Assembly (NCBI RefSeq): GCF_002215215.1
Contig: NZ_CP018632.1
Location: 4,460,501 to 4,524,500 of the forward strand
Length of the DNA stretch: 64,000 nt
Source of the DNA: Granulosicoccus antarcticus IMCC3135
GTDB lineage: Bacteria; Pseudomonadota; Gammaproteobacteria; Granulosicoccales; Granulosicoccaceae
Reading direction: 5' to 3'
Under the pieces are notes generated by a model that ran no database searches, was not told the DNA's origin, and worked only from the letters and a program-made list of their open reading frames with translations. Position 1 is the first letter of the stretch, and each line of letters begins with the position of its first letter. Made by a program: the position numbers and the translations under genes. Of this stretch, positions 1-64,000 are shown piece by piece.

Positions 1-1401
1 AGCGATGAAGGGATTGGCGAAACGATCTTCGTAGTCACGTGTGCGGCTGGCAATCTTTTCGGCATCATCACGCTCACTTCGATACAGAATCTCGGTCGCC
101 CCTTTAGCTCCCATAACCGCAATTTCCGCCGTCGGCCAGGCGTAGTTGACATCGGCTCTGATGTGCTTTGAGGCCATGACGTCATAGGCACCGCCGTAGG
201 CTTTACGCAAGATGACGGTGACCTTGGGCACAGTCGCCTCGGCGTAGGCAAACAACAGCTTGGCACCGTGTTTGATGATGCCGCCATATTCCTGAGCGGT
301 ACCGGGCAGGAAGCCTGGCACATCGACCAGCGTCAACAAGGGGATATTGAAGGCATCGCAGAAACGGACAAAGCGGGCCGCTTTTCTGGCGCTGTTGATA
401 TCCAGACAACCGGCCAGGACCATCGGCTGATTAGCGACGACACCGACACTCTGGCCATTGATGCGGATAAAGCCGCACAGGATGTTGCCAGCAAAGTCTG
501 CCTGTATTTCAAAGAAATCACCCTCATCGGCAATGCAACGAATAGCCTGGTGCATGTCGTAGGCCTTGTTGGCATCCTTGGGCACCAGGGTATCCAGAGA
601 AGGCTCTAGCCGATCGAAGGCATCAACGGTTTCCGATATCGGCGCTTTGTCCTGACTGGACAGCGGCAGGAATTCGTAGAGTCTTCTGATCTCAAGCAGA
701 GCGTCCACATCATTATCAAATGCGCCATCAGCGACAGACGAGGTTTTTGTGTGAGTACCGGCACCGCCCAGCTCTTCTGCCGTGACGATTTCATTGGTCA
801 CGGTCTTGACCACATCGGGGCCGGTGACAAACATATGGCTGGTATCGCGCACCATGAAAATGAAGTCCGTCATGGCGGGGGAATAGACCGCACCACCGGC
901 ACAAGGACCCATGATGACCGAGATTTGCGGGATGACACCCGAGGCCTGCACGTTGCGATAGAACACCTCGGCATAGCCACCCAAGGAGGCAACCCCTTCC
1001 TGGATACGGGCACCACCAGAATCGTTAAGGCCAATGAGCGGCACGCCATTCTGAACCGCCAGATCCATGACCTTGCAGATCTTCTCGGCATGGGTCTCAG
1101 ACAAGGAACCACCGAAGACGGTGAAGTCCTGAGAGAACACATACACTGGGCGACCATTGATGGTGCCCCAGCCGGTCACCACTCCATCTCCGGGTGGTCG
1201 ATCCTCACTCATGCCAAAATCGACACAGCGATGCGTCTTGTACAGATCGTATTCTTCAAAGGATTCGTCATCCAGCAAGACATCCAGTCGTTCACGCGCG
1301 GTCAGTTTGCCTTTGGCGTGCTGTTTGTCGATCCGAACCTGTCCGCCTCCCAGGCGTGCCTGTTCGCGACGTTTCTCCAGTTCTTGCGTGATGGCGTTCA
1401 T
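1..1401 (-). CDS. pccB: Propionyl-CoA carboxylase beta subunit (carboxyltransferase), C-terminus cut by window edge
   Basis: Biotin-dependent acyl-CoA carboxyltransferase: it moves carboxyl from carboxybiotin (on the alpha subunit) to propionyl-CoA to give methylmalonyl-CoA in the cytoplasm. I translated the reverse strand directly: 467 codons are open from the ATG at 1401 to base 1, so about 40 residues are missing compared with the usual ~510. The N-terminus has [14 protein letters not shown] and the [11 protein letters not shown] motif; the first crotonase-like domain carries [12 protein letters not shown] and [13 protein letters not shown], and the second carries [27 protein letters not shown] and [14 protein letters not shown], all typical of PccB. 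The divergent ScfR-type regulator supports propionyl-CoA over acetyl- or methylcrotonyl-CoA as substrate. The alpha subunit is not in the window. Confidence 0.93.
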
Positions 1402-1520
1402 GCATGCTGCTCGTTTTTGTATTTCCTGAGCATCGCAATAAATATTGACCAATGCAAGTGTATTAAGGCGTTACGTTGTGAATGTTGCAAATTACAATAA
1501 TTAATTAGTAAACTTGTATA
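1402..1520. promoter_or_regulatory. Divergent pccB / scfR promoter region with a GTTGCAAA half-site
   Basis: AT-rich 119-bp intergenic region between divergent genes. Seen: GTTGCAAA at 1484-1491, one base off the TTTGCAAA element I recall for PccR/RamB-type regulators. Read leftward, TTGCAA (1485-1490) could be the -35 and TTAATA (1462-1467) the -10 of pccB, with a 17-bp spacer, so a regulator bound at the half-site would sit on the -35. Read rightward, TATAAT (1517-1522) overlaps the regulator's ATG. A second full half-site at the expected 4-bp spacing is not present. Assignment is inference. Confidence 0.4.
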
Positions 1521-2939
1521 ATGAGAAGCCAAAAACTGTTCCTCGGTGAAAAACTGCGCGTTCTACGTGAAGAGCACAAGCTGACGCAAGCCGGATTTGC
1601 ACAGAAGCTGGGGATCTCCACCAGCTACCTGAACCAGCTTGAGAATAACCAGCGTCATGCTACAGCGACCATTCTGCTGGGCCTGGCAGAGCATTTTGCC
1701 GTGGATATCGCCAGCTTGTCGCGCCAGGATGGTGATCGGCTACTGGCGAGCCTGACAGAGTGTTTTGCCGATCCTGTTTTCAAGGGCAAGGTACCTTCCT
1801 CGCGAGAATTACGACTGGCCAGCCAGAACTCTCCGGGTGTTGCCATGGCTCTAATTGCCATGCATGAAGCCCTGCGACGCTCCAGTGATCAGCTAGCGGA
1901 GCTGGATGACACCATTACCCGCGCAGGCGTTATCGTCCAGCCAACACCCTATGAACAGATCAGGGATTATTTCCATTTTAACGACAACTATGTCCATGAG
2001 CTGGATCTGCTTGCAGAATCGCTATCAACCAGTCTCTTTGATGAGACCTCTACGGATCGCGATCAACAGCTGACGCAGTATCTACACGACAAGCACAGTG
2101 TCACCATTGGCGTGGACCTGTCGAACAGCTCCACTATTCGATCCTTTGATCCACATACGCGCCAACTGCACCTGAACCGTCGACATCCCAGCTCCACCCG
2201 AGCCTTCCAGATGGCGCACCAGATTGCCTTGTTGGAACACGCAGACATCATGAATAAAATCATCGACAAGGCCAGCTTCGGTAGCGATGAGGCCAATAGT
2301 ATCTGTCGCCGAGGCCTGGCCAACTATTTTGCCGGGGCATTGCTGATGCCCTACACCCGCTTTCAGAAATCCGCACGCGAACTACGCCATGACCTGGTTG
2401 ATCTGGCAGATCGCTTCCAGTGCAGCATTGAACAGATAGCCCACCGCCTGAGCACCTTGCAAAGGCCCGGACTAAACGGCATTCCCATTTTCTTTGCTCG
2501 CCTGGATCGGGCTGGCAATATTACCAAACGTCACAGCGCCACCAAATTGCAGTTTGCCCGGTTTGGCTCGGCCTGCCCTTTATGGAATGCGCATCGAGCT
2601 TTTGAGTCTCCCGGAAAAATCATTCGGCAACTGGCGGAAACACCGGATGGCGTACAGTACCTGTGCCTGGCTTGCACTGTTGACAAACCAACGGGAGGCT
2701 TCAAGGACCCGACCCAGCAATATGCCCTGGCACTGGGTTGCGAGTACCGGTTCAAGGATGAGTTTGTTTACAGCGACAGTTTTGCGGGCCAGCCACTGGA
2801 GAGCTTTGAGCCTATTGGAGTTTCTTGTCGTATCTGTGAACGTGAAAATTGTGTGCAGCGGGCATTACCACCCTTGAAGCGGGAGCTGATGATTGATCAG
2901 AATAATCGGGCTTTAATGCCATACTCCATCAGCTCTTGA
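1521..2939 (+). CDS. ScfR/PccR-family short-chain fatty acyl-CoA transcriptional regulator
   Basis: 472-residue cytoplasmic DNA-binding regulator. Residues ~8-65 form an XRE-type helix-turn-helix (LGEKLRVLREEHKLTQAGFA, then GISTSYLNQLENNQR). The middle (~190-320) resembles the IrrE/DUF955 metallopeptidase-like domain, and the C-terminus is a Cys-rich DUF2083-type domain (CPLWNAHRAF, CLACTVDKP, CRICERENCVQRALPPLKREL). This order is the signature of ScfR regulators (PccR, RamB, PrpR-like), which sense short-chain acyl-CoAs. Divergence from pccB makes it the probable activator or repressor of propionyl-CoA carboxylation. No convincing Shine-Dalgarno precedes the ATG, and a TATAAT overlaps it, so translation may be leaderless or start elsewhere. 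Confidence 0.88.
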   Translation: MRSQKLFLGEKLRVLREEHKLTQAGFAQKLGISTSYLNQLENNQRHATATILLGLAEHFAVDIASLSRQDGDRLLASLTECFADPVFKGKVPSSRELRLASQNSPGVAMALIAMHEALRRSSDQLAELDDTITRAGVIVQPTPYEQIRDYFHFNDNYVHELDLLAESLSTSLFDETSTDRDQQLTQYLHDKHSVTIGVDLSNSSTIRSFDPHTRQLHLNRRHPSSTRAFQMAHQIALLEHADIMNKIIDKASFGSDEANSICRRGLANYFAGALLMPYTRFQKSARELRHDLVDLADRFQCSIEQIAHRLSTLQRPGLNGIPIFFARLDRAGNITKRHSATKLQFARFGSACPLWNAHRAFESPGKIIRQLAETPDGVQYLCLACTVDKPTGGFKDPTQQYALALGCEYRFKDEFVYSDSFAGQPLESFEPIGVSCRICERENCVQRALPPLKRELMIDQNNRALMPYSISS

Positions 2940-3208
2940 TGCTGGGCCTGATGTAGCCCCGCTTGCATATACTCTGCGGATGTGAATGTGTGTTCAGCTC
3001 TTTTGTCGAAACGAGCAGAAGCGCTCAAATGTGTAAACAATGTGTATCCATAGCATGCTAATAAGCAATACATCCTGAGTCTATATGTTACATTTTTCAT
3101 CACAGGGCATCGCGTCGAAACGTTGATCAAGCCGATCCACGTAATTTTCGCGATTAAAAGATCCTGATTATTAATACTCTCACGACGGCCAACCTTGGAA
3201 GCCAATTC
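2940..3208. other. Intergenic region, no gene seen
   Basis: 269 bp between the ScfR gene and the secreted protein gene. A reverse-strand frame covers most of it but has no family resemblance and overlaps the ScfR 3' end, so I do not call it. A TATTAATACT stretch near 3170 could be a -10 region for the downstream gene. No terminator hairpin with a T-tract was found. Confidence 0.4.
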
Positions 3209-3826
3209 ATGCGTACGAAAAACACATGCACCTCACTTGCGTTATCGACCTTTATTCCGGTTTTCTTGTCAATCGGATTACTGGGTGCAACTGCAGCGCA
3301 AGCAGGTAATGGCCACGGTCACTCTAAAAAAAATCACCATACCCATGGCAAGCCGGAAAAAGTGGAAGTATGCCACGTCAAGCCTAATGGTAAGACCAAA
3401 CTACTGTCGCTCTCCCTGAACGGCGCATTAAGTCATATGGAAAACCATGATGGCGCTGATTTCTTTCCGGTTGATGGTGATTGCGACCAATCCAATGATT
3501 GTGTTCTCGGCTCTACTGCGAATGAAATTACTCGCCGTTTAACCGAACTTGCCTACGAGCAAGAGCCACCCTTTGAGGAATACAACGATGAACGCTTTGA
3601 GAATTCCCTTACAGTCACGAATGCTTCTGTATTAGTGCCTGCCACCTGCTCCATAGAAGCCGATTTCCAATTGGATGTCACGGTTATTGAAACTGGCGAA
3701 ACTGTAACAGTAACCCCTGCGACAACCGCCAATTACGACTTTCCGAATATCCCCGGGACAAATTCAATTGACCTGTTTTCCGAAGAGCAAATCAACTCAT
3801 GCAAAATCACCCTGGGTTGTGATTGA
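3209..3826 (+). CDS. Secreted Cys/His-rich hypothetical protein
   Basis: 205 residues, not recognised as a named family. A signal peptide is clear: basic N-terminus, hydrophobic stretch ~12-27, and cleavage after ATAAQA near residue 32. A short His/Gly/Lys-rich segment follows (GNGHGHSKKNHHTHGK). Then comes a CH...LSHMENHDGADFFPVDGDC block, resembling the CH-x(n)-H-x2-HGD-x(n)-C motif of small repeats in some secreted proteins. Four more Cys in the C-terminal half could form disulfides. GGAAG about 8 bases upstream supports this start. The His/Cys content suggests metal binding, which is inference. It stands alone, with a hairpin downstream and a decayed LysR remnant beyond. Confidence 0.75.
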   Translation: MRTKNTCTSLALSTFIPVFLSIGLLGATAAQAGNGHGHSKKNHHTHGKPEKVEVCHVKPNGKTKLLSLSLNGALSHMENHDGADFFPVDGDCDQSNDCVLGSTANEITRRLTELAYEQEPPFEEYNDERFENSLTVTNASVLVPATCSIEADFQLDVTVIETGETVTVTPATTANYDFPNIPGTNSIDLFSEEQINSCKITLGCD

Positions 3827-3876
3827 TTAATCTCTGACGCATTTTCCCTCAGGCCATCACTACCGATGGCATCCGA

Positions 3877-3906
3877 CCTCATCGGCTCCTCAAGGCGCCG
3901 ATGAGG
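3877..3906 (+). terminator. Hairpin downstream of the secreted protein gene
   Basis: A perfect 10-bp stem (CCTCATCGGC at 3877-3886 pairing with GCCGATGAGG at 3897-3906) with a 10-nt loop lies 50 bp past the stop codon. No T-tract follows on either strand, so termination may be weak or factor-dependent. Confidence 0.5.
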
Positions 3907-3912
3907 CTTGCT

Positions 3913-4082
3913 CATGCAGACAAAGCTTAGCTCCTTGTCCTTGAAGCCAATCAATTGATGTGAATTCAGTCCATCAAGATGTGCTGACTCGCCATACTCT
4001 ATAGGCGCCCCATCGCAGCCATTCCCAACTCGCGCCCTGCGGCGCTGATGTAGAGGCTGCTTGCCCAACTTGGCACAAACTC
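3913..4082 (-). pseudogene. Decayed LysR-type regulator remnant
   Basis: Read on the reverse strand, two short blocks of LysR sequence survive in different frames. One encodes LYISAAGRELGMA (4028-4058 region), matching LNISAAGRELNMA in the helix-turn-helix of the intact LysR at 8711-9622. The other encodes YGESAHLDGLNSHQLIGFKDKE, matching HGEPVHPDELNSHQLISFKD of the same protein's effector domain. The roughly 130 residues that should separate them are deleted, and stops interrupt the first frame. It is a non-functional relic of a gene related to the one 4.7 kb downstream. Confidence 0.75.
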
Positions 4083-4093
4083 GCCCTATAGAG
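3997..4093. repeat. Inverted repeat bracketing the N-terminal LysR block
   Basis: CTCTATAGGCG at 3997-4007 and CGCCCTATAGAG at 4082-4093 are inverted copies (one inserted base). ACTCGCC also precedes a CTATAG at both ends as a partial direct repeat. They bracket the surviving helix-turn-helix fragment and may mark the deletion or an insertion that wrecked the gene. The rest of 4094-4404 shows no gene or clear signal. Confidence 0.45.
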
Positions 4094-4404
4094 AACACTC
4101 AACGTTCCTGTGATCGAACCTGGTGCCGCACCTGCATATTGGCAAAGCGATAGCTACCCGGACATTGCCCTCCGGGCAAAGTTCACAATAGTTATATGAA
4201 GTTAATCTCACGCCAGGCCCCTATATGCACAAGACATCGGTCCAACCATGCATACCGGCGAGAATGCTTTAATGCCGAATGTTAAAGCAGCCAGCTTGAG
4301 GGTCGCTAACATGTTACTACGGCATTTTAATAATGATGTTCTGGAATGCCCTTCACAGAACACAAACAAAGCTGTCGCTTGCGTGCAGCTACAGGAAAAT
4401 TGTT

Positions 4405-4722
4405 ATGAGCAACAACTCCAAAAAAGCTTCAATCACATCACTACCAACAAAATCACCTGAGACTGAGCCGGCACCTGTCACCTTTGCCGATGGCGACCTG
4501 GGAATGATTCAGTCGATTCTGTTTCGCACAGCATCACTTGAGATCGAACAAAGAATTACAGCGCTTGAGGCAGCTAATCAAGCTCAGTTCAAAGCGCTTG
4601 AACAAAGACTGACTGAAAAATTGCAGCACTTGACACAATTGGATTCTGAAAAAGTAAATCAGGAGAATCTGTCAAAACTATTGGCTGGTTTGTCTCGCGA
4701 CCTGGGCCCGTCCAACTCTTAG
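4405..4722 (+). CDS. Small coiled-coil protein, first gene of the GTPase/kinase cluster
   Basis: 105 residues, cytoplasmic, unrecognised. The N-terminal ~35 residues are Ser/Thr/Pro/Lys-rich and probably disordered. Residues ~38-90 look like an amphipathic coiled coil (ASLEIEQRITALEAANQAQ, then FKALEQRLTEKLQHLTQLD). I chose the ATG at 4405 because AGGA lies 8 bases upstream; an in-frame codon at 4333 would add residues with no plausible signal. The next gene starts 22 bp after its stop, so they are probably co-transcribed. A scaffold or adaptor role is inference from shape and context only. Confidence 0.75.
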   Translation: MSNNSKKASITSLPTKSPETEPAPVTFADGDLGMIQSILFRTASLEIEQRITALEAANQAQFKALEQRLTEKLQHLTQLDSEKVNQENLSKLLAGLSRDLGPSNS

Positions 4723-4744
4723 ATCGCAAGAGCACAAAACCACC

Positions 4745-5932
4745 ATGAGCTCTGCACAACGCCAACACATCGATGAGGCAACAGATACCGACGCGCAACT
4801 AGCGCATTTGCGTGAACTGTTGCTGCTGCAAGTCAATGAACAGCAAGCGGCACAACAGAAATTGCTGGAGGACATCACGACACGACAAGATGATCTCAGC
4901 AGGCGCACCGCTGATGTCAGTGAGGTGTTGCGTGAGGCAATTGATCACTTGCATGAACGTGGTGTCTCACTTGCCGAGGCGCTTGAACCGGACATTCTGA
5001 AAGGCGTCAAACGTACGTTTGAAACCGAGCCTGATGTAATGGCCGGAGCACTGTATCCGGTTCTGGGTCCAGCGGTTCGAAAACTGGTGGCAAGCTTGTT
5101 CGAACCATCCAACATAACCAAAGGCGCGCCATATCAGATAGAACAACTGCTGCTCATACATACTGAAAGCAGCATTGTACTCTCGCAGGTTGTGGTCGAA
5201 GACCGTACAACCCAGGATGCCGATATCGTCTCGGGAATGCTCGACGCCATACGTCATTTCGTCCAGGAGGCTTTTGCCGTCGATAATTTTGATGGCATGA
5301 ACACGCTCAGCATTGGCGATATTACCGTCTGGGTTGAATGGGGTCCCAAAGCTGTCCTGGCCGTCGTCATCAGAGGCATGGCGACAGAGTTGGACAGACA
5401 ACCCTTTGTAGAGATTCTTGAGCGCATACACGCCCAGTACAGCGCACCGCTAGATCAGTTCAACGGTGAATTAGCCACTTTTGAGCCCATCAAAGCGGAT
5501 TTGGAATCGTGTTTATCAGCGCAAATTCAAGAGAAAAAAAAGACATCATTATGGGGCCATCGTCGGCTCAACAGTATCATTCTGGGCGCAGCTGTACTGT
5601 TCACATCCATCGCGTTCGTAACCAACGAACGACATTCCCGGTGGGACTCTATCCTGAATGAGCTCTCGAGCACGCCCGGTCTTGTCGTGTTGAACACTGA
5701 GCGTGGCTGGCGAACATCTCGAATTCAAATGCTCAAGGATCCGCAGGCACGCTCACCAAAGCTGGTGCTGTTACTGGCTGGCATTGACCCCTCTGACTTG
5801 ACACTGACAACTCATGCCTTTCTGTCAGCTGAAAATGAAATTGTGCGGCGACGTACAAACCAGGTTCGGGCGTCTACAGACGCCAGTAACGAGCCAGGCT
5901 TGCTAACGTCCGTTCAATCAAATGAAGAGTAA
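4745..5932 (+). CDS. Membrane protein related to the N-terminal part of OmpA-type proteins in GTPase clusters, lacking an OmpA domain
   Basis: 395 residues. Residues 15-70 are a predicted coiled coil; ~80-260 form a conserved cytoplasmic domain with LYPVLGPAVRKLV (103-115), LLLIHTESSIVLSQVV (135-150), QDADIVSGMLDAIRHFV (157-173) and ITVWVEWGPKAVLAVVIRG (193-211). A single membrane helix spans ~276-293 and ~100 residues follow, presumably periplasmic. The same blocks occur, as I recall, in longer proteins ending in an OmpA peptidoglycan-binding domain beside small GTPases; here the protein stops before that domain. It ends 6 bp before the GTPase start, so tight coupling is likely. Possible role: membrane receptor or partner for the GTPase (inference). 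Confidence 0.8.
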   Translation: MSSAQRQHIDEATDTDAQLAHLRELLLLQVNEQQAAQQKLLEDITTRQDDLSRRTADVSEVLREAIDHLHERGVSLAEALEPDILKGVKRTFETEPDVMAGALYPVLGPAVRKLVASLFEPSNITKGAPYQIEQLLLIHTESSIVLSQVVVEDRTTQDADIVSGMLDAIRHFVQEAFAVDNFDGMNTLSIGDITVWVEWGPKAVLAVVIRGMATELDRQPFVEILERIHAQYSAPLDQFNGELATFEPIKADLESCLSAQIQEKKKTSLWGHRRLNSIILGAAVLFTSIAFVTNERHSRWDSILNELSSTPGLVVLNTERGWRTSRIQMLKDPQARSPKLVLLLAGIDPSDLTLTTHAFLSAENEIVRRRTNQVRASTDASNEPGLLTSVQSNEE

Positions 5933-5938
5933 ACGAAC

Positions 5939-6445
5939 GTGATTACAAAAAAAATATGCTTGCTTGGAACAGTGAGAGTTGGCAAAACGAGCCTGGTAAG
6001 ACGATTCGTTTCCAGTACATTTTCTGAACGCTACCTGACAACGATCGGTGTAAAGATCGACAAGAAAATAGTCTCACTGGAGCAGGAAGATGTTCAGCTT
6101 GTGGTATGGGATATCCAGGGTGAAGATAAATACCGGAGAATCCTGATTTCGTATCTTAAAGGCTTATCAGGATATATGCTGGTGATCGACAGCTCGCGCT
6201 CTGAAACCGTTGAAACAGCTATTGAAGTGCACGAACGCGTGAAACAAGCCTACCCCGGGCTGCCATACGTTGTGATACTGAGTAAATGCGACTTGGATGA
6301 AGATCCGCTGCTCCAGGATGCCATTACAGTGCTTTGCGAACAGGCCTGCACCACAGTGAGCACCAGCGCATTAACAGGCGATGGTGTTGACGAAGCTTTT
6401 CACGCATTGACCAGCCGGATGATCACACTCAGACCGACGGGTTAG
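5939..6445 (+). CDS. Rab/Ras-like small GTPase with altered G3 and G4 motifs
   Basis: 168-residue single-domain GTP-binding protein, cytoplasmic. P-loop GTVRVGKTS (residues 10-18), switch I RYLTTIG (31-37), G3 WDIQGED (57-63), G4 SKCD (115-118), G5 STSALTG (141-147). The order and length match the Rab/Rag-like GTPases found in bacteria. Two departures are visible: the residue after the G3 glycine is Glu62 where Ras/Rab have the catalytic Gln, and the G4 Asn is Ser115. Slow or partner-dependent hydrolysis is therefore likely (inference). The start is GTG at 5939, 6 bp after the upstream stop; the kinase gene begins 14 bp downstream. Confidence 0.92.
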   Translation: MITKKICLLGTVRVGKTSLVRRFVSSTFSERYLTTIGVKIDKKIVSLEQEDVQLVVWDIQGEDKYRRILISYLKGLSGYMLVIDSSRSETVETAIEVHERVKQAYPGLPYVVILSKCDLDEDPLLQDAITVLCEQACTTVSTSALTGDGVDEAFHALTSRMITLRPTG

Positions 6446-6458
6446 GGGAAAAGAGCTA

Positions 6459-7631
6459 ATGGTCGCGTATTCACACAATAGAGAGGGTTTGCCAGAGTCC
6501 GGACGATCTGGCATAAACCACTGTGAGATAGGGGCCAGAGAGGTCACTGAAAACTCTTGCTTGAACGTATACCAGATGGTTGAAGGGTTTTCACAAGCAG
6601 CGCTGCTGGTTGATCACAAGCATCTCGTGCTGACGTGCAATCCGGCGCTCAACAAGCTGCTGCCTGAACTCACCCGCAACGCTGAATTCAAGCTACAGGC
6701 ACTGCTTCATGAATCACCTCTGGCGTTGCCATTACCCTATACTGCCAATGACGATATCGATGCTGTTTTTGCCAATGGCAAAACGATAGAGCGGCAGGTC
6801 AGTTTTAAGCATTCCTCGGGCAGCACCTGTCAGCAACGCATTCAGTATTTCGCCTCACGGGTAGCACAGGAAAAGGTACTGGGGGTGCTGATTGTCTTCA
6901 CGGACATAACCCATGCTCAGGAGCAGGAACGCAGGGTTTATGAGGCGAATGAGGAGCTCACTCAACTTCAGCATCATTTATCGCACGATCTATCCGCACC
7001 GATCACCTCCATCGGTGGACTTCTGCAAATGATTACCGGCGATTTCGAGGATGGAGAGTTCGACGAAATACCCGAATTACTGCAAGAATCCGAGTCTCAG
7101 ATCGTGCGACTCAAGGGACTTATCAGTGATCTGATGTCATTGGCACAATCAGGCGTGAATGAACCCACGATCACAACCTTTGATGTCAGAGAGCTGGTGC
7201 AGGACATCTCCGACTTGTTGAGTGGCCATAGCAGGACGCTGGAACTGAGCATAACAGTCGACTGCTCAGTTGATACGTTAACCTCTGATCGTGTTCGCGT
7301 TAAACAGATATTGACCAACCTGATCTCTAATGCACGAAAATTTCAGAATCCGGATGAGGTGGCTCCAGAGATCGTGGTACTGCTAAAGGAAAATGAGCAG
7401 GGTACTGAACTGATTGTGCAGGACAATGGTATTGGCATCTGCGAGAGCCGCAAGGATAGCCTGTTCGATCTTTTTGTCCGAGGTGATGCAGCGGGGCAAC
7501 CCGGACATGGCCTGGGGCTGTACATCGTACGAAAGCATGTCGCAAAACTAGGTGGTAGCGTCGAAATATCACGATGCAGCAAGCCTACGGAGTTCACGAT
7601 TTGTCTGCCTCATACCACCTCCTCTTTATAG
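6459..7631 (+). CDS. Soluble PAS-domain sensor histidine kinase of the GTPase cluster
   Basis: 390 residues without a membrane segment. A PAS-like domain spans ~38-155, ending in VLIVFTDITHAQEQE. HisKA holds the phosphoacceptor His176 in SHDLSAP. The HATPase_c domain has the N-box NLISNARKF, G1 DNGIGI and G2 GHGLGLYIV. No receiver domain or response regulator gene lies nearby, so output is unknown. GGGGAAAAGAG precedes the ATG. It closes the cluster 4405-7631; co-transcription with the GTPase suggests that the kinase senses or controls the GTPase/membrane protein state (inference). Confidence 0.92.
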   Translation: MVAYSHNREGLPESGRSGINHCEIGAREVTENSCLNVYQMVEGFSQAALLVDHKHLVLTCNPALNKLLPELTRNAEFKLQALLHESPLALPLPYTANDDIDAVFANGKTIERQVSFKHSSGSTCQQRIQYFASRVAQEKVLGVLIVFTDITHAQEQERRVYEANEELTQLQHHLSHDLSAPITSIGGLLQMITGDFEDGEFDEIPELLQESESQIVRLKGLISDLMSLAQSGVNEPTITTFDVRELVQDISDLLSGHSRTLELSITVDCSVDTLTSDRVRVKQILTNLISNARKFQNPDEVAPEIVVLLKENEQGTELIVQDNGIGICESRKDSLFDLFVRGDAAGQPGHGLGLYIVRKHVAKLGGSVEISRCSKPTEFTICLPHTTSSL

Positions 7632-7817
7632 GTGCTGACACAGCCTGGCTATCATGGTTTTGAGCTCCCAGGCATGATCGTTCGCCAAATGCATGAGCAA
7701 CGGTGTACGCCTGTGCCCATTTTTTGACAGTCCTTTTAGACCACAAAACAATCTTGCGTGCGCCAGTCATATCAAGTGACACTGAAAACCGAATCTAGCG
7801 CACAAGAGAGAAAAGGT

Positions 7818-8642
7818 ATGAAATATTCGGTATGCTTTCTCTCGCTGATATTTTGCAGTTCATGCACAACTGCAACACTCAAGCAACCAACAACTGAGCC
7901 AGAGCCAGTCTTACCATCAGAACCAGAACCGTTACCCACGAGTCCTCTAACTGACGACAAGACGGTTACTCAGTGCGATATATCGCCCGCAATATCCTGG
8001 ATGGCAAGCCAGACTATCGATTATTCCCAGGACCCCAGCAATGAGTGGCGTGACTGTAGCGGAAACTTCTTGCGACTATCCAGCTATGTTGCCGATATGT
8101 GCGAAGTGGACTTGGTTGCTCCACCTGGCATCAAAGAATACGTACAAGGTGGCAACAACCAAAGACCGGGTGTGGCAGAAGCAAGAACCACACGGGGCAT
8201 CGCTAAATGGTATGACGAGAAGGGAATGTTTGTACCCATTTTTTACGATGGCAAGAAACTGACCGAAGCCCCCGACGCCCTATTGGCTATACGTGAAAAC
8301 CTGAAGCCTGGTGCGGTTTTGTGGTTCTCAAGCAAACAACCGCTGGCTGCGAAGAAAAAGGAAGGCCTCTACAAAGAGGCCGGTGGCTATATAGGCCATA
8401 TGGCCACGATAACCAGCGTAGAAAAAAACTCAGACGGTCTTGTTACCGGATGGAAAATGTACCACGGTCAGAACGAACGAAAAAACAACGGCATCACAGA
8501 GCACTGGTGGGACTGGCCAAGCGCTTACACCAGCAAAGGCCAGGCGTATCCACCCGGTGGTTACTGGAATCAAAGGATTGTTGGTTTTTCGCAAAGCCTG
8601 GTACCGGATTCGGACATAGCGGTTGTCGCTTTGGATAACTAG
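7818..8642 (+). CDS. NlpC/P60-like (papain-fold) cysteine hydrolase, probable lipoprotein
   Basis: 275 residues from the ATG at 7818; an in-frame codon at 7758 would add 20 polar residues ahead of the signal peptide. The hydrophobic start MKYSVCFLSLIFCSSC ends in a lipobox-like Cys16, followed by a Pro/Glu-rich linker (~20-45). WRDCSGNF puts a nucleophile at Cys80, and GGYIGHMATI puts His194 where NlpC/P60 or CHAP-type enzymes have the catalytic His. Such enzymes cut peptidoglycan peptides or act as amidases. It is 186 bp past the kinase gene, so membership in that cluster is possible but not shown. Substrate unknown. Confidence 0.65.
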   Translation: MKYSVCFLSLIFCSSCTTATLKQPTTEPEPVLPSEPEPLPTSPLTDDKTVTQCDISPAISWMASQTIDYSQDPSNEWRDCSGNFLRLSSYVADMCEVDLVAPPGIKEYVQGGNNQRPGVAEARTTRGIAKWYDEKGMFVPIFYDGKKLTEAPDALLAIRENLKPGAVLWFSSKQPLAAKKKEGLYKEAGGYIGHMATITSVEKNSDGLVTGWKMYHGQNERKNNGITEHWWDWPSAYTSKGQAYPPGGYWNQRIVGFSQSLVPDSDIAVVALDN

Positions 8643-8710
8643 TAGGAGCTGACACAACAGTCAGAGGCAGCAAAACGCCTGACCATTTCTTGAACCCACG
8701 CCTCTTGATC

Positions 8711-9622
8711 CTACGACTCGTTCTCCCAAACCGGAGATGCCCCAATCCTGTCCAGCAGAAAATCAATAAACACCCGCACCTTGGCCGTCAGCACATTGGA
8801 CTTCGGATACACCAGCCACAGCATCGTCTGCTCATCAGCCCTGTAGTGCGGTAAGACCCGAACCAGACTACCCTCGTTGAGTTCACGATGAACACTCCAC
8901 AGCGAATTGATCGAGATGCCTGCTCCGGCAACTGTCGCCAGCTTATGGCTCAAACCATCATCAATGGTCAGACGACTGCCGGCCTGCTTCGGATTGAAAT
9001 CTGCCACCGCGCCATTCGCATCCACCAGCAAACGCGACGCGTTGTCCTTGAAGCTTATCAGCTGATGCGAGTTCAGCTCATCCGGGTGCACAGGCTCGCC
9101 ATGCTCTTCCAGGTAGCCTGGTGAGGCGCACAGAATGCGCGTATCGTTCGCAAGCTTGCGCCCCTTGAGGCTCGAATCCGCCGGTGTCGAGCTTCGTAGC
9201 GCCAGATCAAAACTGCCTTCGATCAACGGCATTTGCGTATCGGTTAACCGCAGATCCAGTCGAATGGCAGGCTGCAGACGCAGGAACTCAGGCAGCAGCG
9301 GCGCTATATAGAGCTGTGCGAACGTGCTGGAGGCGGCAAAACGAAGTGTCCCTGATGGCATTGCAGTGCCACGCCCAAGGGCGTTGTAGGCGGCCTCCTC
9401 TTGCGCCAGCATTTCCCGGGCATAGGGCAGGAACTCGGCGCCTTCCATTGACAGGCTCACACTGCGTGTCGAGCGATGCAGCAGATCGGCACCCAGGGAT
9501 TTTTCCAGCTTTGCCAGCCGTGAGCTGGCCACCGCCGGCGCCATATTCAGCTCGCGCCCGGCGGCACTGATGTTCAGCTTGTCAGCAGCCAGTACGAATA
9601 GGCGGATGCTTTGCGTATCCAT
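8711..9622 (-). CDS. LysR-family transcriptional regulator
   Basis: 303 residues. The N-terminal winged helix-turn-helix (residues 1-60; LNISAAGRELNMAPAVASSR, then LAKLEKSLGADLLHRSTRSV) and the periplasmic-binding-like effector domain (~90-290) are standard. It diverges from the flavin oxidoreductase gene at 9736, with 113 bp between them containing a TCAAAAT-type box, so it most likely controls the 9736-12601 operon. The decayed fragment at 3913-4082 is a close relative. Effector unknown. Confidence 0.92.
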   Translation of the reverse strand: MDTQSIRLFVLAADKLNISAAGRELNMAPAVASSRLAKLEKSLGADLLHRSTRSVSLSMEGAEFLPYAREMLAQEEAAYNALGRGTAMPSGTLRFAASSTFAQLYIAPLLPEFLRLQPAIRLDLRLTDTQMPLIEGSFDLALRSSTPADSSLKGRKLANDTRILCASPGYLEEHGEPVHPDELNSHQLISFKDNASRLLVDANGAVADFNPKQAGSRLTIDDGLSHKLATVAGAGISINSLWSVHRELNEGSLVRVLPHYRADEQTMLWLVYPKSNVLTAKVRVFIDFLLDRIGASPVWENES

Positions 9623-9631
9623 TGATTATAT

Positions 9632-9645
9632 TCAAAATGCGAATT
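9632..9645. promoter_or_regulatory. Putative LysR box shared with 15791-15804
   Basis: TCAAAATGCGAATT lies 10 bp upstream of the LysR start. The flanks extend it to a TTCA...TGAA inverted repeat. The same 14-mer with one change (TCAAAATCCGAATT) lies in front of the second LysR gene at 15827. Shared position and near identity suggest a common LysR-type operator; binding is inference. Confidence 0.5.
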
Positions 9646-9735
9646 CTGAAGTCTTTATACAGCATCTTATATTCCTGATGAATAATCTCTATCGTTAAGA
9701 CCTCGCTGGTTCTGGCCTGTACTGAAAGCATATTC

Positions 9736-10755
9736 ATGAGTAACCCCACACCTTGCTCACCCCAAGCTGTCTCTGAGAACAGTCAGAGTTGCGCGTTCGA
9801 ATCCATCAACGCCGGCTTTGACAACGTGTTCAAGACGAACCGTCTGAGCCTGGGCCTGGTTGTACCGATTGAGACCTACGCACACTCGCCGGTGCCAACC
9901 CTGAACGACCACCTTGAACGCGTGCAGTTGGCAGAAGCATTGGGGTTCTCGGCAGTATGGTTACGCGATGTGCCTTTCAACGTCCCGGCCTTTGGCGATG
10001 CTGGCCAGCAGTTTGACCCGTTTGTCTATCTGGGCTACCTGGCAGCTCAAACCCGCCGTATTACACTGGGTGTTGCCAGCATGGTTCTACCGCTAAGACA
10101 TCCGGCTCATACAGCCAAGGCTGCTGCCAGTGTCGATGCACTCTCTGGCGGACGACTGGTACTGGGGATTGCCTCTGGCGACAGGCCAGAAGAGTACCCG
10201 GCTCTGGACATCCCTTTCGAGGAACGTGGCGCCCGATTTCGCGACAGTGTCGACTATATACGCAATATGGCTAGCGACTCCCCTCGCTTCACCAACCCTC
10301 TGGGACAAGTGCGTGGTGATATGGACATGTTGCCCAAACCGGTCGGTGCCCGCCTGCCGCTTCTCATCACCGGCGGCTCTCAGCAAGATCCCGAGTGGAT
10401 TGCCAGAAATGGCGATGGCTGGATGACCTACCCGCGCAGCATTGTCCAACAATCTCAGGTCGTTGGTGATTATCAGGCGCGCATAGCGGCCGCGAGCGGC
10501 AAACCCAAGCCTGTCATGCAACCGCTGTACGTGGACCTGGTCGAAAATCCAGACACCCCGCTCAGCCCCATACACCTGGGCTTTCGCACAGGCGTGCATG
10601 CCTTGCGTGCCTATCTGCAATCACTTGAAACCATTGGCGTCAATCACGTCGCCCTGAACCTGCGTTTCAATCAATCCGCCATCGAACCTGCCCTGCAGAT
10701 TCTTGCGGACGAACTACTGCCCGATTTCCCTACACTTTCGGAATTCAATTCATGA
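9736..10755 (+). CDS. LLM-class (luciferase-like) flavin-dependent oxidoreductase
   Basis: 339 residues, cytoplasmic TIM-barrel flavoenzyme using reduced FMN. Seen: RLSLGLVVPIE near residue 36, EALGFSAVWLRDVPF, RRITLGVASMVLPLRHPAHTAKA, DALSGGRLVLGIASGDRPEEYPAL and RNGDGWMTYPR, in the order of the luciferase-like superfamily; it resembles the BA3436-type subgroup. First gene of a probable operon with the SDR (ATGA overlap at 10752-10755) and the alcohol dehydrogenase-type gene at 11594. Substrate unknown; the LysR and reductase company suggests detoxification or catabolism of a reactive small molecule. Confidence 0.85.
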   Translation: MSNPTPCSPQAVSENSQSCAFESINAGFDNVFKTNRLSLGLVVPIETYAHSPVPTLNDHLERVQLAEALGFSAVWLRDVPFNVPAFGDAGQQFDPFVYLGYLAAQTRRITLGVASMVLPLRHPAHTAKAAASVDALSGGRLVLGIASGDRPEEYPALDIPFEERGARFRDSVDYIRNMASDSPRFTNPLGQVRGDMDMLPKPVGARLPLLITGGSQQDPEWIARNGDGWMTYPRSIVQQSQVVGDYQARIAAASGKPKPVMQPLYVDLVENPDTPLSPIHLGFRTGVHALRAYLQSLETIGVNHVALNLRFNQSAIEPALQILADELLPDFPTLSEFNS

Positions 10756-11555
10756 GCAAGACAATACTGATCACCGGCGCAACCGATGGTATCGGGCTGG
10801 CAACAGCAAAAATGCTGGTAGAAAAAGGCCATAAAGTTCTACTGCACGGACGTAATCAATCCAAACTGGAGGCGGTTGCAGAATCACTGTTGGCCTTGTC
10901 AAAGGATGCCAGTATCGAGTGCTTCGTCGCTGATCTGTCAAAACTGTCAGATGTGGATGCGCTGGCGCAGGCAGTAGCGGACAAGCATCAGAGACTGGAT
11001 GTTCTGATCAACAATGCCGGTGTTTTCAAAACCCCTGATGCCAAAACCGCTGATGGTTTTGACACACGCTTCATGGTCAATACCATTGCCCCTTATCGTC
11101 TTACACAAAAACTGCTGCCATTGATCGGTACCGATGGACGAATCATCAACTTGTCCTCAGCCGCACAGGCCACCGTCAATCTTGAGGCTCTGGCAGGCAA
11201 CGCCAATGTGAGCGAAATGGAAGCCTACGCCCAAAGCAAGCTTGCGATCACCATGTGGTCTCGCCTGCTTGCTGAAAAAGCCGATGCCCCGACCGTCATC
11301 GCTGTCAATCCTGGCTCGATGCTGGGCACGAAAATGGTCAAGCAAGGTTTCGGAGCCGAAGGCCATGATATTGGCATCGGTGCCCGAATTCTGTGCCGGG
11401 CAGCACTGGACAGTGACTTTAAAAGCCACTCCGGCCAGTACTTCGATAATGATAGCGGACAGTTCGCAGCCCCTCATGCCGATGCCTTGAATGCGGAAAA
11501 ATCGGCTGCTGTGGTGAAGTTGATTGATTCGATTCTTACCCAACACACCGCCTGA
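10752..11555 (+). CDS. Short-chain dehydrogenase/reductase (SDR)
   Basis: 267 residues. Cofactor motif TGATDGIG near the N-terminus (the HGRN after the second strand suggests NADPH), NNAGVF, and a catalytic set with Ser in INLSSAAQ and YAQSK. The C-terminal part resembles extended retinol-dehydrogenase/WW-oxidoreductase-like SDRs. Its ATG overlaps the stop of the flavin oxidoreductase, indicating translational coupling. Substrate cannot be read from sequence. Confidence 0.9.
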
Positions 11556-11593
11556 CTCAACACGCCTCACAACTCAACCAGACACACACCCTC

Positions 11594-12601
11594 ATGAAAG
11601 CCATTGCTCATACCCAAGCCTGTCCAATTACAGCCGACAACGCACTCATCGAACTCACGATAGACAAGCCACAGCCCGCAGCTCACGATCTGCTGGTTCG
11701 AGTCCACGGCATATCGCTCAACCCGGTCGATGTCAAGGTGCGAGAAAACATGGCGCCAGAGGGCGCACATCGCATCCTTGGCTATGATGCGGCTGGCATC
11801 GTAGAAGCGGTTGGTTCCGAAGTCACTCACTTCAAACCAGGCGATGAAGTGTTCTATGCCGGAGAGTTCATGCGCCCGGGCAGCAATGCCGAGTATCAGC
11901 TGGTAGATGAACGTCTCACCGGACGTAAACCCTCATCACTGGGCTTTGCCGATGCTGCCGCTGTCCCACTCACCGCTATCACTGCCTGGGAAATACTGTT
12001 TGATGCATTCAAGCTGAACGAAGGTGATGGTATGGGCGAAGCTTTGCTGGTCATTGGTGGTGCCGGCGGCGTCGGATCCATTCTGATTCAGCTGGCCAAG
12101 AAACTGACAAACCTGACCGTGATCGCCACTGCCTCTCGACCAGACACCATTGAGTGGGTCAAGAAGATGGGAGCTGATCACGTCGTGAATCATCGCAACC
12201 CACTGAACGAGGAACTCAAGGCGCTGGAAATACAACCTCGGTACGTTGCAGCTCTCACAGGAACAGACCAGCACTGGGATGCGATCATCGAACTGATCAA
12301 ACCACGTGGTCATATTGCAATGACTGATGATCCGCAGGACCTGAATATCAACGCCATCAAACTCAAAGCCCTGACCCTGACCTGGGAATTCATGTTCGCC
12401 CGCTCGATCTTTCAAACAGAGGATATGGATGTACAACACACCCTTTTGAACAGAGTATCGGAACTGCTGGACAACAACAGCCTGATCACCACGGCTAATC
12501 ACCACGGCGGTGAAATGAATGTGAAGAACTTGCTGGCAGCCCATGAGTTTCAGGAAAGCGGTCGTGCTATCGGCAAGTCAGTCCTGGATGGTTTCAAATA
12601 G
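11594..12601 (+). CDS. Zinc-binding alcohol dehydrogenase family / quinone oxidoreductase-like protein (MDR)
   Basis: 335 residues of the medium-chain dehydrogenase fold. GroES-like N-terminal domain with [13 protein letters not shown] and [13 protein letters not shown]; Rossmann motif [17 protein letters not shown]; then [27 protein letters not shown]. No Cys-rich structural zinc loop is visible, so despite the family name it is probably a zinc-free NADPH:quinone/enone reductase. It is a paralogue of the protein at 14602-15612 (same motifs throughout: [14 protein letters not shown] against SGSNAEFQLVDERI). Last gene of the 9736-12601 operon, 38 bp behind the SDR. Confidence 0.88.
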
Positions 12602-12653
12602 GCTGACCCGCTAGAACGGCACACAGCGCGCAGGCAATCTTTCCATCACTAAG

Positions 12654-12676
12654 GAGCCGACACCGGATGTCGGCTC
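12654..12676. terminator. Bidirectional terminator-like hairpin
   Basis: GAGCCGACA (12654-12662) pairs perfectly with TGTCGGCTC (12668-12676) across a 5-nt loop. It lies between convergent genes ending at 12601 and 12697. No long T-tract follows. Confidence 0.6.
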
Positions 12677-12696
12677 GTTGCTGGATGAGACGTCGC

Positions 12697-13020
12697 TTAC
12701 TGCAAAGGTGACATCGCCGTCGCTTTCACACGGTGTACCACCATCCCATCCCGATCCATGACCTCACCAACACGAGGTGCCAGGTCATTCACCCATTTAT
12801 CGGATTCATAAACATCCTTGTAGAATTTTTTACATTGCGCATCGTCCTCGAAACGACGTATCCAGAAATACACCGAATCATCTTCCTCACCCTGGTAGCT
12901 GCCACACAGCACCAGACCATGGGTGACTTGAAACGGGATGATTTCAGAGTGCATCAACTCCAGCCAGGCATCCATTTTTCCGGGACGAATTCTGTATTGT
13001 CTGATTTCAAAAAAAGCCAT
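12697..13020 (-). CDS. NIPSNAP-family protein
   Basis: 107 residues, a single ferredoxin-like alpha/beta NIPSNAP domain: FFEIRQYRIRPGKMDAWLELM at the N-terminus, then VYFWIRRFEDDAQCKKFYKDVYESDKW. A strong AAGGAG lies 9 bases upstream of the ATG. Members are often encoded beside catabolic enzymes but their activity is mostly unknown. It follows the ureohydrolase gene on the same strand by 99 bp and probably ends the operon 15612-12697. Confidence 0.85.
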   Translation of the reverse strand: MAFFEIRQYRIRPGKMDAWLELMHSEIIPFQVTHGLVLCGSYQGEEDDSVYFWIRRFEDDAQCKKFYKDVYESDKWVNDLAPRVGEVMDRDGMVVHRVKATAMSPLQ

Positions 13021-13119
13021 TACTCAGTATCTCCTTGTGGTTTGTGGTTTCAAGCTCAAGCCAGGACATCATCCGAACAGCTCACTCGCAGCAAGTTCAG
13101 CATGGCCTCGTTCAACTCA

Positions 13120-14073
13120 TTATTCAGGCTGTTTTCTGCCAGAACGCATGGCGTAGGAACACAGCATTTCATACAGAATGTTGGATGCCAGAACCGCCGT
13201 ATTGCCCGATTGATCATAGGGCGGTGAGACTTCGACCAGATCACCGCCGATAAGGTTCAGTCCATAAGTGCCTCGCACAATCTCAAGGCCCTGATGCGAG
13301 GTCAGTCCACCTGGCTCAGCGGTGCCGGTACCGGGAGCATACGCAGGATCAAAAGCATCTATATCGAAGGAGATATAGACAGGATGATTGCCCATCATCT
13401 GGCGAACCTCCTCCATGAGCGGCGCCAGAGATTTGTACCAGATCTGCTCGGCCTGCACCACGCGAAATCCCTGCTGACGGCCCCAGTCAAAATCATCATC
13501 CGCGTAGCCTGTGGCGCGCAAGCCAATCTGGATAACCTTATCGGGCGCTACCAGTCCCTCTTCAACCATGCGTCTGAAAGGCGTGCCATGTGCAATCTTC
13601 TCGCCGAACATCACATCGTTGACATCAGCATGGGCATCTACATGGATCACACCCACAGGCCCATGCTTGGCAGCCATGGCGCGAATGATGGGCAGCACGA
13701 TCGTATGGTCGCCGCCCAAGGTAAAAGGTGCCGCGTCATACTTCAAAATGCCATCATAGAACTCCTTGATGATATCAACGCTTTTCTGAAGATTGAAGGT
13801 ATTGACCGGCACATCGCCAATATCAGCCACCTGCAAATGATCGAATGGCGACAGACGGGTTGCCATGTTGTAGGGCCGAATCATTGCCGACTCCTGACGA
13901 ATCTGTCGCGGCCCGAAGCGCGTGCCCGGTCGGTGAGAGGTGCCGATGTCCAGTCCGATGCCGACAAAGCAGGCATCCAGCCCTTCAGCTGTTGCCTGGG
14001 AGGGCAAGCGCATCATGGTCGATGGGCCTGAAAAACGGGGCATTTCATTGCCACCCAATGGCTGGTTGTTCAT
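13120..14073 (-). CDS. Ureohydrolase, probably guanidinobutyrase/guanidinopropionase type
   Basis: 317 residues, arginase/agmatinase superfamily with a binuclear Mn centre; hydrolyses a guanidino group to urea plus an amine. Metal-binding motifs: LGGDHTIVLP, HVDAHADVND and SFDIDAFDPAYAPGTGT. The N-terminal block QPLGGNEMPRFSG, then TMMRLP, and RPGTRFGPRQIRQES with MIRPYNMAT resemble Pseudomonas GbuA/GpuA (4-guanidinobutyrate or 3-guanidinopropionate) more than SpeB, but residues alone cannot settle the substrate. AGGAG precedes the start. It sits between a VOC protein and NIPSNAP. Confidence 0.88.
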   Translation of the reverse strand: MNNQPLGGNEMPRFSGPSTMMRLPSQATAEGLDACFVGIGLDIGTSHRPGTRFGPRQIRQESAMIRPYNMATRLSPFDHLQVADIGDVPVNTFNLQKSVDIIKEFYDGILKYDAAPFTLGGDHTIVLPIIRAMAAKHGPVGVIHVDAHADVNDVMFGEKIAHGTPFRRMVEEGLVAPDKVIQIGLRATGYADDDFDWGRQQGFRVVQAEQIWYKSLAPLMEEVRQMMGNHPVYISFDIDAFDPAYAPGTGTAEPGGLTSHQGLEIVRGTYGLNLIGGDLVEVSPPYDQSGNTAVLASNILYEMLCSYAMRSGRKQPE

Positions 14074-14132
14074 CGAGTCTCCTGAGACATGTGATCGTTG
14101 AGAACTCGATAGTAGTGCAATTTGGCGCTTAT

Positions 14133-14507
14133 TCAGATTGAAAAATCAATATGAATATGATTTCCATCCGGATCCCAGACATTGAACTGTACGATGTTGA
14201 AGGAGGGAACTTCAGAACGCTCATAGCGTTCACCACACTCTTGCAGTCGGGTTTCGAACGATGCCATATCCGTGGCTGCAAAGGCGAAGTGCTCAAGCTT
14301 CAACGCCACCTCGGAGCCAGCTGCAGGAGAACCTTCAATCCCGACCAGGTGCACCGTTGCGCTATCACCGGCGTACATCCACGCCCCTGGAAACGGGAAG
14401 TTGGGGCGCTCTCCGGAACGCATGCCCAGTACCGTCGTATACCAACTCACCATGGCATCAAGTTGCGTCGTGCGTACATTGACGTGATCGAGTTTTACAA
14501 GAGGCAT
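14133..14507 (-). CDS. VOC-family (glyoxalase/dioxygenase-fold) protein
   Basis: 124 residues, two beta-alpha-beta-beta-beta modules. KLDHVNVRTTQLDAMVSWYTTVLGM opens the first; LEHFAFAATDMASFETRLQECG and FNVWDPDGNHIHIDF form the second. His residues in DHVNV and LEHFAF and a C-terminal acidic residue could bind a metal. Function may be lyase, isomerase or dioxygenase; unknown. It is 59 bp upstream of the ureohydrolase on the same strand. Confidence 0.85.
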   Translation of the reverse strand: MPLVKLDHVNVRTTQLDAMVSWYTTVLGMRSGERPNFPFPGAWMYAGDSATVHLVGIEGSPAAGSEVALKLEHFAFAATDMASFETRLQECGERYERSEVPSFNIVQFNVWDPDGNHIHIDFSI

Positions 14508-14601
14508 GGCGCGGTTCCAAGTCTGTCTTCGACCCCGCCAGAAGAGACTGTCAGGGCCGAAGAAGGTTAGCTTATTCTGGCGATCAAGCCAGATGTCATA
14601 G

Positions 14602-15612
14602 TCAGAATGATTCTACAACAACCTTGCCTTTGGCTTTACCCGTCTCAACCAGGGCATGTGCCTTGCGCATATTCTCGGCATTGATCGGGCTCAGTACGGT
14701 ATCCAGTGTGGTGCGAATACGACCCGCATCAATCTCACCAGCAACGTAATTCAACAGATTGTGTTGCTCGATCATGTCAGGTGTCTGATGCATGGCACGA
14801 GCAAACATGAATTCCCAGTGCAGGCTAGCGGCTTTCACCTTCATACCCGCCATAGGCATGGGCTGCTCGGTATCATCAATCGTCACGATGGCACCTTCTG
14901 GCCGGATCAGTTCAACCGCTGTTTCCCAATGACGCATATCGTTGAAGATCGCGATATGGTCAACGTGCTGAAGACCCAGAGCTCGCACCTGCTCAACCAT
15001 GGGCTCACGATGGTTTACCACATGATCTGCTCCCAGCTCTTTAACCCAGGCAGTCGTTTCAGGGCGCGAAGCTGTTGCGATGACCACCAGGCCAGCAGCC
15101 TTTGCCAATTGAATGCCGATGGAACCCACACCACCACCTGCACCAATGATCAATACTGTCTGCCCTTTGTCAGCCCCGTTTCGATCAATTTTCAATCGAT
15201 CAAAGAATGCTTCGTAGGCTGTGATGGTGGTCAGTGGCAAGGCCGCCGCTTCTGCAAAGCTGAGGCTTTTGGGCTTGGCGCCGACAATGCGCTCATCAAC
15301 CAGCTGAAACTCTGCGTTGGAACCTGAGCGCGTAATATCACCCGCGTAGTAAACCTCATCACCGACGTTGAAAAGAGTCACATCGGGTCCAACCGACTCA
15401 ACGATGCCACTGGCATCCCAACCCAGGACCCGTGGCGTCTCTTCAACGATATCCTTGGGGCCGCGAACCTTGGTGTCAACCGGGTTAATAGAAACCGCCT
15501 TGACAGCAACCAGTATGTCACGGCCTGCAGCGACGGGCTTGGGCAGCTCAACGTCGAGGAACGACTCTGGGTTTTCGATGGGAAGATAGTGTGTAAGGGC
15601 AACAGCTTTCAT
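14602..15612 (-). CDS. Zinc-binding alcohol dehydrogenase family / quinone oxidoreductase-like protein (MDR), paralogue of 11594-12601
   Basis: 336 residues from the ATG at 15612; an upstream in-frame codon (15705) would add 31 residues that do not align with the paralogue, so I rejected it. Motifs: [72 protein letters not shown]. Role and zinc-free reasoning as for the paralogue. It diverges from the LysR gene at 15827 across 214 bp and heads a possible operon with the VOC, ureohydrolase and NIPSNAP genes. Confidence 0.88.
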   Translation of the reverse strand: MKAVALTHYLPIENPESFLDVELPKPVAAGRDILVAVKAVSINPVDTKVRGPKDIVEETPRVLGWDASGIVESVGPDVTLFNVGDEVYYAGDITRSGSNAEFQLVDERIVGAKPKSLSFAEAAALPLTTITAYEAFFDRLKIDRNGADKGQTVLIIGAGGGVGSIGIQLAKAAGLVVIATASRPETTAWVKELGADHVVNHREPMVEQVRALGLQHVDHIAIFNDMRHWETAVELIRPEGAIVTIDDTEQPMPMAGMKVKAASLHWEFMFARAMHQTPDMIEQHNLLNYVAGEIDAGRIRTTLDTVLSPINAENMRKAHALVETGKAKGKVVVESF

Positions 15613-15788
15613 GGGTTTGTCTCTCAAATAATCAGGCGGCACACGGTAGTGCCTTTTAAAATCAGGTCTGAACGTGAACGGGTACAAGCTTGACGCCTCT
15701 TTCATCGACTATCGCAGGCGACGACTGATGGCCAAGTTGATGTTCTGGCATGGATAGGACTATAAGCGCTTGCCTTAACCGGATAAAC

Positions 15789-15808
15789 TATCAAAATCCG
15801 AATTGATA
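15789..15808. promoter_or_regulatory. LysR-type inverted repeat upstream of 15827
   Basis: TATCAA (15789-15794) and TTGATA (15803-15808) are perfect inverted arms with an 8-bp spacer, 18 bp before the LysR start. The embedded TCAAAATCCGAATT (15791-15804) is one base from the box at 9632-9645. Typical position for autoregulation plus control of the divergent oxidoreductase. The rest of 15613-15788 shows nothing I can call. Confidence 0.55.
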
Positions 15809-15826
15809 TTCCGGCATATCCGTACA

Positions 15827-16732
15827 ATGATTCTCAATAACATCGCCCTGTTCCTGCAAATTGTCGAAAGTGGCAGTCTGACCGCGGCCGGCCGTGAAGC
15901 AGGACTGTCCTCCACCACGGTCTCCGAGCGCCTTGCGGCATTGGAGGCACACTATGGGGTGGTGCTACTGAACCGGACCACACGAGCCATCAGCCTCACC
16001 GAGGAAGGCCGCACACTGGTGGAAGGCGCCAAGCGGGTGCTCGGTGAGGTAGAAGAGCTGGACACTCGCATTCGTCATGGCGCTCAGACACTCACCGGTC
16101 CCATTCGTATTAGTGCCCCCATTGATATCGGACGAGCTGTGGTGTCAGATACCATCAATCACTTTGTGGCAGAGCACCCACAGATCTCAATCGAGCTACT
16201 GCTCTCTGATGGCTACGTTGATGTGGTTAATGATGGCATTGATATCGCCTTGCGCTTCGGACGCGTCAGTGACAGCTCCCTGCGAGTCAGACACATCTGC
16301 CTGAGCCGCCGACTGGTGTGCGCATCGCCCGCCTACCTTGAGCAATTCGGCACACCGATGACCCCGGATGAACTGACCCAACACAACTGCCTGATCATGC
16401 GATTTGGCCGCCATCTGGACAATGTCTGGCGATTTGGCGATGGGGCGACACAACAGATGATTACCGTACGCGGCAACCGTGTCGCCAATGACGGCGCTCT
16501 GGTCCGGCAATGGGGTGTGGCAGGATTGGGCATCGTACTCAAATCTGAACATGATGTACGAGAGGACATCCGTTCGGGCAAACTGGTAGAGATCCTGGCC
16601 AGTAGCGCGCCGCCAGCAGCTCCCCTGCAAATGCTGTTTCCGCCCAGTCGGGCACAACCGGCACGCGTACGTTCTCTGGCCGATCAACTGGCCAGCCGGC
16701 TTGGTGCATCACGGTTGATCCCAGATGACTAG
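15827..16732 (+). CDS. LysR-family transcriptional regulator
   Basis: 301 residues from the ATG at 15827, where alignment to other LysR proteins begins (MILNNIALFLQIVESGSLTAAG). Helix-turn-helix SLTAAGREAGLSSTTVSERL at ~17-36, linker helix, then effector domain with RISAPIDIGRAV and CASPAYLEQFGTPMTPDEL. It belongs to the CrgA/AaeR-like branch with a short effector domain. Divergent from the MDR gene at 14602-15612, which it probably controls through the inverted repeat at 15789-15808. Confidence 0.9.
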   Translation: MILNNIALFLQIVESGSLTAAGREAGLSSTTVSERLAALEAHYGVVLLNRTTRAISLTEEGRTLVEGAKRVLGEVEELDTRIRHGAQTLTGPIRISAPIDIGRAVVSDTINHFVAEHPQISIELLLSDGYVDVVNDGIDIALRFGRVSDSSLRVRHICLSRRLVCASPAYLEQFGTPMTPDELTQHNCLIMRFGRHLDNVWRFGDGATQQMITVRGNRVANDGALVRQWGVAGLGIVLKSEHDVREDIRSGKLVEILASSAPPAAPLQMLFPPSRAQPARVRSLADQLASRLGASRLIPDD

Positions 16733-16889
16733 CCTGCTCTCAATTGGTGCAGTCGCTATTACAAGAGTGGTCTGAGGGTTATTGTTTCAAAAACCTTGTG
16801 TAAAACGGGTTCCGTGTTACCTGCATATCGTTCTACACTCCAGACAGGGAAGTTTTAATTACTCTTGCAAACACGGAAGAATACGACGA

Positions 16890-17570
16890 ATGTCTAGAAT
16901 CGCGTTGATCCATGCTCTGGAGGAGTCGGTAATCCCGATTCGAACAGCCTTTGCCCAACATTGGCCAAAAGCGATGTGTATGGACCTGCTCGACAGCTCA
17001 TTGTCGGCCGATCTTGCGGACAAGGGCCAACTGGACGATCTCATCATCCAGCGCTTTCGTGATCTGGGCGACTACGCCGCCAATGCCAGCGGCCAGGGTG
17101 GACAGACCCAGGCGATACTCTTTACCTGCTCGGCCTTCGGCCCTGCCATAGATGCTGTCAAAGCTGACCACCAGATTCCTGTTCTGCGTCCCAACGAAGC
17201 GGCTTTCGCAGAGGCCTTGCATATCGGTAGCAGACTGGCGCTGGTGGTGACCTTCCCGCCCTCACTGTCAGCTTTGAGCGCCGAGCTTGAACAAATGGCA
17301 TTACAACAAGGTCAGAAAATAGAAATAACACCCGTGCTGGCTGAAGGTGCATTAGCTGCACTACAGCGGGGCGATGGTGAAGCGCATGATCAGGCCGTAC
17401 TGCAAGCATGTGCCAAACTGGGCGATCATGATGCCGTCATTCTGGGCCAGTTTTCATTAGCCCGATCGGCCGAACCCTTGTCCAGAATCATATCCTGCCC
17501 GATCATTACCACCCCGGACAGTGCGGTTCATGCACTGCGCTCGCTACTGACAAGCGCAGGCATGGAATGA
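16890..17570 (+). CDS. Asp/Glu racemase-superfamily protein with one conserved Cys
   Basis: 226 residues from the ATG at 16890, supported by GGAAGA 9 bases upstream; an upstream codon at 16782 would add a Cys-rich, unalignable leader. N-terminal MSRIALIHALEESV and the catalytic-type block LFTCSAFGPAI (Cys near 83) followed by PVLRPNEAAFAEAL resemble one group of aspartate/glutamate racemase-like proteins. The second catalytic position, usually GC in true racemases, reads ILGQFSLARSAEPL here, so Gln replaces Cys. One-Cys members include arylmalonate decarboxylase and maleate isomerase-like variants. Substrate unknown. It converges on gcdH, 25 bp away. Confidence 0.75.
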   Translation: MSRIALIHALEESVIPIRTAFAQHWPKAMCMDLLDSSLSADLADKGQLDDLIIQRFRDLGDYAANASGQGGQTQAILFTCSAFGPAIDAVKADHQIPVLRPNEAAFAEALHIGSRLALVVTFPPSLSALSAELEQMALQQGQKIEITPVLAEGALAALQRGDGEAHDQAVLQACAKLGDHDAVILGQFSLARSAEPLSRIISCPIITTPDSAVHALRSLLTSAGME

Positions 17571-17595
17571 TACGGGCATTAATGCAAGTCAGGTA

Positions 17596-18807
17596 TTAAC
17601 CGAATGCCTGAATACCGGTCTGTGCACGTCCGAGGATAAGTGCGTGCACATCGTGCGTGCCTTCATACGTATTGACCGTCTCCAGGTTCTGCGCATGACG
17701 CATCACGTGGTAGCCGATCTGAATGCCATTGCCGCCGTGCATATCACGCGCCTGACGAGCAATATCCAGTGCCTTGCCGCAGTTGTTGCGCTTGACTATA
17801 GAGATCATTTCGGGTGCGAAGCGATTCTCATCGAAAAGCCGTCCGACTCGCAGTGAAGCCTGCAATCCCAGAGCGATTTCAGTCTGCATGTCTGCCAGCT
17901 TTTTCTGATACAGCTGAGTGGCTGCCAGCGGCCGGTTGAACTGCTTGCGATCCATGCCGTATTGATGAGCCCTGAACCAGCAATCTTCGGCCGCGCCCAT
18001 AACACCCCACGAGATTCCATAACGTGCACGATTAAGACAGCTGAACGGTCCTGCCATGCCCTGCACACCCGGTAGCAACGCATCTTCACCGACCTCGACG
18101 TTTTCCATGACGATCTCCCCGGTCACCGAGGCGCGCAATGACAACTTGCCACCGATCTTCGGTGCAGACAGTCCCTTCATGCCTTTGTCGAGAATGAAGC
18201 CGCGCACTTTGCCATCATGAGCATCTGATTTGGCCCAGACCACAAACACATCGGCGATCGGTGCGTTGGAGATCCACATCTTGGCACCGCTCAGGCTGTA
18301 GCCGTTGCTGGTCTTGGTTGCACGGGTTTTCATGCCACCCGGATCCGAACCGGCTTCAGGTTCAGTCAGGCCAAAGCAACCAATGAATTCACCACTGGCC
18401 AGCTTAGGCAGATACTTCATCTTCTGCTCTTCAGAGCCGAAGGCATAGATCGGATAAATGACCAGCGAAGACTGAACGGACATCATCGAGCGATAGCCGC
18501 TGTCGATACGCTCAATCTCACGCGCAACCAGACCGTAAGCCACATAGGAGGCGCCAACACCACCGTATTGTTCTGGCAGAGTTGCACCCAACAGGCCCGT
18601 CTCCCCCATTTCCCTGAAAATATCAGGATCGGTCTGCTCTTCCAGGTAGGCCTGTTCGACCCGTGGCAGCAACTTGTCCTTGGCAAAGGCGGCCGCCGCA
18701 TCACGAATCATGCGCTCGTCTTCTTCCAGCTGATCCTCTAGCAGAAACGGGTCTTGCCAGATAAATGGCTGCCCCTTGTGCTCGGGAGTCTGATTCTTGT
18801 CCACCAT
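17596..18807 (-). CDS. gcdH: Glutaryl-CoA dehydrogenase
   Basis: 403-residue FAD flavoenzyme converting glutaryl-CoA to crotonyl-CoA with decarboxylation, in lysine/tryptophan degradation; electrons go to ETF. Diagnostic blocks: [104 protein letters not shown] and the C-terminal [24 protein letters not shown]-type sequence with the catalytic Glu in TYEGTHD. This combination separates it from ordinary acyl-CoA dehydrogenases. A GcvA-like LysR gene diverges from it, as in known gcdR-gcdH pairs. Confidence 0.95.
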
Positions 18808-18907
18808 ACAATTCTCATTAATGCAGAAAATAACTGATTCTCTTACTGTAAACCTTGTTTAGTCAATAAAAAATCAGTATTTTTACATTCAATCATGCAT
18901 TTTATGA
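18808..18907. promoter_or_regulatory. Divergent gcdH / LysR promoter region
   Basis: AT-rich 100-bp region. CTGATT (18834-18839) and AATCAG (18872-18877) are inverted copies 32 bp apart, and TTACTGTAAA sits between them. Either could be part of the LysR site, but no classical T-N11-A box stands out. Confidence 0.3.
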
Positions 18908-19813
18908 ATGTCAATGCGACAACGCCGTTTCCTGCCCTCCCTCTCCCAGTTACTCGCCTTCGAAGCTGTGATGCAACATCACTCGGTGACGGCCGCCGCC
19001 GAAGAGCTCTACCTGACACAGAGCACCGTCAGCCGGCTGGTGCAGTCACTGGAAGCTCAGCTGGGAATCACGCTGTTCTTGCGACATCGAAAAAAACTGG
19101 TTCCCACCGATGCGGCCATTGCCTATCAAGTCGACATCTCGCGCGCCATTGACATCATTCACGGCGCCAGTATCCGTGCCGTCGCCAATCCAGAAGGCGG
19201 CACCCTGTCGCTGGCCGTTCTTCCCACTTTCGCCACACGCTGGCTGGGACCTCGTTTGGGGCGATTTCTCGATGAGCATCCGGGCATCTCCATGAATCTG
19301 TCCACTCGACTGGAGCGTTTCAACTTTGAAACCGAGCCCTTTGATGCCGCAATCTGTTTTGGTGATAACGACTGGCCCGGCACCCATGGCATGAAACTGT
19401 TCGATGAACGCCTGACCGCCTGCGTCTCGACCGATTTTCTGTCACGCAATCCCATTAGCACCCCCGCCGACATGGCCGGACTGCCACGACTGCAACTGGA
19501 GAGCCGCAAAACCGGCTGGGAAGACTGGTTTGCCGGACAGAACGCAACGGTGCGCGGTACCAGCGGCATGGTCATGGATCAGTTCTCAATGATGATACAG
19601 GCCGCCATCTCAGGTCTGGGCATCGCGCTTCTACCCGATTATCTGGCCCAGAACGAGATAAGAGAAGGTCGATTGCAACCAGTCCTGAAACAGAATATAC
19701 CCGGCCAGGGCGCCTACTGGCTGGTTTGGCCCCACTCGCGCGACACCTACGCCCCGCTGAGTACCTTCCGTGCCTGGTTCGCATTGCAGACCAGCGAACC
19801 GCTGACAGATTGA
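18908..19813 (+). CDS. LysR-family regulator (GcvA/GcdR-like)
   Basis: 301 residues. The N-terminus RRFLPSLSQLLAFEAVMQHHSVTAAAEELYLTQSTVSRLV is typical of the GcvA branch, whose members regulate glycine cleavage, beta-lactamase or gcdH. The effector domain has LPTFATRWLGPRLGRFLDEHPGI and ISGLGIALLPDYL. Divergent placement from gcdH across 100 bp makes it the likely glutarate-responsive regulator of that gene (established arrangement in pseudomonads, inferred here). Confidence 0.9.
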   Translation: MSMRQRRFLPSLSQLLAFEAVMQHHSVTAAAEELYLTQSTVSRLVQSLEAQLGITLFLRHRKKLVPTDAAIAYQVDISRAIDIIHGASIRAVANPEGGTLSLAVLPTFATRWLGPRLGRFLDEHPGISMNLSTRLERFNFETEPFDAAICFGDNDWPGTHGMKLFDERLTACVSTDFLSRNPISTPADMAGLPRLQLESRKTGWEDWFAGQNATVRGTSGMVMDQFSMMIQAAISGLGIALLPDYLAQNEIREGRLQPVLKQNIPGQGAYWLVWPHSRDTYAPLSTFRAWFALQTSEPLTD

Positions 19814-19824
19814 GAACCTGTAGC

Positions 19825-19892
19825 GCGTAACGCATCGCTGGCCGGGCCACTCTCAAAGCACCACGGTGCCTGGCCGCTACCCTGTGTTACGC
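19825..19892. repeat. Imperfect inverted repeat after the gcdH regulator
   Basis: GCGTAAC (19825-19831) and GTTACGC (19886-19892) form the outer arms, with an inner GGCC pair, just past the LysR stop. It may be a terminator or structured RNA. The rest of 19893-20068 holds no gene that I can support; a short 68-codon frame there lacks features. Confidence 0.35.
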
Positions 19893-20068
19893 CTTGCGAC
19901 TAGCCAAAGTAGCTTCGGACTCGTAAAACTATCAGTTCTTTCACGCCCTATCGATGAGGGGCGCTATTCAATTAGAACAATAAGCACTATTCGATCTTCC
20001 TGTTTCCGAAAAGACAAACCAGCTCCTACACTCTACTCTCAGGCTCAGCGGCCTGACAACTCCTGCCC

Positions 20069-21253
20069 GTGAACTACATTCAACCTGACAGTATCAGCAT
20101 GCCCCTTATGATGCGCAACAACCTGACCCACTCCCAACCTCAAGACTGCTTGCGCTCTTGTGCGGTGCCGCTTCAAGCCACTCGCCTCATACGAATCATC
20201 ACCTTGTCCCTCAGTGCATTCGTCGCAAGCTCATTGATGCAGGTGGCCTATAGTGCCGAGCCTGCCGACAAGGTGTCCGCCCAGCCGTCCATCAAACCCG
20301 TCAAGATCATGACCCTGGCCAGCCAGGACATGAATCTGGAGCGCACCTTTTTCGGACGAGTATCAGCCAAACAATCCGTCGACCTGGCGTTTCAGGTGGG
20401 TGGCCAGCTGTTTGATTTTCCGGCCATTGAAGGCGCCCCTGTAGCCAAAGGCTCGCTGGTTGCCAAACTGGATCAGGAACCCTTCACACTGGCACTGGAT
20501 CGCGCCAAAGCATCCAAGGCCCAGGCTGATCGCACACTGAGGCGACTACGTCAATTACAAGGCAATGGCGCGACCCGCGCCTCTATCGATGATGCACAAA
20601 CGGCATCAACTATCTCGGCGGTCGCCGTCAGGGATGCCGAATACGCGCTGGAGCACGCCACCCTGAGCGCCCCCTTCGATGGTGTAGTGGCTATGCGCAA
20701 GGTGGCAAACTACGCCACCATCGCCGCCGGCATACCGGTCGTTCGACTGCACGACTTGTCAGAGCTGCGCATCGAAATCGATGTACCCGAGATTCTTTTC
20801 CAGCGTGTCGGCAATGACCCCAATCTGGAATTTGTCGCCCGCTTTCCTGCCAGCGAGGAGCTATTCCCCGTCGAGTACCGGGAAGTGGATGCCGAGGCAT
20901 CCGAGGTCGGCCAGACCTTTCGTGTCTCGCTGGGGCTAACGCCACCGGCAGGCCTGCTGTTGTTTCCAGGCTCCTCTGTCACCGTGATCGGCAGAGTGCT
21001 CAATGTCCCCGGCGGCATTACCGTACCTGCCACAGCCATCTACAAGGAGACTGATGGCAGTACCGCAGTGATGCGTATCGAAGGCGACGACGAGCAGGAC
21101 CTGCGGGTCGTCAAGACTCCTGTAAAAATCGGTGTCAGTGCGCGCGGTGAAATCCAGATCATGAGCGGCATTGAGAGCGGCACCGAGATAGTGTCAACCG
21201 GTGTCAGCGCTCTGAGCGATGGCTTGCGCGTTCGCCGCTTTGTCTCGTTCTGA
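20069..21253 (+). CDS. RND efflux periplasmic adaptor (membrane fusion protein)
   Basis: Up to 394 residues. After a basic leader and hydrophobic segment (IIRIITLSLSAFVASSLMQV region, ~46-62), the mature part has the MFP pattern: TFFGRVSAKQSVDLAFQVGGQL, a lipoyl half-motif GAPVAKGSLVAKLDQEPF, an alpha-hairpin, and the second half-motif ATLSAPFDGVVAMRKV. The GTG at 20069 gives the longest frame; ATG codons at 20099 and 20111 are equally possible and keep the signal segment. It links an inner-membrane RND pump to an outer-membrane channel. The pump gene starts 16 bp after its stop. No TolC gene is adjacent. Confidence 0.88.
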   Translation: MNYIQPDSISMPLMMRNNLTHSQPQDCLRSCAVPLQATRLIRIITLSLSAFVASSLMQVAYSAEPADKVSAQPSIKPVKIMTLASQDMNLERTFFGRVSAKQSVDLAFQVGGQLFDFPAIEGAPVAKGSLVAKLDQEPFTLALDRAKASKAQADRTLRRLRQLQGNGATRASIDDAQTASTISAVAVRDAEYALEHATLSAPFDGVVAMRKVANYATIAAGIPVVRLHDLSELRIEIDVPEILFQRVGNDPNLEFVARFPASEELFPVEYREVDAEASEVGQTFRVSLGLTPPAGLLLFPGSSVTVIGRVLNVPGGITVPATAIYKETDGSTAVMRIEGDDEQDLRVVKTPVKIGVSARGEIQIMSGIESGTEIVSTGVSALSDGLRVRRFVSF

Positions 21254-21269
21254 GGCGCGCACACCGATC

Positions 21270-24200
21270 ATGAATATCGCAAGAACCAGTATCAGCAAGC
21301 CGATCTTTACCTGGCTTTTCATCCTGATCTGCCTGATAGGTGGCATCTGGAGTTTCTTCTCACTGGGACGACTGGAAGATCCTGCTTTCACTATCAAGAC
21401 GGCAGCCATCGTCACGCAATACCCGGGAGCCTCAGCCGAACAGGTTGCCCGTGAGGTCTCCGAGCCACTGGAGAGTGCCATTCAGAAAATGGCAGAGGTG
21501 GATGAAATCATCTCGGTCAACACACCCGGTCAGTCGCTGATCGAAGTCGAGATGAAGCCCGAGATCAAGGGCGACGAACTCAAAGCTATCTGGACCCGCC
21601 TGCGAGCACAGATCTCGGATGCCACACGCGGCTTGCCCGACGGGGTCTCCACCCCCTTTGTCAATGACAGCTTCGGCGATGTCTTCGGCATGTACTTTGC
21701 CGTCATGGGCCAGGGCTTTGATGATCGCGAACTGCATGAACTGGCAACCTTTCTACGCCGTGAACTGCTGGCCGTACCAGGCGTTGCCGATGTCACCCTG
21801 GCAGGCCTACCTGAAGAAGCCATCTATATCGAACCCAATCTGGCTTTGTCAGCTAATCAGAACATTCCACCACAATCCATCATCAGCGCCATTTCCCAGG
21901 CCAATTCGGTGGTGGCTGCCGGGGAAATCAGTGATGTTCTGATACAGGCACCCGAAGGCTCGGACAGTGTGGGTGATATAGCCAGCCTGTCGATCGGTGT
22001 CAGTGGCCGGGTCATCGCTCTGACCGATGTGGCCACCGTTACGCGTATGCGGGTGGACAAACCCTCCAGCATGATCCGCTTCAATGGCCGCGAAGCCTTC
22101 ACCATCGGCGTGGCAGGCTTGCAATCACAGAACATTGTCGAGGTGGGCAAACGGGTTGATCAACGCCTGAGTGAATTATGGGCAGATCTGCCCTATGGCG
22201 TGGAGATCGAATCGATCTATCGGCAACACTCGGTGGTTGAGGATGCCTCGAATGCATTTCTGGTGAATCTGGCCATGTCGGTGGCTATTGTGGTTATCGT
22301 CCTGGCCCTGTTCATGGGCTGGCGCGCCGCGGTCGTTGTCGGTTCTACTCTGCTACTCACGGTACTGGGCACGCTGCTGGTCATGAAGTTCTTCTCGATC
22401 GAGATGGAACGCATATCACTGGGCGCCCTGATCATCGCCATGGGCATGCTGGTGGATAACGCGATCGTGGTGGCAGAAGGCATGCAGAGCGCCATGCGTC
22501 GTGGCCGCAATTCGCTGGATGCCGCCGATGAGGCTGCCTCCAAGACACAGATTCCACTGCTAGGTGCGACCGTCATTGGCATCATGTCATTTGCCGCTAT
22601 CGGGCTGAGTGCCAATGCGACCGGAGAGTTCCTGTTTTCCCTGTTCGCCGTCATCGGCACCTCCCTGCTGTTGTCCTGGGTGCTGGCCGTCACGGTCACC
22701 CCCTTGTTCGGGCACTACTTCTTCAAGCAACAAGAGGCGGGTGCAGACGATGCCTACAGTGGCGCGGTGTTTCGTGCCTATGCATCGGTACTACGCGCAT
22801 CTCTGGCGGGACGCTGGATTGTAGTGCCAGTACTGGTGCTGATAACCGTAGTCTCGTTTGCAGGCTTCAAGCAGGTCAAGCAACAGTTCTTCCCTGATTC
22901 AAATACGCCACTGTTCTTTGTTCACTACAAGCTGCCACAAGGGGCTGACATCAAGAGAACCTCGGCAGATCTGCAACAGGTGGAAGCCTGGCTGATGGAG
23001 CGCGACGATGTGGTGTCGGTCACCGCTTTTGCCGGTGACGGTGCATCGCGTTTCATGCTTACCTACCCCATCCAGCGCCCCAACCCCAGCTATGGGCATC
23101 TGATCGTGCGTACACAGAGCATCGATGATATTCCGGAGTTGCAGCTGGCACTTGAAGAATTTGGCACGAGCCACCTGATCGATGGCGAGTTCAGGACCAA
23201 GCGTCTGGTTTTCGGCCCGGGTGGTGGTGATCCCATACAGCTGCGATTGTCTGGACCGGACCCCAAGGTACTGCGTGAACTGGGTGAGGATGCTGCACGC
23301 ATCATGCAGGCAAATACCGATGACTTCACCGGCATGCGTACCAACTGGCACGAGCAGGAACTGGTCATCAAACCTGACTACGCCACTGAGCGTGCTCAGA
23401 CTGCGGGTGTCACCCGTGAGGAGATTGCCTGGACCTTGCGTTTTGCCACAGATGGAGTTCCGGCGGGTATCTATCGTGATGACGAGCGCCTGATCCCCAT
23501 TATCGTACGTGCGCCAAAAGATACCGAGTACGGGCTGATTGATCACATGACAGGCTCTCAATCGAACAATGCCATGATGCCTCTGGGCCAAGTCATCAAC
23601 GGCTTTGACTATGAAATTCAGGATACGCTGTATCACCGCCGTAGCCGCGTACCGACACTGACCGTGTCGGCCGACATCTCATTGGACAAGACCCCTGCTG
23701 CCGTGCATGGCGACATTCAGCAAGCGGTTGAGGCCATGGTGCTGCCCACCGGCTATCGCATGGAATGGGGCGGCGAATATGAAGACTCTGGCAAGGCACA
23801 ACGTTCACTGGCTCAGCAATTGCCGGTGGCGCTACTTATCATGATCCTTATCTCGATACTGCTTTTCAATGCTCTGCGTCAGCCACTCATCATCTGGTTG
23901 CTGGTGCCCATGGCGGTCACCGGGGTGGTTATCGGGCTGCTCAGCACCGGCCTGCCTTTCAGCTTCACCGCTTTGCTGGGACTGCTGAGCCTGTCGGGCA
24001 TGTTGATCAAGAACGGCATAGTGCTCGTGGAAGAGATCGATATTGTCAGGCGCGAGGGCATGGCGCTCAAGGAGGCTATCATCACCGCCTCCACTTCCCG
24101 TTTCAGACCCGTGGTACTGGCCGCTGCGACCACCATTCTGGGCATGATTCCACTGCTGGGCGATGCCTTCTTCGTCTCGATGGCAGTCACCATCATGGCA

Positions 24201-24317
24201 GGCCTGGCATTCGGCTCGATACTGACGCTTATTGCCGCCCCAGTGCTGTACTACCTGTTCTTCAAACGCGATGAAAAACATGCACCAGCGTCGGGCGTCG
24301 CGGCATTGAATGGATGA
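21270..24317 (+). CDS. RND-family efflux transporter (inner-membrane pump)
   Basis: 1015 residues from the ATG at 21270 (MNIARTSISKPIFTWLF), where the first membrane helix of RND proteins begins. Two large periplasmic loops and about 12 helices; YPGASAEQVAREVSEPLE, the helix-4 region LGALIIAMGMLVDNAIVVAEG with the proton-relay Asp, and SGMLIKNGIVLVEEID in the second half are signature blocks. It falls nearer the less-studied VexF/MexF-distant RND group than AcrB. It exports hydrophobic or toxic compounds by proton antiport with the adaptor encoded just upstream. Followed by a strong terminator. Substrate unknown. Confidence 0.92.
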   Translation: MNIARTSISKPIFTWLFILICLIGGIWSFFSLGRLEDPAFTIKTAAIVTQYPGASAEQVAREVSEPLESAIQKMAEVDEIISVNTPGQSLIEVEMKPEIKGDELKAIWTRLRAQISDATRGLPDGVSTPFVNDSFGDVFGMYFAVMGQGFDDRELHELATFLRRELLAVPGVADVTLAGLPEEAIYIEPNLALSANQNIPPQSIISAISQANSVVAAGEISDVLIQAPEGSDSVGDIASLSIGVSGRVIALTDVATVTRMRVDKPSSMIRFNGREAFTIGVAGLQSQNIVEVGKRVDQRLSELWADLPYGVEIESIYRQHSVVEDASNAFLVNLAMSVAIVVIVLALFMGWRAAVVVGSTLLLTVLGTLLVMKFFSIEMERISLGALIIAMGMLVDNAIVVAEGMQSAMRRGRNSLDAADEAASKTQIPLLGATVIGIMSFAAIGLSANATGEFLFSLFAVIGTSLLLSWVLAVTVTPLFGHYFFKQQEAGADDAYSGAVFRAYASVLRASLAGRWIVVPVLVLITVVSFAGFKQVKQQFFPDSNTPLFFVHYKLPQGADIKRTSADLQQVEAWLMERDDVVSVTAFAGDGASRFMLTYPIQRPNPSYGHLIVRTQSIDDIPELQLALEEFGTSHLIDGEFRTKRLVFGPGGGDPIQLRLSGPDPKVLRELGEDAARIMQANTDDFTGMRTNWHEQELVIKPDYATERAQTAGVTREEIAWTLRFATDGVPAGIYRDDERLIPIIVRAPKDTEYGLIDHMTGSQSNNAMMPLGQVINGFDYEIQDTLYHRRSRVPTLTVSADISLDKTPAAVHGDIQQAVEAMVLPTGYRMEWGGEYEDSGKAQRSLAQQLPVALLIMILISILLFNALRQPLIIWLLVPMAVTGVVIGLLSTGLPFSFTALLGLLSLSGMLIKNGIVLVEEIDIVRREGMALKEAIITASTSRFRPVVLAAATTILGMIPLLGDAFFVSMAVTIMAGLAFGSILTLIAAPVLYYLFFKRDEKHAPASGVAALNG

Positions 24318-24323
24318 CAGGCC

Positions 24324-24352
24324 GGCCTGCCGTCAAGGCAGGCCAGAATTTT
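24324..24352 (+). terminator. Rho-independent terminator of the RND operon
   Basis: GGCCTGCC (24324-24331) and GGCAGGCC (24337-24344) form a perfect GC-rich 8-bp stem with loop GTCAA, followed by AGAATTTT. It begins 7 bp after the RND stop codon. The 24353-24483 leader beyond shows no riboswitch pattern that I recognise. Confidence 0.8.
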
Positions 24353-24483
24353 GTCGCCCTTAAGCAAGCAGGCAGCGTACTCAGCATTGCGCCAGACAAC
24401 ACAACAGGGATACTTGTGGCCATTCATGCCCCCCTGAACAGCACACTGTCGAGGTGTTGTTCCCAACTCTGGTTACTCAAGAA

Positions 24484-27051
24484 ATGGCACGTTTTCCCTC
24501 AAGTGCAAAAGTAGTCATCATCGGTCAGGGAGGCATTGTGGGCGCCTCCGTGGTACATCATCTGATCGAGCGTGGCTGGACCGATATTGTCGGCATCGAC
24601 AAATCTGCCATACCGACCGATATCGGCTCTACGGCACATGCATCAGATTTTTGCTACACCACGGCACTGGATCACATGACGTGCTTCACCACCAATTACA
24701 GTATCGACTTCTACGAAAAGATGGGTCGCTATGCCAGAGTCGGTGGCTTGGAAGTGGCACGAGTCGGTGACGATGAACGTATGGGTGAGCTCAAGCGTCG
24801 CGTCTCTGCCGGCAAGGCCTTCGGCAACCGTGTTCACATGGTTACCGCCGCCGAAGCGAAAGAGAAATTCCCCCTGCTCGAAGAGAGCGTTATTCAGGGT
24901 GCTCTCTGGGATCCGGACGCAGGCCTGGTGGTGCCTCGTTCACAGGTCGTCGCAGGCGAACTGGTGGAGCAGGCAGAAAAAACCGGCAATCTACAGACTT
25001 TTGCCAACACCTCAGCCACCGGCCTTGATATCAAGGAAGGCAGGATCGTGGGTGTCGAGACAACGCGTGGCTATATCGCTGCAGACTACGTGGTTGTTTG
25101 CGCCGGCTTGTGGGGACGTCTGATTGCAGAGATGGCTGGCGAAGATCTTCCCGTCATGCCGGTTGATCACCCTTTGCTGTGGTTCGGCCCGTATCTGGAA
25201 TTTGAAGGCACTGGCAAGCACATTGGCTGGCCACTGCTGCGCGATCAGGGCAACTCGGCCTACCTGCGCGATACCGGCGACTCCACCTCCTCCGATGGCG
25301 GCATGATCGAATGGGGCTATTACGAAGAAGGTGAGCCGCGTATGTGCCACCCTCGAGACTTGCAGGAAAAGGAAGAAGCTCGACTCTCTCCCTCGCAGCG
25401 AGACCTTGAGATCGAACAGGTCATGGAGCCATTGGAACGAGCCATCGAGCTGACGCCCATTCTGGGCGAGCTTGGCTATGATGAAAAAGCGTCATTCAAC
25501 GGTCTGCTGCAAGTCACCTCAGACGGCGGTCCTTCCATTGGCGAATCCGCCAAGGTACGCGGCCTCTGGTATGCCGTCTCGGTCTGGGTCAAAGATGGCC
25601 CCGGCACCGGCAAGATCATTGCCGACTGGATGACTGATGGACGCACCGAGCTGGACAACTTCGGCATCGACGTCACTCGCTACTATCCGTTCCAGCAAGA
25701 AGAACAGTACATTCACGATCGCTGCTACGAAACCGCTTTCAAGATCTACAACCCGGCCGTACACAACCGCGAACCCTATACAAAAGGTCGTGGGCATCGC
25801 AAGAGCCCCTTCTATGAGCGAGAGCAGGCTCTGGGCGGCTACTTCATGGAAGCTGCGGGATGGGAACGAGCGCATGGCTATGCAGCCAACGAACACCTGC
25901 TGGAAAAATTTGCCGACCAGGTTCCCGTGCGTGAAGCAGAATGGGATAACCGCCATTTCTGGCGTGTTTCCAATGCCGAACATCTGCAAATCACCGAAGA
26001 TGTCGGCATGGTCAACCTGTCGCATTTTGCCATCTACGATGCCAAAGGCCCTGATGCTGAAGCACTGATGGAATACCTCAGTGTCGCCAAGGTCGGTGCC
26101 GACACCCCTGTGGGCAAAGGCGTTTATACCCACTTTCTGGATCACACCGGTGGCGTCCGGGCGGATCTGACGATCCTGCGCATGGCCGAAGATCACTTTC
26201 GTGTCATCGATGGTGGAGATTCAGGCAATCGTGATTTCATCTGGATGAAGCGCATGAGCCAGGATCAGGGCTTGAATGATGTGCTGATCGAAGACCTGAC
26301 CACCGACTTTGCCTGCCTGGGCGTCTGGGGCCCCAATGCCCGTACCACCTTGCAAAAAGTCGTGGATGATCCAGAAGTACTCACCAACGAGAACTTCCCG
26401 TTTGCTGCCATACGCTCATTCCAGCTCAATGGCGTAACGGTCTCGGCGTTCCGCATTTCCTATGTCGGCGAGCAAGGCTGGGAGTTGCATTTTGCCTATG
26501 AAGATGGCCTGAAAGTCTGGGATGCCCTGGCTGCCGAAGGCGTCACACCCATTGGTGTGGAAACCTACGCCAACAGCCGTCGCCTGGAAAAGAGCCTGCG
26601 TCTGCAGAATGCTGACCTGCTGACCGAGTACAACCTGTATGAAGCAGGCTTGTCACGTCCCGTGGTGAAAGCCGCCAATTTTCATGGCAAAGAGGCCTAC
26701 CTGGAGCAACGTGAGCTGGAACGTCAATCGGCTTATCTATGCACCATGACGATGAACGACAATCTGGATGCGAACGGCGTTGCGCGCTACCCGCTGGGCA
26801 ATTGCCCAATCATCGACCCGGACACCGGCAAGGTACTGGTCGACAGCCGAGGACGCCGCTCCTATACCACCAGTATTGCTTTCGGACCGACCATCGGCAA
26901 GAACATCGCCCTGGGATATCTGCCGGAAGACTTTGCCCAGGAAGGTCGTGAACTGATTATCGAATACTTTGACGAGCAATACAGAGTGACGGTCGAAGGC
27001 GTAGGCTACAAGCCTCTATACGATCCTCAGAATCTCAAGCCCAAGTCGTGA
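24484..27051 (+). CDS. Dimethylglycine/sarcosine dehydrogenase-like FAD oxidoreductase fused to a GcvT domain
   Basis: 855 residues from the ATG at 24484 (a GTG at 24454 is the alternative). Residues ~8-370: DAO-type FAD-binding oxidoreductase with VVIIGQGGIVGASVVHHL as the dinucleotide motif and GLWYAVSVWVKDGPGTGKIIADWM near its end. Residues ~430-850: aminomethyltransferase (GcvT) fold with RVSNAEHLQITEDVGMVNLSHFAIYDAKGPDAEALM, FRISYVGEQGWELHF and a GcvT C-terminal barrel. This fusion removes N-methyl groups and passes the one-carbon unit to tetrahydrofolate, as in dimethylglycine or sarcosine dehydrogenases; the exact amine is not readable. It stands alone between two terminators. Confidence 0.87.
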   Translation: MARFPSSAKVVIIGQGGIVGASVVHHLIERGWTDIVGIDKSAIPTDIGSTAHASDFCYTTALDHMTCFTTNYSIDFYEKMGRYARVGGLEVARVGDDERMGELKRRVSAGKAFGNRVHMVTAAEAKEKFPLLEESVIQGALWDPDAGLVVPRSQVVAGELVEQAEKTGNLQTFANTSATGLDIKEGRIVGVETTRGYIAADYVVVCAGLWGRLIAEMAGEDLPVMPVDHPLLWFGPYLEFEGTGKHIGWPLLRDQGNSAYLRDTGDSTSSDGGMIEWGYYEEGEPRMCHPRDLQEKEEARLSPSQRDLEIEQVMEPLERAIELTPILGELGYDEKASFNGLLQVTSDGGPSIGESAKVRGLWYAVSVWVKDGPGTGKIIADWMTDGRTELDNFGIDVTRYYPFQQEEQYIHDRCYETAFKIYNPAVHNREPYTKGRGHRKSPFYEREQALGGYFMEAAGWERAHGYAANEHLLEKFADQVPVREAEWDNRHFWRVSNAEHLQITEDVGMVNLSHFAIYDAKGPDAEALMEYLSVAKVGADTPVGKGVYTHFLDHTGGVRADLTILRMAEDHFRVIDGGDSGNRDFIWMKRMSQDQGLNDVLIEDLTTDFACLGVWGPNARTTLQKVVDDPEVLTNENFPFAAIRSFQLNGVTVSAFRISYVGEQGWELHFAYEDGLKVWDALAAEGVTPIGVETYANSRRLEKSLRLQNADLLTEYNLYEAGLSRPVVKAANFHGKEAYLEQRELERQSAYLCTMTMNDNLDANGVARYPLGNCPIIDPDTGKVLVDSRGRRSYTTSIAFGPTIGKNIALGYLPEDFAQEGRELIIEYFDEQYRVTVEGVGYKPLYDPQNLKPKS

Positions 27052-27056
27052 TTGCA

Positions 27057-27100
27057 GGGGCTGAGCTTGCCAGAGCATCGGTAAGCTTCAGCCCCATTTT
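27057..27100 (+). terminator. Rho-independent terminator after the dehydrogenase
   Basis: GGGGCTGAGCTT (27057-27068) pairs with AAGCTTCAGCCCC (27083-27095) with one bulged base, followed by ATTTT. It is 5 bp past the stop codon and faces the end of the cytochrome operon. Confidence 0.8.
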
Positions 27101-27154
27101 GCTTGCTGGCTTGTGGCAGGCGTGAACAGATCGATCAGGGACTGCGCTCGATAG

Positions 27155-27523
27155 CTATCGCTCTATATCCGCAATATGACAATCAGCGCAGGCACGAACC
27201 GGTCCATGAGCCTCACCAGCCAGCAGCTTCTCCTCGTGGCAGCCACGACAGAGACCATGAAACTGCTCCTCCAGTTTCAGGCTAGTCTGCATTTCTCTCA
27301 CATGGCAGTCCAGGCATAATCCAGAGCCCGTATTGTCACCAAAATTATGATGGCATTGCAGACATTGCTGCTTGGCATGGTCAGTGTGCGCAAAGGTCAT
27401 GGGCAAGTTCGGCTGATAGCGAACCTGCTGATTCAATGACTGATAAAACTGAGTCGAGGCAAGCATTAACCAGCCGAATATCAGCAATGCAAGCAGCAGT
27501 ACAAGCTGCAGAACCGGTTTCAT
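27155..27523 (-). CDS. Membrane-anchored tetraheme c-type cytochrome
   Basis: 122 residues with an uncleaved-looking N-terminal helix (~3-22) and four CXXCH motifs at residues 54-58 (CLQCH), 70-74 (CLDCH), 92-96 (CRGCH) and 112-116 (CADCH). Extra His residues (H46, H49, H59, H89, H106) could be distal ligands, as in cytochrome c3/NapC-like bis-His hemes. It overlaps the upstream membrane protein gene by ATGA and is the last gene of the aau operon. Probable role: electron transfer between the periplasm and the membrane quinone/b-type partner (inference). Confidence 0.85.
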   Translation of the reverse strand: MKPVLQLVLLLALLIFGWLMLASTQFYQSLNQQVRYQPNLPMTFAHTDHAKQQCLQCHHNFGDNTGSGLCLDCHVREMQTSLKLEEQFHGLCRGCHEEKLLAGEAHGPVRACADCHIADIER

Positions 27524-28167
27524 GGCAACCTGACGTTCAACGATGCAGCTAGCCCAAGCGCCAGAAAAACGGCCAGAACAAAAAACACAGCCGAAGAAAA
27601 CCCTCTAGCAGGAACCCATCTAAGTATCAGAGCAGGCAATACTGCCGCAACCACCAGCAGTGCCAGCAGTGCAAATTGCACCGGCCCGCGGATATACAAA
27701 CCACTGATTGTCACGTGACCGATGATAGCAAGCAGTGCAAGCCAGCTCAGGCGACGGTGCCAGCGGCGAAAGGCGGCGCCACTGACAAAGGAGCGTTTGA
27801 TGGGCAACCTGTCTGCCGTCACGATCAACAAGATGATCAGCAGGAAACCGATCACGCCGAACCACATATAGGCAGGAGCTCCCGGCTTCAGGTATTCCAG
27901 TAACAGTGGATCGATGAGCAGAAAAAACAGCGCATGCGCAACGATTAACAGTAGTACAACGTAACTGCAGGCTCGATGGTAGCGCGTGGCAATACCAGCG
28001 CTGTGCTGCATGAACAAATAGATGAGACCTGCCATGGCTGAAAAGCCCAGTCCATTGGCAAAATCCCAGACCCAGCCAGCCCCGACTCTGCCACTGCCCG
28101 CATTGACCATCAGCAAGACAGTAGCAAATATGCCCGGCGACAGCCTATCGGGCACAGAGTGAGGCAA
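27520..28167 (-). CDS. Polytopic membrane protein, ferric-reductase-like b-type cytochrome candidate
   Basis: 215 residues with about six hydrophobic helices. His pairs in RYHRACSYVVLLLIVAHALFF and WHRRLSWLALLAIIGHVTISG are spaced like the bis-His heme b ligands of ferric reductase-like transmembrane domains. No flavin- or NAD-binding domain follows. It overlaps the tetraheme cytochrome gene by 4 bp, so the two probably form a membrane complex that passes electrons from the amine dehydrogenase chain, or back to it (inference). Confidence 0.75.
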   Translation of the reverse strand: MPHSVPDRLSPGIFATVLLMVNAGSGRVGAGWVWDFANGLGFSAMAGLIYLFMQHSAGIATRYHRACSYVVLLLIVAHALFFLLIDPLLLEYLKPGAPAYMWFGVIGFLLIILLIVTADRLPIKRSFVSGAAFRRWHRRLSWLALLAIIGHVTISGLYIRGPVQFALLALLVVAAVLPALILRWVPARGFSSAVFFVLAVFLALGLAASLNVRLP

Positions 28168-28176
28168 AAGAACCGA

Positions 28177-28785
28177 CTACTTACCTGTCTGGCTGTAGTA
28201 CTCGGCAACGTCCTTTATCTCTTGCTCATCGAACATTCTGGCTATGTTGTTCATCGGTGGCCCCACTCGACTACCTGAGCGAAAGGCCAGCAATTGAGCT
28301 TCCAGATATTCCTTTTTTTGCCCTGCCAGGTTAGGCCATTCCTGGTTGACGGTCTTGCCTTCCACGCCGTGGCATGAAATACATTTACCCCGAATATTCG
28401 CACCGGGCAGACTCGCGCTTGCCATTGTGGGTCCACCCGCCGCTGGCAAGCTGGCGTAATGTTCGCTCAAGGCTTCAATTTGCGCATCGTCAAGATCCTG
28501 GACAAACACGCTCATCGTTGGCACCTCTCTGCTGCCATCACGAACAGCCTTGATCTGAGTGGCCATATATCCGGCTTTCTGGCCAGCCAGATTGGGCCAC
28601 TCGGCACTGGGCGAGATGCCGTCGGCACCGTGACAGGCGCTACAGCTTGCTACCAGTTTCGTCATCTCTTCAGGCGAGACTGACGCGACCTGCTGCGTAT
28701 CAGCAATACTGACATTGCCAATCGTGCACAGTGTGGCAGCGAGCAAGGAATGCACTACCATCGAGGACAACTTTGAAGATTTCAT
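28177..28785 (-). CDS. Diheme cytochrome c (c4-like)
   Basis: 202 residues from the ATG at 28785 (AGGA 9 bases upstream); an earlier codon at 28803 is less likely. Signal peptide to about VSIADT, then two homologous class I domains: CSACHGADGISPSAEWPNLAGQ and CISCHGVEGKTVNQEWPNLAGQ. The Met in VPTMSVF and PPMNNIAR are candidate sixth ligands. Periplasmic two-heme electron carrier, fitting a link from the amine dehydrogenase or its monoheme cytochrome to an oxidase. Confidence 0.9.
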   Translation of the reverse strand: MKSSKLSSMVVHSLLAATLCTIGNVSIADTQQVASVSPEEMTKLVASCSACHGADGISPSAEWPNLAGQKAGYMATQIKAVRDGSREVPTMSVFVQDLDDAQIEALSEHYASLPAAGGPTMASASLPGANIRGKCISCHGVEGKTVNQEWPNLAGQKKEYLEAQLLAFRSGSRVGPPMNNIARMFDEQEIKDVAEYYSQTGK

Positions 28786-28799
28786 AAACACGATTCCTG

Positions 28800-29231
28800 T
28801 CACTCGTCTTTCGCTAGAGGTTCATCTAAAAGTTTGGCCCGATAGTCGAACACTTCAAACAAGGGCTTTTTCCGATATTCAGCCACTTCGTCTGCACTGT
28901 AGTGTTGCCAACTGGCAGGCAGGCTTTCCCCGGCAAACTGCTCGATACTCCAATTGATCAATTCGGCCAATTGATCACTATCCAACGGTGAGTTGGCAGA
29001 GCCAGGAACCCGGATGATATATTCACGCCCTTCCTGTGAGCTCAGAAAACGACCTATCGAGTCTGTCAGTCTGGGAACACCACGACCACCACTACCATCG
29101 GGGGTATGACAACCCTGACACAAGATCTGATAATTCGACTTGGCCCGCATCGCGTTGAAATCTGCACAAAGGGCAGTTGGCAAAAGACTGCTGACCAGCA
29201 GTGCAACAAGGCCAACGGGCTTCACCCTCAT
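28800..29231 (-). CDS. Periplasmic monoheme cytochrome c without an evident Met ligand
   Basis: 143 residues from the ATG at 29231, which overlaps the stop of the amine dehydrogenase small subunit gene (ATGA). Signal peptide MRVKPVGLVALLVSSLLPTALCA, then one heme motif CQGCH followed by TPDGSGGRGVPRL. No methionine occurs after the heme motif, so the usual class I Met ligand is absent; a His in SWQHYSA or another residue would have to serve, or the heme is five-coordinate. Position directly after aauA suggests the first electron acceptor or a maturation factor (inference). Confidence 0.8.
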   Translation of the reverse strand: MRVKPVGLVALLVSSLLPTALCADFNAMRAKSNYQILCQGCHTPDGSGGRGVPRLTDSIGRFLSSQEGREYIIRVPGSANSPLDSDQLAELINWSIEQFAGESLPASWQHYSADEVAEYRKKPLFEVFDYRAKLLDEPLAKDE

Positions 29232-29740
29232 TCCTCGAAAGCCAGACCCACCAGCACCGCCGTTGAGCAATGGTAGATTGTGCTGGACGAACCCAGGCAC
29301 CAATTGATGTCATTGGATTTGTCGGAGCGATACAGCGGTCTGTCCCTTTCGTCGCGTTGACAGAGGCAAGTCGCGCACTGCGTTACGCCACAACAATCGT
29401 TATAGGATATGACGTAATTACGTCCGTCCTCAGGATTGCGGCAGGTACCAATCCAGGTGATCGTCGACATCTCGGTACCCGCTGGGCAGCTGTTATAGGT
29501 ACCACCACAGCATTCACACAGAAATCCATCGATCGCACAATAGCGCCAGTAATCACAACTGGTCGGATCACCGGTTTCAGGCGGCTTCTGCGGTGTCTCT
29601 GCCGCTCGTGCCACGGGCAACAAGGGGATGCCGGCGACACCGACCAATGCGGTACCCACACCTTTCAGCATGCCTCGTCGCGAGCTTCTTTGTGCAACGC
29701 CACGTGCAGATTTTTCGAAGAAATAATCAAGCATTTTCAT
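29228..29740 (-). CDS. aauA: Aromatic amine dehydrogenase light (TTQ) subunit
   Basis: 170 residues. Tat signal with SRRGMLK (~20-26) and cleavage after LPVARA. The Cys-rich mature part matches methylamine/aromatic amine dehydrogenase small subunits: CDYWRYCAIDG, CECCGGT, TWIGTC, YNDCCG, NDINWC and a VLVGLA end. Trp96 and Trp147 align with the two tryptophans that make tryptophan tryptophylquinone, and Asp115 aligns with the catalytic base. CCGGT, WIGTC and the C-terminus favour the aromatic-amine type (AauA) over MauA. Periplasmic; oxidises primary amines to aldehyde and ammonia with the AauB subunit. Confidence 0.92.
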   Translation of the reverse strand: MKMLDYFFEKSARGVAQRSSRRGMLKGVGTALVGVAGIPLLPVARAAETPQKPPETGDPTSCDYWRYCAIDGFLCECCGGTYNSCPAGTEMSTITWIGTCRNPEDGRNYVISYNDCCGVTQCATCLCQRDERDRPLYRSDKSNDINWCLGSSSTIYHCSTAVLVGLAFEE

Positions 29741-29742
29741 GT

Positions 29743-30372
29743 TTATTCAACCTCCGCCAGATCAGTCATTTTGGGTTCCGCATTTTTCTTTGACAGGTAG
29801 TCCTGTATTGAACCTACCTTGCGCTCCTTGGCTTCAAACAGACTGTCAAGGTGCTCACGCGAATTGATGATGCCCATGGAGGCCACCTTGCCTTGCTCGT
29901 CGATCAGTACCGCATAGGGTAGTTTGGCAACCCCATAACGCTTGCCCAGCAATTCGGATATCACGTAAGGGAAACGCTCCAGGCCGAAACGGTTGACATA
30001 CGACTTATGATCCAGCTCCATGCCATCAGAGGCAAGAACCAGATCAACCCAATCGGACTCGGCCTTGGCCGCCGTCTTCAGAGCAGGAACCAGGGTCTTG
30101 CAGATGGGGCAGTCTGGTGACAACCAGAATATCAATTGGGATTTACCCGACTTTTTGGAGTCACCAATCTGCACCATCTGCGAGGTCAGCGTTTGCAATG
30201 ACATGGCGGGTGCAATCTGACCCACTTCGATATTCTGATTGACGGCCAGGGCTCCTGCAGGGGCCACTCTTTCGTAGAGCACGCCAATCTGGCGAGTCAG
30301 TGCATAGATGACAAAGGCCATGACTAACACGACAATCCACAAAAAAAGGTTCGATATCAATAACAGACTCAT
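29743..30372 (-). CDS. aauD: MauD/AauD-like thioredoxin-fold maturation protein
   Basis: 209 residues. N-terminal membrane anchor (SLLLISNLFLWIVVLVMAFVIYAL), then a periplasmic thioredoxin/peroxiredoxin-like domain with LSPDCPICKTLVPALK (CPIC redox motif) and LPYAVLIDEQGKV. MauD proteins are needed to form or proof-read the six disulfides of the light subunit. The stop lies 2 bp before aauA and the start 5 bp after aauE, the order seen in mau/aau operons. Confidence 0.9.
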   Translation of the reverse strand: MSLLLISNLFLWIVVLVMAFVIYALTRQIGVLYERVAPAGALAVNQNIEVGQIAPAMSLQTLTSQMVQIGDSKKSGKSQLIFWLSPDCPICKTLVPALKTAAKAESDWVDLVLASDGMELDHKSYVNRFGLERFPYVISELLGKRYGVAKLPYAVLIDEQGKVASMGIINSREHLDSLFEAKERKVGSIQDYLSKKNAEPKMTDLAEVE

Positions 30373-30377
30373 GATCG

Positions 30378-30938
30378 TTAACTCCGCTTCAGCCGTTGGA
30401 GCTTTTGCCCACTACTGATCAGTTGTTCCGCGCTGAGATAGAGCAGAACCATTAAAAGGGCCAGACCAACAACCAGCAACAAGGCAGCCAGTGGCAATGC
30501 TTGATAGATGCCCGCGTCGGACAATGGCAGGAGGCACAACAGCGCCATGATCACGAGAACAACATTGCGAATCAGCAAATGATGACTGATGCTGGTATCC
30601 GCACCAGAAGGACCGCTGCAACCACAATCCATATTCAATTGTCCCTGCCACAACTGTCGCGCCATTGCCAGTAAATAAGCTGACAACAAACAGGCCGCCA
30701 GTGATGCACCCATCCATCGTGTAGCCGGCAATACGATCAGAACCCCGGTGGCGATCTCCACAGAACCGACACATTTGACCACCTGAGCATTGACCCACTT
30801 CCCGGGCATGCCATAGCTGGCAAAGACCTTGATGTAATAGTCAAGGTTGGCAGAGCTCACCTTGTGGATTCCGGCACTGGCAAACAGCCACAGGAAAAAG
30901 AACGTGATGGCGTGTCCTGCTATTGCGCTCATTTGCAT
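30378..30938 (-). CDS. aauE: MauE/AauE-like membrane maturation protein
   Basis: 186 residues, four to five membrane helices of the DoxX/MauE type: FFFLWLFASAGIHKVSS, VKCVGSVEIATGVLIVLPA, and the characteristic MDCGCSGPSG turn between helices. Conserved Cys pair in DCGC may exchange disulfides with AauD. Required with MauD for stable light subunit in known systems. It lies 6 bp behind the aauB stop. Confidence 0.9.
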   Translation of the reverse strand: MQMSAIAGHAITFFFLWLFASAGIHKVSSANLDYYIKVFASYGMPGKWVNAQVVKCVGSVEIATGVLIVLPATRWMGASLAACLLSAYLLAMARQLWQGQLNMDCGCSGPSGADTSISHHLLIRNVVLVIMALLCLLPLSDAGIYQALPLAALLLVVGLALLMVLLYLSAEQLISSGQKLQRLKRS

Positions 30939-30944
30939 GACGAC

Positions 30945-32156
30945 CTAGTAGCTCTCATGCAGTAGCAGAGGTGTCTGATTGCCAAAGTCACTGAGCGTCT
31001 GTATGTATTCACCACTGGTAGCGTCGAACACATCCAGATTCATCTCACCATTGGTGACCACCAGAGTTGGCTTGTCGCCCCGTGTCAGTGCCAGCGAAAG
31101 CCCATGAGAAGGCAGTTCGATCACTTTTACGCGCTCCTTCGTCTGTACATCGAATACCCAGACCTGAGAGCCACCGTGTGTCTGTGTACCTTCAGCGCCA
31201 TCGGCCTGGAAAATGATGTACACCAGCCCCTGATCATCACTGTGAATCAGACCAATACCACTGGGACGCCAGTTCTCCTGCTGCTGTTCCTCACTTACCA
31301 GGCTCCACTCTTCCACATATTCAGCCACCTCGCCTTGCAGGTTGATGGTGTGCATGGTGCCGCGAAAGCTTGGAAAGTAGGCGATTCCATCGACAATCGC
31401 GGGGTGTTCAAAGATCGCTGTATCATCCGAATCAAAAAAGGATTCCATACGTTGTTGCGATTTCAGCTGGCCACTCTCATCCAGCACCGTCGTCATCATG
31501 GCGCCATCACTGCACAGCGAAGCCACGCTGCGCTCGCCGGTGGGAAAAGTCAGCACACAGCCCGGAGTAGAGATCGTGTCGATGATTTCCTCCGAGTCAA
31601 GATCAACCACGGTAAACGAGGTGGCCGGGTTCAGATTGGCAGCTACCAGTAACTGCTGATCACCGGTTACCGCCATGGCATAACGTTCCGGCAACGCCTG
31701 CAGCCGCTCGGTAGGCCATATCAATTCCTTCTTGATCTTCAATGTGCTGCGATCGTAGATGGCAAGCACATCCGTTCTGGGGCCGCGGCCACCGCGCTCG
31801 TGGAAGGTTTCCAGCACGTAGAATTCGGAGCGCTCCTTATGCTGTGCAAAGTTGCCCAGCAGGCTCTTGTGCACCATGCCTTTGATACGCTTGGCATGTG
31901 TCTTCTCCAGGGCATCCAGAATAATGACTTTGCCACCATAGTGATTGAAGAAGCTCGCCTCATCCACCATGATCCAGCTTTCCGGGTAGCTCTCAGGCAG
32001 GGAAAGCACCACGCCGGTCTCTTCGATGGGGAGTGGCGGTGGTAGCTCCGCGTCTGTCTTCGTGGTTTGCGCATTGGCTGAGCCTGCAGCGCAAATGCCA
32101 AATATGGCCAGAGCAAGAAGCCTGCGTGGCAGCTTTGTTGGTATATATGGACGCAT
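30945..32156 (-). CDS. aauB: Aromatic amine dehydrogenase heavy subunit
   Basis: 403 residues from the ATG at 32156, backed by AGGAG 7 bases upstream; earlier in-frame codons (32186, 32264) lack this. Signal peptide LLALAIFGICAAGSANA. Mature part is a seven-bladed beta-propeller: SWIMVDEASFFNHYGGKVIILDA, LAIYDRSTLKIKKELIWPTERL, FTVVDLDSEEIIDTISTPGC, GSQVWVFDVQTKERVKVIELP and DVFDATSGEYIQTL are blade strands typical of MauB/AauB. Periplasmic partner of the TTQ subunit. First gene of an eight-gene operon running to 27155. Confidence 0.9.
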   Translation of the reverse strand: MRPYIPTKLPRRLLALAIFGICAAGSANAQTTKTDAELPPPLPIEETGVVLSLPESYPESWIMVDEASFFNHYGGKVIILDALEKTHAKRIKGMVHKSLLGNFAQHKERSEFYVLETFHERGGRGPRTDVLAIYDRSTLKIKKELIWPTERLQALPERYAMAVTGDQQLLVAANLNPATSFTVVDLDSEEIIDTISTPGCVLTFPTGERSVASLCSDGAMMTTVLDESGQLKSQQRMESFFDSDDTAIFEHPAIVDGIAYFPSFRGTMHTINLQGEVAEYVEEWSLVSEEQQQENWRPSGIGLIHSDDQGLVYIIFQADGAEGTQTHGGSQVWVFDVQTKERVKVIELPSHGLSLALTRGDKPTLVVTNGEMNLDVFDATSGEYIQTLSDFGNQTPLLLHESY

Positions 32157-32234
32157 CTGCTGACTCCTGAGATTGGATGTTCTCATCTGACACCGAGTTC
32201 TCCAGCCAGCGGCCGGTCGGACTCCTTGCCCATG

Positions 32235-32265
32235 ATATTGCGACAATATAGGTTGCAAACGCAAC
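32235..32265. promoter_or_regulatory. Palindromes in the aauB promoter, probable MarR operator
   Basis: GTTGC (32252-32256) and GCAAC (32261-32265) are perfect inverted arms around AAAC, lying between the -35 and -10. ATATTG (32235-32240) and CAATAT (32244-32249) form a second perfect palindrome over the -10. A related GGTTACAAACTCAA lies at the MarR gene's 3' end (near 32391-32404). Binding by the MarR protein at 32400-32891 would block polymerase; inference from placement. Confidence 0.5.
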
Positions 32266-32271
32266 TGTCAA
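32245..32271 (-). promoter_or_regulatory. Candidate sigma-70 promoter of the aau operon
   Basis: On the reverse strand a perfect -35 TTGACA (32266-32271) is followed by TATATT (32245-32250) with a 15-bp spacer, or TATTGT at 17 bp. It is about 90 bp upstream of the aauB ATG. The spacer holds the palindrome GTTGC-GTTT-GCAAC. Confidence 0.6.
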
Positions 32272-32399
32272 CAAAACAAATTCAGGGCTCTCAGGCGCGC
32301 AATGAGATTAACCAGATCACGGGAAACGCGAAGACATACGCTTTAATACAAGCCAGGCAATGCAAGCTCGACAGTATTTGAAAAATACCGGTTACAAAC

Positions 32400-32891
32400 T
32401 CAATCGTGTTTCTGATCGGCGTGCTGGATCAGGCCAAGAGAACGCTCGAGAGCATCCAGAGCCTTGAGAAATCCACGTCGCTCCTCGGCGCTCAGACAGG
32501 ACAGGATATCTCGCTCCTTCTCCAGCACCACGGGGGCAACCTCTTTATGCAACGCTACACCTTTTTCAGTCAGTTGCAACTGCACTTCTCTGTGACCATC
32601 GTCCAGACGCTTCACTATTCCCATTTCCACAAGGCGGTTAGTGCCACGGCTGATGCGCGACTTGTGAGTACGTGTGCAGTAGACGATCAGTTGGGCTGTA
32701 CAGCTTCCCTGTGAAGCAAGCGTTGCAATAATTCGCCACTCGGCAATACTGATACCGAACTGATCGGCATACACATTGGAAATCTCGTTACTGACTTCAA
32801 TCGCCAGGCGATTGAGCTGGAAGGGCGTAAATTTGAGAAGATCGAATTGAGCCAACGTAGTTACCGTATTGTGTTTGACAGTATTGCGCAT
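32400..32891 (-). CDS. MarR-family transcriptional regulator
   Basis: 163 residues from the ATG at 32891 (32918 is an alternative; neither has a strong Shine-Dalgarno). Winged helix: [83 protein letters not shown], then a C-terminal dimer helix. The wing DDGHREVQL replaces the usual DRR/DGR turn. It lies upstream of aauB on the same strand, 243 bp from the aauB start, so it is the obvious candidate regulator of amine oxidation. Ligand unknown, perhaps an aromatic amine. Confidence 0.88.
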
Positions 32892-33015
32892 GCAAACAAT
32901 TGACCGTCGCCACTGCAACGGTCAGATTTCCACACCAGGCTCCTCTATTATAGTAGATCATTCCCGGGCCACGCACCTTGCGACTTTCGCGGTTACGTAG
33001 AACAACTAAGCGAAC

Positions 33016-34341
33016 TTACTCCGACTCCGCCACACTCAGAAAACTGTTCACGCTATCAATATCATTCTCCGACAGCGTACCGGCAGCCGCTTTCAGGCTA
33101 AGTGAATTGATGATGTAATCGTAGCGAGCACCCGCATAGTCTGACTGTGCACTGAAGGTATCGCGCAAGGCTTGCAACACTTCAACCGAGGTACGCGTTC
33201 CTGCACGAAACCCTGCCTCTGTCGCTTCAGCCGCCTTCTGAGTCGAGACCAGAGCCTGACGCAATGCATTCACGCGACTGATGGTTGCCTCTACCCCCCG
33301 ATAACCATCACGAGTCTGCTGTACGGTGGCACGTTCCTGAGCCAGCAGCAGATCATCGGATGATCTTGCCAGGGCACGGGCTTGTGCCACTTGTGACTTG
33401 ATACGTCCGCCCGTCAGTATGGGTACCTGTAACTGCAACTTGATTTCGGCAACATCAGTGTCGGAGGAACTACTCAGATCAGTCGTACTTGAGGCTGCGG
33501 TGCCTATCAGATCCAGTGTCGGGTAGCGGCTAGCACGCTCGATATCAACCTGCGTATTGTTGCTGTCATTGAGCAAACGGGCGATGACCAGTTCCAGGTT
33601 CTGATCCTTGGCCATATCAACCCAGGCATCGATATTCGCAGGCTCAGGTGGCACTAATGGCAGATCATCAGCAGGCACGGCCAGCTCATCCGGGTTTTCA
33701 CCGGTAATCAGAAGCAGTGCTTCACGGGCTGTAGACACCTGATTGGTGGCGGCGATTTCCTGTGCCGTAGCCAGATCATATTGAGCCTGTGCAGAGCGTA
33801 CATCGGTTACCGGCACCAGGCCCACCTCGAAGCGTCGTTCTGCCTGCTCAAGCTGCCGACTGATGGCCTCAAGCTCCGACTGACTGAACTCCAGATTGAC
33901 CTGAGCACGCAGCACGTCAAAGTAGGCGGTCGCCACGCGCAGAATCAGTGTTTGTCCCAGCGCCTGATACTGTGCCTCCGCCTGCATGACATTCTGTTCG
34001 GCCTGATCCAGCAACTTGCCATTGGCACGGTTGAACAGTGTCTGGCTCAGACTCAAGGACAAGGCTGTCTCGTTATAAGGTCCCTCACCATCATCGGCCA
34101 GCGTACTGATACCGGCCTCGGCACCCAACGTCAATTGCGGCAGAAATGCGGACCTGGCCAGTGGCGACAGTTGACGTGCAGCCTCCAGGTCAAACTGCGC
34201 TGCCGAGTATTCTGCGTCGTAGACGACGGCCTGGTCGTACACCTGCCGAAGATCGGCAGAGTGTGCGGCAGCAACCCAGAGACTCGGCACAACAAACAGT
34301 GCTATGCGGACGTAATCAGACGTGCGTGAAGTTCTGCTCAT
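33016..34341 (-). CDS. tolC: TolC-family outer-membrane efflux channel
   Basis: 441 residues with a signal peptide ending near AAAHSA, then DLRQVYDQAVVYDAEYSAAQFDLEAA at the start of the first coiled-coil repeat. Two homologous outer-membrane-efflux repeats follow (LRVATAYFDVLRAQ and QTRDGYRGVEATISRVNALRQALVSTQKAAEATEAGF, with RTSVEVLQALRDTFSAQSDYAGARYDYI). This is the trimeric channel of tripartite pumps or type I secretion. Its ATG overlaps the RND stop (34338-34341), so it belongs to the efflux operon. The symbol marks the family only. Confidence 0.9.
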   Translation of the reverse strand: MSRTSRTSDYVRIALFVVPSLWVAAAHSADLRQVYDQAVVYDAEYSAAQFDLEAARQLSPLARSAFLPQLTLGAEAGISTLADDGEGPYNETALSLSLSQTLFNRANGKLLDQAEQNVMQAEAQYQALGQTLILRVATAYFDVLRAQVNLEFSQSELEAISRQLEQAERRFEVGLVPVTDVRSAQAQYDLATAQEIAATNQVSTAREALLLITGENPDELAVPADDLPLVPPEPANIDAWVDMAKDQNLELVIARLLNDSNNTQVDIERASRYPTLDLIGTAASSTTDLSSSSDTDVAEIKLQLQVPILTGGRIKSQVAQARALARSSDDLLLAQERATVQQTRDGYRGVEATISRVNALRQALVSTQKAAEATEAGFRAGTRTSVEVLQALRDTFSAQSDYAGARYDYIINSLSLKAAAGTLSENDIDSVNSFLSVAESE

Positions 34342-37300
34342 TTGCTCTTTCCGAACACTCTTGCAATGATGACGAAAAACAGGGGTACAAACGCGATGCC
34401 CAGCAACGTGGCAGTAATCGTGCCACCCAGCACACCTGAACCAATGGCCGTTCGTCCACCTGACCCAGCACCTGTGCTTAGAACCAGAGGCAACACACCC
34501 AGTGAGAACGCAATAGAGGTCATCAGGATAGGTCGGAAACGCTGCCTGGCTGCCATTGAGACCGCCTCATACAGCTCCATACCCTCCTCACGCCGCTCTT
34601 TGGCAAACTCAACGATCAGGATGGCGTTCTTACCGGTCAAGCCCATAACAGCCAGCAGACTTATCTGGAAGAACACACCGTTAGCGAACCCTCCCAGAAA
34701 GGCTGCCAGTAGCGCACCGAATATACCAATGGGCATAGCCAGCAGAACCGCGAAGGGAATGCTCCAGCTTTCATAAAGAGCTGCCATCGACAAGAACACA
34801 ACTGCCAGTGCCAGGCCGAACAACAATGGCGCCTGAGAACCAGAGTCCTGCTCTTCCAGCGACAAACCCGTCCAGGAAACCGCAAACCCTGCCGGTAACT
34901 CTGCAGCCAATCGTTCGATTTCTGCAATAGCCTCACCGGTACTCACACCCGGAGCCGGAGCACCCTGGACCTGCATGGACGGCAAGCCGTTGTAACGCGT
35001 AATACCTTGCGGACCGAATGTCCAATTCCCGGTAGAGAATTCTGACAAAGGCACCAGACCACCAGTTGCATTACGCACACGCCAGAGCTCGAAGTCCTCA
35101 GGTGAGGAACGTGAGTCGGCCTCGCCCTGCACATACACCTTCTTGATTCTGCCCTGATCAAGGAAGTCGTTGACGTACTGACCCGACCAGGCGGTTGTCA
35201 GCAGTTGGCTGACATCACTGGCGGACACACCCAATGCACCTGCTCGACGCCAGTCCAGATCCAGATTGAACTGTGCCGCATCTTCGACACCATTGGGTCT
35301 GGCAGAGGCTATCAGTGGACTTTGAGCCGCACCGCCAAGCAATTGATTGCGAGCTTGCAGCAACTCTTCGTGAGTTTGCCCGGCACGTGCCTGCAGATAG
35401 AAGTCAAAACCGGAGACGTTACCCAGCTCGATGACGGAAGGCGGCACAATCGGGAATACAAACGCATCCTTGATTTTAGACAGCGCCCCGAAGGCTCTGC
35501 CTGCTATCGCCTTGACACCCAGAGATGGATCGTTACGCTCGGCCCAATCCTTCAGGGAAACGAACACCAGACCCATATTTTGCCCTTGACCTGCAAAGCT
35601 GAAGCCGACGATACCAAACACTGCTTCAACGGCATCGGATTCATTATCCAGATAATGATCTTCGATCGATTTGATCACTTCCAGAGTTCGCTCAGCGGTT
35701 GAGCCACTGGGAGTCTGTACCAGCGTAAACAGAATGCCCTGATCTTCGTCCGGCAAAAAACCTGTAGGAGTTCGCAGGAACAGCAAAGCCATACCAGCAG
35801 CCAGCGCCAGATAGAGGATACCCATACGAAATGGACGATGCGTGATCCAGTTGATTGAACCGGTGTAGTTATGCTGAACCCAGTCAAAACCTTTATTGAA
35901 GGGACCGAACAATCTGTTCTTGCCTTCTTCCTTGGGGGCTCTGAGCAATGTGGCACACAATGCCGGTGTCAGCGTCAATGCCACGAATACCGACAAGACC
36001 ATCGCCGAGACAATCGTGATGGCGAACTGCTGATAGATAACGCCGGTTGAACCACCGAAAAATGCCATCGGCACGAATACCGCCGATACAACAATGGCAA
36101 TACCGACCAGAGAACTTGACACCTGATCCATGGATTTTCGTGTTGCCTCCAGCGGGTTCAGACCCTCCTCCTCCATGATGCGCTCAACGTTCTCAACCAC
36201 CACGATGGCATCATCGACCAACAGGCCGATCGCGAGCACCATGGCCAACATGGTCAGTGTGTTGATCGAGTACCCCGCGACTGAAAGGATGGCGAACGTT
36301 CCCAGCAGAACCACCGGAATGGCCAATGTCGGAATCAAGGTTGCACGTATGTTCTGCAAGAAGAGGTACATGACCAGGAAGACCAGCACGATGGCCTCGG
36401 CCAGAGTCATTACGACCTCTTCAATGGATATCTTGACGAACGGTGCAGTGTTATAGGGAATAACGTACTGGATGCCTTCAGGGAAGAACGAGGAGAGTTC
36501 CTGCATACGCTCTTCCACCGCTTCTGCCGTCTCCAGCGCATTGGCGCCAGTGGACAGACTGATGCCCATACCGGCAGCAGCTGCACGCTTGTAGCGTGCG
36601 ATGGTGGAGTAGCTTTCAGAACCGATTTCGACTCTGGCGACATCTCCCAACAAGACCAGGCCACCATCAGTCTCTGCTCGAAGCACGATCTGGCGAAAGT
36701 CTTCCGGGGTACGTAATAGCGACTGTGCGGTGATGGTCGCATTGAGTTGTTGACCTTCGACAGTCGGCAGATCACCAAAGGCACCTGCTGAAATCTGAGC
36801 GTTTTCCGCACCCACTGCTGCTGTGACATCGGTGGGGGTCAGCTCATAGGCTGCCAGTAAGGATGGGTCCAGCCAGATACGCATGGCATACGGTGCGCCA
36901 AACAACTGCACATTACCAACACCATCAATTCGACTGATCTCATCGATCAGATTGGTCGAGACATAGTCGGCCAGATCCGCCCTGTTGAATGAGTCATCCT
37001 TGGCAGACAGTGCGACCACCATCAGGAAACCACTGGAGGATTTTTCAACCGTCAGGCCTAAACGCTGCACAATTTCAGGCAAGAGCGCAGTTGCTTGCGA
37101 TACCTTGTTCTGCACCTGTACTTGCGCGATATCGGCATCGGTTCCTGTCTCGAATGTGAGAGTCACATTCGCGGTACCGGCGGAGGTTGAACTTGACGAG
37201 AAATACCGCAGACCGTCAAGCCCTGTCATTTGTTGTTCAATGACCTGTGTGACGGTATTGGTAATGGTTTCGGCAGAAGCACCGGGATAGGCCGCCGAGA

Positions 37301-37433
37301 CGGAGACCGTTGGAGGGGCTATCTGTGGGTACTGCGCAACCGGTAAATTGAGGATCGAAAGAATCCCCACCCCCATGATAAGGATGGATAGGACCCAGGC
37401 GAAAATCGGGCGGTTAATAAAAAAGCGGGCCAT
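34338..37433 (-). CDS. AcrB/MexB-type HAE1 RND multidrug efflux pump
   Basis: 1031 residues, full length for AcrB-like pumps. FINRPIFAWVLSILIMGVGIL opens helix 1; YPGASAETITNTVTQVIEQQMTGLDGLRY, LAIGLLVDDAIVVVENVERIMEEEGL (helix-4 Asp-Asp proton relay), LTPALCATLLR, and MGLTGKNAILIVEFAKERREEGM (helix-10 Lys) are all present. It is a proton-driven exporter of amphiphilic compounds, with the adaptor upstream and channel downstream. The gene order adaptor-pump-channel is like mexAB-oprM. Confidence 0.95.
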   Translation of the reverse strand: MARFFINRPIFAWVLSILIMGVGILSILNLPVAQYPQIAPPTVSVSAAYPGASAETITNTVTQVIEQQMTGLDGLRYFSSSSTSAGTANVTLTFETGTDADIAQVQVQNKVSQATALLPEIVQRLGLTVEKSSSGFLMVVALSAKDDSFNRADLADYVSTNLIDEISRIDGVGNVQLFGAPYAMRIWLDPSLLAAYELTPTDVTAAVGAENAQISAGAFGDLPTVEGQQLNATITAQSLLRTPEDFRQIVLRAETDGGLVLLGDVARVEIGSESYSTIARYKRAAAAGMGISLSTGANALETAEAVEERMQELSSFFPEGIQYVIPYNTAPFVKISIEEVVMTLAEAIVLVFLVMYLFLQNIRATLIPTLAIPVVLLGTFAILSVAGYSINTLTMLAMVLAIGLLVDDAIVVVENVERIMEEEGLNPLEATRKSMDQVSSSLVGIAIVVSAVFVPMAFFGGSTGVIYQQFAITIVSAMVLSVFVALTLTPALCATLLRAPKEEGKNRLFGPFNKGFDWVQHNYTGSINWITHRPFRMGILYLALAAGMALLFLRTPTGFLPDEDQGILFTLVQTPSGSTAERTLEVIKSIEDHYLDNESDAVEAVFGIVGFSFAGQGQNMGLVFVSLKDWAERNDPSLGVKAIAGRAFGALSKIKDAFVFPIVPPSVIELGNVSGFDFYLQARAGQTHEELLQARNQLLGGAAQSPLIASARPNGVEDAAQFNLDLDWRRAGALGVSASDVSQLLTTAWSGQYVNDFLDQGRIKKVYVQGEADSRSSPEDFELWRVRNATGGLVPLSEFSTGNWTFGPQGITRYNGLPSMQVQGAPAPGVSTGEAIAEIERLAAELPAGFAVSWTGLSLEEQDSGSQAPLLFGLALAVVFLSMAALYESWSIPFAVLLAMPIGIFGALLAAFLGGFANGVFFQISLLAVMGLTGKNAILIVEFAKERREEGMELYEAVSMAARQRFRPILMTSIAFSLGVLPLVLSTGAGSGGRTAIGSGVLGGTITATLLGIAFVPLFFVIIARVFGKSK

Positions 37434-37482
37434 AGGGTGTCTCTGGCAGAATCGTAGGCGGGTTCAGGAATGGATTAAGGGT

Positions 37483-37501
37483 GATGGGCCAAAGGCCCAT
37501 C
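37483..37501 (-). terminator. Intercistronic hairpin between adaptor and pump genes
   Basis: GATGGGCC (37483-37490) and GGCCCATC (37494-37501) form a perfect 8-bp stem with a 3-nt loop, in the 78-bp gap. No T-tract follows in the direction of transcription, so it more likely tunes relative expression or RNA stability than ends transcription. Confidence 0.45.
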
Positions 37502-37511
37502 GGATTGCGCC

Positions 37512-38657
37512 CTATTGGCCGGCGGCGTCTTCAGTTTTTGGCGCTTCGGCATCCGAAGTCTGCTCTTCAGGAGTCACCTTTGATCCGGGTCCTACTTTCT
37601 GCACACCTTCCAGTACGATTCGATCACCTGCATTCAGACCTTCCTGAACGATCCACTGGTTGTCACGAGCTTGCAGGATAGTCAGCTGACGTAATTCGAT
37701 CGTATCTTCATCGTTGACAACCAACGCTGTTGGCTTACCCTGACGATCACGACTGACAGCGTTCTGCGGCACCAGAAAAATGTTCTCCACCAGTTGTGTC
37801 TCTACATCCACCTTTACGTAGGTGCCGGGTAACAGCAATTTGTCAGCATTGGGAAACTGCATACGCAAAACCACAACGCCGGTCTGCATGTTGACTTGCG
37901 GCTCTGCGGCCGTCAAAAGCCCGGTCTCCGGATAGATTTCGCCATCCGCCAGTCTCAGCGTTACCTTGCGCTCGGTACTGCGCAAATCCATATTCGTATC
38001 CAGATTGTCGCGGCGCCACTTGAGCACGCTGCTGGCAGAGGCAGTAACATCCACATAGACACTGTCGATATTACGGATGACAGCCAGCGCATCTGCCTGG
38101 GAGGCGGTTACCAGAGCACCACGTGTTGTCATTGCCAGGCCGATTTCACCGCTCAATGGAGCAACAATCGTTGTCCGGTCCAGTTCGATACGGGCAGACT
38201 TCAGCTGGGCTTCTGCAACAGCGATGCTGGCCGCTGCCACGTCACGCGCTGCTACCGACTCATCCAGTTCACGTTGAGTGGAGACATCTCTCTTCATCAG
38301 CTCTTGTATGCGCTGAGCTTCTCTATCCGCGGCCTTGAATTGCGCCTTTGCCTGCGCAACGGCCGCTTCTGCCTGTGCAACGACCGCTTCGTAGGTCGCC
38401 GAATCTATCTTGTAGAGCACATCGCCCTGCTCAATGTGACTACCTTCCGTGAAGAATCGATCAGTGATGATGCCATTTACCTGAGGCCTGACTTCGGCAA
38501 CGGCGGCGGCAACCACACGACCCGGAAGCAGGCTTGAGAGCATGATCTCCTGAGGCTGGACTGCGACGACGGTAACCGCCTGTGGCGGTGGTGCGTCCTG
38601 GGCTGCGACGACTGAAGAGCCGAGCATGAACAGGGCGATCAATGATTTGCTGAGCAT
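37512..38657 (-). CDS. RND efflux periplasmic adaptor (AcrA/MexA type)
   Basis: 381 residues from the ATG at 38657 (GCAGGAAAC just before); the longer frame from 38726 adds a polar leader ahead of the signal peptide MLSKSLIALFMLGSSVVAAQ. Lipoyl halves RPQVNGIITDRFFTEGSHIEQGDVLYKID and TTIVAPLSGEIGLAMTTRGALVT flank a long alpha-hairpin (QAEAAVAQAKAQFKAADREA). The C-terminal beta-barrel has LLPGTYVKVDVETQLVENIFLVPQNAVSRD. First gene of the tripartite operon. Confidence 0.92.
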   Translation of the reverse strand: MLSKSLIALFMLGSSVVAAQDAPPPQAVTVVAVQPQEIMLSSLLPGRVVAAAVAEVRPQVNGIITDRFFTEGSHIEQGDVLYKIDSATYEAVVAQAEAAVAQAKAQFKAADREAQRIQELMKRDVSTQRELDESVAARDVAAASIAVAEAQLKSARIELDRTTIVAPLSGEIGLAMTTRGALVTASQADALAVIRNIDSVYVDVTASASSVLKWRRDNLDTNMDLRSTERKVTLRLADGEIYPETGLLTAAEPQVNMQTGVVVLRMQFPNADKLLLPGTYVKVDVETQLVENIFLVPQNAVSRDRQGKPTALVVNDEDTIELRQLTILQARDNQWIVQEGLNAGDRIVLEGVQKVGPGSKVTPEEQTSDAEAPKTEDAAGQ

Positions 38658-38846
38658 GTTTCCTGCCGTTGCGTAAGAATGAAGTTGCGGCTTCAGGGCA
38701 AAGCGAGAATCGCTTTCCTTGTTCATTTCAAGGGGACTGATGATGTTCTACTCCTCAACGAGAATCTGATACTGGTGCCGCGTTGCCGCCTGCTCAACCA
38801 GCATGCAATTATGTCAGAATGTGAAATACGCGAGTGCTCTGCGTAT

Positions 38847-38859
38847 GCACACCCGATGC
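38847..38859. promoter_or_regulatory. GCACACCCGATGC box upstream of the efflux operon
   Basis: This 13-mer differs in one base from GCGCACCCGATGC at 39840-39852, which lies 20 bp upstream of the LysR gene (38945-39820). One copy before the efflux operon and one before the regulator suggests a shared LysR site. The rest of 38658-38944 shows no gene. Confidence 0.4.
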
Positions 38860-38944
38860 GCGTACGTGTAGCAATGGGCTGCACTAGCAGCGATAAAGAC
38901 GACAACCCTGCACCATAAAGCGTCTGAAACTGCGAAAACCAACT

Positions 38945-39820
38945 TTAATCGCGCGCTTTCAGTGCAGCCTTTAAACTCTTGAGCAGGGCTTGGACCTTTT
39001 CTGTCCTGTGCAGATCAACATGTGTGACCTGCCAGACAGTCAGGAACCAGGATTCATTGTGGGGCAATATCTGATGGAAGTCATCACGACCTGCCACATC
39101 ATATTGAGAAAGGAACCCCATCCCCAGCCCTTCCGAGATGGCATGCAGGTTAACCCACATATGATTTGAGGACACCGAATACTGCTCGGGTTTTACGTAC
39201 TCACGGACCCACGGTATGAAAGGCAGCAACTTGCCTTCAAGAGGCGGCACGACAAAGTCATGCCCTTCCATGTTTTCGAGATTCTCCGGCAAACCGAACC
39301 TTTGCACGTAACTCTCATGTGCATAGAGATTGAAATGCACGCGATCAAACGTCCGCACGACATAATCAGGATGATCAGGCCTGGTCCCGACACGCAAAGC
39401 CACGTGCGCCTCACCATACTCAAGCCGGGCCAGATCCTCGGTAGCAATGATGTGAACCCGGCATTTGGGGTGTTGCCTGCGAAACTCTGCAACAGGCTTC
39501 ATGATCAGATCTGAGAAAGGCGCCAGCATGGTGATCTTGATTTCACCCTCAAGTTCTGACTTGCCGCTACGCACCCGCCCGGCCATGTCGTTGATCAGCT
39601 CTTCTGTCTTCTGGGCAGCCCGCAAAACCTGCTCGCCGATCTCGGTCAGCGTGTAGCCACGCGAGTGCCGTATGAAGATACGGGCACCAATAGCCTCTTC
39701 CAGGACATCGATGTGACGATTGACCGTGGCCCGATGAAACCCCAGGACATCAGCAGCTGCGCTGACGGTTCCCAGTTTGGCGACCTGATATGCCGTCCTC
39801 AGCTCTGCCCATTTATCCAT
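38945..39820 (-). CDS. LysR-family transcriptional regulator
   Basis: 291 residues. Helix-turn-helix LGTVSAAADVLGFHRATVNRHIDVLEEAIGARIFIRHSRGYTLTE in residues ~16-60, then an effector domain (EIKITMLAPFSDLIMKPVAEFRRQHP onwards). It is on the same strand as the efflux operon and immediately upstream of it, with a shared 13-nt box at both promoters, so it may regulate efflux. HVDLHRTEKVQALL at the C-terminus is typical of its branch. Effector unknown. Confidence 0.9.
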   Translation of the reverse strand: MDKWAELRTAYQVAKLGTVSAAADVLGFHRATVNRHIDVLEEAIGARIFIRHSRGYTLTEIGEQVLRAAQKTEELINDMAGRVRSGKSELEGEIKITMLAPFSDLIMKPVAEFRRQHPKCRVHIIATEDLARLEYGEAHVALRVGTRPDHPDYVVRTFDRVHFNLYAHESYVQRFGLPENLENMEGHDFVVPPLEGKLLPFIPWVREYVKPEQYSVSSNHMWVNLHAISEGLGMGFLSQYDVAGRDDFHQILPHNESWFLTVWQVTHVDLHRTEKVQALLKSLKAALKARD

Positions 39821-39839
39821 GCCTGACTGTTCAATTTAC

Positions 39840-39852
39840 GCGCACCCGATGC
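39840..39852. promoter_or_regulatory. GCGCACCCGATGC box upstream of the LysR gene
   Basis: Partner of the box at 38847-38859. It also overlaps a GATGC-N10-GCATC inverted repeat (from 39848), giving a dyad fit for a LysR dimer. Function inferred from duplication and position. Confidence 0.4.
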
Positions 39853-39904
39853 TCATTATCGCGCATCCAATCCCGAATGCCTATTTATTTGACTATACGA
39901 ATAA

Positions 39905-40966
39905 TTAATACTGATGCGTGATGCTGAATGAGCCGAAAGGATCAACTTCCCCGCCACCCTTGGTTTCTGCATATAAGAGAGTGAAGGCAAATGTGCCCAT
40001 ATTCCAGCTGACGCCCGCTGACATCATGCTTCTTGAGTGGTCCAGGGGTACCGAATGGCTGTCCCTGAAGGTATTGCCGTTGATGAATATATCGTTAACG
40101 ACCACACCAACCTCGCCACCCACAAAAGCGTACCAGGCACTGTCGTTCAGGAAGGCAAGGTTATTGACCTGCCTGTCCGGCAACAAGGAGGCGGTGGCAT
40201 GGCTCAATTCAAGCAAATTGCCGACGCGAAATACTGCAGACACCGATGCCCCCGACTGTATCGTGCCGACGCCGGCGGTACCACGCAAAATCAAGTCACT
40301 CTCTAATGCACGCTCGCTTGATGATGCGAACACACGTTCGCCATGGGAAGCTGCAATCAGAAAAACGAGTTCGTTTCCAAGTTGATTGTCCCAACCTTTT
40401 GGCTCTTCTGATCCGGTTATCCGATGGATGAACCGTTGTGAAGGTTCAGCCAGTGACAGCTCACCGACCACACCGACCGTGAGTGAGAGCTGATCAGAAT
40501 GAATTTTGTCGAAGGCGTACAACATCGCTCGAGCGCCGAGGAAGCCGGCATAGGGAGGCTCGTCAAGCTGTAATTCAGTCACAGTGATATCTGTCGGCGT
40601 ATGCATGGACTGAGAGTAGGAATAAGCCACAGCGCGTTGACGGTCGGGAAGCGTTGCCATATAGGTCTTGTTGGTCAGGTAGAGCAACCAGCCTGGCAGA
40701 TTATTTTCGGTGAAGCTTTCATAGGGCCCATGAGCTACCGAAAAACCTATTCCGTTGGTATAGCCGCCATCCGTGCCTGCGAATATATCGTTCTCGAATG
40801 TCAAGGTCCACGCCTGCCCAGGTTCCGTATCCGGAAACAGTTCGCCTTCGCTTTCGCTGTCACTGGCATTCGCCTGAGTGGCTGACATCAGCAGGACAAA
40901 CATCAACTGGCTGGCAAGCATCATCTTGCCGATGACTCTGCTTGTCATGAATTGCGATAGGGACAT
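39905..40966 (-). CDS. LpxR-like outer-membrane lipid A deacylase (DUF2219)
   Basis: 353 residues from the ATG at 40966; a longer frame from 41113 is unlikely because its leader derives from a repeat segment. Signal peptide around LASQLMFVLLMSATQANA. Mature part starts WTLTFENDIFAGTDGGYTNGIGFS, the hallmark of the LpxR/DUF2219 beta-barrel with the N-D and T-N-G residues near the active site, followed by amphipathic strands and a C-terminal aromatic (ITHQY). Such proteins remove the 3'-acyloxyacyl group from lipid A with Ca2+. Monocistronic as far as seen. Confidence 0.85.
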   Translation of the reverse strand: MSLSQFMTSRVIGKMMLASQLMFVLLMSATQANASDSESEGELFPDTEPGQAWTLTFENDIFAGTDGGYTNGIGFSVAHGPYESFTENNLPGWLLYLTNKTYMATLPDRQRAVAYSYSQSMHTPTDITVTELQLDEPPYAGFLGARAMLYAFDKIHSDQLSLTVGVVGELSLAEPSQRFIHRITGSEEPKGWDNQLGNELVFLIAASHGERVFASSSERALESDLILRGTAGVGTIQSGASVSAVFRVGNLLELSHATASLLPDRQVNNLAFLNDSAWYAFVGGEVGVVVNDIFINGNTFRDSHSVPLDHSRSMMSAGVSWNMGTFAFTLLYAETKGGGEVDPFGSFSITHQY

Positions 40967-41021
40967 TGTTGAACTATTTTTCTGTTTATTTCTAAAAGGC
41001 TGTCGCCAGCCGCGCGGGGGA

Positions 41022-41562
41022 TTCTTGCACAAAAACGGACAACACAAGAGCATCGATATCACAATCAAGTTCAGCGAGTGGAAGACAGCAATGCAATCAT
41101 GGATTTCAAACAAACAGCACAGGATGCTGGACTGCTAGAATGGTGATGACGTCGACATTCAAGGAGGAATCGATGAACAACATGAAATGCCCGCGATGCA
41201 ATACACCGCTATCTGCAGGAAGCTATGCCTCAGCCCGAGTATTTCGTTGCGACAATTGTGCAGGGATTGCATTAAAACAAGCCAGCATATTACCTGTTCT
41301 CGAGAACCCAGCCCTCCGACCTGGTCGGCTTACAAATGACGCTCAGAGCAGTCGAACAGGCTTTTTTAATAGGCTTCGTACTGGGTTAATGGGTCCCTGG
41401 CAAGAGTGCAAACAACTTTTCACTGAAACCTCCGGCTGCAAGCTGCATGGCAATTGAAAAAGTCAGTATTGAGGCTGTTTCGGTCAGAGGATAAGGCAAG
41501 CCGTACCCGGGTAACAGGTTCTTGCACAGAACCGGGCAGCACAAGAGCGTCGAATTCACGAT
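41022..41562. repeat. 44-bp imperfect direct repeat (41022-41065 and 41519-41562)
   Basis: The two 44-bp segments, each opening TTCTTGCACA, match at 36 positions by my count. The left copy lies between lpxR and its upstream neighbour; the right copy is inside the 3' end of the APH-like gene, encoding the odd LLCCPVLCKN. The left copy in the same reverse frame would encode LLCCPFLCKN. Either a small mobile or duplicated segment, or a copied gene end. Confidence 0.65.
41173..41457 (+). CDS. Short zinc-ribbon protein, probably truncated
   Basis: 94 residues from the ATG at 41173, which has a near-perfect AGGAGG 6 bases upstream. The N-terminus MNNMKCPRCNTPLSAGSY and FRCDNCAGIALKQASIL form a two-CxxC zinc ribbon, like the zf-TFIIB-type domain that leads some rhomboid and other membrane proteins. 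After residue ~50 the sequence is low in recognisable features and its last 72 bp overlap the opposite-strand APH-like gene. I infer that a longer gene lost its 3' part here; a real short protein is possible. Confidence 0.5.
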   Translation: MNNMKCPRCNTPLSAGSYASARVFRCDNCAGIALKQASILPVLENPALRPGRLTNDAQSSRTGFFNRLRTGLMGPWQECKQLFTETSGCKLHGN

Positions 41563-42693
41563 ACTCTGCCAATTCTCGGGCAGGCTACCGCGCTTCTGCA
41601 ACTCGGCAATCAATGGCTCCCATACGTGTTCGATCTGTGACTGCAGATACGCCTGCCGCAAGGGGCTCATCTGCCAGTCATGATTGACATGCAGAATCCC
41701 CTCTTCCAATTCAACCGACACACTGGCTTCCAGCTCTGCCGGATCATAGAGCATATTGGGATGGGCATAACAGATGTGATATAGAGCTTTGCAGGGAGCC
41801 TGTAATGCTGGAATGTGAGAACCGGCGAAAGCGGGATCAAAATAGCTGATGCGATTCCCCTCAACGTCGCCAGGGTTGTAGAGCAGATTCCCGGTGTGAT
41901 CATCTCCATGGGCTGTCATGGCCGGCACGGGCCCCGTCGGCATCGGCTTGAGCAATGTCCGGGCAGTCGTCAGGGCATCATGCAAACTCAACGGGTAGTG
42001 ACACTCGTTGATCGTCCATTGAAGATGCCAGAACTCTTCAAACTCAATGGTCTGACCATTTGGCAGAGCGAACTGTCGGCCCAGATAGTAGTCACGGATA
42101 CGAGCACCAAAGTGCTCATCGTCCTGATGATCAACCAGACGGCGATGGTATAAGCCATGGATCGCCTCGTCGGCAACCTGATCCGGCTCTGCCATATGCA
42201 GACTGTCCAGATAACGTTGACCCACTTGTTCCTGAAACCTGTCAAACGCCTCGATCACCGGCGACATCAGTGCTGGCGGACACCCCGCTTTTTCTATGTC
42301 CCGGGAAAGAGAATGCAACTCCGGGGTGAGCTGGCGATCCCTGTAGGGGTAGATAACCAGTTGCTCTCCCACCGTCGAGGACTGGTACAGCGCCGAGTCG
42401 ACAGGAAATCCGGCCGCCTCGAGTATGCCTGCACGATAGTATTCGCCAACGCGATCAGCCTCGCCCTCCTCATGATGGCATTTCAGGAACAGGTGTTGCC
42501 CCTGCTCTGTCCTGAATTCTGCACGCAGAGAATTCAGGGCCAGCGCATTGCTGACATCGAATACCAGACTACCGGGAACGACGCTAAAGTCGAACTTCTC
42601 ATTCAGTAAGGTGCACAAGGCCTGTGCCGCGTCAGCTTGAGTATCAGGATGCCCAGAGAGCCGACGTATGAATGTCATGGGGCTCTCTGACAC
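41386..42693 (-). CDS. Aminoglycoside-phosphotransferase-like (APH/CHK-fold) kinase
   Basis: 435 residues, cytoplasmic. The kinase catalytic loop reads AMTAHGDDHTGNLLYN (HGDxHxGN) and the metal motif ISYFDPAFAG has the Asp that binds Mg-ATP. LFLKCHHEEGEADRVGEYYRAGILEAAGFPV resembles the N-lobe Lys/Glu region. Resistance is not implied; many such proteins phosphorylate small metabolites. It lies 54 bp behind the HisD-like gene on the same strand, so its substrate may belong to that pathway. The C-terminus carries the repeat-derived CCPVLCKN stretch. Confidence 0.75.
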   Translation of the reverse strand: MSESPMTFIRRLSGHPDTQADAAQALCTLLNEKFDFSVVPGSLVFDVSNALALNSLRAEFRTEQGQHLFLKCHHEEGEADRVGEYYRAGILEAAGFPVDSALYQSSTVGEQLVIYPYRDRQLTPELHSLSRDIEKAGCPPALMSPVIEAFDRFQEQVGQRYLDSLHMAEPDQVADEAIHGLYHRRLVDHQDDEHFGARIRDYYLGRQFALPNGQTIEFEEFWHLQWTINECHYPLSLHDALTTARTLLKPMPTGPVPAMTAHGDDHTGNLLYNPGDVEGNRISYFDPAFAGSHIPALQAPCKALYHICYAHPNMLYDPAELEASVSVELEEGILHVNHDWQMSPLRQAYLQSQIEHVWEPLIAELQKRGSLPENWQSIVNSTLLCCPVLCKNLLPGYGLPYPLTETASILTFSIAMQLAAGGFSEKLFALLPGTH

Positions 42694-42747
42694 CGGCTTT
42701 CCAGCCGCGTCCTGCAGAACTTTCAGGGTGGATTGCTTTTTGATCAG

Positions 42748-44100
42748 TCAATCACTCTGGCCGGCTTCAAAGGCTTCTGTACGCATCTGCGAAACCGCAT
42801 TGGCATGCGCATCAAAACCTTCATACAGAGCCATCTTGCGCGCATAAGGCGCCAGCTTCTGGTAGCCCTTGCGAGTCACATGCCCGATTGACATCAGCTT
42901 CAGATAATCATGTACGCCCAGCGGCGAACGGGTATGAGCACTGGCATTGGTCGGCAGTACCGCATTCGGCCCGAGTGTGAAGTTGCCGATACAGATAGGT
43001 GTATGTTCACCAAGCAGTATTTCCCCGGCATTGTGAATCAGCCCCAGATAATCATGCGGCTCTTTGGCGTGTACCTGTAAATGCTCGGGTGCGTAGGCAT
43101 TGACGAAGTCGATCGCCTGCTCGATGGTGTCGGTCAGAATGATTCCGCCACGAGGACCACACAGAACGGTGGATGAGAACTCGACTCGCTGTGCGCTCAT
43201 TTTTTCCCAATACCCGGGAATGGCATCCATGGCGGCTTGCGCGACAGCTTCAGAATTGGTGACAAGGTAGGCTGAGCTGTCAGGGCCGTGCTCAGATTCT
43301 ATCAGCAGATCCAGCGCGGCGACCCGACCATTGGCCGTCTCATCGGCAAGGATGATCGACTCACTGGGTCCCGCCGGTGGACCCGGATCCAACCTATCAG
43401 CAAGCAGACGTTTGGCGGCAACGACCCACGGACTGCCTGGGCCTACAATCTTGCGACATCGCGGCACGGTCTCTGTGCCGTAGGCCACGGCAGCCACACC
43501 CTGGGCACCACCGCATTTGAAGACACGTTCCACTCCTGCAATTCTGGCGGCAACCAGGGTGGCGGCATCGATTTTCCCATCCGGCCCCGGAGGGGTGATG
43601 ATCACCGGCTCAGGAACACCGGCAACCACCGCAGGAATGGCTGTCATCATCACGACACTGGGAAATGATCCCTTGCCACGTGGCACGTAGCAGGCCACCG
43701 ACTGGATCGGAACGATCTTTTCACCGGCAAAGACACCCGGATGCATCTCCTTCATCCACATGGATTCAGGCATCTGGGCTTCATGGAACTGGCGAACATT
43801 GTCACTACAGAATTCCATCACCTCGATCAGCGCCGAATCGACAGCATCATGGGCGGCATCAAAATCCGCCGGAGTTGCAGCAATGGCATCCACTGTGACC
43901 GGGGATTTGTCAAACTCATTGGCAAACCGCGCAAGAGCGGTATCGCCCTGCTTTCTGACGGCCTCGATGATGGGCCCTACCTTCTCGATGAATGGCGACA
44001 GATCGCCTTCGGTACGTTCAAGTAGCGCCTCTTTCTGTGACTCATCGAGTGAGCCGTAGGAATAGAAACTGATTTTCATGGATGCGGTGGTCCCACTCAT
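42748..44100 (-). CDS. Histidinol dehydrogenase-family enzyme of a catabolic operon, altered metal ligands
   Basis: 450 residues, NAD-dependent HisD fold: ACYVPRGKGSFPSVVMM, GGAQGVAAVAYGTETVP, KIVGPGSPWVVAAKRLL, GPSESIILAD, ESEHGPDSSAYLVT (268-281), YAPEHLQ with the catalytic Glu339-His340 pair, GNFTLGPNAVLPT (372-384) and DAHANAVSQMR (His432). HisD binds zinc through Gln, His, Asp and His; here those positions read Glu268, His271, Asn373 and His432. That rules out ordinary HisD and HpsN-like sulfopropanediol dehydrogenase. Operon with a polyamine-type ABC importer suggests oxidation of an imported amino alcohol or polyol to an acid. Start overlaps the permease stop (ATGA). Confidence 0.8.
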   Translation of the reverse strand: MSGTTASMKISFYSYGSLDESQKEALLERTEGDLSPFIEKVGPIIEAVRKQGDTALARFANEFDKSPVTVDAIAATPADFDAAHDAVDSALIEVMEFCSDNVRQFHEAQMPESMWMKEMHPGVFAGEKIVPIQSVACYVPRGKGSFPSVVMMTAIPAVVAGVPEPVIITPPGPDGKIDAATLVAARIAGVERVFKCGGAQGVAAVAYGTETVPRCRKIVGPGSPWVVAAKRLLADRLDPGPPAGPSESIILADETANGRVAALDLLIESEHGPDSSAYLVTNSEAVAQAAMDAIPGYWEKMSAQRVEFSSTVLCGPRGGIILTDTIEQAIDFVNAYAPEHLQVHAKEPHDYLGLIHNAGEILLGEHTPICIGNFTLGPNAVLPTNASAHTRSPLGVHDYLKLMSIGHVTRKGYQKLAPYARKMALYEGFDAHANAVSQMRTEAFEAGQSD

Positions 44101-44897
44101 TTTGATTTGAGGAAAATTTCAAGGCCGACGGTTTTATCAAGTAACCAGATAGCCAACAGGGCAATGACGATGTAGAGAACGGATACGGCTGCAAGATCTG
44201 GCGTAATGACACTGCGTATGGAGTTGTAGATCTGCACCGGCAACGTCACGGTCCGCGCATCTGTCAGAAACAGGCTGACCAGAAACTCGTTGAACGCCAG
44301 GATAAACATCAGCAAAGCACCGGTTATCACACCAGGCATGACCGCTGGCAAGGTGACCGAGAAAAAGGTCTGAACCGGCCATGCTCCGCAACTGTAGGCA
44401 GCATTCTCAAGCTCCGGGTCCAGGCCGTTTACAGTCGCAGTCACCGACCAGATCATGAAAGGCAGATTGATCAGGCACAAGGCAACACCGACCGGCCAGA
44501 GACTTCCCAGAATGCGTATTTCGCCAAAAAATATCATCATGGCGATACCTGATACTACCAGCGGTATGGTGAACGGTAGCAGCAGATAGACCTGTATTGT
44601 TTGCTGAAAACGAATGCGATACCGCACAGTTGCCAACGCGGCCAGAGTGCCGACAGGCAAGGCGACCAGGGTGCAAATTATCGAGACAATAAAGGTGCGC
44701 AGCAATGCCTGCCGGAAATCCTCCAGATGCCAGAGACGCTCATACCATCTTAATGAGAAGCCTTCAGGCGGAAACTGAATGATATCGCCAGCGGTAAAAG
44801 AGGCACCGATGATAATGATCGTCGGCAGACTTAGCGTAATCAGACTGAAGCTGACCAAAGACCACAGAACGAACTGCTTGTTGGGTACCCAGCTCAC
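44097..44897 (-). CDS. ABC transporter permease, PotC-like
   Basis: 266 residues, six helices. The EAA-type cytoplasmic loop reads LENAAYSCGAWPVQTFFSVTLPAVMPGVITG. Spermidine/putrescine or 2-aminoethylphosphonate-type importer subunit. Overlaps the second permease and the dehydrogenase by ATGA at both ends, indicating coupled translation. Confidence 0.9.
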   Translation of the reverse strand: MSWVPNKQFVLWSLVSFSLITLSLPTIIIIGASFTAGDIIQFPPEGFSLRWYERLWHLEDFRQALLRTFIVSIICTLVALPVGTLAALATVRYRIRFQQTIQVYLLLPFTIPLVVSGIAMMIFFGEIRILGSLWPVGVALCLINLPFMIWSVTATVNGLDPELENAAYSCGAWPVQTFFSVTLPAVMPGVITGALLMFILAFNEFLVSLFLTDARTVTLPVQIYNSIRSVITPDLAAVSVLYIVIALLAIWLLDKTVGLEIFLKSK

Positions 44898-45826
44898 GGT
44901 GCTTCACTCCTGATACTGAGCGTACCGGCACCGGTCAGCCAGAACACCAACGCAACCAACAGGCTGCCGATGGCCACCAGCACCATGGACAAGGCGGCCC
45001 CCAGACCTGAATTGGACAGTTGGAAAAAGCTGTCGTAGATAGCACTGGCGATGAAGTCGGTAGTACCCCCGCCCAGAATTTCGGGCATGGCAAAATCGGT
45101 CATGGTCAGAGTAAAGACGACGATACCAGCCCCAACCAGTCCCGGTCGGGCCATCGGCAACACGACGTGCCGGAAGGTTCTGATCCAGTTTGCTCCCAGA
45201 CTCTCGGCAGCCAGCTCCATATCCTCACTGATCGCCGTGACCGCGGGTACGATCAGCAACACGGCAAATGGCAACATATATTGCACCAGTCCAAAAATGA
45301 CTGCCCCATAGTTGTAGATCAGATCCAGCGTCGGCAGTCCCATTTTCACCAGCAGGGTGTTGACGATGCCCTGCTGACCCAGAATGATGAGCCAGCCATA
45401 GGCACGCACAACCTGACCAATGAAAAAAGGCAGGAACAGGGACACCAGCAAAAGCTTGCGAACCAGCGCAGATTGGGTACGCACCATGACGTAGGCATAG
45501 GGAAAGGCCAGTAGCAAGGTAAAGAAGGTCACAAGCGTAGCTGCCAGCAGGGTCCTGAGCAGAATGCGCAAATAGACCGGCTGCTCGGCAAAGAACAGGT
45601 AATTGCCGAACGAATAGGCCTCCTTCAAACGATAGGTGGCCGTATCCAGCTCATGCAGGCTGTACTCCATCATATAGCCCAGGCCAATCAGCAGAATGCC
45701 GACTAGCAGCAAGGCCGGTGCGATGAACAGATAGCCGGTTGCCCCACGAAATTTCATGGGCCAGAGCGTCAGGGCTACAGACTCCACTTTGTCCAGCAAG
45801 GTCCACAGAACAGATTGACGGGTCAT
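44894..45826 (-). CDS. ABC transporter permease, PotB-like
   Basis: 310 residues with six helices. EAA loop MELAAESLGANWIRTFRHVVLPMARPGLVGAGIVVFTL; also YAYVMVRTQSALVRKLLLVSLFLPFFIGQVVRAYGWLIILG, typical of PotB/PotH permeases. Pairs with the PotC-like subunit to form the channel. 24 bp behind the binding-protein gene. Confidence 0.9.
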   Translation of the reverse strand: MTRQSVLWTLLDKVESVALTLWPMKFRGATGYLFIAPALLLVGILLIGLGYMMEYSLHELDTATYRLKEAYSFGNYLFFAEQPVYLRILLRTLLAATLVTFFTLLLAFPYAYVMVRTQSALVRKLLLVSLFLPFFIGQVVRAYGWLIILGQQGIVNTLLVKMGLPTLDLIYNYGAVIFGLVQYMLPFAVLLIVPAVTAISEDMELAAESLGANWIRTFRHVVLPMARPGLVGAGIVVFTLTMTDFAMPEILGGGTTDFIASAIYDSFFQLSNSGLGAALSMVLVAIGSLLVALVFWLTGAGTLSIRSEAP

Positions 45827-45850
45827 ATTTTGTAAACCTGACGCATTAAA

Positions 45851-46948
45851 TCAGCTCTGAAAAATTTCGTTGAATTTGGCAAACCAGATCGGTTGATTTT
45901 CCACCAACACCGGAGAAGGCACACTCACCAGCTTGGCAAAATCCTCAGCCTTGGTCGGATAAGACGGGTCACCAACCAGATCCTCCGGAGGCGTGATGCC
46001 CGGATAGACAGGCGGCAAGCCCAGCATGGAACACCACTTCTCTTGTGCCTCTTTGCTCAATGCAAAATTGACAAATTCCTTGGCCCAGAACTCTTCATTG
46101 GTGGGCAGACCTTTGGGTATCCACAGACCGTCGGTATCGACCTTGCAGCCCTCCTCCGGTACGGTCCATTTGACGTCGATGCCGTTCTGTTGAGCCGCTC
46201 GGGCATTCACAGAGATCGTGCAGGCGACATCTATCTCACCCTTCTGAAACCAGGTTGTGAAGTCAGAGTCTTCGCCCAGCAATGGCTCGTTCTGCTTCAA
46301 TTTTTTGTAAAATTCATAACCCGGTTCCATGTTGCCCGGGATGTCGGCGAATGTGCCACCACCAGCAATCACGGAGATCGGGTTGAAGCCGATGCCATCG
46401 TCATACAAGGCAATACGGCCTTTGAACTTTGGATCCAGCAATACATTCCACGAGGTGGGTGCACCGTCGGGAAAGGCCTCGGAGCGATACGCACAGACAT
46501 AAACATAGGCGTAGGTATTGACCAGCGGATAGCCTTCCAGCCCGGCAGGCTTTGCCAGTGGCAACAATCCTTCCAGGTTTGACAGATCGCTCAGATCAAC
46601 AGTGACGCCGCGCAATGCGGATATGGTGGCGTTAGTGGAGGTATCCCAATTGACATGGATGGGTGGAATACGGCCCTGATCAACAGCGGCCCAGATTTTG
46701 GGCTTGATCTCATTATCTTCGGTAAAATCCAGTCGTACCTTGATGCCGGTTGCGGCAGTGAAAGGATCGGCAACACCGGCCTTGAGAGCTTCACCCCAAG
46801 CGCCTCCCCAAGCTCTGACTATCAGCTCCTTGGGCTTGTCATTGGCTTGCAGCAACCCTGGTACCGCCATCATACCGGCAGCAGCCGCACCGGCTTTGAG
46901 TGCCGTTCGTCGCTTGATACTGTCGATCTGGTTCATCTTATTCATCAT
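45851..46948 (-). CDS. Periplasmic substrate-binding protein (polyamine/spermidine type)
   Basis: 365 residues from the ATG at 46948, preceded by GAAGG; a GTG at 46960 is an alternative. The leader has a Tat-like KRRTALKAGAAAAGMMAVPGLLQA. The mature protein (ELIVRAWGGAWGEALKAGVADPFTAATGIKVRLDF) matches the PotD-like class 2 group used for polyamines, aminoethylphosphonate or opines. Its 5' end overlaps the ATPase 3' end by 11 bp. Ligand unknown. Confidence 0.88.
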   Translation of the reverse strand: MMNKMNQIDSIKRRTALKAGAAAAGMMAVPGLLQANDKPKELIVRAWGGAWGEALKAGVADPFTAATGIKVRLDFTEDNEIKPKIWAAVDQGRIPPIHVNWDTSTNATISALRGVTVDLSDLSNLEGLLPLAKPAGLEGYPLVNTYAYVYVCAYRSEAFPDGAPTSWNVLLDPKFKGRIALYDDGIGFNPISVIAGGGTFADIPGNMEPGYEFYKKLKQNEPLLGEDSDFTTWFQKGEIDVACTISVNARAAQQNGIDVKWTVPEEGCKVDTDGLWIPKGLPTNEEFWAKEFVNFALSKEAQEKWCSMLGLPPVYPGITPPEDLVGDPSYPTKAEDFAKLVSVPSPVLVENQPIWFAKFNEIFQS

Positions 46949-48062
46949 TTTTACCTTCACTTGATGTTTGTGGGATCAGCTCTGGAGTCAGCGGGAAGGC
47001 GTAGAACACATCAGCGCTCCAACCCAGCTGCACTCTTTCGTTGATCGAATATTCGGCGTGTGAACCGGGGTCGTGATCAAACACATACAGTGACGAGTTA
47101 TCCAGCTCTTCGACAAGCATCTCGTAGACAATCCGATCACCTTCAAAGATACGCTGCACCACAAGGCCGGTAACCTTGTTGTCCACGGCAGCATCATCAG
47201 GACCACACATTCTGACCTGCTCTGCCCGCACGGCGCAGTCAATGACATCACCGCTCTTGATCAGTTCACCATTGCCACGTGCAAGCAACGGCGTGCCACC
47301 GACATCGACTTTGATCAAACCCTCGTCAACCGACAGAACACGGCCCTTGAACATGGATGTGACACCAATGAAATTGGCGACAAACTGGTTACCGGGTTTC
47401 CGATAGACCTCCAACGGGGTATCTGCTTGCTGAACAACACCCTCATTCATGACGATGATGCGATCCGACATGACCAGTGCCTCGCGTTGGTCGTGAGTCA
47501 CATTAATGGTGGTCACGCCCAACTCCTGCTGGATACGACGAAACTCAAGCTGCATTTCTTCTCGCAGTTTTCTATCAAGTGCAGAGAGCGGCTCATCGAG
47601 CAGCAGCAGATCAGGACTGAACGACAGGGCTCTGGCAATTGCCACCCGCTGCTGCTGACCACCGGAAAGCTGGTGCGGCTTGCGATCTCCCAGATCCTGC
47701 AACTTGACCAAGCGCAAGTACTTGTCAGCCAGTTCGGCAATCTGTTCCGGATCAAATCGTCGCATTTTCAGTGGAAAGGCGACATTCTCATGCGCACTCA
47801 TATGCGGAAACAAGGCCAGCTTCTGGAAAACCATGCCAATGCTTCTCTGATAGGGAGGCACCTCTTCGACACGCTGACCGTTGATCATGATATGACCACT
47901 TGTGGGTGCATCGAAGCCTGCGATCATGCGCAGCAGTGTTGTTTTACCGCAGCCACTGGGACCAACGATGGTCAGAAAGTCTCCACGCTGCAAGGACAGA
48001 CTGACATCATCCACCGCGGTGGTTTTGCCAAAGACTTTGCTGACGCCGCTGATTTCGATCAT
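46938..48062 (-). CDS. ABC transporter ATP-binding protein, PotA-like
   Basis: 374 residues. Walker A GPSGCGKTTLLRMIAG, Q-loop MVFQKLALFPHMS, signature LSGGQQQRVAIARAL, Walker B LLLLDEPLSALD, switch VTHDQ, then a C-terminal TOBE domain. Energises the two permeases. First transporter gene after the GntR regulator (19 bp gap). Confidence 0.92.
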   Translation of the reverse strand: MIEISGVSKVFGKTTAVDDVSLSLQRGDFLTIVGPSGCGKTTLLRMIAGFDAPTSGHIMINGQRVEEVPPYQRSIGMVFQKLALFPHMSAHENVAFPLKMRRFDPEQIAELADKYLRLVKLQDLGDRKPHQLSGGQQQRVAIARALSFSPDLLLLDEPLSALDRKLREEMQLEFRRIQQELGVTTINVTHDQREALVMSDRIIVMNEGVVQQADTPLEVYRKPGNQFVANFIGVTSMFKGRVLSVDEGLIKVDVGGTPLLARGNGELIKSGDVIDCAVRAEQVRMCGPDDAAVDNKVTGLVVQRIFEGDRIVYEMLVEELDNSSLYVFDHDPGSHAEYSINERVQLGWSADVFYAFPLTPELIPQTSSEGKNDE

Positions 48063-48081
48063 GGATTGTGTGTTGATGATG

Positions 48082-48867
48082 CTATTTCTCGAAGCCGATC
48101 GACTGGCCTGACAGATCGGCCGGATTGACTCTGACCGTCACTCTGTATCGATCACCCGGGTGCGAAAAATACCCCAATGTGACGACCTTGGGACCAACCC
48201 AGGTTCTGCGACGAATCCGCAGGATCGGCGTATTTTCACTGATTTGCAGCAATTTTTGCTCACTGGCATCGGGGGTACGGGCCTCGACCAGCTGTTCCAG
48301 CTCAGAGACTGGCGAGATTGACTGAAAGTAGTCAAACATCGAAGAATTTATCAAATCCTGTTTCAGCAGATCCGGGGCAAATTCTTCACGCACATAGCGA
48401 CTTTCAATCTGTATGGGATCCTGATTGGAGAAGTGCAGCATTGAAACGTGAATGATGGGCGAATTTTTATCCAGCCCCATCAGATCAGCAATCGATTTGT
48501 TGGCCAGGCAGTGCTCCCCGATCAGCATTTTGCAAGAGTAGACAGCCCCTCGTCCTATCACCACATCCCGGATATCACTAAGTGCCACCAGGGAGCTTGT
48601 CGGGCTGGACTTGCTGACAAAGGAGCCTACACCCTGCAGCCGTGTGATGATGCCGTCGCGTTTGAGTTCTCGAAGCGCCCGGTTGACAGTCATTCTGGAC
48701 ACCTCAAGATCCTTGACCAGACGACTCTCTGAAGGCAGTTTCTCACCCGGTTTGTAATTTCCGGCCACTATCGCTTTCACGATGTGTTGCTTGACCATCA
48801 TGTACAGAGGGACAGAGCTGGCCACATCCAAGGCCTCAATCGGAGCATCCATGTTCAGATCATTCAT
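48082..48867 (-). CDS. GntR-family regulator, HutC/UTRA subfamily
   Basis: 261 residues. N-terminal winged helix VPLYMMVKQHIVKAIVAGNYKPGEKLPSESRLVKDLEVSRMTVNRALRELKRDGIITRLQGVGSFV (~18-83), then a UTRA ligand domain (SMLHFSNQDPIQIESRYVREEFAPDLLKQDL and ENTPILRIRRRTWVGPKVVTLGYFSHPGDRYRV). UTRA domains bind small effectors, urocanate in HutC. The regulator is inside the operon it probably represses, behind the SDR gene; the TGTATATACA palindrome at 49716-49737 matches the HutC operator core. Confidence 0.9.
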   Translation of the reverse strand: MNDLNMDAPIEALDVASSVPLYMMVKQHIVKAIVAGNYKPGEKLPSESRLVKDLEVSRMTVNRALRELKRDGIITRLQGVGSFVSKSSPTSSLVALSDIRDVVIGRGAVYSCKMLIGEHCLANKSIADLMGLDKNSPIIHVSMLHFSNQDPIQIESRYVREEFAPDLLKQDLINSSMFDYFQSISPVSELEQLVEARTPDASEQKLLQISENTPILRIRRRTWVGPKVVTLGYFSHPGDRYRVTVRVNPADLSGQSIGFEK

Positions 48868-48894
48868 TATCTTGCAATCGAATTTTTCAGTGAT

Positions 48895-49677
48895 TCAGAT
48901 GGAGGCAAGGTAGCCGCCGTCAACATAAAATATCTGACCGCTGACATAGGATGAAGCTCTGGATGCCAGGAAAACAGCGATGCCTGTCAGCTCGTCCAAC
49001 TGACCAAATCTGTCCATGGGGATTTTTGCCCGCATGGCATCCTGCCAGGCCTGGTCCTGGTAGAACGCCTCGGTCAGCTCGGTTCTGAAATAGCCGGGAC
49101 CGATGGCATTGACCCGTATTCCCTGTGGCGACCACTCGGTACTCAGTGCGCGAGTCATACCCAGTATCCCGCTTTTGGATGCGGTATAGGCCGTTGCCGT
49201 GGGTACGCCCACCGCCGAGGTCAAGGAGCCCAGATTGATCAGGCTGCCTTCCTTCTGCAAGGCAATCAGTGCTTTTGCAAACTGCTGGGCTACGAAAAAT
49301 GAGCCCTTCAGATTGGTATCACAAATAGTGTCCCACAGCGCCTCATCGACATCGAGCGAGGGGCAGACCTGCTCAACGCCTGCGTTGTTTATCAGGATAT
49401 CAGCGCTCAGTCGCTGGTTCTTCAGCTCGGCAAAAAGACGCGTGACCGATGAGACATCGCGCACATCCAGCTGAAACACATGGCATTTTCTGCCCAGGGC
49501 TTCTATGGAATGGCAAAGCTCTGTGAGCGGATCTTCGCTACGGGTCGTCGCAATCACATCGGCACCGGCCGCCGCCAGCCCTAGGGCCAGCGATCGACCG
49601 ATACCACGGCTGCCCCCGGTGACGAGTGCAGTTTTGCCGGACAGCTTGAATAGTGAGTCAGGAGACGCATCGCTCAC
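48895..49677 (-). CDS. Short-chain dehydrogenase/reductase, first gene of the HisD-like operon
   Basis: 260 residues. TGGSRGIGRSLALGLAAAGADVIATTR (cofactor site), NNAGVEQ, INLGSLTSA, YTASKSG and a C-terminal YVSGQIFYVDGGY, all classical SDR. Resembles gluconate 5-dehydrogenase or 3-oxoacyl reductase types. GGGTGA precedes the ATG. Two contexts compete: oxidation partner of the HisD-like enzyme downstream, or the DEH reductase of alginate breakdown, since the alginate lyase gene lies just upstream. The palindrome promoter favours the first. Confidence 0.88.
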   Translation of the reverse strand: MSDASPDSLFKLSGKTALVTGGSRGIGRSLALGLAAAGADVIATTRSEDPLTELCHSIEALGRKCHVFQLDVRDVSSVTRLFAELKNQRLSADILINNAGVEQVCPSLDVDEALWDTICDTNLKGSFFVAQQFAKALIALQKEGSLINLGSLTSAVGVPTATAYTASKSGILGMTRALSTEWSPQGIRVNAIGPGYFRTELTEAFYQDQAWQDAMRAKIPMDRFGQLDELTGIAVFLASRASSYVSGQIFYVDGGYLASI

Positions 49678-49712
49678 CCTGCCAGACCTCTGAAAATGGG
49701 GATATAGCAGAA

Positions 49713-49742
49713 ACCATAGCCTGTATATACAGGCTATGTCAA
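49713..49742 (-). promoter_or_regulatory. Promoter of the SDR-HutC-ABC-HisD operon with a 22-bp palindromic operator
   Basis: A perfect palindrome spans 49716-49737 (arm ATAGCCTGTAT plus its complement), containing TGTATATACA. On the reverse strand a perfect TTGACA -35 (49737-49742) touches one edge, and TATGGT (49713-49718) as -10 touches the other, with an 18-bp spacer. The palindrome fills the spacer, so a bound repressor would block polymerase. A weaker dyad, GCTGTA-N11-TACAGC, lies at 49747-49769. Confidence 0.75.
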
Positions 49743-49773
49743 CCAGGCTGTAATTTCAACAAATACAGCTAAT

Positions 49774-52125
49774 TCAAGCTTTTGCCAACTTCTGCACAGT
49801 TATCTTGAAAGACTGGTCATCAGCATCTGTGAAGTATAAATCACAATCGTACCCTTGATCATCGAGAAAGTGAAACACGCGACGAGGTTCACTCAACGGA
49901 TACGGCACCAACAAGGTTGCAATTCGGTGCCGACGCGATTCGGGATAGGCAACGGTCAATTGCGAACTCACTGGCAAACCTTTGATCTCATTCGGGTCAA
50001 CTCCTTCGAAGGCAGCTTCCTGACTAAGGGCTGGTGCCCCTGCTTCCGACCAGAGTATCTGCCCGTAGAAGCCCGCCTTCTCACCCGAGTAACGAAATGA
50101 GTTCTTTGCCAACTGCATCGGCTCATTGGTGTGCAGCAGCCATTCAATACTCACCGGACTATCAGCATCAATGCTGTCAACGATGACGAAGTACTGATTG
50201 CGAACAAAGTAGATATCGCGAAGCACGGATGTGACACTGTCATTAACCGAGGCATACGCCGCCGTTGCATTACCACGTATGTGTATATGGTCCTCATGCA
50301 CATTGGCAAATTCGATCTGACCTGAAGCACGCATCGCACGCGCTTTATCCTTGTCAGCATACTGGCCCTTACCATTGATCAGAATGGCATTCTTGGAACG
50401 TGTCTGCCGGCGCCATGCCTGATGCATGGAGCTGTTGAATGCAACATAGTAGCCCGATTGTATGGCCAGATCTTCCCCGAACGCCGAGAGACAGAAAGCG
50501 TTCTGATCACCATGACTGTGACTGATCGAGCCGTAAGGGCTGGACTTGAACACGAACTGCATATGCTTGTCCGGCTCGTCCATGTCGACTTGCAGAGCCG
50601 CCCAGCCAATACCACGAAACCATTTCAGTACTTCCATGTCCTCCGGTATGTCTGCCTCGACACTGGGAAAGTCGTGCCTGTAAGCCATGTCGTCGAAACG
50701 CAGATCCCACCAACCGTAGTTGTAGAACTCCATTTCCGTACCCGGATCGTTACGCAGGATCTCTTCGAAGAACCACTGGTAGGCACCATTACCGGTAACT
50801 CCGGCAAACTGTCGCAGGTTGTATCCCACCTTCAAGCAAGGAAGATCACCCATCGTTGAATCATCACCAAACGTTGCTCGGCGCGTGTCTGGGGATTTTG
50901 TGTACAGCGGAAAATCACCGGTTTTCTGGAAAAATGGTCGAGCATAAAGATCAAGACCCGTAAAGCTCTTGAGCAGATTGGCAGCATCAATCAGATAAGC
51001 CATACCCGTCATCCAGTAATGCGGCCCTTCTGCCCAGCCGCCATCAGCATCACCCCACGGGGAATAGACGGTATAAAGAAACTCAATGCTGTAATTGAGC
51101 CATTCTTCTGCCTCGGGCTCCTCGTCCAGCATGGCAATACAGGCAGGAATCAGCACCGCTGAGACAGAACGAACCGCATGACTGTCGAATGGAAACAAAT
51201 GAATATTGGATTGCAGCATGACGTGCACAGCAATCTGGCGGGTACGCGCCAGCAGTGCAGCACGAACAACCGTTCTTTCCTCCTCCGTCAGGACATCGTG
51301 CAACCAGTCATAGCCCCATGCAAGTGCCAGATTGATGCGAAACGCCCATTCATCGGTATAGGCTCTTGAGGTGGTTCCATCAGGGTCCCAGCTGGCAGCT
51401 TCGAGCAACCAGGCCTTGGCCCGCTCGACCATCTCGGCATCCTTGCGCACCTTGCCAGCGATAGCCAGATGACGGATAGCGTAAAGCACTTCCTGACAAT
51501 CAATATAAGTTTGTCGCCAGACCGGTGGAGTACGCTGATTGTTGGGGTAAGGTTTTGGCTCTGTCAGGATCTCTCGATCCATCCAAGGCAGCACTGATTT
51601 TTCAAGGAAAACATCCCAGGCACAAAATCCAGGATCCTCATTGATGGAAGTCTGAAAGCTTGCCAGTGAGCCCTTGTCCAGCCAGAGTCTGGGATGACCT
51701 TTCGGTGCGTTTGCGTAACGAGTGGCGCGTGTGGCCAGCGGCGTCTCGGGCAAATCAGCGGCAAGTTCGAAGGTGCGAACCTGACTCCAGTCAGTGATGG
51801 GCTTGCGTTTATCCGGGCACCAGACAGCGTAGGACCAGAAATAGCTTCCCGGTGGCAACGGCTGATCAGGTGTATGGAAATTCAGAGAGATTCCACTATA
51901 GCTCGTCGTGGACTCTGCTGGAAACTTGTCATTCGAAGACACACGCAGAACATACTGCGCACCATCTTCCAACACAGGCAACCATGAAAACCTGGGCGGG
52001 TTTTCAATGAGTTTATCATCCGCTCCCGGTGAATAACCGATCGTCAGTCTGCCCGCCCTGGGCTCGTCAAGGAAATTAGCCGCTGCTTTTTTCGAACCCG
52101 AACTGACAGGCGCACGTGAGGACAT
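49774..52125 (-). CDS. Exolytic oligoalginate lyase, PL15 (Atu3025-like), heparinase II/III fold
   Basis: 783 residues from the ATG at 52125 (the frame opens upstream with a TTG). No signal peptide is seen, so it is probably cytoplasmic. Small N-terminal beta domain (~20-130), alpha/alpha barrel (~140-420), and C-terminal antiparallel beta-sheets with SHSHGDQNAFCLSAFG. His316 (FDSHAV), Tyr370 (EGPHYWM) and His536 (SHSHGD) fall five residues after the His311, Tyr365 and His531 that I recall for Agrobacterium Atu3025. It cleaves oligoalginate to monomeric unsaturated uronate by beta-elimination. Last gene of the operon with the AlgQ/M1/M2/S-type importer. Confidence 0.85.
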   Translation of the reverse strand: MSSRAPVSSGSKKAAANFLDEPRAGRLTIGYSPGADDKLIENPPRFSWLPVLEDGAQYVLRVSSNDKFPAESTTSYSGISLNFHTPDQPLPPGSYFWSYAVWCPDKRKPITDWSQVRTFELAADLPETPLATRATRYANAPKGHPRLWLDKGSLASFQTSINEDPGFCAWDVFLEKSVLPWMDREILTEPKPYPNNQRTPPVWRQTYIDCQEVLYAIRHLAIAGKVRKDAEMVERAKAWLLEAASWDPDGTTSRAYTDEWAFRINLALAWGYDWLHDVLTEEERTVVRAALLARTRQIAVHVMLQSNIHLFPFDSHAVRSVSAVLIPACIAMLDEEPEAEEWLNYSIEFLYTVYSPWGDADGGWAEGPHYWMTGMAYLIDAANLLKSFTGLDLYARPFFQKTGDFPLYTKSPDTRRATFGDDSTMGDLPCLKVGYNLRQFAGVTGNGAYQWFFEEILRNDPGTEMEFYNYGWWDLRFDDMAYRHDFPSVEADIPEDMEVLKWFRGIGWAALQVDMDEPDKHMQFVFKSSPYGSISHSHGDQNAFCLSAFGEDLAIQSGYYVAFNSSMHQAWRRQTRSKNAILINGKGQYADKDKARAMRASGQIEFANVHEDHIHIRGNATAAYASVNDSVTSVLRDIYFVRNQYFVIVDSIDADSPVSIEWLLHTNEPMQLAKNSFRYSGEKAGFYGQILWSEAGAPALSQEAAFEGVDPNEIKGLPVSSQLTVAYPESRRHRIATLLVPYPLSEPRRVFHFLDDQGYDCDLYFTDADDQSFKITVQKLAKA

Positions 52126-52199
52126 TATAAGTATCTCGATCAATTAATAGAAAATAGCTGCCCGATCATCTTGTGATCAGGCAGCTCACTGATAAGCGG

Positions 52200-53753
52200 T
52201 TAACCGCCGTATTGTCGATCGTAAGCCGATTGCATGGCCTCGATGACCTTGCTATAGCCAAGCTTCTCAAGCTTTTCCTGATAGTCGTCCCATCCTTCCC
52301 CAACATCCTCAGAGCCCAGAATCCAGATCTGCTGCATCTCAAGCATATAAGTCAGCATGTTTTGTTGATACTTGTCATAAACATTCTGCTCTTCAGGGTT
52401 CATTGAGACCCCCAGGAACTGCTCAGTCAGGTAATCACCTGCCTCATAGAGTGCGATAGCATCCAGGCCCATCTGATTGGTCCATTGAACCTGATATTCG
52501 AAATCCTGGTGGAAGCCCTTGGGAATCTGTGCGCCGATGTTCCACATCTGTGCATTAACCGGATCGGAGCCATTCAGAATCTCAGGCTTGTAGATCGGCT
52601 TGCCATCGACCATGTCATATTGCTCGCCTTCCACGCCAAAATTGGACAGACGACGACCTACATCAGAAAACCAGAAATCGAAGTACTTGATTGTTTCCAC
52701 CGGGTGCTCGTTGGTATAACCAATCGCCCAACCGTCTGGCTTGACAGGAATAACGCGGTGCTCCTCCAGTTTACGACCCGATGGACTCGCAGGTGGTGCC
52801 ATCGCCTGAAGATTGAAACCTTCAACCTTGTCTGCCAGAGAATCGTTGAAGCTGGTCGTGGACGGATACCAATCGTGAGTCATGCCGCCAACATCCGAAC
52901 CAAAAAGCACTTCTCTGGATCGCTTGCCACGCGTGAAGAATTCAGGATCGATAAGCCCTTCCTTGTACCACTTCGCCAAATTGGTCATGCCCGTCTTGTA
53001 CGCTTCTTCTGTGTACCCGTGCGTGATCTTTCCATCCTTGACGTAGTAGTCATGGAAGGTATCGGAACCCGTTGTTCTGGCATCCCAGAAAATAACAAGA
53101 CGTACGATCTCTTCCCAGTCTCGTGACAGGAACGGAATCTCATCCGTCTTGCCATTGCCGTTCGGATCATCGTTGCGGAACGCTGTCAGAACCTTGTACA
53201 GATCATCGATGGTTTCAGGTACCTCAAGCTTTAGCGTATCAAGCCAATCCTGACGAATGAAGTACATGCGCCCGAAATCACCTTCTGGCAAATACGGTAT
53301 GTAGTAGAGGTTGCCATCGGCCGCGCTGATCGCCGCCTTGATCTCCGGTCGGCTTTCAAAAAAAGCCTTGATGTTGGGTGCATGCTCATCAATCAGATCA
53401 TTCAAAGGCAGGAACGCGCCTTCCTGTCCGTATTGATTGAATCCGTCTCTGAGTCTGTTACCACCCACTATGTCGGCAATCTCGCCAGAGGCGATCATCA
53501 GGTTGAACGCATCAGCACTTTTCTGGGTGGCCATGGAGGCAACGCCATTCAAACTGATACCGGTTAGCTCGGCAGCTCTTTTCTCAACAGGCCAGTCATT
53601 GTTATAGACAATCTTGTCACCCGAATGAAAATGGATGTCCAGAGTCAACGGCTTGTCCGTCACTTTATAGTCGTCTGCCGCCCACAGGGGTGGGTTGCAG
53701 AGACCCATTGTGGCGGCCATGGCGGCGACCAGTGGAAGTTTTTTTAAAATCAT
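52200..53753 (-). CDS. Solute-binding protein, AlgQ1/AlgQ2 type
   Basis: 517 residues from the ATG at 53753 (CGGAG 7 bases upstream). Signal peptide LPLVAAMAATMGLCNPPLWA. The mature protein is of the long (~500-residue) LplA/AlgQ class. DDPNGNGKTDEIPF is an EF-hand-like Ca2+ loop, as in AlgQ1/AlgQ2 of Sphingomonas. Periplasmic receptor presumably for alginate oligosaccharides; sequence alone does not exclude other acidic oligosaccharides. It lies between the permeases and the lyase. Confidence 0.87.
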   Translation of the reverse strand: MILKKLPLVAAMAATMGLCNPPLWAADDYKVTDKPLTLDIHFHSGDKIVYNNDWPVEKRAAELTGISLNGVASMATQKSADAFNLMIASGEIADIVGGNRLRDGFNQYGQEGAFLPLNDLIDEHAPNIKAFFESRPEIKAAISAADGNLYYIPYLPEGDFGRMYFIRQDWLDTLKLEVPETIDDLYKVLTAFRNDDPNGNGKTDEIPFLSRDWEEIVRLVIFWDARTTGSDTFHDYYVKDGKITHGYTEEAYKTGMTNLAKWYKEGLIDPEFFTRGKRSREVLFGSDVGGMTHDWYPSTTSFNDSLADKVEGFNLQAMAPPASPSGRKLEEHRVIPVKPDGWAIGYTNEHPVETIKYFDFWFSDVGRRLSNFGVEGEQYDMVDGKPIYKPEILNGSDPVNAQMWNIGAQIPKGFHQDFEYQVQWTNQMGLDAIALYEAGDYLTEQFLGVSMNPEEQNVYDKYQQNMLTYMLEMQQIWILGSEDVGEGWDDYQEKLEKLGYSKVIEAMQSAYDRQYGG

Positions 53754-53810
53754 GGATTGCTCCGATGGTATTGAATTGGTGAGATACAACAAGTCACTGC
53801 AGAAGCTGAC

Positions 53811-54698
53811 CTATTCCTTGACGCCTCCCAGCATAATTCCCTTGTTGAAATATTTTTGCAGGAATGGATAGATGAACAACACAGGAATGATGGATGCAAC
53901 GATGATCGCCGCCGTGACCGTTTCATACGAGTAGGCAGATTCAAGCAGTGTGCTACCAAACTCCTCATCACTGGTCAGAGACACGATGGTCTGGCGTAAA
54001 AAGACTTGCAAGGGCACCTTGTCCTCATCTCGCAAAAGAATCATGGCCCAGAAAAAGCCGTTCCATCGAGAGACAATACAGAACAAGGCAATCGTGGCAA
54101 GAGCAGGTTTTGACAGCGGCATATAGACCTTCCACAAAACCTGGAAGTCATTGGCACCATCCATTCTCGCCGCCTCTTCGAAGGATTGCGGAATACCTTC
54201 AAAGAAGTTTCTCAGCAGAATGACATTGAACGCATTGACCGCAAAACCGACGATGATGCCGAAATAACTATCCAGCAAACCCAGGTCTTTCATGTTCAGA
54301 AAGAAAGGAATCAGGCCAGCATTGAACCAGAGCGTAAATGCAACAAACAGGTTGAAAAACCGTCGTCCAACCAACTGAGGCCGCGACAAGGCATAAGCCC
54401 CCGGAATGATGATCAGCAAACTGGTCAACGTACCGAATATCGTATAGATGAAGGTATTCAGGTAGGAATTCCAGAACTGCGGTTCGGCCCATACGTATTT
54501 ATAAGCGGCGATGGTCAGGTCGATAGGACGATAGATGACTTCTCCCGAAGTCACCGCCGTACCCGAACTGAAAGACACCGCAATAATATAGATGAACGGA
54601 TACAGCGTACTCAGTGCAAAGAGTGTCAACAGGGTGATGTTGATCTTGACAAAGAGCTTGTCACCCCGGGAATACAGATTCATGTTTTGCATGCTCAT
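53811..54698 (-). CDS. Sugar ABC permease, AlgM2/LplC type
   Basis: 295 residues, six helices (INITLLTLFALSTLYPFIYIIAVSFSSG first). EAA loop FEEAARMDGANDFQVLWKVYMPLSKPALATIALF; C-terminal FNKGIMLGGVKE is the usual ending of this permease class. Pairs with the AlgM1-like permease 6 bp upstream. Confidence 0.9.
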   Translation of the reverse strand: MSMQNMNLYSRGDKLFVKINITLLTLFALSTLYPFIYIIAVSFSSGTAVTSGEVIYRPIDLTIAAYKYVWAEPQFWNSYLNTFIYTIFGTLTSLLIIIPGAYALSRPQLVGRRFFNLFVAFTLWFNAGLIPFFLNMKDLGLLDSYFGIIVGFAVNAFNVILLRNFFEGIPQSFEEAARMDGANDFQVLWKVYMPLSKPALATIALFCIVSRWNGFFWAMILLRDEDKVPLQVFLRQTIVSLTSDEEFGSTLLESAYSYETVTAAIIVASIIPVLFIYPFLQKYFNKGIMLGGVKE

Positions 54699-54704
54699 CT
54701 TCCG

Positions 54705-55628
54705 TTACCAAAGTGATGTTCTGGTGAGACGTCGACTGATCGTGTTAGCCGCCATGACAAGCACGAAGGCAACGACCGCATTGAAAAGACCCGCAGCAGC
54801 AGCAACATCGTACTGATTACCAACAAGTCCCTGACGATAGATGAACGTATTGATGACATCGGCCGTCTGAAAGGTTGCAGGCTGGTACAACAGAATGATG
54901 AGCTCGAATCCGACTTCCAGAAGATTTCCGATTCGAATGATCAACATGATGACAATGGTAGGCAAAATACAAGGCAGGGTGATTTTCCACATCATCTGCC
55001 AGCGATTCGCACCATCGACAACCGCACTTTCATAGAGCGAAGGACTTACCCCGGCGATAGCTGCCAGATAGACGATAGACTGAAAGCCTGCTTCCTGCCA
55101 GATACCGGAGCCGATGAATATGGGTCTGAACCATTCAGGCTGCGTGAGAAAGTAGATGGGTTCGATTCCGAACTTTCCCAGGATCAGGTTGACGACACCT
55201 GTGGAGGGCGAGAACGCATTGATAACAATACCCGCAATGATAACCAACGATATGAAGTGCGGCAGGTACACAATGGTTTGTACCACTTTCTTGAATTTCC
55301 CCTGAACGATCTCATTGAACATCAGCGCCAGAAGAATTGGCATGGGAAAGGCAATCGCAAGATTCAGAAAGCTGATGATAAAAGTGTTTTTTATCGCTCT
55401 TATGAACGTATCGCTGTCGAACAGAGTTCGAAAATGCTCAAGCCCCACCCAGGGACTTGCGTCTACCCCACGAAACAGGCTGAAATCCTTGAAGGCAATC
55501 TGCAAGCCATACATCGGCTTGTAGAGAAACAGCAGGAACCAGATGATCAGAGGTGCCAATAGCAGATAGAGCTGCCATTCCTTGCGAACATGCTTGAAAA
55601 ACCAACGTATGCGTGTTGTGAAATCCAT
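54705..55628 (-). CDS. Sugar ABC permease, AlgM1/LplB type
   Basis: 307 residues. KEWQLYLLLAPLIIWFLLFLYKPMYGLQIAFKDFSLFRGVDASPWVGLEHF opens the protein, a hallmark of the LplB/AlgM1 group; EAA loop SLYESAVVDGANRWQMMWKITLPCILPTIVIML. Second transmembrane subunit of the importer, 5 bp behind the ATPase gene. Confidence 0.9.
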   Translation of the reverse strand: MDFTTRIRWFFKHVRKEWQLYLLLAPLIIWFLLFLYKPMYGLQIAFKDFSLFRGVDASPWVGLEHFRTLFDSDTFIRAIKNTFIISFLNLAIAFPMPILLALMFNEIVQGKFKKVVQTIVYLPHFISLVIIAGIVINAFSPSTGVVNLILGKFGIEPIYFLTQPEWFRPIFIGSGIWQEAGFQSIVYLAAIAGVSPSLYESAVVDGANRWQMMWKITLPCILPTIVIMLIIRIGNLLEVGFELIILLYQPATFQTADVINTFIYRQGLVGNQYDVAAAAGLFNAVVAFVLVMAANTISRRLTRTSLW

Positions 55629-55633
55629 ACCCC

Positions 55634-56743
55634 CTACCCCCGCTTCTGATCAGGTCGATAAAGTGCAAGACCACTCTTCTCGTCGAATACTTTTACACGA
55701 TCGACGTTGACATAGAATTGCGTGATGTGATTCAGGTGATCGATATCGCCATGAGTATCTGTTTTTATGACAAAGGGTTCATCCGCGACTACCGCGTGTA
55801 TCAGCGCCTCTGATCCCAAAGGCTCAATGAGATTGATCTCCAGCGGAACCGTTGGCAAAGACTCGTTTGCTTCAAGCAATACATCCTCCGGGCGAATACC
55901 GATAATCACGGACTGACCAATGGCCGCACCCATGCCTTCAGCGGCCGGCAATGGAATCTGTACGGTCTCTGATAGCTGGGCTGCCGGACCGTCCTTGCTA
56001 TCAACGATGACCGCCTTCAGCTGATTCATCGGAGGAGAACCAATGAAACCTGCCACAAAGCGATTGGCTGGGTTCATGAACAATTCCATGGGTGTACCGA
56101 CCTGTTCGATGCGCCCCTGGCTCATGACCACGATTCGATCCGCCAGGGTCATGGCTTCGACCTGATCATGCGTCACATAGACGCTGGTAACACCCAGTCG
56201 TTTATGCAGGCGCTTGATTTCAGCTCGCATCTGCGTTCGCAATTGAGCATCCAGATTAGACAGTGGTTCATCAAAAAGAAATACTTCAGGATGGCGAACA
56301 ATGGCGCGGCCCATGGCAACACGTTGCCGCTGCCCACCTGAAAGATCAGCTGGCTTCCTTTCCAGTAGTGGGGTCAGACTAAGAATTTCAGCGACCTCGG
56401 CTACCGTTCGCTTTATCTCTTCCTTGTCAACTTTTCGAATTCGCAAGCCAAATGCAATATTTTCATACACATTCAAATGAGGATAGAGTGCGTAGTTCTG
56501 GAAAACCATCGCCACGTCCCGATCCTTAGGTGCGACATCATTGACAACCTTGTCCCCGATATATAGCTTGCCTCCCGATATCTCTTCCAGACCAGCAATC
56601 ATGCGTAGCGTCGTCGACTTGCCGCAGCCCGAGGGCCCGACCAGAACGACAAACTCCTTGGAGGCTACCGTTAGATCGATGCCATGCACCACATCAACAT
56701 CGCCGTAGCTTTTTACGATTTTTTCCAGAACTACTTGAGACAC
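55634..56743 (-). CDS. Sugar ABC ATP-binding protein, AlgS/MsmX/UgpC type
   Basis: 369 residues with a GTG start (GGGGGTGA just upstream). Walker A GPSGCGKSTTLRMIAGLEEISGG, signature LSGGQRQRVAMGRAIVRHP, Walker B VFLFDEPLSNLD, VTHDQVEAMTLADRI, then a C-terminal MalK-type regulatory OB domain (IGIRPEDVLLE). Drives the alginate-type importer. First structural gene; a palindrome precedes it. Confidence 0.92.
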   Translation of the reverse strand: MSQVVLEKIVKSYGDVDVVHGIDLTVASKEFVVLVGPSGCGKSTTLRMIAGLEEISGGKLYIGDKVVNDVAPKDRDVAMVFQNYALYPHLNVYENIAFGLRIRKVDKEEIKRTVAEVAEILSLTPLLERKPADLSGGQRQRVAMGRAIVRHPEVFLFDEPLSNLDAQLRTQMRAEIKRLHKRLGVTSVYVTHDQVEAMTLADRIVVMSQGRIEQVGTPMELFMNPANRFVAGFIGSPPMNQLKAVIVDSKDGPAAQLSETVQIPLPAAEGMGAAIGQSVIIGIRPEDVLLEANESLPTVPLEINLIEPLGSEALIHAVVADEPFVIKTDTHGDIDHLNHITQFYVNVDRVKVFDEKSGLALYRPDQKRG

Positions 56744-56775
56744 TCTTCACCCCCAGTGAATAATCTGACAGTCCG

Positions 56776-56799
56776 ACACATTGGTATGTGTAATCACAT
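56776..56799. promoter_or_regulatory. Probable FCD-GntR operator before the alginate importer genes
   Basis: ACACAT (56776-56781) and ATGTGT (56786-56791) are perfect inverted arms around TGGT; an overlapping dyad ATGTG-TAAT-CACAT spans 56786-56799. ATGTGTA recurs twice upstream of the GntR gene. It lies 33 bp from the ATPase start, where a repressor would act. Confidence 0.55.
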
Positions 56800-56803
56800 T
56801 TGG

Positions 56804-57592
56804 TTACAGACGCGGAGTTCTTGACCGTTGTCTGCCAACCGTAGATTCTTCGATGAATGCCAGCAACTCAGGCAAGGCGGACAACTCTTGTAATTCGCCT
56901 TCCAGAGAACCTATATGGTTCGTGAGCGCCACCTGCGCTGCATCTGGATTACATGACTGTATTGCATCGACAATGGCTCGATGTTGATTCAACACCTGAG
57001 CCCTTCTATTGATTCTGAACATCCGTTTCAGCTTACGCATGCGATATACCTCAGACTGGGTTCGCTTTACGACAGGCCAGACAGCAGGTATGCCTGCCAC
57101 GATGAAAAATGCTTCGTGCAATCGCTCATCCAGAATGAAGAACAAGGGAAAGTCTTCATTCTCGATAGCCTTTTCCTGCTCCTTGATAATCTCTGTCAGC
57201 TGGCTCTGCCTGTGGGAAGGCTGAATCGCAGCACGACGCACGGCACCTGTTTCCAGTTGCAAGCGAATGAAACAAGCACCGATATAGGTATTGATTCGAA
57301 TGGGTGTCACGTAAGTGCCACTCTTGGGAACCACATTGACAAGCCCGGCTTCTTCAAGGCGAATCAACGCTTCACGCACCGGTGTCTTGCTGGAGTTAAG
57401 AGATTCGGCAATTTCCTTCTCTGACACCAATTGCCCGGGTTGCAACTGAATATTGACAATCAGATCCCACAGCAAGCGGTAAATCTGATTTGCCAAACCC
57501 TCGCCCGATACCAGACAAGCGTCACTTAGCAGTGAGCCAACGGATGCGCGATCCGGCGTGCCAAGAATGTCAGTGGAAGCAGAAGAAGTCAT
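56804..57592 (-). CDS. GntR-family regulator, FadR/FCD subfamily
   Basis: 262 residues. Winged helix LANQIYRLLWDLIVNIQLQPGQLVSEKEIAESLNSSKTPVREALIRLEEAGLVNVVPKSGTYVTPI (~34-98), then an all-helical FCD ligand domain (CFIRLQLETGAVRRAA, LDERLHEAFFIVAG, HRAIVDAIQSCNPDAAQVALTNHI) with His residues that commonly bind a metal. FCD regulators often sense uronates and related acids, fitting control of alginate import. It is immediately upstream of the importer genes on the same strand. Confidence 0.9.
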   Translation of the reverse strand: MTSSASTDILGTPDRASVGSLLSDACLVSGEGLANQIYRLLWDLIVNIQLQPGQLVSEKEIAESLNSSKTPVREALIRLEEAGLVNVVPKSGTYVTPIRINTYIGACFIRLQLETGAVRRAAIQPSHRQSQLTEIIKEQEKAIENEDFPLFFILDERLHEAFFIVAGIPAVWPVVKRTQSEVYRMRKLKRMFRINRRAQVLNQHRAIVDAIQSCNPDAAQVALTNHIGSLEGELQELSALPELLAFIEESTVGRQRSRTPRL

Positions 57593-57609
57593 ATCAGCCA
57601 GATATACCT

Positions 57610-57649
57610 ATGTGTAGATCTAATATACCAGTTCCGACTTACATGTGTA
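57610..57649. promoter_or_regulatory. Repeated ATGTGTA motifs upstream of the GntR gene
   Basis: ATGTGTA occurs at 57610-57616 and 57643-57649, and again at 56786-56792 before the importer genes. Likely autoregulatory sites for the FCD-GntR protein. The remainder of 57650-57801 shows nothing else clear. Confidence 0.45.
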
Positions 57650-57801
57650 TGTGAATATTCAACTCAGGGACTTGATGTAATGTTTGCCATTCATAAGTGA
57701 GATATATTTCTACCCTCCAGTCTGCCCCTGCAGCAGCAGTGGCTCAACAAACCCTCAACCCGACGCATCCGCCTCAACAAGAAGTCCTGAACAGAGAAAA
57801 C

Positions 57802-60456
57802 TCAGACTTCTTCGAGCACAGCATTAATCGCTTCTTTCAGATCTGCCATCCGATAAGGCTTTTGCAACAGACGTGGGCGTTTGTCAGAGTGCTGCCCTTC
57901 AACTCTTTGATCACTGTAGCCGGATGTCAGCAATACCTTGCACGAGGGCAAGTGCTGATGAACCCAATCTGCCACGTCGTAGCCAGACACCCCGCCTCCC
58001 ATGACCAGATCCGTCAGCACCAGGTCAAAGCTTGCATCTTTCTCGAGCAGAGCGATCGCCTCAAGACCACTGGTCACTTGTGTAGTGAGATAACCAAAAG
58101 CATGCAGTCGCTCCACGGTTACCTCCATGACCATCTCATCATCCTCGACCACCAGGACTCGACAACTCTCCGCTGCATGCTCAACCTCTGCCTCCTGCAT
58201 CGGTTCAGTGAGGATCATCTCCTTCTCACTTCTGGGCAGAAGAACACTGATCATTGCACCAGAACCTGCATTTGAATCCACGATGACATTACCGCCAGAT
58301 TGCCGTGCGAATCCATAGGTTGATGCGAGTCCGAGTCCTGAATTCTCCCCCACATCCTTGGTTGTATAAAAAGGCTCGAAGATCCGCTCGACAACATCAG
58401 CACTCATCCCACAACCCGAGTCAGAGACTGACAGCCGGACATAGTCACCAGCGGCAACACCCAGATAATCCCCGGCCTCATCAGCACCGATACTCACGTT
58501 ATGAGTCTCGATCATGATAAGTCCTCCTTCGGGCATGGCATCGCGGGCATTCAGGGTCAGATTGACCACCGCATTCTCTATACCGGTAGGATCTGCACAG
58601 ATATGCCACAAGTCCGGATCCAGAGAAGAATCCAGAGAGTAGTTGTCACCAATGGTTGTGCGCAACAATGACATGGCTTCTTGAATTTGCTCATTAACGT
58701 CAAGCACCAGTTGCTCCAGTTGATCTTGTTTGGCAAAACTCAACAACTTCCGGGTCAACCTTGCACCCATTTGAGCGGCAGCATCCGCCTGATTCAACAG
58801 TTCCTTCTGATGCTCGTCATCTGCTTCACACTTCAAAAATTCGATGTTGCCAATGATGACACTCAACAGATTGTTGAAGTCATGTGCCACACCGCCTGCC
58901 AATTGACCGATAGCTTCAATTTTTTGCGATCTGTTTAACTGTGCTTCTGTTTCCAGCTTCTTGGTAACGTCTCTGATGATTCCTACGTAGTGTGTCAGAT
59001 GACCCTCTGTATCGTGTACCGGAGAGAGATAAAGATCAACAATGTACTTTGTACCAGTCTTGCGTTTATACGTCATCAAGACCTGCACAGGGTCTCCCTT
59101 GGCCAGGGCCGCATCGATTTTACAGACCCCATCATCATTGTGATCTTCATCCCTGAAAATTTCAGGCCCGCTACCGATCAACTGCTCGGCCGTATAGCCG
59201 GTCATTTCACACAAATGACGATTCACGTAGACGATGGGGCGTCCCGCTTTTCTCACATCAACGATACCAACCCCCACATCCAGCTCTTCAATCGCCCGAT
59301 CACGTAGTCTGACGTCTTCCTGCTGCCGGTTTCTCTCCGTCATATCCTGAACCATAGCCGCCACAACAGGTGGAGACTGATTCGTCATGATCTGCAGAGA
59401 GGCCTGTACGGGATAGATCGATCCATCCTTACGCTTGTGTGTCGTTTCAAAATTGTAGAAATCAAGATCCCCACGACTCAACAATGCAACTACCTCACCC
59501 ACATTCTGCTCTGTCAGATCTCCAACAAAATCCCAGGGCATCAGATCAACACACTCCTCCAGGCTGTATCCCATGTTTTCCCTGGCCGCTCGATTTGCAT
59601 TGAGTATCTTGTAACTCTTCGCATCAGCCACATAGATTTCAGAGACGCTATCCTCGACAATCTGGGCCAGACGATTTCGCGATGCTTCCGCTTTGTCTTT
59701 CTCTCTGTGAATGGAGGCCAAAGAGTCCAGTAACAAGGAAATCTCCCCCATCTCATTTCCCTGAACCAGATTGGCAGAGACCGAGTAGTCACCTTTCGAA
59801 AATGAGCGAATGGTCGAACGAAGCCGCAGCAACGGATCGATGAAGAATCGACCCAGCAGTATCCAGAAAGTCACCGTGACAATAAACAGAATGAGCGTGC
59901 TGTAGCCGGCGATCGATAGCCTCTTTTTCTTCAATATACTCACTAGCTGTCGCTGGTCCAGAATGAGGCCTATCAGGCCAATCTCCGGATTACTACCTGC
60001 AGCATTGCCGGGAAGCTCAAAGGCAAGTACCCCGTAGGCCAGCCCCCCATCGCCGATATTGTAGAGCTGTCCACCCAACAAACTTTCCCTTGAAAACTGA
60101 GTGGCAAAATCATTCAAGCCAGGAAACTCGTTCAGTGAACGACCAATCGCCTGCGGATCAGAAGAGTCGATAATCGTTTCCGTATCATCCAGAACAACGG
60201 CTATTTGCAAATCACGCATGGTCGACTTCAGCCAGCGCATTTCCCCACTCAAACTCTCGAACTGAGTCTCGTTTGGCCCACCAGAGGCAGACGCCTTCAG
60301 CTGAGCACTGATAACCTGAAAGTGACTAGCAGACTTTCCATGTACTGCAGCAGAATCAAATTGATAGGAGACGGCGTACTGCATGGTTATCACCAGCAAA
60401 CCTGCCAGTAAAACCATCAACGGAAAAATCGCGAGCACGGTAAATCTGATTTTCAT
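57802..60456 (-). CDS. Hybrid sensor histidine kinase (PAS-PAS-HisKA-HATPase-REC)
   Basis: 884 residues. Membrane helices at ~5-27 and ~186-205 bracket a ~155-residue periplasmic sensor with no recognised fold. HAMP-like linker ~205-255, PAS 1 ~262-375, PAS 2 ~385-500, phosphoacceptor His525 in GGVAHDFNNLLSVI, ATPase motifs NLTLNARDAMPEGG, SDSGCGMS and SGLGLASTYGFARQSGG, then a C-terminal receiver with VEDDE and phospho-Asp in LTDLVMGG (near 815). The HDFNNLL type of H-box and fused receiver are those of self-contained phosphorelays. No partner regulator adjoins it; direct repeats lie ~130-160 bp upstream. Confidence 0.92.
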   Translation of the reverse strand: MKIRFTVLAIFPLMVLLAGLLVITMQYAVSYQFDSAAVHGKSASHFQVISAQLKASASGGPNETQFESLSGEMRWLKSTMRDLQIAVVLDDTETIIDSSDPQAIGRSLNEFPGLNDFATQFSRESLLGGQLYNIGDGGLAYGVLAFELPGNAAGSNPEIGLIGLILDQRQLVSILKKKRLSIAGYSTLILFIVTVTFWILLGRFFIDPLLRLRSTIRSFSKGDYSVSANLVQGNEMGEISLLLDSLASIHREKDKAEASRNRLAQIVEDSVSEIYVADAKSYKILNANRAARENMGYSLEECVDLMPWDFVGDLTEQNVGEVVALLSRGDLDFYNFETTHKRKDGSIYPVQASLQIMTNQSPPVVAAMVQDMTERNRQQEDVRLRDRAIEELDVGVGIVDVRKAGRPIVYVNRHLCEMTGYTAEQLIGSGPEIFRDEDHNDDGVCKIDAALAKGDPVQVLMTYKRKTGTKYIVDLYLSPVHDTEGHLTHYVGIIRDVTKKLETEAQLNRSQKIEAIGQLAGGVAHDFNNLLSVIIGNIEFLKCEADDEHQKELLNQADAAAQMGARLTRKLLSFAKQDQLEQLVLDVNEQIQEAMSLLRTTIGDNYSLDSSLDPDLWHICADPTGIENAVVNLTLNARDAMPEGGLIMIETHNVSIGADEAGDYLGVAAGDYVRLSVSDSGCGMSADVVERIFEPFYTTKDVGENSGLGLASTYGFARQSGGNVIVDSNAGSGAMISVLLPRSEKEMILTEPMQEAEVEHAAESCRVLVVEDDEMVMEVTVERLHAFGYLTTQVTSGLEAIALLEKDASFDLVLTDLVMGGGVSGYDVADWVHQHLPSCKVLLTSGYSDQRVEGQHSDKRPRLLQKPYRMADLKEAINAVLEEV

Positions 60457-60862
60457 ATTGGATAAGTCCAGGCATATTCCTTGAGCCTATACAGCTGCAC
60501 TTCGTCACTCGCGGGCAATAAGGGCTCGTGAAATGGAGGAGCTCGTGATCAGAGTAGCAGTGCCTTCCATTCCACCCCCAGATTCCGAAACAACATAACT
60601 GTCGTAAAACAACATTATGTACTGATTGATGAAAGCTTAACAAGCTGTCAGCTACTCCACCGTAAATTTCAGCCTGTTCAATGAAATGTAACCCCCAAGC
60701 CATTGAACTACAACCTCAACTATGCGCGACGTGACAACGCCTTGCATTACGCCAGCCTTGTACCCCTTACCCCTTTATCCTGTTACGTATCAAACAGGCT
60801 TGTACGACTGACTGGAACAGGCTTTGCTTCCTTGAATCGTCGGTACACGCTTATCGAAGATA
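60457..60862. repeat. 406-bp intergenic region with a 9-bp direct repeat
   Basis: AAACAACAT occurs at 60588-60596 and 60607-60615, 19 bp apart, about two helical turns. It lies 132-159 bp upstream of the hybrid kinase start and may bind its unknown response regulator; read on the other strand (ATGTTGTTT) it resembles the 5' half of E. coli Ter. A 74-codon frame at 60703-60927 lacks any family feature and is not called. Confidence 0.4.
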
Positions 60863-61318
60863 ATGAACATGAAAATTGTTCGAAAATCCAATGCTCAGGC
60901 AACCAGCTCGACTGTCACGGACGATGAGCACAGCCCACCTCTGGTTACAACACCTCACTCGGGATCAAGGGAAAATAATCGCGCCGCCGTTTCAGCCCGG
61001 TTCAAACGGGCCAATTTTTCCAATATGAGTCGACAAGAGCTGCACGATCTGGTCAACTGCCAGACGAGAAGCGGGCAGCTATCCCTCGAAGATAGTGCAA
61101 CTTTCACATGGCTAAGCGCCAATGTGCAGATCGATGAGAAGGCAGTGTCTGGGGAATTGGATCAACATGAAGCCCTGGATTTTCTTGCAAATGCCCGGTT
61201 CGGGATGGATGCCGCCCTTGCCGCTGGCAATTCAACGATAGCCAGGCAGTTTAAAATTGCGCTGGATCTCATGCTTGAAATCCAGGGTCAGACAATCGGT
61301 GTCGATACACTCGTCTGA
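60863..61318 (+). CDS. Hypothetical soluble protein
   Basis: 151 residues, unrecognised. Residues ~1-50 are polar and probably disordered; ~52-151 look mostly helical (MSRQELHDLVNCQTRSGQL, LDQHEALDFLANARFGMDAALAAGNSTIARQFKIALDLMLEIQGQ). No signal peptide or membrane helix. No clear Shine-Dalgarno; the ATG at 60869 is equally possible. It converges on the Tus-like gene, 32 bp away. Codon use looks like the neighbours, so it is probably real. Confidence 0.55.
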   Translation: MNMKIVRKSNAQATSSTVTDDEHSPPLVTTPHSGSRENNRAAVSARFKRANFSNMSRQELHDLVNCQTRSGQLSLEDSATFTWLSANVQIDEKAVSGELDQHEALDFLANARFGMDAALAAGNSTIARQFKIALDLMLEIQGQTIGVDTLV

Positions 61319-61350
61319 GATATTCATCTGTTTGTTCCGACAGACAATGC

Positions 61351-62361
61351 CTACTCTCGCCTTTTTCTCGATTTTTCCTGCAGGATAAGTCGACGACGAT
61401 ACATATCGACGCTGGGATAGCCTCCCAGCACATGCAGAGCGCTGGACAACTCTTCAAAGCCTGATTTGGTATCTGATCTTTTCCTGGATTTGCCAGCAGC
61501 GTAGTCCTTGAGATCACGAACTTTCAGGGACGTGGATGAAGGTATTCGAATCAACGGAAGGTTGGCGGCATGAGTGAATAATGCAGCTGCGCCGACGGAT
61601 GAATCAAACATCTGAACACGCGGATGCGGCCTGACGTAGTTGCGACGTAACAACTGATACGGAATCTTGCGCGGGTCGATGTCTACCAGCTCTTCCCGGG
61701 TAATCTCTTTATGCCGAGGCAAGCCTTGAAAGTACTCAAGCGACATCTGCAATGCCAGTCGCTTGTTTTCATCCTTTGATATCTTCTGCGATTCTTCTTC
61801 CAGTGCGATTTCAGCCAGCTCGACAGCCTGTACGGGAGTGATCCAGACATCCGCCGGTGTCTGACATTGCCAGGTAAAATTGACGCGTGTGATGTGTTCT
61901 GGAATCAGGAACACATGCCGGTAGACCTGATTCATGTGCACACCCGGAAATATCTGCGTACAGGCACGACTGCGCCTGACGGTGTCGGGATAGGCCTTCA
62001 GCACATGAGCTTGCAGACGATCTTTCAATTCGTTGACCGCAGCAATCTGCTCACTCAGATCCTTGCTGAGCGAAATATATCCCGGCAATCGATAGGTTGT
62101 TGTCCTTTTCTGCCCGGCACTGATCGAAAAACGTTTTAGCGCACTGCAGGCCAGCTCGAGTGCCTCAGGTTCAACTCCGTCAATCACTCCAGATTTTTCA
62201 ACCGGAAAATGAGAAGGAACAACGCTTTCCGCCTCCACCACGGGCAGCTGATAGACAACGACACCATCGCAATGCGATCGAACCTCGTCAACCAGACAGG
62301 CAAGTTGCCCCAGCAGCTCTTGGTACAACTGTATTGCAGGATGACGATTGAGAGTTTCCAT
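61351..62361 (-). CDS. Tus-like DNA replication terminus site-binding protein
   Basis: 336 residues, cytoplasmic, C-terminus very basic. Blocks in the order of E. coli Tus (309 aa): an N-terminal helical region (YQELLGQLACLVDEVRSH), TTTYRLPGYISLSKDLSEQIAAVNELK (88-113; Tus has AVRLPG then an LS...HINKLK stretch), RACTQIFPGVHMNQVYRHVFLIPEHITRVNFTW (132-164; Tus [28 protein letters not shown]), and RPHPRVQMFDSSVGAAALFTHAANLPLI (244-271; Tus KVQPIARVWYKG...CPTPLI). Identity is low but pattern and spacing agree. Tus bound to Ter arrests replication forks in one direction. About 25 extra C-terminal residues are unlike Tus. Confidence 0.7.
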   Translation of the reverse strand: METLNRHPAIQLYQELLGQLACLVDEVRSHCDGVVVYQLPVVEAESVVPSHFPVEKSGVIDGVEPEALELACSALKRFSISAGQKRTTTYRLPGYISLSKDLSEQIAAVNELKDRLQAHVLKAYPDTVRRSRACTQIFPGVHMNQVYRHVFLIPEHITRVNFTWQCQTPADVWITPVQAVELAEIALEEESQKISKDENKRLALQMSLEYFQGLPRHKEITREELVDIDPRKIPYQLLRRNYVRPHPRVQMFDSSVGAAALFTHAANLPLIRIPSSTSLKVRDLKDYAAGKSRKRSDTKSGFEELSSALHVLGGYPSVDMYRRRLILQEKSRKRRE

Positions 62362-62478
62362 CGAAAATCAGCACCTTTTTCCCTGTTTCATGATTAACAC
62401 CCCCTGTTGCTGAACTTCAAATAATGGTCAGGGTTCAGGATGTCAGGGATGCGGCATATTCAGGCACTATAGCAATGG

Positions 62479-62494
62479 TGGTATATTTTTACCA
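62479..62494. promoter_or_regulatory. TGGTA-N6-TACCA dyad upstream of the Tus-like gene
   Basis: TGGTA (62479-62483) and TACCA (62490-62494) are perfect inverted arms with a 6-nt AT-rich core, about 120 bp upstream of the Tus-like start and just past the potI-like stop. Possible operator or weak terminator. It does not resemble E. coli Ter. Confidence 0.3.
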
Positions 62495-62530
62495 GTCATT
62501 GACTACCTCAACAAGCTTCGGCTATCGCCC

Positions 62531-63379
62531 TCAGCCATCCTCTGACATCATCAGCTGCGCATCGCGCATTTGTCGTTTCTCCTGACGCTTCAGAGCAATG
62601 ATCGCTATCAGAATACCGATAGCAACAATGCCGATGATAATGGTTGCCAGGGCGTTGATATCCGGGCTGACACCCAGCCTGACCTTGGAGAAGATAACCA
62701 TGGGCAAGGTGCTTGAACCCGGCCCTGAGACAAAGCTTGCAATAACCAGATCATCAATCGACAGTGTGAAAGCCAACAGCCATCCGGATATCAATGCCGG
62801 TGCCACGATAGGCAGCGTAATGGCAAAAAACACCTTGGCAGGCTTTGCCCCCAGATCCATCGCAGCCTCCTCCAGCGAGGGATCCATATCCGCCAGACGC
62901 GCCTGGACGATCACCGCCACATAGGCCATGGAAAAAGTGATGTGGGCAATCGTGATGGTGGTGACCCCTCGCCCATTAGGCCAGCCGGTCAGCTTCTCCA
63001 GTGCGACAAAGAACAACAGCAGCGACAAACCGGTAATCACTTCCGGCATCACCAGTGGTGCCATGGACATCCCGGTAAACAGGGTACGCCCCCGGAACTG
63101 ACGCATACGGGCCATGACGAAGCCTGCCAGCGTGCCAAATGCCACGGCAAAGCAGGCGCTGATAACCGCAATGCGCAAGCTCAGAAGGGCTGCCTGGATA
63201 ATCTGCTCGTTGCGGAACAGCTCACCGTACCATTTGGTCGAAAAACCACCCCAGACAGTAACCAGCTTTGACTCATTGAATGAGAAAACAATCAGCGAGA
63301 TGATGGGAATATAAAGAAAGGCATAGCCGAATATCAGACTGGCAAGCAGAAAGTTGAAGCGTTTGCGAATCTTCATCAT
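62531..63379 (-). CDS. potI: Putrescine-type ABC permease, PotI-like
   Basis: 282 residues, six helices: FGYAFLYIPIISLIVFSFNESKLVTVWGGFSTKWYGELF is the PotI/PotC N-terminus; EAA loop LEEAAMDLGAKPAKVFFAITLPIVAPALISG; SIDDLVIASFVSGPGSSTLPM follows, as in PotI. Inner-membrane channel half for putrescine uptake. Its ATG overlaps the PotH-like stop (63376-63379). Confidence 0.9.
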   Translation of the reverse strand: MMKIRKRFNFLLASLIFGYAFLYIPIISLIVFSFNESKLVTVWGGFSTKWYGELFRNEQIIQAALLSLRIAVISACFAVAFGTLAGFVMARMRQFRGRTLFTGMSMAPLVMPEVITGLSLLLFFVALEKLTGWPNGRGVTTITIAHITFSMAYVAVIVQARLADMDPSLEEAAMDLGAKPAKVFFAITLPIVAPALISGWLLAFTLSIDDLVIASFVSGPGSSTLPMVIFSKVRLGVSPDINALATIIIGIVAIGILIAIIALKRQEKRQMRDAQLMMSEDG

Positions 63380-64000
63380 GCCTCCGGCTGTCGGTTCTGA
63401 TAGTGCTGGAACACCATGATCGGCACCACCAGAAATGCCAGCATGGCAATGGCAACAGCTGAAGCAACCGGCCAGTCACGGTTGTTGAAGAATTCATCCC
63501 ATAACACTCTGCCTATCATCAGAGTATCCGGTCCACCCAGCAACGAGGGGATCACGAATTCGCCAACGGCCGGTATGAACACCAGCATGGAGCCAGCAAT
63601 GATTCCCGGTAACGACAGCGGCAAGGTGATGACCAGAAAGGTCTTGAAAGGCTTGCACCCCAGATCGTAGGCAGCCTCCAGTAGTGTGCCGTCCAGCTTC
63701 TCCAGATTCGCATACAAGGGCAGAATCATGAAAGGCAGATAGGAATAGACAATACCCAGATAGACCGCAAAGTCGGTCTGCATCATGACGATGGGCTGAT
63801 CGATGATACCCAGACCCATCAGAATGTTATTGATGATGCCGTTGTTCTTCAAAATCCCCATCCAGGCATAGACACGCAACAGAAACGATGTCCAGAATGG
63901 CAGGATGACCAGCATCAGCAGAATGTTGCGATTGACGGGATTCGCACGCGCAATGGCATAAGCCATGGGATAGCCAATCAACAGACACCACAGGGTCGAA
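63376..64000 (-). CDS. potH: Putrescine-type ABC permease, PotH-like, N-terminus cut by window edge
   Basis: At least 208 residues; the frame is open to the last base, so the start is outside. LPFWTSFLLRVYAWMGILKNNGIINNIL, LPLYANLEKLDGTLLEAAYDLGCKPFKTFLVITLPLSLPGIIAGSMLVFIPAVGEFVIPSLLGG and DTLMIGRVLWDEFFNNRDWPVASA match PotH. Further pot genes (ATPase, binding protein) are expected beyond the edge. Confidence 0.9.
   Translation of the reverse strand, partial: STLWCLLIGYPMAYAIARANPVNRNILLMLVILPFWTSFLLRVYAWMGILKNNGIINNILMGLGIIDQPIVMMQTDFAVYLGIVYSYLPFMILPLYANLEKLDGTLLEAAYDLGCKPFKTFLVITLPLSLPGIIAGSMLVFIPAVGEFVIPSLLGGPDTLMIGRVLWDEFFNNRDWPVASAVAIAMLAFLVVPIMVFQHYQNRQPEA

Follow-up and report, generated by a model that had tools for sequence, protein, structure and literature searches.

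A divergent Group 1 Rup locus of Granulosicoccus antarcticus whose membrane protein carries a predicted longin domain

Introduction

Which partner does a Rab-like small GTPase have in a bacterium, and does a histidine kinase encoded directly behind it belong to the same circuit? Both questions are raised by a locus in a 64,000-nucleotide stretch of the Granulosicoccus antarcticus IMCC3135 genome (hereafter, the window), in which genes for a coiled-coil protein (CC), a membrane protein (MEM), the GTPase and the kinase follow one another. A preliminary description, made from the sequence alone, proposed a signalling module whose kinase and GTPase would both work on a shared membrane partner, recognised no receiver, GAP or GEF, and mentioned similar neighbourhoods with OmpA-ended membrane proteins.

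Neighbourhoods of this kind have been described for the Group 1 Rup GTPases, which are accompanied by a coiled-coil protein, a membrane protein with an unknown domain and often an OmpA end, and a signalling output (Wuichet and Søgaard-Andersen 2014, PMC4316618). According to the available portion of that paper, these GTPases are very similar to eukaryotic Rab, Ran, Ras and Rho proteins, lack the catalytic glutamine of G3 as a hallmark, and had not been characterised experimentally in any member as of 2014; the outputs carry an N-terminal region with an invariant glutamine, and the same portion leaves the membrane domain unidentified and states no predicted MglB interaction (PMC4316618).

Results

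Four intact open reading frames make up the locus, all on the plus strand. CC, a cytoplasmic coiled-coil protein of 105 aa, is encoded at positions 4405 to 4722, its ATG at 4405 being aligned with the family start. MEM, a single-span membrane protein of 395 aa belonging to no Pfam or NCBIfam family, follows at 4745 to 5932, a Rab/Ras-like small GTPase of the Group 1 Rup type (168 aa, GTG start) at 5939 to 6445, and a soluble PAS histidine kinase of 390 aa at 6459 to 7631. Neither CC nor MEM gave a significant match in Pfam or NCBIfam. The four genes of the preliminary description are thus real and tightly packed; its first two gaps (22 and 6 bp) are correct, while the last, between GTPase and kinase, measures 13 bp instead of 14 bp. 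From their spacing, all four genes may share a single transcript; scans of the locus for promoters and terminators returned sites no more commonly than in shuffled sequence. A remnant of a LysR gene lies just upstream.

The GTPase matches the Pfam Ras family at 7.2e-27, and its nearest solved relative by profile is Rab23. Its motifs read GTVRVGKTSL at G1, WDIQGED at G3 and SKCD at G4, the last in place of NKxD. The catalytic glutamine of G3 is absent in 77 of 77 GTPases, the window copy having E at this position, and the length of 168 aa falls within the Group 1 Rup range of about 150–240 aa. In the tree, the window GTPase and three further copies of its genus make up one clade (support 100/99), the nearest relative being about 50% identical.

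Among 80 MEM relatives from at least 10 phyla, HMM searches detected a GTPase gene in the neighbourhood of 73 and a CC gene upstream of MEM in 73. The GTPase gene immediately follows that of MEM in 71 of these loci; two have no room for it at a contig end and seven are arranged otherwise. At class level, where the MEM search scored three candidates per genome, MEM adjoins 27 of 29 strong GTPase places (24 paired by eye plus three MEM fragments at contig ends), and the other two have no MEM within the stretch read. None of seven weaker Ras-like places (96–117 bits) lies beside a MEM among the matches of this search. A class tally of MEM in 187 of 369 genomes was set aside, as it was inflated by OmpA-only matches. 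On plasmid records, MEM is also present in four of the five that carry the GTPase and is found alone in none. Since CC, MEM and GTPase recur together in the same order in many phyla, their arrangement, judged by gene order, is not a matter of chance, and the proposed signalling module is confirmed as co-conserved.

The fourth gene of the relatives varies, encoding a kinase, a cyclase, an HD-GYP, a GGDEF/EAL or a PP2C protein. As far as its sequences tell, the window subclade looks remodelled, with SKxD at G4 and a shortened CC and MEM. In its members L019, L020 and L021 the GTPase gene is not followed by one for a kinase, and most of MEM is deleted in L021. L019 and L021 do have a receiver-kinase gene close by, upstream on the opposite strand and divergently oriented, and kinases therefore recur near this subclade.

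Residues 131–261 of MEM (5135 to 5527, plus strand) form a predicted cytoplasmic longin domain with the order β-β-α-β-β-β-α-α, as judged by AF2, Foldseek and VIA-align. A transmembrane helix follows at residues ~275–293 (5567 to 5623, plus strand), corresponding to the single hydropathy peak and lying inside AF2 helix 249–309. The periplasmic remnant (residues 313–395; 5681 to 5929, plus strand) represents the first half of an extracytoplasmic unit of ~135 aa, the second half and the OmpA domain both being absent from the window copy. The Pfam OmpA domain is present in 51 of 82 MEM family members; the OmpA-ended neighbourhoods mentioned earlier are thus relatives of this locus, published as Group 1 Rup in the portion of the paper available (PMC4316618).

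The AF2 model of MEM has a mean pLDDT of 86.1 and a pTM of 0.50, with pLDDT 68–79 for helix 1 of the longin domain. It contains a five-stranded sheet and a third helix at the C-terminus, as expected of a longin. The first Foldseek match is Mon1-Ccz1, the Rab7 GEF, and VIA-align superposes the model on 126 of 127 Sec22b residues (Z 15.9, 2.1 Å), including the C-terminal helix. A first reading of the alignment had suggested a roadblock, but longin was favoured by the fold searches. None of the 82 family members matched a longin or roadblock family of Pfam at E 0.01, and the fold consequently rests on one predicted model (pTM 0.50). Based on this model, the cytoplasmic domain is very probably a longin fold, predicted in a protein that is not filed under any longin sequence family, and MEM itself would therefore probably be the regulator or effector platform that the GTPase seemed to lack. 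The earlier statement that no GAP or GEF is recognisable holds by sequence, but the MEM domain is modelled in the fold of several Rab regulators. The longin assignment in Group 1 Rup loci is new here, the gene set itself having been described before; among the titles and abstract openings listed from open-licence PMC papers, none reports a longin in Rup systems.

CC belongs to a family of ~200-aa coiled-coil proteins of Rup loci, with which it aligns at both ends. The conserved N-terminal motif LGxIQxILF and the C-terminal motif are both retained, and the coiled coil is shorter in its middle by about 90 residues. An N-terminal motif of the LxxLRxLLxG type in MEM (4799 to 4831, plus strand) resembles the N-terminal motif of CC, and HHalign of the two families gave E 2e-4 and a probability of 47% over 37 columns.

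The kinase matches HATPase_c (3.2e-20) and HisKA (8e-08) in Pfam, with PAS_4/PAS_9 at 0.0024, under the curated cut-offs. Its nearest relatives in the genus are a paralog in its own genome (G000) and kinases of G024, G025 and G026, three genomes without GTPase or MEM; in four large genomes, this search scored 70 of 74–88 candidates. In the three cases read (G000, G024 and G026), each related kinase has a receiver gene of its own behind it; that of the own-genome paralog lies directly downstream, at G000:C1:2348227-2348664. Likewise, a small receiver is encoded after the kinase in seven sister loci (Pfam read for two). The reported lack of a receiver is thus correct for the window locus and does not extend to these sister loci or to the paralog.

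A PAS-like adaptor was detected in 57 of the 80 loci by two profiles, constructed in part from these very loci and counted jointly, as the second drifted towards the first on iteration. In the genus, it is present in 16 of 17 GTPase-positive genomes (two of them weakly, at 1.4e-6 and 1.2e-4) versus 0 of 10 GTPase-negative genomes; the sole GTPase-positive genome lacking it is that of the window. With the 16 positive genomes as control, the adaptor profiles matched neither the window kinase nor anything else in its genome, ruling out an adaptor hidden in this kinase. For a model of the adaptor, VIA-align favours PAS (Z 8.8), whereas the first Foldseek matches are Ragulator and dynein roadblock chains (E 7.5e-4, poor superposition); its profile reached MglB at E 0.31 in the PDB. 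We take the modelled adaptor to be PAS-like, although it serves as a control for the longin assignment only in part. A common origin of MEM and adaptor was rejected (HHalign probability 0.1%). The published N-terminal output region presumably corresponds to this adaptor domain; no such region with an invariant glutamine is found in the window kinase. With its nearest genus relatives in genomes devoid of GTPase and MEM, and with no adaptor, the kinase does not qualify as the conserved partner, and on this point the earlier proposal is not supported. Since it differs from the other Rup outputs and has relatives outside the module, it may not belong to it functionally.

Discussion

The reading that we favour, with rather better than even confidence, is that of a divergent Group 1 Rup locus in which a longin–GTPase switch controls a recruited kinase output. 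MEM would expose its longin domain to the cytoplasm at the inner membrane, where the domain would bind the Rab-like GTPase, an interaction that we regard as likely. The longin would then either set the nucleotide state of the GTPase, as in TRAPP, Mon1-Ccz1 and MglB, or read it, as the SRP receptor's SRX domain does for SRβ. Many relatives have an OmpA end by which the periplasmic portion of MEM could reach peptidoglycan, and the pair would then report envelope state. CC, which has a short motif in common with the MEM N-terminus, probably joins the MEM complex. The switch would act on an exchangeable output enzyme, often via the PAS-like adaptor, and in the window genome the output position would be filled by a PAS histidine kinase recruited without adaptor. 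We lean slightly towards the kinase being the output here. It would most likely signal to a single-domain receiver elsewhere, for which the one following its paralog is a tentative candidate. A circuit in which kinase and GTPase work on one membrane partner, as first proposed, is plausible.

It is quite improbable, in our estimate, that the MEM domain is instead an MglB-type roadblock or another profilin/PAS-like fold, which would make the pair an MglA/MglB-like system. Roadblock and longin do have a common core, MglB chains appear among the Foldseek matches of the MEM model (E 4.9e-3 and weaker), and AF2 places a helix (residues 96–118) before the first strand, as in roadblock. However, the 50 VIA-align matches listed (Z 10.4 to 15.9) comprise longin, AP-sigma, TRAPP and SRP-receptor chains and no MglB, and the near-complete Sec22b alignment, C-terminal helix included, likewise argues for longin.

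The position of the kinase allows for two further explanations, each of which we consider unlikely. In a reversed order, the kinase would be an upstream sensor that phosphorylates or steers MEM, CC or the GTPase, with the GTPase as output. Such an order may hold for the actinobacterial conservons, in which a histidine kinase is combined with a GTPase and a roadblock protein, as far as the source extends (PMC4316618), and it would suit a locus lacking a receiver; yet the exchange of the fourth gene for cyclases, HD-GYP, GGDEF/EAL or PP2C proteins is more output-like than input-like, and a receiver follows the kinase in sister loci. Alternatively, the kinase may be a stand-alone bystander, inserted behind a remodelled or decaying CC–MEM–GTPase unit and sharing its transcript at most. 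The GTPase-less genomes of its nearest relatives, its own-genome paralog, the receiver genes next to these kinases, the kinase-free GTPase ends of L019, L020 and L021 with the MEM deletion in L021, and the LysR remnant upstream would all be in keeping with an insertion. On the other hand, the 13-bp gap with a purine-rich, ribosome-binding-like stretch before the kinase, the four intact frames, the location of the kinase where an output gene normally stands, and the divergent receiver-kinase genes of L019 and L021 speak against a mere bystander.

In the portions of the literature available, the Rab–longin pairing is placed in Asgard archaea and eukaryotes, its bacterial relatives being MglB-type roadblock proteins (PMC10933270, PMC3521125). 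The predicted longin in a near-obligate neighbour provides a concrete partner candidate for Group 1 Rup GTPases, and the MEM–GTPase pair may offer a bacterial counterpart to the Rab–longin pairing. It also suggests a modular device, a single GTPase–membrane core driving many kinds of bacterial output enzyme. More speculatively, the MEM longin could be a dedicated regulator of a bacterial Rab-like GTPase, forming an ancient, widespread, membrane-anchored pair that shares its ancestry with the eukaryotic Rab–longin regulators; if true, the longin–Rab partnership would be present in bacteria, beyond Asgard archaea and eukaryotes.

Comparison with known systems

By sequence, CC, MEM and GTPase file the locus as a divergent Group 1 Rup system, with which it shares all four component types, a GTPase without the G3 glutamine and a single-span MEM. 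An OmpA end is not required, because the consulted portion of the original description calls it frequent ('often'; PMC4316618). The window differs in its MEM without OmpA, short CC, SKxD at G4 and kinase without N-terminal adaptor.

Conservons (CvnA-D) likewise bring together a histidine kinase, a roadblock/longin-superfold partner and a small GTPase in one operon; to our knowledge, they have no CC–MEM pair. As far as the source goes, their GTPase is of the MglA type, their partner a separate MglB homolog and their kinase a membrane protein, and their interactions hinge on the activities of kinase and GTPase (PMC4316618); the present locus, in contrast, has a Rup-type GTPase and lacks a separate gene for a roadblock protein. 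MglA/MglB resembles the locus as a small GTPase with a dedicated roadblock/longin-superfold partner, but the window GTPase is a Rup and its partner a membrane protein that scores better as longin.

The eukaryotic longin–Rab pairs (TRAPP, Mon1-Ccz1, Fuzzy-Inturned/Rab23) and SRX-SRβ are alike in having a longin fold beside a Rab-type GTPase. The window MEM differs from them in lacking a sequence-level match, and its predicted longin shares one polypeptide with a transmembrane helix and an envelope domain and is linked to signalling enzymes of bacteria.

Organization of the locus

Four intact genes lie head-to-tail at window positions 4405-7631, separated by gaps of 22, 6 and 13 bp, and encode a coiled-coil protein (P0001), a membrane protein (P0002), a GTPase (P0003) and a histidine kinase (P0004). 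The GTPase is of the Ras family (Pfam, 7.2e-27), and the solved structure closest to its family profile is that of Rab23 (5.9e-39). The kinase contains PAS, HisKA and HATPase regions, and hydropathy analysis revealed no transmembrane peak in it. Pfam and NCBIfam searches gave no significant match for P0001 or P0002. Compared with its family of about 200 residues, P0001 retains both conserved ends and lacks most of the middle. HHalign matched the N-terminal motif of this family to the membrane protein's N-terminus (E 2e-4, probability 47%). This resemblance hints at a docking site shared by the two proteins, although it is suggestive only, given that coiled coils are involved.

An ScfR-type regulator with HTH, IrrE-like peptidase and ScfRs domains (Pfam, 1.2e-61) is encoded upstream of the module at 1521-2939. 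Short LysR-type remnants just upstream of the module, on the minus strand at 3937-4064, resemble the intact LysR gene at 8711-9622 (71% identity over 21 aa, E 2e-4; 75% over 16 aa, E 0.18) and look like a decayed gene copy. A signal-peptide/lipoprotein-like protein of 274 aa without a Pfam match, encoded at 7818-8642, carries DCSGN and GHMA stretches, which we take to be reminiscent of NlpC/P60-type hydrolases.

Conservation of the gene set

Scanning genome contigs with the membrane-protein alignment yielded 301 relatives, of which the best 80 were analysed. Judged by record titles, these 80 include members of Pseudomonadota, Acidobacteriota, Thermodesulfobacteriota, Gemmatimonadota, Cyanobacteriota, Actinomycetota, Rhodothermota, Bacteroidota, Planctomycetales, Latescibacterota and Delongbacteria. 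Among the best 80, a GTPase gene lies directly 3' of the membrane gene in 71 loci (gaps of -103 to +177 bp); two of the other nine end too early to tell, and seven deviate through an alternative start (one), a broken membrane gene (one) or the lack of a detected GTPase (five). Profile searches of the same best 80 loci recovered the coiled-coil gene upstream in 73, the GTPase in 73 and, nearby, a PAS-like adaptor domain in 57. The proposal in the preliminary description that the genes form a module is thus borne out, as coiled coil, membrane protein and GTPase co-occur at this level across phyla.

The class-wide view from the GTPase is similar: 29 strong places (at least 180 bits) occur in 27 of 369 genomes, with the membrane gene adjoining 24, cut by a contig end in three more and not found in the stretch read at two. 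Across 72,556 plasmid records, the GTPase is present in five and the membrane protein in four of those five and in no other record. At a Mesorhizobium plasmid locus, the membrane protein is annotated as a 1021-aa OmpA-family protein with repeated extracytoplasmic units, and the fourth gene is a cyclase with the adaptor at its start.

Other arrangements were also observed. Three Acidimicrobiales loci (L065, L089, L098) have the coiled coil after the GTPase rather than upstream, a short membrane protein (290-303 aa) and an upstream gene that by eye resembles a NarL/LuxR response regulator. At L061, L093, L094, L115, L124 and L125, a coiled coil and a long membrane protein (640-959 aa) occur with no GTPase found nearby; these are possible GTPase-free or split versions.

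A predicted longin domain in the membrane protein

The structure of P0002, the sole family member modelled, was predicted from an 80-row alignment (mean pLDDT 86.1, pTM 0.50). Residues 131-261 of the model follow a b-b-a-b-b-b-a-a order, helix 1 being a weak spot (pLDDT 68-79). With an E-value cut-off of 0.001, Foldseek matched this domain to eight solved chains. The top match is the Rab7 GEF Mon1-Ccz1 (9.6e-5); the remainder belong to adaptor, GATOR1-Gtr-Lam and coatomer complexes. After structure realignment (VIA), the highest-ranking match was the longin domain of Sec22b (Z 15.9, 126/127 residues, 2.1 Å), followed by Ykt6, VAMP7, the Rab23-binding complex Fuzzy-Inturned, TRAPP and SRP-receptor chains. 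Longin domains are described as differing from roadblock domains in that their extra helix is C-terminal (PMC10933270), and this helix falls inside the Sec22b-P0002 alignment. The PAS-like adaptor domain, which has a similar element order, served as a partial control: VIA assigned it to PAS (Z 8.8), although the top Foldseek matches for it are roadblock chains. Sequence searches with the membrane protein returned no longin match.

We think that the predicted longin domain is the partner of the GTPase at the inner membrane, with the fourth gene providing the output. From the near-obligate adjacency of the two genes and the known use of the longin fold, we infer that the GTPase would bind this domain, which could act as a GEF, a GAP or an effector. 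The least certain step of this putative mechanism is the role of the kinase in the window genome.

Output genes and the window variant

Pfam analysis of 44 chosen output-region proteins, the window kinase first and most Granulosicoccaceae copies left out, identified HisKA (14), HATPase (14), receiver (9), HD (8), cyclase (4), Hpt (3), GGDEF (2), EAL (2), PP2C (2) and sigma-54 activator (1) domains. Many output proteins start with the conserved PAS-like adaptor; several Granulosicoccaceae loci encode it as a separate gene (~132 aa) 5' of the kinase, and a small receiver follows the kinase in seven loci (Pfam read for two). At the sister loci L041 (12242-16798), L044 and L052, the output is a ~1520-aa CheB-CheR-PAS-kinase protein plus a receiver (Pfam read for L041 only). 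Within the genus, the membrane protein occurs in 17 of 27 genomes, agreeing with the GTPase list apart from one contig-edge copy each way. The adaptor was detected in 16 of the 17 GTPase-bearing genomes (weakly in two) and in none of the 10 lacking the GTPase, the window genome being the sole GTPase bearer in which it was not found.

The window membrane protein has no OmpA domain and retains half of the periplasmic unit. In the GTPase tree, the window copy and three copies from other genomes form a long-branched clade (support 100/99), in which SKxD replaces NKxD in all four members and in no other of the 77 aligned sequences; SKxD also occurs in L028:5712-6302, a copy outside this alignment. 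None of the three clade relatives (L019, L020, L021) has a kinase after the GTPase, where OmpA barrel or sugar-modifying genes are found instead. An OmpA-type beta-barrel gene adjoins L019 and L021, and sugar transferase/epimerase genes adjoin L028 and L020, neighbours that hint at envelope or polysaccharide control. L021 has lost most of its membrane gene. Divergent receiver-kinase genes without the adaptor lie upstream of the membrane gene in L019 (10951-12108, plus strand) and of its remnant in L021 (7430-8677, minus strand); they differ from the window kinase (24% in tblastn), yet again stand beside the module.

Among the candidates scored, a genus-wide search with the window kinase (1e-30) recovered only itself, a 34% paralog in its own genome and three others, one each in three genomes without the module. 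A receiver gene lies directly 3' in three of these four relatives, the three that were read (G000, the window's own genome, G024 and G026). Since its nearest relatives in the genus mostly occur without the module and, in the three read, have receivers of their own, the window kinase was probably recruited to the output position.

Relation to Group 1 Rup loci

All 77 aligned GTPases lack the catalytic glutamine of G3, glutamate being the commonest residue there (n = 59). In the neighbourhood that Wuichet and Søgaard-Andersen describe for Group 1 Rup GTPases, the GTPase is accompanied by a coiled-coil protein, an output enzyme and a protein whose unknown domain in many cases precedes a membrane helix and OmpA (PMC4316618). 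The window carries this set. The Rup gene set is already known, and the new element is the predicted longin fold of its unknown domain.
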